Assembly (NCBI GenBank): GCA_022566355.1
Contig: JADFJB010000072.1
Coordinates: 1-23,412 of the forward strand
From: a candidate division KSB1 bacterium
Lineage (GTDB): Bacteria; Zhuqueibacterota; JdFR-76; DREG01
Reading direction: 5' to 3'
DNA: 23,412 bases
Shown here: piece after piece, positions 1-23,412 of the stretch
Numbering within the stretch: position 1 is the stretch's first letter
How the letters are laid out: every line of letters begins with the position of its first letter
The notes under the pieces: model-generated
The model's database searches: none
What the model saw: the letters and a program-made list of their open reading frames with translations, nothing else
Told to the model about the DNA's origin: nothing
Program-made: the position numbers and the translations under genes

Positions 1-314
1 CCAACTGCTTTTCAACTCCAGTGGTGTCAAAAAAACTGCTTACCCATTTCAACCGTTGCTTTTTCTTTAAATAATTGAGGGATTTGTTTACTGAAATTCT
101 GTATAGCCAGATTGATAACTGTGCATCTCCGCGGAAGGATTGAATTGAGTTATACTTCGATAAAAACATCCTGAGCGATATCCTCCTCATCTTCCTTATT
201 ACGCAAGAAACCATAACAAGTATTGACTACGGAATCTTTAAAGGATTCTACCAATTCCTTGAAGGCCTGGGAGCTGTACTTTTTTATCTCAGCAATGATC
301 TCTTTTTCATTCAT
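1..314 (-). pseudogene. ECF-type RNA polymerase sigma factor, 5' part, frameshifted and cut by the window edge
   Basis: Reading the minus strand from an ATG at 314-312 gives a typical ECF sigma region 2. There is an N-terminal helix (AFKELVESFKDSV), then NTCYGFLRNKEDEEDIAQDVFIEV, shown here only as the parts CYGFLRN and DEEDIAQDVF, the core-polymerase-binding and -10-recognition segment. The frame then hits TAA at 152-150. Restarting one base earlier, with TAT at 154-152, continues the family without a gap: YNSIQSFRGDAQLSIWLYRI and then a basic NYLKKKQR stretch, running off the window at base 1. A single base is therefore missing between 155 and 154. Region 4 would lie outside the window. No anti-sigma gene is visible. 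The cause may be a real pseudogene or a one-base sequence error. The family assignment is firm; whether the gene is dead is not. Confidence 0.8.
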
Positions 315-337
315 TATCAATCTATCGAAGTCGATTT

Positions 338-365
338 ATTTTACCATAAGACAACTTTTTTCCAA
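338..365 (-). promoter_or_regulatory. possible sigma-70-like promoter for the ECF sigma gene
   Basis: On the minus strand, TTGGAA (365-360) and TAAAAT (343-338) are separated by 16 bases, about 25 bases upstream of the ATG at 314. The region is AT-rich, so a chance match is quite possible. Confidence 0.25.
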
Positions 366-523
366 AATACTTGCGGTTGATTGTTCGGACGTTCACATTT
401 ATTATTGTTAACCTTAAATTAATCAACTGAAAAACATCGAATAGTTTTATTGAATAAATGATGAATACTTTTTTTGAAAAATTGTTTGTGATTTAGGTTC
501 AACATTCTTTTTTTAACTTTGTA

Positions 524-552
524 TTGCAAAGTTCTTTATATTTTATTATAAA
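524..552 (+). promoter_or_regulatory. candidate sigma-70-like promoter upstream of the isomerase gene
   Basis: TTGCAA (524-529) and TATAAA (547-552) are separated by exactly 17 bases, which fits housekeeping sigma spacing. A transcript starting near 559-560 would leave a leader of about 40 bases before the ATG at 599. The rest of 315-598 is AT-rich divergent intergenic sequence in which I see no gene or other structure. Confidence 0.4.
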
Positions 553-598
553 TAAGATCATGTAAATGGAAAAAACAATTTTAGTATAACGAAAATAA

Positions 599-1268
599 AT
601 GCATTTTACGAGAGTTAAAATCTGCTGTATCAGTAGTGTTGAAGAAGCGAAACTTGTTATTCGATATGGCGCCTCGGCGCTTGGATTAGTCTCAGAAATG
701 CCAAGCGGACCGGGGGTCATTTCAGAAGAACTCATCGCCGAAATCGCTTCGACAATTCCACCCGGGGTAAGTTCTTTCCTGTTAACCAGTAAACAAGAAA
801 TTGATGCCATCATCCATCAACAAAAACGATGCGGTGTAAACACGATTCAACTCTGTGACCGCTTAATCGCAGGCTCACACCGTGAACTTCGTTCTGCAAT
901 GCCTGGGCGTTATGATCGTTCAAGTCATTCATGTCACAGGAGAAGTGACACTCTCAGAGGCCAAAGAGATTGCACCTCATGTCGACGCCATTTTACTCGA
1001 TTCGGGTAATCAATCCGTTCCAGTGAAGGAGTTGGGGGGAACCGGACGAACCCATGATTGGCAAATTAGTCGTCAAATTTGCGATTCTGTTCGGGTACCT
1101 GTTTTTCTCGCTGGTGGGCTCAATCCTGGCAATGTGAAAGAAGCCATTCATCAAGTCAACCCATATGGCGTTGACCTTTGTTCCGGCGTTCGGACGAATG
1201 GCAAACTGGATGAAAGCAAATTGCACGCTTTCTTTAAGGCGGTTAGATCAAGAGACAACTTGGAATGA
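599..1268 (+). pseudogene. trpF: phosphoribosylanthranilate isomerase-like TIM-barrel protein, frameshifted
   Basis: The sequence reads as one TrpF-family protein in two frames. Frame 1 runs from ATG 599 (FTRVKICCISSVEEAKL) to about base 907. Frame 2 continues from 909 (GVMIVQVIHVTGE) to TGA at 1266-1268. Joining them gives about 223 residues, normal for the family. Removing the single C at 908 restores LRSAMPG-VMIVQVIHVTGE. TrpF converts phosphoribosylanthranilate to CdRP in tryptophan synthesis. The expected catalytic Cys (C9 in KIC) and the Asp of the ILLDSG segment are both present, as are the phosphate-binding FLAGGLNPGNV and GVDLCSGVRT segments. No other trp genes are nearby, and this KICC-type subgroup often stands alone, so its true substrate could differ. 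It is either a recent pseudogene or a one-base sequence error. The ATG at 599 has no clear Shine-Dalgarno site. Confidence 0.8.
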
Positions 1269-1322
1269 AAATAATAAATCGAATAATTATCAGAGCGATT
1301 AACTCATCTTGTAAATATTTAT

Positions 1323-1328
1323 AAGGAG
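1323..1328 (+). promoter_or_regulatory. ribosome binding site deciding the peptidase start
   Basis: AAGGAG lies five bases before the ATG at 1334. The in-frame GTG at 1331 would be too close, so ATG 1334 is the preferred start. Confidence 0.7.
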
Positions 1329-1333
1329 TTGTG

Positions 1334-3541
1334 ATGCGTAATAAATTCTTATTCTGTTTCATAATCACTTCTGTTCTTTTACCAACGGCTCATACCCAAA
1401 CAAAACAAGAGATTACGGTAGAGTGGATTTACAGCGACGAAAGTAGAGAAATTACTACTATCCCAAGATTTTTATGGTTAAAAAATAATACAGCAATTAT
1501 TCAAGACTTAAGAAAACCAAGTGAGAAACGAACTTTTGAGATCTTAAATCCTAAATCTGGTAAACGTTCACCCGCCGTTAACCTAAAAAAAGCATTGGCC
1601 AGTTTGAATTCTTTTCGCGAGGAGAATCCTGCCAATTCATTAAGCTGGCCACTTTCTTTTGATCAAAATGGGAAAAGTGCGGTTTATTTATTTGATGGAG
1701 ATATTTTTCTACTAAATCTTCAAGACTCGCAATTTAAACAAGTAACGAAAACTGACCAATCTGAAAGTTCTGTAAATTTTTCACCCAACGGCAAATTGCT
1801 CTCTTTTGTCCGGAGCAATGATCTCTATGTTTATGATATCAAAAATAGGACAGAACAACGTTTAACCTCAGACGGATCCGAGACATTATTGAATGGAACC
1901 CTCTCCTGGGTTTACTGGGAGGAGATTTTTGGTCGTCGCGATATTGGTTATTGGTGGTCTGGAGACTCCAAAGCCATCGCTTACTTGCAATCCGATGAAT
2001 CAAATGTGTCTGTCATGCATTATGTCCATTATGAGCCTGCTGTTCCCAGGGTGATTAAACAACGTTACCCCAAAGCCGGCACGGAAAATCCAATCGTTCG
2101 AGTTGGAATTGCTGAAATAGGTAAGGGAAAAACAACCTGGGCGAATTTAGATGGAAAGAATTTCGAATATGTTGCTCGAGTGGAGTGGCTACCCGACCAC
2201 AAACGGTTAGCCGTCCAAACCATGAATCGTGCTCAAACTGAACTTGACTTGTATTTTGTCGATCGCGCAAATGGAAAAATAAAACATATCATGACAGAAA
2301 AGGATGAAGGTTGGGTTAATATCAATGACGATTTTTATTTTATGGACGATGGCAAAAGTTTCATTTGGCAGTCTGAACGCGATGGCTATGCACATCTTTA
2401 CCGATTTTCAATGGACGGTGAATTGATTAATCAAATTACCAAAGGAGAATGGGCTTTGCGCTCTTCGGGAGGTGTCTTTTGGCTGCGGCAGTCGGTTGTA
2501 GCTATCGATGAAAAAAGAGGGTGGGTTTATTTTACCGCTCTGAAAAAATCCTCGATCGAACGTCATCTTTATCGCATCAAGCTAAATGGTAAAAAACTGG
2601 AACGTTTATCCAAAGCAGACGGAACACACAGAATTCATTTTAGCCCAAACGCTGAATATTATTTCGACTCTTTTTCCGATATTCATTCTCCTCCATCATT
2701 GTCTCTTTACAAAAATAATGGTTCATTAAAACTAGCTCTGGCGGAACCTCGAAAAGAATTAGTCGAATCTCTGGAATTTCAATATCCGGAGTTATTTACG
2801 ATCCCAACTGCCGATGGATTTCAAATGCCGGCAGAAATATTAAAACCAAATAACTTTGATCCGAATCAAAAATATCCAATCATTTTCCATATCTATGCAG
2901 GGCCTTCGGCGCCTACGGTGTTCAATTCCTGGAACACAGCTAGATATTTCGACCAGATCCTGTTGCGTAAAGGCTATTTGGTAGTGCGTTTTGATCATCC
3001 TGCGTCAACGGCAATCAGCAAAAAACTTGAAAATCGTGTGCTTAAAATGATGTCAGGACCGATTGAGCTAAAGGATATTATTGATGGCGTGAAATGGTTA
3101 AAATCACAGCCTTATGTGGATGCAGAGCGATTCGGAATTTGGGGATGGAGCGGTGGTGGTAGTTTCACGTTGAATGCAATGACAAACTCTTCTGAATTCA
3201 AAGCTGGAATTTCGGTAGCTCCGGTGACAGATTGGAAATATTATGATACCAAATGGACGGAGTTTGCCATGAAAAGACCACAAGATAATCCGGATGGCTA
3301 TGCCAAAACCTCCTTCGTCAAAAGTGCGAAGAACCTACATGGCCGGCTATTACTAGTCCATGGCACATACGACGATAACGTTCATCCACAGAATTCCTGG
3401 CGGTTTATCGAAGAACTCATCCAGTCAAATATTCAGTTTGATATGATGTTCTATCCCATGCGAAAGCATGGAATCTCTGATCGTCCGGCCCGTATACACT
3501 TATTCACTAAGATGTTGGAATTCTGGAATGAAAATTTGTAA
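1334..3541 (+). CDS. dipeptidyl peptidase IV-type S9 serine peptidase, secreted
   Basis: This 735-residue protein has a cleavable signal peptide (MRNKFLFCFIITSVLLPTAHT), so it should act in the periplasm or outside. Residues about 30-480 form the beta-propeller domain, including the WVYWEEIF motif with E196-E197. This pair matches the double Glu of DPP4 that binds the substrate's free amino terminus. The C-terminal alpha/beta-hydrolase domain carries a full triad: nucleophile S606 in GWSGGG, the Asp of the DD pair 680-681 in HGTYDDNVH, and H712 in MRKHG. Family knowledge predicts removal of N-terminal X-Pro or X-Ala dipeptides from peptides. The length matches bacterial DPP IV. The GWSGGG motif replaces the more common GWSYGG. 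The gene appears to be a single unit, not functionally linked to its neighbours. The reading frame is intact. Confidence 0.92.
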   Translation: MRNKFLFCFIITSVLLPTAHTQTKQEITVEWIYSDESREITTIPRFLWLKNNTAIIQDLRKPSEKRTFEILNPKSGKRSPAVNLKKALASLNSFREENPANSLSWPLSFDQNGKSAVYLFDGDIFLLNLQDSQFKQVTKTDQSESSVNFSPNGKLLSFVRSNDLYVYDIKNRTEQRLTSDGSETLLNGTLSWVYWEEIFGRRDIGYWWSGDSKAIAYLQSDESNVSVMHYVHYEPAVPRVIKQRYPKAGTENPIVRVGIAEIGKGKTTWANLDGKNFEYVARVEWLPDHKRLAVQTMNRAQTELDLYFVDRANGKIKHIMTEKDEGWVNINDDFYFMDDGKSFIWQSERDGYAHLYRFSMDGELINQITKGEWALRSSGGVFWLRQSVVAIDEKRGWVYFTALKKSSIERHLYRIKLNGKKLERLSKADGTHRIHFSPNAEYYFDSFSDIHSPPSLSLYKNNGSLKLALAEPRKELVESLEFQYPELFTIPTADGFQMPAEILKPNNFDPNQKYPIIFHIYAGPSAPTVFNSWNTARYFDQILLRKGYLVVRFDHPASTAISKKLENRVLKMMSGPIELKDIIDGVKWLKSQPYVDAERFGIWGWSGGGSFTLNAMTNSSEFKAGISVAPVTDWKYYDTKWTEFAMKRPQDNPDGYAKTSFVKSAKNLHGRLLLVHGTYDDNVHPQNSWRFIEELIQSNIQFDMMFYPMRKHGISDRPARIHLFTKMLEFWNENL

Positions 3542-3603
3542 TCTATCTACTTTAATTATTAAGCTGTTGCAACTTTTTTAACCAAACGCTTGTCCATTGA
3601 TTG

Positions 3604-3792
3604 AAATGATGTAACTATTCAGCCTCGAAGTCTCTAAAACTCAAAGAATAAAACTATGAGCGAATATATTCCAAGTAATAAAGAAGAATTAATAGCAGAA
3701 AAAATGTAGATGCAGCTTAAAACATGCATAAAAAATTAATATTATGAACTTGGAGCCTTTGCGTCTTTGTGGCTGAATTGTTACAAAATGAT
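3604..3792. repeat. MITE-like element with terminal inverted repeats and possible target duplication
   Basis: Most of the gap between the peptidase and ABC ATPase genes is one structured element. The left arm 3610-3646 and right arm 3749-3785 are 37-base imperfect inverted repeats. The outermost part pairs TGTAACTATTCAGCC with GGCTGAATTGTTACA, with one mismatch. AAATGAT occurs just outside both ends (3604-3610 and 3786-3792), like a target-site duplication with a one-base offset. Between the arms lies a short relic of a coding gene. The right-arm wording (CCTTTGCGTCTTTGTGG) resembles dispersed intergenic repeats I associate with GxxExxY genes; that link is from memory. Confidence 0.6.
3656..3738 (+). 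pseudogene. probable N-terminal relic of a GxxExxY-family gene
   Basis: ATG at 3656 opens a 17-codon reading frame with the residues EELIAEKM, ended by TAG at 3707. Inserting one base after codon 17 continues as VDAA, stop, NMHKKL. This resembles the family opening ELI..KIVDAAFKVHKxLG. The remainder, including the GxxExxY motif itself, is absent and the terminal repeat of the surrounding element follows immediately. The piece is too short for certainty. The identification rests on recalled family sequence. Confidence 0.45.
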
Positions 3793-3865
3793 TAAAAATA
3801 AATTCAATTCCCGAAAAAATGTTATAGATCATGTAACATAGATAGAACATACCAGTAAACAATCC

Positions 3866-4780
3866 ATGCATATAAAAATTCGAAACTTAAATAAAGAATA
3901 TCCAGGCGGTGTATTTGCACTACAAAATGTAAATCTGGATATCTCCACCGGCATGTTTGGTTTATTGGGTCCCAACGGTGCTGGAAAAAGTACCTTAATG
4001 AAAATCCTGGCAACACTTGAAAAGCCTTCTTCAGGAGATGTCTCAATTAATGGTGACAACGTGCTGACTCATCGGCGTGAAATCCGTGCCAAACTTGGCT
4101 ACCTGCCGCAATTTTTTGGCGCTTATCCACAAATGACCGGAATGGAATTTTTAACCTACATTGCAAAGTTGAGTTGCATTTCATCTAAAGAAACTAAAAA
4201 CTGGGTGCAAAAGACACTTGCTCAAGTTGCATTGAGCGACGTTCGTGATCGAAAAGTTAAAACATACTCAGGTGGAATGTTACGACGTTTAGGTATAGCA
4301 CAGGCATTGGTTGGGAATCCGCAGTTACTCATCGTCGATGAGCCCACTACCGGTTTGGATCCTGAGGAAAGAATTCGTTTTCGCAATTTGCTTGCCGAGA
4401 TTAGCAGCGATAAAATCATTATTCTCAGTACGCACATCGTTGGAGATATATCCAGCACCTGTGAAGATATTGCATTGCTTTCTCTTGGTAAAGTTGTGTT
4501 TAACGGTCGGCCTGAAGAATTAATCAATAAAGCAGTGGGTAAGGTTTGGCAAGTCACTTGTAATGAAGAAGATTTTGGAGTTATTTCTTCACAAATGCAT
4601 GTAATTTCTACCATACCCGTTAAGAACCAGCTTCTTCTTCGTGTCGTGGGTGATCCATCGAACGGATTTAATATGGAAGAACTGCCACCCAATCTTGAGG
4701 ATGCTTATATGTATTTCATGGAATTTGTGATCGGTGAATATGTCGAGGATGAAGAGAGCAATGGAGAAGATCAAGCGTAA
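3866..4780 (+). CDS. ABC transporter ATP-binding protein
   Basis: This 304-residue protein is a complete ABC-2-type nucleotide-binding domain. Walker A is GPNGAGKS (35-42, K41), the Q-loop sits in GYLPQFFG, the signature is YSGGM (S135), Walker B is LLIVDEP (D158, catalytic E159) and the H-loop His is H190 in STHIV. The C-terminal third ends with a PNLEDAY motif and an acidic tail. The same LEDAY motif closes the ATPase domain of the RND fusion downstream, so the two are paralogues. It most likely energises the permease encoded at 5032, although 251 bases with two inverted repeats lie between them. The substrate cannot be predicted from sequence. ATG 3866 has only a weak Shine-Dalgarno region. 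Confidence 0.93.
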   Translation: MHIKIRNLNKEYPGGVFALQNVNLDISTGMFGLLGPNGAGKSTLMKILATLEKPSSGDVSINGDNVLTHRREIRAKLGYLPQFFGAYPQMTGMEFLTYIAKLSCISSKETKNWVQKTLAQVALSDVRDRKVKTYSGGMLRRLGIAQALVGNPQLLIVDEPTTGLDPEERIRFRNLLAEISSDKIIILSTHIVGDISSTCEDIALLSLGKVVFNGRPEELINKAVGKVWQVTCNEEDFGVISSQMHVISTIPVKNQLLLRVVGDPSNGFNMEELPPNLEDAYMYFMEFVIGEYVEDEESNGEDQA

Positions 4781-4784
4781 ATCA

Positions 4785-4880
4785 AAAAACCGACTTTCTG
4801 GAAAATTCACGATTTTACATGATGGAAGAATATAAAGATTGATAATATATTAAACTATACTCAAAAGAAAGTCGGTTTTT
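4785..4880 (+). terminator. 15-bp perfect inverted repeat just after the ATPase stop codon
   Basis: AAAAACCGACTTTCT (4785-4799) pairs perfectly with AGAAAGTCGGTTTTT (4866-4880). The right arm ends in five T residues, and the left arm starts four bases after the stop codon. This has the form of a bidirectional terminator or 3' stabiliser, but the 66-base loop is much longer than usual. The structure is certain; the function is inferred. Confidence 0.45.
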
Positions 4881-4892
4881 GTGGTTTCATCG

Positions 4893-5006
4893 ATGAGTTC
4901 ATTCTAAAAAGGTGGGATACCGATTCCATCGCTCTCATAAGTATTTGTTTTTATGTATCATTTTTTTTTAGAAAAGCGATTGAATCGGTTTTTAGAGTAG
5001 ACTCAT
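4893..5006 (+). repeat. long two-segment imperfect inverted repeat in the leader of the permease gene
   Basis: The outer arms 4893-4910 and 4989-5006 match at 15 of 18 positions. The inner arms 4919-4933 (ACCGATTCCATCGCT) and 4975-4989 match at 14 of 15. The left side has an eight-base bulge and the AT-rich loop is about 41 bases. The structure ends 25 bases before the TTG start at 5032. It could be a leader RNA hairpin controlling permease expression, or a small degenerate mobile repeat. Confidence 0.55.
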
Positions 5007-5031
5007 TGATTAAAAAAGGAAATTTTACTTT

Positions 5032-8000
5032 TTGAATTCATTAAGATATATTCTTACCATAGCAGCAAATGAACGATTGATGCTATACAGAACCGCCAAG
5101 TTCTGGGTATTAGGTGGCCTCGGCATTATTTTCATGATCTTTTTTCTAGTGATGGTTACCCTGGTAACATTTTTGGATAATAATCCCCCAGGCGAATTTC
5201 TTCTCGACGGAACAGATTCCTATTTGGCCCTGTTTTTCTTTAGTTTTATACAAATCATTTTGATTGTCTTCGTCGCGGTCGATTTTAGAAAGTTGGAAGA
5301 AAAATGGCGATTAGATGAAGTTATGTTTTCCAAACCTATGACCACTGCAAATTGGGTTCTGGGAAAATATTTTGGCGTTGTCTCTTCAATTCTTTATCTC
5401 AACTTATTTTTAATCTTTTTAGCAATTGTTGCTCGGACTATTAAGTATTTTGCTCTTGGAGCCAGTTTTAATATATTGCCTTTCATTACGTATTTCCTGG
5501 TGGTGACCTTTCCTTCAATCCTTTTTATGGTCGCCCTTGTTTTCTTCCTTGTTAGTCTGGTTCGGATTCCTGCTGTGGCAATGTTACTGTCACTAGGTTA
5601 TGTTGCCGGCATTCTTTTTTATTTCCAGGATAAATTTTATGGGATGTTTGATTATGGTTGTTTTTTAGCACAAATTTTTTACAGTGATTTAATTGGCTTT
5701 GGCAACCTTGAACCTATATTGTGGCAACGATTATTTTTCATCACAATCACAATCGTACTGCTGGCTTTTACCATTCTCCTTTATCCAAGACTAAGGCAAT
5801 CCAATTTTTCTTTTCGACTAACTCTCGCGTCATCAGTATTGTTTTCTTTATTGGCCTTTAGTGTCGGAAATAAAATCGTAAACCAACACCAGGCCATAGA
5901 AGAAAAACGATTAGCAGATTATGAATATCAAAGCCAATGGATATCTGAACCAACCTGTAAAGTCAGGCATTATGATTTTGATATAATCCATGGCGATAAA
6001 ACGACACCTCTGCAAGTTAACTTAAAAATGGTCATCACGAATCCAAATTATAAATTATTGCGGCGGTTAGTCTTTGCTTTAAATGGAAATTTAAAAGTAA
6101 GCAAAGTGAATTGGCACGACGGGGAAGAAATCAATTTTATACAGAAACACCAACTACTTGAACTCGATTTACAAAACAAACCATTACTCTCAAGCCAAAC
6201 GGATACAATCGAGGTGCAATATTCTGGTAATGTTGATGGCGATCAATTTATGCTGGATCGAATTCAAAATGAAAAAGGCATCCTCGATAAAAGTAATGGC
6301 CCCTGGAGACAGCCCAATATTTCTGCCTGGGTTGATGAGAAATTCGCAGTTCTTCCGGCAGAAAGCGGATGGTACCCTACACCCGGAGCTGCTGCCGGGT
6401 ATCCATTTGATGCACCTAAAGACAAAAATTTTGCAACAGCTATAATCAGGGTTGAAACCGATCCACATCTAAGAACTATTTCCCAGGGTATCATTGCGGT
6501 TGATACTACAAATCACGGGAAAAGACAAACTACTTTTCTGGTGGAAGATCCGTTACCTGGTTATTCACTTCATATTGGAAATTACCAGGTTTTATCTCAC
6601 CAATTCCAGCAAACCAAATTAGAGTTTTATTATTATAAAAATCACCTGCTGGATTTTGAGGAATTCGAGGATGTTGCTGATACTTGCTTGGATGCTATTG
6701 AACGAATGTTGGAAATTTTTGAGGAAGTTTCAGGTATTCCCTATCCCTATCCTCGATTGGCTATTGTCGAAGTACCTTTGCATCTACAAGTATATATTAA
6801 TCGCTTCGGTCTCAACAATATTCTAATTCAACCTGGTATCATCATGCTAAGTGAAGTAAACTTGGCAAGTAAAAGAATTGGTGTAGAGATTAAAAGAAAA
6901 ACAAAAAGAGCCAGGAAAGATGGGCAAGACGATTCACCAACCAAGGTAAAGAGAGACGTATTTATTGATTTGGTTTTAGAAACATTTATTCCCCAGAGCT
7001 CGTGGCGTACGGAGGGAAGCATTCGCTCTCCTATGAAAAACTACTTACATTTCGGCATAGACATTAAGGACCCGATACTTGCCAGAGCCCTTGATCTGCA
7101 ATTGTACGAGGAAGCAGATCGCCGAATCAATGATGCATTTTATCCTGATAGGTATTTCTTATCTCTTAGTGCAAATGATCGCATGCGCAATTTTGATGGT
7201 GAAAGGGCGATCAAAAGGAAATATGATCTCGAAATCGATTCGTTAATTACGGCGTTATTGCAAAAGCCACTTTCGCAATTTTCACCTGAAATTGACGGCA
7301 AGCTATTTCGAGCAGCAGTTGATTTTAAAGCTCCACCGGTTTTGCAAATGCTACAAGCTAAAACAGACGAGGATATTTATTATCAAGCTTTACAAAAACT
7401 AGTAGAACAATACCGCTATCAACCTGTTACGCGGGAAGATTTTATAGATATTTTGCAGGAAACCAGTAACCAGGATATTAAAGGATTTTTCGATCAGTGG
7501 TTTGAGCAAACATCCTTACCAGGTTACCGCATAACCCGAGCTGATGCTGAAAAAATTGATTCCGGACAAATGAAAATATCCTACCAGGTGACAACCAGAG
7601 TACAAAACGGCGAACGAGGAGACGGATTTGTTCGTTTGGTTTGCTACACGAAAAATGACAAAATCCGACGCAACATCCAGCTTGGAAGCTTCCAGGAGAA
7701 GGAGTTGAAATTTATTGTCCCTGATGAGCCACAAAGAATTTCTGTAATTCCTTATTTTTCCAGAAATCGCGGCAGTATTCAAAAGCAAATTACTATTGCT
7801 TCCCGAATTTCACGAAAATCGCCAATTGACACATCCTATGTTGTATCATCATTAGAAGATGCTGGATCGATTATCATCGATGACAGAGATGATGGTTTCT
7901 TTACACCAACCAGCGCTGAGAAGAAGTATTTTCGCCCACCCTCGAAGGGCAAAAGTTGGTGGTCGTGGACATCACCAATCGCATATGGAAAATATTATTT

Positions 8001-8328
8001 TGGTTTGCATGCAAAACGTGGAGGCAGTGGTCAATATCCTGCTCGCTGGGAAATGCAGCCCCCAAGGAGTGGTGATTATGAGTTGAGCTTTTTTGTTAAA
8101 ATGGGATCAACATGGTGGCGTCGAAATATTAGTCGAAAATTTCAAGTTGCCGTAACCTGCGCTGACGGCACATTTCCAATTGATTTTCAGCCGGAAGATA
8201 CAGTAGAAGGCTGGTTTCCTTTGGGAAGATATCGACTCGTCGAGGGAGAACCTGCGGTTGTCGAGCTTTCGGATAAAGGCAACGGATATATTATAGCGGA
8301 TGCAATCCGCTGGGAATTTATTGAATGA
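5032..8328 (+). CDS. ABC-2 permease fused to an M1-peptidase-like domain and a golvesin-like C-terminal domain
   Basis: This protein has 1098 residues. Residues 1-285 contain about seven hydrophobic segments of an ABC-2 permease; the conserved loop DEVMFSKPMTTANWVLGKY lies near 94-112. Residues about 290-830 resemble the extracytoplasmic M1 aminopeptidase-like region found in some bacterial ABC permeases (helix 544-570, then SGIPYPYPRLAIVEVP). The zinc motif HEXXH is absent: no His-Glu pair occurs anywhere, so this region is probably non-catalytic. Residues about 945-1098 look like a golvesin/xanthan-lyase C-terminal domain (IIIDDRDDGFF at the start, GWFPLGRY, and IIADAIRWE at the end). The TTG start is chosen because AAAAAAGGA lies 11 bases upstream and the next ATG (5080) would trim the first amphipathic segment. 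Its partner should be the ATPase at 3866. The role of the large outer domain is unknown. Confidence 0.85.
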   Translation: MNSLRYILTIAANERLMLYRTAKFWVLGGLGIIFMIFFLVMVTLVTFLDNNPPGEFLLDGTDSYLALFFFSFIQIILIVFVAVDFRKLEEKWRLDEVMFSKPMTTANWVLGKYFGVVSSILYLNLFLIFLAIVARTIKYFALGASFNILPFITYFLVVTFPSILFMVALVFFLVSLVRIPAVAMLLSLGYVAGILFYFQDKFYGMFDYGCFLAQIFYSDLIGFGNLEPILWQRLFFITITIVLLAFTILLYPRLRQSNFSFRLTLASSVLFSLLAFSVGNKIVNQHQAIEEKRLADYEYQSQWISEPTCKVRHYDFDIIHGDKTTPLQVNLKMVITNPNYKLLRRLVFALNGNLKVSKVNWHDGEEINFIQKHQLLELDLQNKPLLSSQTDTIEVQYSGNVDGDQFMLDRIQNEKGILDKSNGPWRQPNISAWVDEKFAVLPAESGWYPTPGAAAGYPFDAPKDKNFATAIIRVETDPHLRTISQGIIAVDTTNHGKRQTTFLVEDPLPGYSLHIGNYQVLSHQFQQTKLEFYYYKNHLLDFEEFEDVADTCLDAIERMLEIFEEVSGIPYPYPRLAIVEVPLHLQVYINRFGLNNILIQPGIIMLSEVNLASKRIGVEIKRKTKRARKDGQDDSPTKVKRDVFIDLVLETFIPQSSWRTEGSIRSPMKNYLHFGIDIKDPILARALDLQLYEEADRRINDAFYPDRYFLSLSANDRMRNFDGERAIKRKYDLEIDSLITALLQKPLSQFSPEIDGKLFRAAVDFKAPPVLQMLQAKTDEDIYYQALQKLVEQYRYQPVTREDFIDILQETSNQDIKGFFDQWFEQTSLPGYRITRADAEKIDSGQMKISYQVTTRVQNGERGDGFVRLVCYTKNDKIRRNIQLGSFQEKELKFIVPDEPQRISVIPYFSRNRGSIQKQITIASRISRKSPIDTSYVVSSLEDAGSIIIDDRDDGFFTPTSAEKKYFRPPSKGKSWWSWTSPIAYGKYYFGLHAKRGGSGQYPARWEMQPPRSGDYELSFFVKMGSTWWRRNISRKFQVAVTCADGTFPIDFQPEDTVEGWFPLGRYRLVEGEPAVVELSDKGNGYIIADAIRWEFIE

Positions 8329-8340
8329 GCAAAAAACGAG

Positions 8341-8345
8341 GGAGG
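8341..8345 (+). promoter_or_regulatory. ribosome binding site deciding the TolC start
   Basis: GGAGG lies six bases before ATG 8352, which directly begins a signal peptide. An in-frame ATG at 8325, overlapping the upstream stop codon, would place nine charged residues before it and lacks such a site. Confidence 0.75.
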
Positions 8346-8351
8346 TCAAGA

Positions 8352-9875
8352 ATGAAATTCAAAAGCTTGCAGATAATTTTTATATTCCTTATTGCAAACT
8401 TTTTTGTGGGATCGGGTATGGCCCAGGAAACATGGATACTAACATTAGAGGAAAGTATCAATATTGCTTTAGGTAAAAGCTACAACGCTAAGAGACTGGA
8501 AGAATCTTTGACCAGTTCCCGGATGAACCTCAAAGCCGCGGAGGCCAGCTTTAAGAGTGATGGTCAATTGGTGTTCTCGAGTTTACCTGAATTTCAGGAG
8601 GGAATCAGGCAGACTCCGATTCCCGGTGGTGGATTTTCTTTTGATCGTGAAAAATTCACCAATCTCCAGGCTGAATTTTTTGCTAACCAACCCATCGCTG
8701 CGACGGACGGGGTGTTTTCGATTGTGGGTTCCATGCAGCGGTTTGATCAAACTGCTATTAATAAAGTTACAGTAGATGGAAACACTTTCGAAGAGACTAC
8801 TGAATTAACAAACTACAGACCGCAATTACGAATCCAATTTCGACAACCCATGTTTACCATTAACCGAAGGAAAATCGGGTACCAAAAAGCTCGCCTAAAT
8901 TTAGAAGATACTGAGCAGCAATATACTCGCAGTCAATTGGATATCATCTTTAATGTCACCTCCAATTTTTATAGCCTTTACAGGGCGCAAGAACAACTAT
9001 CAATCGACCGGGATCAAGTTAGCCAGTCAGAAAATGCATACCGTATTGCTAATCTAAAACAACAGGCAGGTTTATTGCCTGAAGTAGAAGCGTTGCGACT
9101 GGAAATTGATTTAGCCAATGCGAGAAATACAGCAACCAATAGTGAAGCGGCCTTGGAAGAATCAAAAGATGCATTTAAGCTGTTGATTGGCATTCCTATT
9201 ACAACGAATATAAGCGCCATCACAGAATTAACCTACCAGCCGATCCAGGTTTCATTAGAGAAAGCAATTAACGAAGCCTTGAACAGACGAACTGAATTAA
9301 GATCTGATGAGATCAATGTTGAACTCAATCAAATCAACGTTGAGGAGACAGACAGTCAAAGCGAAATCGTTGGCGAGCTATTTTTAAGCTATGGTATTTT
9401 AAAAGTTGCGGATAAATTTAAAGACGCTTTCAATCAATTTGACAATGATAGGAGTGTAAAATTCAGTTTAACACTGCCAATATGGGATTGGGGAAGGAAC
9501 GCGTCCCAAGTTCAGGCGGCAATCGCCAATCTAAATACCACTCGTTTAACCCAACAAAACCGTATTGAACAAATTAAAAAAGAAATCCGAACTGTAGTTC
9601 GTAACCTGCAATCGGCGCGACTGCGAGCCGAAATCACTCAACGAAGCGAGGCTTTAGCTGAAAGAAGTTATAGAATAAGTTTGCTGATATTTGAAAATGG
9701 CGATCTCAGTTCCCAGGATTTAGCATTGGAGCAAAATCGACTTACACAAGCAAGAATTAGTTCTTTACAAGCCATTATTGATCACAAACAATCATTAGCA
9801 GATTTACGCCGCAAAACCCTGTGGGATTTTGAACTAAATGAACCTGTTCGTGTCATAATTCCAGGTCAAGATTGA
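8352..9875 (+). CDS. TolC-family outer-membrane efflux channel
   Basis: The 507-residue protein begins with a signal peptide (MKFKSLQIIFIFLIANFF, likely cleaved after GMA near residue 24). It then shows the duplicated long helical hairpins of outer-membrane efflux proteins. The first repeat spans about 30-285 (LEESINIALGKSYNAKRLEE ... YRIANLKQQAGLLPEVEALR). The second spans about 300-490 (LEKAINEALNRRTELRSDEI ... SYRISLLIFENGDLSSQDL). Such proteins trimerise into the exit duct used by RND and some ABC exporters. The gene overlaps the end of the permease gene's translational unit, so co-translation is likely. It is the only channel protein here and presumably serves both the RND pumps and possibly the ABC modules. 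The substrate is unknown. Confidence 0.92.
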   Translation: MKFKSLQIIFIFLIANFFVGSGMAQETWILTLEESINIALGKSYNAKRLEESLTSSRMNLKAAEASFKSDGQLVFSSLPEFQEGIRQTPIPGGGFSFDREKFTNLQAEFFANQPIAATDGVFSIVGSMQRFDQTAINKVTVDGNTFEETTELTNYRPQLRIQFRQPMFTINRRKIGYQKARLNLEDTEQQYTRSQLDIIFNVTSNFYSLYRAQEQLSIDRDQVSQSENAYRIANLKQQAGLLPEVEALRLEIDLANARNTATNSEAALEESKDAFKLLIGIPITTNISAITELTYQPIQVSLEKAINEALNRRTELRSDEINVELNQINVEETDSQSEIVGELFLSYGILKVADKFKDAFNQFDNDRSVKFSLTLPIWDWGRNASQVQAAIANLNTTRLTQQNRIEQIKKEIRTVVRNLQSARLRAEITQRSEALAERSYRISLLIFENGDLSSQDLALEQNRLTQARISSLQAIIDHKQSLADLRRKTLWDFELNEPVRVIIPGQD

Positions 9876-9894
9876 TTATTTAGACAATTATTAT

Positions 9895-9901
9895 GGAGAA
9901 G
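9895..9901 (+). promoter_or_regulatory. ribosome binding site deciding the adaptor start
   Basis: GGAGAAG lies six bases before ATG 9908. The upstream in-frame ATG at 9893 overlaps this site and lacks its own, so 9908 is preferred. Confidence 0.6.
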
Positions 9902-9907
9902 TTATCG

Positions 9908-10960
9908 ATGAGATCAAAAATATATGTACTCCTATTTTCGCTTTCTTTTTTATTGCTTACTTCCTGCGAATCGGGAGAAAATCGTTCCGCCGCCGACCTG
10001 GCTGTTCCAGTTGTGGTGGAAAAAGTGAAACGAGGTCCGATTTCGGAATTCGTTTCTGCAACGGGTACTTTACAAGCACAAATCGCGGAAAGATTGGTCA
10101 CGGAAGTATCTGGAATACTGCACCTGGTACAAACCAATGGGTCGGTTAATTTCAGCGGCAAACGTGTAGAGGCAGGACAATTCCTTGCAGAAATAGAAAA
10201 TCGGGAATGGCTGTTGGAAGTCAGGGTTGAATCACAACAATTAGCCATGGCCAATGCGGAACGAGAACTGCAAAAACAAGAGGCGTTATTTAGAGAAGGA
10301 GGCGTCACAGAAAAAGAGTTGGAAATTGCCCGGAGAAACGCTCTCGATGCTCGATTGAATTACGAAGCTGCTCAACTAAGAGCTAATAAATTGAAGTTAA
10401 TAGCGCCTATTTCCGGAATTTTATCAAATCTTCAATCCATTTCTGACGGAACTTATGTACCCGTTGGTTTTCAATTCTGCACAATTTCTGATTATTCCAA
10501 AGTTCTGTTAAATACGAATTTACCCAATTCTGATGTTGGGCGAATTAGGATTGGACAGGATGTAATCATCACCAATTATGCATTGGAAGGACAAGTATTC
10601 AATGGAAAAGTAATCTCCATCAATCCTACTGTCGATCCGCAAACCCGCACATTCAAAGTTACTATTGAAGCCATGAATCCCGATTTAATCCTTCGTCCAG
10701 GGATGTTTGCAAAGGCAGATATTGTCGCAAAACACCAACCAGAAGCAATTGTTATCCCTGCAAATACAATTCAAACAAGAGATAACCGCTCAGTCGTTTT
10801 CGTTGTTTCCGGAACGAGCGCCGAGATGATAGAAGTGACCACCGGAATTTCTACTCGCGAAGAGGTTGAAATCGTAAGTGGACTCAATGGCGAAGAGAGG
10901 TTGGTGATCAAAGGTTATGAAACTTTGCAAGATAAATCTAAAGTTAGGGTCACTAAATGA
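9908..10960 (+). CDS. RND efflux periplasmic adaptor (membrane fusion protein), lipoprotein
   Basis: The 350-residue protein starts with a lipoprotein signal (MRSKIYVLLFSLSFLLLTSC; lipobox LTSC, lipidated Cys at position 20). The adaptor fold follows in order. The first lipoyl half carries the barrel strand GPISEFVSATGTL. A coiled-coil hairpin spans about 95-155 (SQQLAMANAERELQKQEALF and GVTEKELEIARRNA). The second lipoyl half is KLIAPISGILSN. The beta-barrel contains VISINPTVDPQTRTFKV, and a membrane-proximal domain ends the protein. Its role is to bridge the inner-membrane RND pump and the TolC channel. It is the only adaptor in the window, lying between the channel gene (32-base gap) and the first RND gene, so both pumps may share it. 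The hairpin is short to medium, as in AcrA/MexA-type adaptors. Confidence 0.92.
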   Translation: MRSKIYVLLFSLSFLLLTSCESGENRSAADLAVPVVVEKVKRGPISEFVSATGTLQAQIAERLVTEVSGILHLVQTNGSVNFSGKRVEAGQFLAEIENREWLLEVRVESQQLAMANAERELQKQEALFREGGVTEKELEIARRNALDARLNYEAAQLRANKLKLIAPISGILSNLQSISDGTYVPVGFQFCTISDYSKVLLNTNLPNSDVGRIRIGQDVIITNYALEGQVFNGKVISINPTVDPQTRTFKVTIEAMNPDLILRPGMFAKADIVAKHQPEAIVIPANTIQTRDNRSVVFVVSGTSAEMIEVTTGISTREEVEIVSGLNGEERLVIKGYETLQDKSKVRVTK

Positions 10961-10962
10961 CA

Positions 10963-11003
10963 AGTGCCTAAAGTGCGCTAGAGTGCCTAGAGTGCCTAAA
11001 GTT
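10963..11003. repeat. short tandem repeat of about 9 bp between adaptor and RND genes
   Basis: Units AGTGCCTAA (10963-10971), AGTGCGCTAG (10972-10981), AGTGCCTAG (10982-10990) and AGTGCCTAA (10991-10999) follow each other, then AGTTG. The tract starts three bases after the adaptor stop codon and fills half of the 87-base gap. Four units with changes suggest a simple slippage repeat; I see no regulatory motif in it. Confidence 0.7.
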
Positions 11004-11047
11004 GAAAGACAACAGATTGATTAAAGAAAATTCAAAAATATAAGACT

Positions 11048-14000
11048 ATGAATTTACCACAATTTTCAGTCAAGTTCCCGGTTACAGTTACTATGATCAT
11101 GTGTGGTATCGCCATCCTGGGATTCATTTCATTCAACCGCCTGGGAACAGATTTACTGCCTTCCATTTATAATCCAAAAATTGTCGTCGAAATCCAGTCA
11201 GGTGAACGTGCGCCCCAGGATATGGAGCAGCGTTTCACTCGCCGGCTTGAAGGATCTCTCGCTACTGTGAGTAAAGTTGTCGATGTCCGTTCAGTTACGA
11301 GCGTCGGGCGAGTCCGAGTCACTACCACATTTAGTTGGGGAACGGATATGGATTTCGCTTTGTTGGATGTGCAAAAGAAGGTGGCCAGCTTTGAATCCGA
11401 TCCTGAGATCGACAAGGTTACAGTTGCCACCTTTGATCCTCAAGAAGAACCCATTATGATTTATGCTCTAAACGCATCTATTTCCGGCGATAGGGATCTG
11501 GATGAATTACGACGTTTAGCGGAAGAGGTCATAAAACGAGGTCTGGAACGATTAGATGGAGTAGCAAGTGTTCAAACTTATGGTGGGATAAAACAGGCAG
11601 TGCAAGTCAAATTGGATGAATATCTCCTCGCTGCTTACGGACTTGGCACACAAGATATCAAAAACAAAATAAGGCAGGCAAATGCTAATGCATCTGGTGG
11701 AAAACTCATCGAATCGGATAAAGCTTACCTGATAAAGGGAATTGGAAAGTATACCAATATTGAGGAGGTTGCCGCAACGGTTATTGGCTACAAATCTACT
11801 ACCCAGGGCACCAATGGGGAGAGCCCATCTACCGGAGCCCGACAAAGCGAAATGACTTTCTCCGGGGATAAAGTACCAATCTTATTAAGCGATGTGGCTG
11901 AAGTAATTTATGCTCCGGAAGAAAGATTGGATATCGTTCGCTTTAACGGTGAGGAAAGCATAGGGTTATACATTTATAAAGAATCCAAAGAGAATACAGT
12001 CCGAGTTGCAAAACAAGTTACAGATGAAGTTGTTCGCTTACAAAGTGAATTGCCCGGTTTGCAATTCACTCAAATCTACAGCCAATCTTCCTTTATCGAA
12101 AAAGCTATAGGTGAAGTCGAAACCACTGCAATTATCGGTATATTTTTAGCAATCCTGGTATTGTATGTTTTTCTCAAAAATATGGGCGCTACACTGATTG
12201 TGAGTTTAGCCATTCCGATCTCCATACTGGCAACCTTTACACTCATGTATTTTCAACGTCTAACATTAAATGTGATGACCCTCGGAGGATTAGCACTTGG
12301 CGCCGGTATGCTGGTAGATAATGCCATCGTAGTTATTGAAAATATATTCAGACGACGGCAATTGGGCGAAGATTCTGAAAAGGCTTCTATCCTGGGTGCT
12401 ACCGAAGTTGGGGTTGCCATTGCGGCTTCTACTTTGACAACAATTATCGTATTTCTACCTATTGTATATGTTCAGGGAGTTGCAGCTGAATTATTTCGGG
12501 AGCAAGCATGGGTAGTTGCGTTTTCACTTCTCTCTTCCTTGCTGGTTGCGTTTCTATTGATCCCCACTCTAACTGCCAAACTGTTCCGTAAGAAATCCTT
12601 TAAATTAGAACAAAAGCAACTTCAATTCCCATTCTATGAAAAAACTTTGCAGTGGGCATTAAACCACCGATGGATTGTAGTAAGTATGGCAGTTGGTTTG
12701 CTTGTTATTTCTATCGTTCTCCTTCCTGTAATCGGCTCGGAATTTGTTCCACGAAGTATTGAAAACCAACTTCAAATCGATATAGAATTAACAACTGGAA
12801 CACCTCTAGATAAAACTGCCATTGTTATTGAAAGTATCGAACATAGAATTCAACAGGTGTTAGGAGAACAATTAGAAAACTGCTACTCGACGATAAATGT
12901 CCAAACCGCTCAATCTTTATTTAATACAAACTCGCAGCAAAATGAACATCAATCAACCATAACACTTAACCTGGTTTCGAACGCAATTTCACCACACCAA
13001 GCGATTGAGCTACTGAAACCAAATCTAACCTTTCCGGGAATATCCACGTCCTTTCGGATTAAAGAAAGCAGTCTACAGCAAACAATTGGCACAAACCAGG
13101 CGCCAATTGTTATTGAGATTCGGGGAGAAGACCTCTCGACTTTACACAGTTTGACGACTCTAACCGCTGAAGCTCTTTCAACCAGTAAGACATTACAAAA
13201 TATAACCACAAGTTTAAAACAGGGTCGACCCGAGTTAAGACTAAGCATCGATAGAGTATTGGCTGCAAATTTTGGCTTAGATGTCCAACAGATTGGCAAC
13301 CTTATCCAGGAAAGGTTAAGCGGTGAAGTAGTATCAGACTTCTATTCCCAGGGCAATGACAGAGATATATTGGTTTCGTATCCAAAATCAACATTAACAG
13401 AATTGAAAAATCTACAAATTCAAACCCCAACTCAAGCGGTTTTGCGTTTGAAAGATATTGTTGAATTTATCCCTGGCGAAGGTCCTGCAGAAATTCATCG
13501 ACATAATCAAACACGTGTTTCGAATGTAAGCGCTCAACTAGTGGAAGGAATAACGCTTAGCCAGGCAGTGGCAGAGATCGATCCAATTTTAGCCAATATT
13601 TCTTTACCACCAAATTACGAAATCAGGTTTACCGGTGAGGAAGCATCTCGCCAGGAATCGTTTTCTCAACTAAAATTTGCTCTACTCTTATCGATTATTT
13701 TGGTTTATATGGTATTGGCATCGTTATTCGAAAGTCTGGTTCATCCATTCACCATATTACTGACTCTGCCTCTGGCGGGCGTTGGAGTTGTATTGGCATT
13801 TCTTTTGGTGGGTGAGCCATTTAGTGTGATGGCGTATATCGGAATTATTATGCTGGCTGGTATTGCTGCAAACGATTCAATCATTTTGGTGGATTATGTG
13901 AATCGTTTACGCGCCGATGGTAAAGCCCTTCGAGCAGCCATTCTCCAGGCAGGAAAAGATAGATTGAGACCTATTTTGATGACCAGCGTAACTACGATCC

Positions 14001-14164
14001 TGGCTTTGCTGCCGCTTACCATTGGCATTGGTGAAGGCACTCGACTCCGTGCACCTATGGCCATCGCCGTGATTGGTGGGTTAGTTACCTCCACCATATT
14101 GACATTGGTCGTAATTCCGGTGGTGTATGAAATAATTGATGGGTTGAGGAGAAGAGCCAGTTAG
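11048..14164 (+). CDS. RND-family efflux pump, inner-membrane subunit (HAE-like)
   Basis: The 1038 residues are the normal length for an AcrB/MexB-class pump: two halves of six membrane helices with large periplasmic loops. Helix 1 lies near 12-31. The helix 4 motif LVDNAIVVIENIF has D424. The second half has the helix 10 segment GIAANDSIILVDY and DRLRPILMTSVTT with R974. Compared with the AcrB relay (D407, D408, K940, R971), the first Asp and the Arg are kept, but the second Asp is N425 and the Lys is N942. Such variants are common in this broad RND group. The pump would work with the adaptor and TolC channel encoded just upstream, driven by the proton gradient. The substrate is unknown. ATG 11048 has no strong Shine-Dalgarno site. 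Confidence 0.93.
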   Translation: MNLPQFSVKFPVTVTMIMCGIAILGFISFNRLGTDLLPSIYNPKIVVEIQSGERAPQDMEQRFTRRLEGSLATVSKVVDVRSVTSVGRVRVTTTFSWGTDMDFALLDVQKKVASFESDPEIDKVTVATFDPQEEPIMIYALNASISGDRDLDELRRLAEEVIKRGLERLDGVASVQTYGGIKQAVQVKLDEYLLAAYGLGTQDIKNKIRQANANASGGKLIESDKAYLIKGIGKYTNIEEVAATVIGYKSTTQGTNGESPSTGARQSEMTFSGDKVPILLSDVAEVIYAPEERLDIVRFNGEESIGLYIYKESKENTVRVAKQVTDEVVRLQSELPGLQFTQIYSQSSFIEKAIGEVETTAIIGIFLAILVLYVFLKNMGATLIVSLAIPISILATFTLMYFQRLTLNVMTLGGLALGAGMLVDNAIVVIENIFRRRQLGEDSEKASILGATEVGVAIAASTLTTIIVFLPIVYVQGVAAELFREQAWVVAFSLLSSLLVAFLLIPTLTAKLFRKKSFKLEQKQLQFPFYEKTLQWALNHRWIVVSMAVGLLVISIVLLPVIGSEFVPRSIENQLQIDIELTTGTPLDKTAIVIESIEHRIQQVLGEQLENCYSTINVQTAQSLFNTNSQQNEHQSTITLNLVSNAISPHQAIELLKPNLTFPGISTSFRIKESSLQQTIGTNQAPIVIEIRGEDLSTLHSLTTLTAEALSTSKTLQNITTSLKQGRPELRLSIDRVLAANFGLDVQQIGNLIQERLSGEVVSDFYSQGNDRDILVSYPKSTLTELKNLQIQTPTQAVLRLKDIVEFIPGEGPAEIHRHNQTRVSNVSAQLVEGITLSQAVAEIDPILANISLPPNYEIRFTGEEASRQESFSQLKFALLLSIILVYMVLASLFESLVHPFTILLTLPLAGVGVVLAFLLVGEPFSVMAYIGIIMLAGIAANDSIILVDYVNRLRADGKALRAAILQAGKDRLRPILMTSVTTILALLPLTIGIGEGTRLRAPMAIAVIGGLVTSTILTLVVIPVVYEIIDGLRRRAS

Positions 14165-14239
14165 GATGACATTGTTTCTTCTTTCCAAAATACTACAATT
14201 GATAGAAATTATGTTTTCTCAGTTGCACATTAAACTAAG

Positions 14240-14820
14240 CCCACGAATTTATTCGTGGGGTAAAAATTCTATTAACAACTCATTAACCGTTTCAACGGTT
14301 TACGAAAGGGGGTTGCATTATGGCACACTCCTTAACAAGAATACGGATACACACTATCTGGAGCACCAAAGATCGAGTTCCACTTATGAAAGATAATTTT
14401 AGGAATCTGATTTTAAAACATATAAAAGGAAATTTTAACGATTTAGCATCCCCAGTACGCACAATTGGTGGTTTGCCAGAACATTTGCATGTTTTGTTTC
14501 TACTAAATTAAAACCAATCAATAGCTAGTACGATGAAATCTGTTAAGGGTGAATCTTCACATTGGATTAATCAACAAGAATTTATTAAAACAAAATTTGC
14601 ATGGCAAGTTGGCTATGCCGCTTTTTCGATTAGCGAATCTTTGTTATCCAAGGTTGAGGATTATATCAACCACCAAAAAAGCCATCATAGAAAAATGACA
14701 TTTAATGAGGAATATATAATATTTCTTAAAAAACATGGCTTACAGGAATCGAAGAGATAAACCATTGAAATGGTTCTTTAAAAGTTCGTTCAACTCGTTA
14801 CCCACAACTGAAGTTGTGGG
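14240..14820 (+). mobile_element. IS200/IS605-type insertion sequence between the two RND genes
   Basis: The element has subterminal hairpins instead of terminal inverted repeats. The left hairpin is CCCACGAAT-TT-ATTCGTGGG (14240-14259) and the right one is CCCACAACT-GA-AGTTGTGGG (14801-14820). A second palindrome AACCGTTTCAACGGTT (14285-14300) sits just before the ribosome binding site AAAGGGGG (14305-14312) of the transposase. A related one, AACCATTGAAATGGTT (14760-14775), follows its stop codon. Exact cleavage ends cannot be placed from one copy; they should lie a little outside both hairpins. The element separates the first RND gene from the RND-ABC fusion and may break the operon. Confidence 0.85.
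14320..14760 (+). pseudogene. tnpA: IS200-like Y1 transposase TnpA, interrupted by an in-frame stop
   Basis: Both halves lie in the same frame and together give about 146 codons, normal for TnpA. The N-terminal part (HTIWSTKDRVPLM) leads to the HUH motif EHLHVLF with H55 and H57. Codon 64 is TAA (14509-14511). Translation past it continues the family directly as NQSIASTMKSVKGESSHWIN, then FAWQVGYAAFS and VEDYINHQ, with the nucleophile Y115 and metal-ligand Q119. A single change from a sense codon such as AAA to TAA would explain the break. All catalytic residues are otherwise kept, so the loss appears recent. The enzyme would cut and rejoin single-stranded DNA at the element's hairpin ends. 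Confidence 0.85.
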
Positions 14821-14857
14821 CTTCATGTTTCTTTGTAATTGTTACTTGAAGGAGAAG

Positions 14858-14917
14858 TTCACGAATTTATTTGGAAGTCTAATTTAGATTTTTTTCAGTA
14901 ACCGTTTTAACGGTTTA
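14858..14917 (+). repeat. decayed second copy of the IS200 left end
   Basis: CACGAATTTATT (14860-14871) is identical to 12 bases of the intact left hairpin (14242-14253). Some 40 bases further, TAACCGTTTTAACGGTTTA (14899-14917) matches the left-end palindrome with one change; the corresponding distance in the intact left end is 43 bases. The closing half of the first hairpin is lost. It lies downstream of the right hairpin and ends 26 bases before the RND-ABC start codon. Confidence 0.6.
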
Positions 14918-14943
14918 ATATATTTATGACAACCGACTAATAT

Positions 14944-17900
14944 ATGACAAAATTTGCATTAAATCGTCCCATAACAATCATCATGCTAACTTTTGCCCTT
15001 TGTCTTTTGGGCGTGATTTCGTGGAGCAGGCTGCCTGTGCAATTACTGCCGCAATTCATTCTTCCGGAAGTCTATATCAGTGCAGGTATTGCCGGAGCTA
15101 ATGCTGAAAAAATCGAGAGAGATCTTGTTATACCGATTGAAGAGGAAGTTGCAACTCTGGAAGGTGTGCACGATATCGAAAGTACAGTTTACTCAAATTT
15201 CACTAATATCAAAGTGAAATTTGACTATGGCACCAACATGAAATTCGCCGTGCTTAAATTACAACAAAAGATGACGGCTGTTGAAAACCGAATTCCGGAA
15301 GATGTACAAATTCAGGTCAATAAATTTGATACGGCAGATCTGTCTTCATTTTTGATGGAAATCAGTATTCGCGGAGATGCCAGCCTTTCGCAATTACGTG
15401 AAACGGCAGAAAGGCGGGTGTTGCGCCGTCTTGAACAAATTGATGGCGTTGTTAATGTTGGAATTGGCGGCGGTAATAAAAGGAATCTTGGCATAGAAAT
15501 AGATGCTGATCGTTGCGAAGCACTGGGTATTCGCGTTGATCTGGTTCAACAGAAAATCAATGCCTACCACCGTCAACCGCAGCATCTTGGCAGAGTGATT
15601 ACTTCCGGCAAAATGATGGATGTTGTACTTCTTGGCAGAATCGACAATCTGGACGAATTAAGAAACATAATCATTCGCCCGCAGGGCATGGTTCGATTAA
15701 AAGATGTAGCCAAAGTTGACTACAGCCAGGAAGAGCAAACCCGACTGTATCGTGTAAACGGCAAACCACAGGTTGGTATTTTTATTCAGAAAGACAATTC
15801 CAGCAACATGCTCAAAGTTGCAAAAAAAGTTGAGAATGAGATTGCAGCGATAAACAAGGACTTAGCACCGTTAGACTACGAACTCAAGGTCAATTTCAGT
15901 CAGGCTGAAATGATCCAATCAGCCATCGACAGAATTCAAAAACTGGCGATTACAGGTGCGATATTGGCAATCATCGTTCTTTTCCTCTTTTTACGCAATC
16001 TTCGTTTCGTATCTATTTTAATGATTGCAATCCCAATTTCATTACTAGTCACCTTTAATTTGATGTATGGTTTTAATCTTTCTATTAATATACTTTCTTT
16101 GGTTGGTCTGGCGTTAGCAATTGGTATGCTGGTAGATAACGGCATTGTCGTGATGGAAAATATATTTTTACAGCACCAGGCCGGTAAATCCAATAAAGAA
16201 GCGGCATTATTAGGTACCAAAGGAGTGAGCCGCTCAATATTCGCTGCAACCGGAACAACCATCTTAGTATTTCTTCCGGTTCTTTTTGTTGAAAGTGAAG
16301 CCAGGCTATTTATTCGGGAGCTCTCCTTATCCGTAATTTTTCCTTTAGCAGTTTCACTCATCGTTTCACTAACACTCATTCCAATGATCGCGACAAGAGC
16401 TCTCCGGGGCAAACCTTTTAAGCCATTTCATAGTGGAAGAATCTACGAAATATATCGATTACTATTAAAATCAGCGATTCGACACCGAATTCGCACCCTA
16501 TCTATCGTTTCTATTCTTCTATTGCTGAGCATATTTATTGGCGTAACCTTCATCATTACTCAAGCTCCCCCACCACCATCAGCTCGAATGAATTTATATG
16601 TTTCTACTCCAAAAGGCTCAACATTGGAAGTAACCGATAAAGCTGTGAGACGCATTGAAGCTCAGATGTTGGAATTACAAGATATTGATGAAGTCCGTGC
16701 AAATATCCGAGCAGAAGAAGCGAATATTGTAGCTACATTCTTAGATGCAGATCAAAGAACCGAGAACCTGAACCTTGAAAAGAATAAAGACAAAATTCGC
16801 AACCAAAATGAACGAATTGAGAATGTCGACTTATCTTTCGATAGACCACTCCGCTCAGGCTCTGCTGGTCAGGGGAATAATATTTCCAATATCCTGGCCT
16901 CTGAAGAAGGATTGAGGTTGAAAGGATATGATTTACAAGGCCTGCACCAGATTAGCAACCAGATCACGGGAACACTAAAAGGCATTCCGGAAATTGACAA
17001 CCAATCGGTTGTTTCAGATTTACAGGGAGGCGCTCCGGAGTTACAGGTTATCGGAGATAGAATGCGGTTGGCACTTTGGGGATTGAGTATGCAGAACATA
17101 ATGACTGCTATTTGGTCTACCCGCTCCGAAGGGGCAAGTTCCAATACACCCTACTATTCAGAACAGGGCGAAATGGATATAAAGTTGATTTTGGCTAATA
17201 CGGAAGAAAGACAGCTAAATGATATCGGAAAAATTCGCGTAATGAACGCGTCAGGACAATTAGTTCCGCTTAACCAGGTTGCTAAAATTCGCGTGGATGA
17301 AGGAACGGGAAACATCATTCGAGTTAATCAAGAGAGGCAAGTTAAAATTACATATAAATTTATCGATGAAGTGCAGAAATCCAAGGGTCGTCAGGAAATG
17401 GCAAAAGCCCAGATCGATCGTTTCATTAGTGAATTAAGACTTCCAAAAGGGTTTTCCATTGAAAAGCTTGAAAATGAAAATGTCAGGGCTCCTTACTATT
17501 GGATGCTTGCAATTGGTTTTCTATTAATTTATATGTTCCTTGCAGCTCAGTTCGAATCTCTTTCAATGCCAATCATTATACTGGGCACGGTGCCAACAGC
17601 AGTCATCGGTTCATTGTTTGCACTGGTTATAACCGGCACCCCACTTTCGCTTGGTCAAAGCGCTCCTATGGCGTTGTTAGGCTTGATCGTGCTTTTAGGT
17701 ATCGTAGTTAATAACGGAATTATCCTCTTAGATCGCATTGCAATTTTACGAACGCAACATCATTATCGATGGCAGCGAGCTGTCATCATTGCAGGACAAA
17801 GTCGGGTGCGGCCCATTTTAATGACATCTGCAACCACCATACTGGGACTTTTTCCTCTTGCACTCAAGCAGGGAACAGAATTTGAGTTGTGGCCGCCATT

Positions 17901-19713
17901 TGCAATCACTGTAATTGGTGGCCTCATAGTTTCCACCCTATCCACTTTAGTGTTTATCCCTGTTCTTTACGTCGGCCTTGAACAAACAAAAGCCTGGCTA
18001 AAAAAAATTGGTTGGTTTGGGATACTTCTTGGAACTTTGGCATCTGCAGCAATCTTATACTGGATTTACGATACATATCAAAGCAAAATCTATACAATCC
18101 TCATTATCCTGCCAATCTGGTTTATCATTTTGGGTATTATTTATAGTATCCAGCAGTTCTTAATTGTTAAACAAGAAAAAGATAAATTAGCATCTCAAAA
18201 ATTTACCATTCGAATTAAAAATCTTACCAAGATTTATGGCGCACCTGGCAGGTTTATACGAGAATGGAATAGAGAAAAAAGAAGAGTGGCTTCCTTTTTT
18301 GCAAAGGGACAAATACCTTGGGAGAACGAGGGAATTTATCAAGCTGCCATCTGGTTGCTAACTATTTTTATTTTTATAGTCTATCTTCATACCTTTTTGA
18401 GTAGTTCTTTCTGGCTAGTCGTTCTTAGTCTACTGAATTTGATCTGCATATTTTCTGCAAGAGCATTGTGGTATAAATGGCGCTTTGTCAATGGCAAACC
18501 GCCCAAACCTAAAAAGAAACAAAAAAGGTGGCTGTTTTTCAAAAAGAAGAAAAATCAGGAAGCTGCAAGCGCCGAAGAAATTACACCCCTTAATTTTCCG
18601 AAACGCGGTGGATTCTTTATTTACCTGGCTTTTCTTGCTTATTTACCAATTCGTACTGGCTCAACAACATGGACTATCATTGTTTTGGTCTTGACACTTT
18701 TGTTGTTTCAATTCTATCGCATTGGCAGAAAAATAGAATCGGGACAAATTGATCCTGAGCAGCCGAAAGGCAAACTTAAAAAAATTAAACGAGTCGTTTA
18801 TGCGATTACGAAATTCATTCCAATTATTCGACCCCCAAAACAACAGGTAGTGGCTTTAAATGGAGTGAGTCTTAATATCGGTCAAGGGATGTTTGGTCTT
18901 CTTGGACCGAATGGAGCTGGCAAAACTACTTTGATGCGAATCCTTGTCGGTGTTTTGGAAGCTGATCATGGCAGCATAAAAATAAATGAAAGTCTCTTAA
19001 AAGATCATCGAGCAACATTTCATGGCTCGATCGGTTATTTACCACAGGATTTTGGACTCTATGAAAATATGACTCCTCTTGAATATTTAAATTATCATGC
19101 ACTATCGAACAACATCTATCAAGAGAAAGAACGTGAAGAACTAATTGAACATACCCTCAAAAATGTCGGAATCTGGGATCGAAAAGACACCAAAATTAAA
19201 ACATTTTCGGGTGGGATGAAACAGCGGGTTGGTATCGCGCAAACGCTACTTCACCTGCCGCAAATCATCGTTGTGGATGAACCCACTGCGGGGCTCGATC
19301 CAAAACAACGAATTAAATTCCGAAACCTGCTGGCTGATTTAGCAAAGGACAGAATTGTTGTCTTTAGTACGCACATCGTAGAAGATATTGCCAGCACATG
19401 TCACGATATGGCGGTTCTGAATAAAGGTGAAGTAGTATTCAATGGATCGCCAAGAGAGATGCAGAGAAGCGCCCGTGGTAAGGTTTTCGAAGCGATTATT
19501 GAAGAGGGTCAATTTAACGAATTGCAAAAAAAATTGAAGATCATACAACACAGCAAAGTTGACAACCGAATTCGTCTGAGGTTTTTAAGTGAACAAGCGG
19601 TCGATGAACTTGATGCGAAAGCAGTGGAACCAACTCTGGAAGATGCCTATGTGTTATTACTGCAAGGGAAAAAGAATTCGGAGGAAAATGGCAGTGAGTC
19701 CTTGGATAAATAA
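14944..19713 (+). CDS. RND efflux pump fused to a membrane-split ABC ATPase domain
   Basis: This 1589-residue protein joins two transporter types in one unbroken frame. Residues 1-1010 are a complete RND pump: helix 4 LVDNGIVVMENIF with D398, helix 10 GIVVNNGIILLD with N923, and R956 in RVRPILMTSATT. Two extra hydrophobic segments follow (about 1024-1042 and 1052-1072). The ATPase domain opens with IRIKNLTKIYG (1089-1099) and resumes at VVALNGVSLNIGQGMFGLLG (1302-1321). It has Walker A GPNGAGKT (1321-1328), Q-loop Q1368, signature FSGGM (S1422), Walker B IIVVDEP (D1445, E1446) and H-loop H1477, all intact, plus a terminal LEDAY motif. The 200-residue insert (1100-1299) has hydrophobic segments near 1134-1152, 1155-1177, 1224-1236 and 1243-1258 and a lysine-rich loop at 1185-1203. 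The permease at 19730 is its likely ABC partner. No clear ribosome site is seen at ATG 14944. Confidence 0.92.
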   Translation: MTKFALNRPITIIMLTFALCLLGVISWSRLPVQLLPQFILPEVYISAGIAGANAEKIERDLVIPIEEEVATLEGVHDIESTVYSNFTNIKVKFDYGTNMKFAVLKLQQKMTAVENRIPEDVQIQVNKFDTADLSSFLMEISIRGDASLSQLRETAERRVLRRLEQIDGVVNVGIGGGNKRNLGIEIDADRCEALGIRVDLVQQKINAYHRQPQHLGRVITSGKMMDVVLLGRIDNLDELRNIIIRPQGMVRLKDVAKVDYSQEEQTRLYRVNGKPQVGIFIQKDNSSNMLKVAKKVENEIAAINKDLAPLDYELKVNFSQAEMIQSAIDRIQKLAITGAILAIIVLFLFLRNLRFVSILMIAIPISLLVTFNLMYGFNLSINILSLVGLALAIGMLVDNGIVVMENIFLQHQAGKSNKEAALLGTKGVSRSIFAATGTTILVFLPVLFVESEARLFIRELSLSVIFPLAVSLIVSLTLIPMIATRALRGKPFKPFHSGRIYEIYRLLLKSAIRHRIRTLSIVSILLLLSIFIGVTFIITQAPPPPSARMNLYVSTPKGSTLEVTDKAVRRIEAQMLELQDIDEVRANIRAEEANIVATFLDADQRTENLNLEKNKDKIRNQNERIENVDLSFDRPLRSGSAGQGNNISNILASEEGLRLKGYDLQGLHQISNQITGTLKGIPEIDNQSVVSDLQGGAPELQVIGDRMRLALWGLSMQNIMTAIWSTRSEGASSNTPYYSEQGEMDIKLILANTEERQLNDIGKIRVMNASGQLVPLNQVAKIRVDEGTGNIIRVNQERQVKITYKFIDEVQKSKGRQEMAKAQIDRFISELRLPKGFSIEKLENENVRAPYYWMLAIGFLLIYMFLAAQFESLSMPIIILGTVPTAVIGSLFALVITGTPLSLGQSAPMALLGLIVLLGIVVNNGIILLDRIAILRTQHHYRWQRAVIIAGQSRVRPILMTSATTILGLFPLALKQGTEFELWPPFAITVIGGLIVSTLSTLVFIPVLYVGLEQTKAWLKKIGWFGILLGTLASAAILYWIYDTYQSKIYTILIILPIWFIILGIIYSIQQFLIVKQEKDKLASQKFTIRIKNLTKIYGAPGRFIREWNREKRRVASFFAKGQIPWENEGIYQAAIWLLTIFIFIVYLHTFLSSSFWLVVLSLLNLICIFSARALWYKWRFVNGKPPKPKKKQKRWLFFKKKKNQEAASAEEITPLNFPKRGGFFIYLAFLAYLPIRTGSTTWTIIVLVLTLLLFQFYRIGRKIESGQIDPEQPKGKLKKIKRVVYAITKFIPIIRPPKQQVVALNGVSLNIGQGMFGLLGPNGAGKTTLMRILVGVLEADHGSIKINESLLKDHRATFHGSIGYLPQDFGLYENMTPLEYLNYHALSNNIYQEKEREELIEHTLKNVGIWDRKDTKIKTFSGGMKQRVGIAQTLLHLPQIIVVDEPTAGLDPKQRIKFRNLLADLAKDRIVVFSTHIVEDIASTCHDMAVLNKGEVVFNGSPREMQRSARGKVFEAIIEEGQFNELQKKLKIIQHSKVDNRIRLRFLSEQAVDELDAKAVEPTLEDAYVLLLQGKKNSEENGSESLDK

Positions 19714-19729
19714 GGTCTATTGAGAAACC

Positions 19730-20503
19730 ATGAATAAAACCCAATACAAATTCGGAAGTAACATCTACAATAAATTCTCGCAGCTTACTACCAAAGAACA
19801 GTTAACGATTGGAATTAAAATATTACACCTTCAAGCTCAAATCCTATTTTTTAATAGATTCTACTGGTTTATTGCTGGTATTTTTGGCTATTTCATCATC
19901 GCGTACATCATCAATTATAATAACGATATGATTAATCGCGTGTCGCAGGAAGATGTACTTCTTGCACTTTTTATGCTTCCCTTTGCTGTCTTAGCCATTT
20001 TACTGAATATGCAGGTAATTTCCAGGGAAAAAGACAACCGTACACTCGAGGTGATGTTTACCACCTCCGGGTCGCGGTATAAAGTCTGGATATTAAGGCT
20101 GGTCACATTAAACCTGATCCTGCTAACACTCTCAATTCTCTTTAGTACATTTGTTTTTTTTACTTTTACTGAAATAGAAATTATTGCTACAGGCATTCAT
20201 GCTTTCGTGCCTACATTTTTCTTAGGAAGTATGACGCTATATTTTGCTGTGAAATTCCGCAGCGGCTTTGCTGCCGGAATGTGGTCATTTGGGATTTTAC
20301 TTCTAATATTAATGTTTTCTGAGCCATTAGATGAGACAAAATATTCACTCTTTTTTAATCCTTACGATATCCCCCGACGTTTAGATCCGGAAACCTGGAA
20401 TCTTTGGATGTGGCAAAATCGTATTGCTGTTTTGCTTTTTGGATGTTTCCTGCAGTTTATGGCTTTACGCGGTTTGGAAAATAGGGAGAAAATGTTGAGT
20501 TAA
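19730..20503 (+). CDS. ABC-2 type permease
   Basis: This 257-residue integral membrane protein has about six hydrophobic segments: near 43-63 (FYWFIAGIFGYFIIAYII), 75-95, 120-143, 150-170, 175-195 and 230-247. Between segments 2 and 3 lies the ABC-2 cytoplasmic loop ISREKDNRTLEVMFTTSGSR, which contacts the ATPase in this family. It starts 16 bases after the stop codon of the RND-ABC fusion, so the two are almost certainly translated from one transcript, and its ATPase is most likely the domain fused to the RND pump. Unlike the permease at 5032 it has no large outer domain. The substrate is unknown. The start has only a weak ribosome site (TGAGAAACC). Confidence 0.88.
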   Translation: MNKTQYKFGSNIYNKFSQLTTKEQLTIGIKILHLQAQILFFNRFYWFIAGIFGYFIIAYIINYNNDMINRVSQEDVLLALFMLPFAVLAILLNMQVISREKDNRTLEVMFTTSGSRYKVWILRLVTLNLILLTLSILFSTFVFFTFTEIEIIATGIHAFVPTFFLGSMTLYFAVKFRSGFAAGMWSFGILLLILMFSEPLDETKYSLFFNPYDIPRRLDPETWNLWMWQNRIAVLLFGCFLQFMALRGLENREKMLS

Positions 20504-20511
20504 ATAATGTA

Positions 20512-20563
20512 GACGGCGGAAGTTTATGCTGAGCCCTTCACTTTTTTCAGGATAAACTCCGTC
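20512..20563 (+). terminator. imperfect hairpin after the efflux locus
   Basis: GACGG-AGTTTAT (20512-20516 and 20521-20527, with a four-base bulge) pairs with ATAAACTCCGTC (20552-20563). A small inner CTGA/TCAG stem and a T-rich loop lie inside. It could end the efflux transcript, but no T-run follows the stem. The wording also resembles dispersed intergenic repeats. The rest of 20504-20777 holds one unrecognised 27-codon open stretch without a start codon (20583-20666) and the candidate promoter below; otherwise I see nothing. Confidence 0.35.
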
Positions 20564-20727
20564 GAAGGGTGAAACGTAAACGTCAGACAAGAAAATCCAA
20601 AAATATAGCTCTGATTTACCTTACAACATTGAGTATCCTGATAACCGTCTCCAGGTGATGGATTGAACACATAATAATTGTAAGTTCTTTTTTCATAAAA
20701 ATTATTCTACCAATCTTCTCTTCTAAT

Positions 20728-20758
20728 TTGTATATTTACAATTCAATAAAACTATAAT
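20728..20758 (+). promoter_or_regulatory. possible promoter for the hydrolase/phosphodiesterase pair
   Basis: A perfect TATAAT at 20753-20758 has TTGTAT 19 bases upstream (20728-20733), a spacing longer than optimal. The ATG at 20778 is 20 bases downstream of the TATAAT, so the leader would be very short, which fits the lack of a clear ribosome site there. Confidence 0.3.
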
Positions 20759-20777
20759 CAATTTCATAAATAAAAAT

Positions 20778-21752
20778 ATGCCAGTCATTGCCAATTCAGA
20801 TTACTCTCCCCCTCTATTTTTGTCTAACGGCCATTTTCAAACCATCATTCCATCATTCTTTAGAGAAGTTGAGATTCCGTACCAACGAGAGCGAATCGAT
20901 ACTCCGGATGGTGATTTCCTCGACCTCGATTGGTCCAAAGTTAAATTCGAAAAGCTCGTAATCATTTCACATGGTTTGGAGGGAAGCACGGATCGGGCCT
21001 ACATAAAAGGAATGGCAAGGGCTTTTAATGCCCATGGTTGGGATGCCCTGGCCTGGAATTATCGGGGATGCAGCGGAGTGCCAAATCTAAAACTGCGAAC
21101 CTACCACAGCGGTGCGACCGATGACCTGGAAACAGTCATTTTACACGCATCATCGCACGATCAGTATGTTGAATTATGCCTGGTTGGATTCAGTATGGGC
21201 GGGAATATTAACTTGAAATATCTTGGCGAAATTGGGGATTCAATTCCTGGAAAAATTAAAAGTGCCATTGCCTTCTCGGTCCCTTGCGATCTCAAATCCA
21301 GTGCGGAAAAATTGGCTCAGTTTTCAAATAGAATCTATATACGACGATTCCTTGGGATGTTGCATGAGAAAATCCAATTAAAAATGGAGCTGTTTCCTGA
21401 TGAAATAAATGATGATGGTTTTAACAGGATCAAAACTTTTAAAGAATTCGATGATCGCTACACTGCCCCAATTCATGGCTTTGAGGACGCTGAAGACTAT
21501 TGGCGTAAGTGCAGTTCAAAACAATTTCTCGACAATATTCGTATTCCGACTCTATTGATCAATTCAAAAAATGATCCATTTTTGACTGATTCTTGTTGTC
21601 CAATTGAACAAGCTCAATCCAATCCAAATCTCTTTCTGGAAATCCCCGAATCCGGTGGACATGTTGGATTTATTTCATTAAATAGTAACGGCATGTACTG
21701 GTCAGAATCCAAAGCTGTATCGTTTGCAAATCGACGAAGTATGGAATCATAG
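20778..21752 (+). CDS. yheT: YheT-family alpha/beta hydrolase
   Basis: The 324-residue cytoplasmic protein has the family's N-terminal signature NGHFQTIIPS (residues 17-26) and an alpha/beta-hydrolase fold. The oxyanion-region segment is ISHGLEGS, the nucleophile elbow is GFSMGG with S139, the acid is D266 in NSKNDPF, and the base is H295 in SGGHVGF. WNYRGCSG and the YHSG segment are also typical. The length matches the family. YheT and its eukaryotic ABHD1/2/3 relatives are esterases or lipases of uncertain natural substrate; some act on phospholipids or acyl esters. It is followed 17 bases later by the phosphodiesterase gene, so the two probably share a transcript. The family call is firm; the substrate is unknown. 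Confidence 0.9.
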   Translation: MPVIANSDYSPPLFLSNGHFQTIIPSFFREVEIPYQRERIDTPDGDFLDLDWSKVKFEKLVIISHGLEGSTDRAYIKGMARAFNAHGWDALAWNYRGCSGVPNLKLRTYHSGATDDLETVILHASSHDQYVELCLVGFSMGGNINLKYLGEIGDSIPGKIKSAIAFSVPCDLKSSAEKLAQFSNRIYIRRFLGMLHEKIQLKMELFPDEINDDGFNRIKTFKEFDDRYTAPIHGFEDAEDYWRKCSSKQFLDNIRIPTLLINSKNDPFLTDSCCPIEQAQSNPNLFLEIPESGGHVGFISLNSNGMYWSESKAVSFANRRSMES

Positions 21753-21769
21753 ATAATAAGGAGTTTGGT

Positions 21770-23002
21770 ATGAAATCAATAAAGATACGTAAGGTTTTAT
21801 ACTTTTCGATGCTGTTTGGATTGATTATCGTTTTTAGTCACTGTTCATATCAAAAAGAATCCCCACTCATTTTAATCTCTTTAGATGGGTTTCGCTACGA
21901 TTACCTGGAAAAAGCGAACACTCCGAATCTGGATTATTTGGTGAACAATGGCGTCAAAGCCAAAGGGCTTATTCCCGTATTTCCATCTAAAACCTTCCCC
22001 AACCATTTTACTACAGTTACAGGACTCTATACTGAAAATCATGGCATCATTGCCAACAACATGTACGATCCAGAGTTTGATGCTTCTTTTAGCATGGGTA
22101 ACCAGGAAGCAGTCCAGGACGGTCGATGGTGGGGCGGCGAACCGATTTGGATTACTGCAGAAAAGCAGGGGAAAACAAGCGCAACTTATTTTTGGCCAGG
22201 ATCGGAAGCTGAATATGAAGGTATGCGGGCAACCTATTGGAAGAAATATGATGACAGAGTATCAAATACGGACCGGGTTCAGCAAATCCTTTCCTGGTTA
22301 GATTTGCCCGAGAACGAACGCCCTGCATTTTTCACCTTATATTTTAGTGACACCGATTATTTTGGCCATCGTTACGGACCTGATTCTCCTGAAGTTGTAA
22401 AAGCGATTACCCATTTGGATAGCACAATGGGTTTGTTGCTAGATGGTTTAGAAACACGAAATATTAAAGACAAAGTAAACATTATTATTACTGCAGATCA
22501 TGGCATGACAGAATTAAGTCCGGACAGAGTTATTTTTCTTGATGATTATATTGATCTATCTACAGTTCGTATTGTTGATTGGCTTCCAGTTACTTGCATT
22601 CCTTTGGATAATACGAATGAAGATGAAATCTATAACAAATTAAAAGATGCTCACCCTAACTTTAAAGTTTATCGAAAAAGTGAAATCCCAGATCGTTTTC
22701 ATTATAAAAATCATCGCAGGGTGCCGGCAATCGTAGGTATTCCTGATGAAGGGTGGTCTGCAACCAGTCATAGTTATTTTGACAGCAATCAAAATCGCTT
22801 TGTTGGCGCAACTCACGGATATGACAATACTCTGAAATCCATGCAGGGACTTTTTGTTGCATTTGGACCAGCGTTTAAAGCCGGAATAGAAGTAGATGCT
22901 TTTGAAAATGTTCACATCTATAATCTAATGGCAAAAACTCTTGGACTGAAACCGGCTCCAAATGATGGTGATTTTGAAATTGTGAAAGAAATGCTAAGAT
23001 GA
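21770..23002 (+). CDS. nucleotide pyrophosphatase/phosphodiesterase (NPP, alkaline phosphatase superfamily)
   Basis: The 410-residue protein has a well placed ribosome site (AAGGAG at 21758-21763, six bases before ATG) and an N-terminal export signal ending at C25. The motif FSHC is a poor lipobox because of His before Cys, so lipidation is uncertain. The two-zinc active site is complete: D39 (SLDGF), nucleophile T75 (PSKTFPNH), D196 and H200 (TDYFGH), D243 and H244 (ADHG), and H349 (THGYD). Spacing between these residues agrees with my recollection of the characterised Xanthomonas NPP. The family hydrolyses nucleotide pyrophosphates or phosphodiesters, in some members lysophospholipids or choline esters, outside the cytoplasm. 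Pairing with a YheT-type hydrolase could hint at lipid-derived substrates, but this is speculation. Confidence 0.9.
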   Translation: MKSIKIRKVLYFSMLFGLIIVFSHCSYQKESPLILISLDGFRYDYLEKANTPNLDYLVNNGVKAKGLIPVFPSKTFPNHFTTVTGLYTENHGIIANNMYDPEFDASFSMGNQEAVQDGRWWGGEPIWITAEKQGKTSATYFWPGSEAEYEGMRATYWKKYDDRVSNTDRVQQILSWLDLPENERPAFFTLYFSDTDYFGHRYGPDSPEVVKAITHLDSTMGLLLDGLETRNIKDKVNIIITADHGMTELSPDRVIFLDDYIDLSTVRIVDWLPVTCIPLDNTNEDEIYNKLKDAHPNFKVYRKSEIPDRFHYKNHRRVPAIVGIPDEGWSATSHSYFDSNQNRFVGATHGYDNTLKSMQGLFVAFGPAFKAGIEVDAFENVHIYNLMAKTLGLKPAPNDGDFEIVKEMLR

Positions 23003-23106
23003 TTAATTACAAATTAATCAACCCTTAATATTCAACGCAGTGGCCGTGTAGAAAAGGAGATGTAATCATTTGTTGAATGTTTACAAAAAACTACAGAGCA
23101 AGACGC

Positions 23107-23242
23107 ATGACTGAAAAAGGATCCACCGGAATTAGAATGGTTTGAAGAACAATTAGAATCGGGTCAAACTGATGTGAACATACCAATCATAAAACGTTTT
23201 TTAATTGCTATAAAGAAATCACCGGACAATCTACCCAAATAA
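23107..23242 (+). pseudogene. small unrecognised ORF, probably frameshifted
   Basis: ATG at 23107 reads MTEK and then leaves frame; dropping one G at 23119-23120 continues as DPPELEWFEEQLESGQTDVN and IPIIKRFLIAIKKSPDNLPK to TAA at 23240-23242, about 44 residues. The open stretch has protein-like composition but no family I recognise. There is no clear ribosome site before the ATG; AAAAGGAG lies at 23053-23060, too far upstream. It may also be the tail of a longer lost gene. The stretch 23003-23106 holds only a short AT-rich palindrome (23000-23020). Confidence 0.35.
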
Positions 23243-23253
23243 GCGCACCCATC

Positions 23254-23360
23254 TGTCATTCCCGCATGCTTTTAGCGGGAATCTACATGCCTGGAATGAT
23301 TAGATTCCGGCTCAAGCTTGTCCCTGCATGTTTTTGGCAGGGAAGATTACCGGAATGACA
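23254..23360. repeat. 107-bp structured intergenic repeat with terminal inverted repeats
   Basis: TGTCATTCC (23254-23262) and GGAATGACA (23352-23360) are perfect inverted ends. Three small hairpins lie inside: ATTCCCGC/GCGGGAAT (23258-23265 and 23275-23282), GGAAT/ATTCC (23293-23297 and 23304-23308) and TCCCTGC/GCAGGGA (23321-23327 and 23337-23343). The GTCATTCCCGC wording matches widespread REP/MITE-like intergenic elements. The remaining bases to 23412 show nothing recognisable. Confidence 0.7.
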
Positions 23361-23412
23361 CTAGTTGTTGAGTTTTCGGTTAAACACTAATTATCAAACA
23401 GCCTTAAATCTA

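Follow-up and report, generated by a model that had tools for sequence, protein, structure and literature searches.

Efflux pumps of bacteria are classed by their energy source, RND pumps being driven by ion gradients and ABC transporters by ATP. In protein export by SecA and SecDF, an ATP-driven step is followed by a proton-driven step of RND type. An ABC-2 exporter requires two ATPases and two permeases. The window analyzed here (the whole stretch of DNA, 23,412 nucleotides) encodes a protein that is a real and conserved RND-ABC fusion. The fusion gene (14944-19713) stands between a second RND gene and a small permease gene, and the gene set contains the following features, in this order:

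3866..4780, + strand: ABC1, a free-standing GldA-like ABC ATPase, 45% identical to the fused ATPase
5032..8328, + strand: large M1-peptidase (PF01433) and Golvesin_C (PF25275) protein with a putative N-terminal membrane/permease part; order conserved
8325..9875, + strand: outer-membrane channel of the TolC family (PF02321); order conserved
9893..10960, + strand: periplasmic adaptor of the MFP/HlyD family (TIGR01730, 189.4 bits, cut-off 94.9); order conserved
11048..14164, + strand: RND1, the second RND permease (PF00873), in a clade of its own
14944..17982, + strand: RND2, the RND permease domain of the fusion (HAE-type fold, porter domains), residues 1-1013; from PF00873 and PDB relatives
18013..18192, + strand: TM13-14, two extra TM helices, residues ~1024-1083; helices 20-41 and 44-79 of the AlphaFold model, pLDDT mostly 85-92
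18199..18240, + strand: strand 1 and A-loop of the ATPase (NBD), 'IRIKNLTKIYG', residues 1086-1099; model strand 85-94
18250..18267, + strand: 'RFxREW' motif 3' of the A-loop, residues 1103-1108; R1106 in 53 and W1108 in 55 of 56 fusions, invariant in alignment A1
18325..18738, + strand: four TM helices inserted in the NBD, residues ~1128-1265; from the AlphaFold model and the alignment of 56 fusions
18829..19668, + strand: remaining ABC ATPase, GldA/NosF-like, with all catalytic motifs, residues ~1296-1575; from PF00005 and a GldA model match below cut-off
19730..20503, + strand: ABC-2 type permease of 257 residues with six TM helices and the coupling-helix motif 'EKDNRTLEVMF', the presumed partner; from AlphaFold and fold alignment

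Anatomy and distribution of the fusion

The fusion gene runs from ATG to stop in one open frame of 1589 residues, and the same frame is found in dozens of genomes, which agrees with the uninterrupted frame claimed in a sequence-only reading of this DNA. The N-terminal part has the HAE-type RND organization, as it consists of a full-length ACR_tran domain (PF00873, residues 1-1011, model positions 1-1019 of 1021, E 1e-192), and its full-length relatives in the PDB are MdtB, ZneA, CmeB, and AcrB. The C-terminal part contains the complete ABC_tran model (PF00005, residues 1305-1449, E 2e-29). Among the ABC models of NCBIfam, GldA matched the fused ATPase best, followed by DrrA, both below cut-off. 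With every ATPase motif found, the description of a full RND pump joined to a full ABC ATPase is borne out.

Many genomes of the window's phylum contain matches to the C-terminal 578 residues of the fusion, and most of these matches lie in intact frames of ~1560-1610 aa. Caldithrix/Calditrichaeota and candidate division KSB1 MAGs are among the named records of this group, as is one record labelled Bacteroidota. A linker profile (A3) spanning TM13-18 and NBD strand 1 identified the fusion in 41 of 82 genomes of this phylum, with one copy each. In a wider sample, it was detected in four genomes outside the phylum, and a search of their phyla returned 5 of 6, 1 of 68, and 31 of 64 genomes, so that the fusion is present in a total of ~78 genomes from four phyla. 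Two genomes of one small phylum harbor two copies each (G390, C109 and C288; G391, C198 and C66), and all other positive genomes have a single copy. In the phylum with 31 positive genomes, G493 and G494 are each assembled in one contig and contain fusion frames of 1582 and 1709 aa without stops. Among 72,556 plasmids, tblastn detected nothing that spanned 80% of the fusion's C-terminal region, and no fusion match was obtained in the viral contigs searched. The two plasmid matches inspected, in Gemmatirosa and Hymenobacter, were separate ATPases encoded next to a large ORF, which in Hymenobacter is annotated as an M1 aminopeptidase, and were rejected as fusions.

The RND domains of 32 fusions formed one clade (support 100) apart from RND1 and the other RND proteins of the window's genome, in a quick tree with long outgroup branches; the RND1 sequences formed their own clade (support 100). 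This topology fits a single ancient fusion that was followed by spread or loss. An accidental in-frame fusion, a chimeric contig, or a sequencing error is favored by the rarity of the fusion outside the four phyla and by nothing more. Its probability is negligible, because the same architecture recurs in ~78 genomes with one RND clade and purifying selection in the NBD, and recurrence across phyla in single-contig genomes excludes chance, sequencing error, and chimeric assembly. The intact frames, including those in one contig, carry neither a stop nor a frameshift between the RND and ATPase parts. The earlier view of the fusion as selected and not accidental is thus upheld.

The split ATPase and the RND relay

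AlphaFold models were obtained for fusion residues 1005-1589 (from 31 sequences; mean pLDDT 82, pTM 0.67) and for the permease, each alone. In the C-terminal model, TM13-14 are followed by the strand 'IRIKNLTKI', the A-loop tyrosine, the RFxREW helix, four TM helices, and the remainder of the NBD. Fold comparison returned a match list filled by NBDs, and the modeled NBD has the canonical fold (4yer_B, Z 30.0, rmsd 3.2, 266 aligned, model range 81..572; LptB, Z 27.6). In the structural alignment to solved NBDs, model residues 81-83 match residues 1-2 of canonical ATPases, and the alignment extends to ~572. Since it begins at the strand before the insert, the modeled ATPase domain is one fold that is completed by two pieces flanking the membrane insert. 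The junction proposed in the sequence-only reading was correct as an in-frame fusion; however, an ATPase simply appended to an RND pump does not describe it, because NBD strand 1 and the A-loop precede the four-TM insert.

The 'KIY' of strand 1 and the A-loop was conserved in all 56 fusions aligned, and the insert measured 158-221 residues in each of them, so that the contiguous NBD chain, which is usual but not strictly defining for such ATPases, is absent. In ABC1, by contrast, only a few residues separate strand 1 and the A-loop from the remainder. When the two pieces of the fused NBD were spliced together, they aligned cleanly with ABC1 over the full length. Pfam and PDB searches with the TM insert gave weak scattered matches only, and no convincing family or PDB relative. 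For a fold that has been studied so extensively, it is unusual that an ABC ATPase can accommodate four membrane helices between strand 1 and Walker A.

The fused ATPase contains Walker A (K1327), the Q-loop (Q1368), the signature (S1422-Q1427), Walker B (D1445), the catalytic glutamate (E1446), the D-loop (D1452), and the H-loop (H1477). In the residue alignment (56 fusions, four phyla), K1096, Y1098, K1327, Q1368, S1422, G1423, G1424, Q1427, D1445, and E1446 were invariant, and D1452 and H1477 were present in 55 of 56, with one gap. NBD divergence in three sequence pairs was 7-10% at second and 38-65% at third codon positions. The invariant catalytic residues and the low second-position change indicate purifying selection, and the fused ATPase should be active.

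The RND part retained two of the relay residues of AcrB in all 56 fusions, namely D407 (here D398) and R971 (here R956). On the other hand, the D408 position was occupied by N in 54 fusions and by S in two, and the K940 position by N in all 56. The fusions therefore lack the complete AcrB-type relay, as D407, D408, K940, and R971 are all required in AcrB (PMC8277102). The same VDN/VVNN pattern was found in unfused RND pumps of the window's genome (L085, L087, L088, L090, and L094), which makes it a subtype trait and leaves the RND fold and the family match untouched. A replacement of proton drive by ATP, as might be read from the relay loss, was rejected for the same reason. The proton drive ascribed earlier to the pump was an assumption, and with D408 and K940 substituted it is uncertain. 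The fusion scored 351.6 bits against a cut-off of 1774 for MdtC and 317.8 bits against 1584 for MdtB, and RND1 scored 415.3 and 395.8 bits with the same models; orthology of the fusion to MdtB or MdtC is not indicated.

The chain is split in at least three genomes, at loci L080 (G059), L054 (G079), and L122 (G135). In L080, the break lies between TM14 and NBD strand 1, and a second ORF of 483 aa encodes strand 1, the four TM helices, and the NBD. In L054, it falls midway through the insert, within a poorly ordered loop. Both sites contain REP/MITE-like repeats: a 41-nt imperfect palindrome in the L080 gap (L080:5579-5675) and a 17-nt inverted repeat in L054 (L054:7130-7188). As the halves in L080 and L054 remain open and adjacent, covalent linkage is perhaps not essential; the splits mark module borders and suggest a linkage that is nearly universal and perhaps dispensable. 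These two breaks would also suit an ATPase and permease that form a unit independent of the RND pump, joined to it only for co-assembly or substrate hand-over and with separate cycles. Such tethering without energetic coupling seems unlikely, because nearly all of the ~78 genomes, from four phyla, retain the linkage and because NBD strand 1, which sits between the RND domain and the inserted helices, ties the two parts more tightly than a loose tether.

The operon and the downstream permease

The gene order of the window recurs across its phylum and in other phyla, although TolC is absent from one sub-clade, and in the KSB1-type loci L047 and L048, RND1, the adaptor, and TolC, where seen, belong to an adjoining divergent gene set. 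RND1 is the next gene upstream of the fusion in 39 of the 43 loci with room for it, which places two adjacent RND genes and an adaptor in one cluster, as in MdtABC. Pairwise identities of RND1 and RND2 correlate (rho 0.88, 26 loci), in part through shared species history. The gap between RND1 and the fusion is unusually long in the window (779 bp) because it contains a degenerate IS200-like element (14239-14822). This element is bounded by the hairpins CCCACGAATTTATTCGTGGG (14240-14259) and CCCACAACTGAAGTTGTGGG (14801-14820), and between them a Y1 transposase frame with an in-frame stop begins at 14320 (PF01797, E 7e-21). An Rfam search of the window gave no match.

The permease model (pLDDT 82.5) has six TM helices and a cytoplasmic coupling helix (101-110) with a conserved E/D-x-R-x-x-E motif, as is typical of ABC-2 permeases. 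Its sequence matched PF12679 weakly (22.1 bits, cut-off 27.2), and no Pfam family exceeded its cut-off. In fold alignment (VIA-align), ABCG, ABCA, and NosY were nearest, with Z ~16 and 8-13% identity. The question raised in the earlier reading, whether the fusion recurs together with the downstream permease, has a clear answer: the permease is the next recognized gene 3' of the fusion in 50 of the 51 loci with room, often overlapping the fusion stop, and in the one exception (G071) it is on another contig. Among the 82 genomes of the phylum, the permease and the fusion linker occurred together in 39, the permease alone in 3, the linker alone in 2, and neither in 38 (Fisher p 4e-17, uncorrected for kinship). 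One genome in which no fusion linker was detected has its permease gene split over two frames at a contig start (G081:C69:147-871), possibly a decaying system.

The fusion is thus selected, recurrent, and kept with the downstream permease, and the best reading is that the fused ATPase would drive this permease within an RND complex; the ABC-2 permease is its most likely partner, as judged from sequence and gene order. The permease model is also close to NosY (Z 16.0, rmsd 3.5, 212 aligned), the fused NBD fits those of NosF, MacB, and FtsE, and the altered RND relay makes a different drive conceivable. These features would suit a regulatory or mechanical role similar to that of NosFY or FtsEX/MacB, in which ATPase and permease use ATP hydrolysis for conformational changes that gate or assemble the RND-TolC path, without moving substrate. 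We regard such a role as improbable, since the permease is equally close to the substrate-moving ABCG and ABCA (Z 15-16.5), and D408N/K940N also occur in the unfused RND pumps of the genome and do not point to a lost proton drive here.

ABC1 could be an alternative dimer partner, as it is 45% identical to the fused NBD, alignable over the full length, and encoded in the same conserved gene set. The fused ATPase would then pair with ABC1 and serve the M1-peptidase membrane protein. Heterodimeric ABC pairs often have one degenerate catalytic site, whereas neither NBD has one here. In addition, the gene next to the fusion encodes an ABC-2 permease that looks cognate, and an ABC ATPase is encoded with an M1-peptidase protein of ~1190 aa on a Hymenobacter plasmid that has no RND genes nearby. 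Pairing with ABC1 is consequently very improbable, and ABC1 and the M1-peptidase protein seem to be a separate ABC system that joined the fusion operon. The Golvesin_C domain of the latter protein is at its C-terminus (residues 976-1094). Two ORFs matching the Hymenobacter pair in size lie next to each other on a Gemmatirosa plasmid, and the two plasmid loci are L098:6064-10551 and L081:6064-10546.

Overall, selection, recurrence, and the permease partnership supported the earlier interpretation in part, and it overlooked the split ATPase, the second RND, the second ABC pair, and the non-canonical relay.

A probable hybrid exporter and its relation to known systems

The fusion probably, with some reservation, lies at the center of a hybrid tripartite exporter, in which an RND1/RND2 heteromer, an adaptor/TolC path, and a tethered ABC-2 unit are combined and ATP-driven extraction feeds RND/TolC export. 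RND2 and RND1 would form a heteromeric trimer that is docked to TolC by the adaptor. The RND2-borne ATPase would dimerize and power the small ABC-2 permease encoded 3', and an ATP-powered export or flipping unit would thereby be linked physically to the RND pump. By means of the four inserted TM helices, the ATPase may be held at the membrane next to the permease. The substrate is probably lipid-like or a peptide, and the ABC-2 unit would extract or flip it from the cytoplasm or the inner leaflet; uptake by the RND porter domains would follow in the periplasm or at the outer leaflet, and RND1/RND2, the adaptor, and TolC would then carry the substrate outside.

The active form of the two-RND system of E. 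coli is the 2:1 heterotrimer MdtB2C (PMC12802153), and a 2:1 trimer of RND2 and RND1 would likewise supply the two ATPases needed by one ABC-2 exporter. A dual-energized exporter class is conceivable in which the insert-split ATPase on the RND chain mechanically couples ABC-2 hydrolysis to the RND cycle and a 2:1 ratio of RND2 to RND1 gives exactly two ATPases; we put this stricter proposal forward tentatively. If the energy sources were coupled, the system would be categorically new rather than a variant of a two-RND pump with an ABC-2 exporter.

The domains are known throughout, and no paper describing an RND-ABC fusion was found in the open-access papers searched. The conserved fusion is apparently a genuine and undescribed two-engine export machine. 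Both engines in one conserved chain, together with a partner permease and an adaptor/TolC path, blur the division between RND and ABC systems, and the fusion operon offers a natural system for direct tests of how substrate passes from the extraction step in the cytoplasm to export across the envelope.

The two-RND pumps MdtABC and MuxABC share with the fusion operon two different adjacent RND genes, one adaptor, and a plausible heteromeric trimer. However, MdtB and MdtC lack an ATPase, and the fusion is far below their cut-offs and differs in the relay residues. In MacAB-TolC, as here, an ABC ATPase with the same NBD fold energizes an envelope-spanning adaptor-TolC system, but MacB combines an ABC permease with an NBD of its own and lacks RND domains, whereas the NBD of the fusion is on an RND protein and the ABC-2 permease is separate. 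The ABC-2/type V systems NosFY, GldA-GldFG, and ABCG/ABCA resemble the locus in both components, as the permease model is similar to NosY, ABCG, and ABCA and the fused NBD to NosF and GldA. In contrast, their NBD is contiguous and either free or on its own permease, and that of the fusion is split by TM helices and carried by an RND chain. SecA and SecDF differ from the fusion in that they are separate proteins, use an ATPase of another family, and serve protein export.
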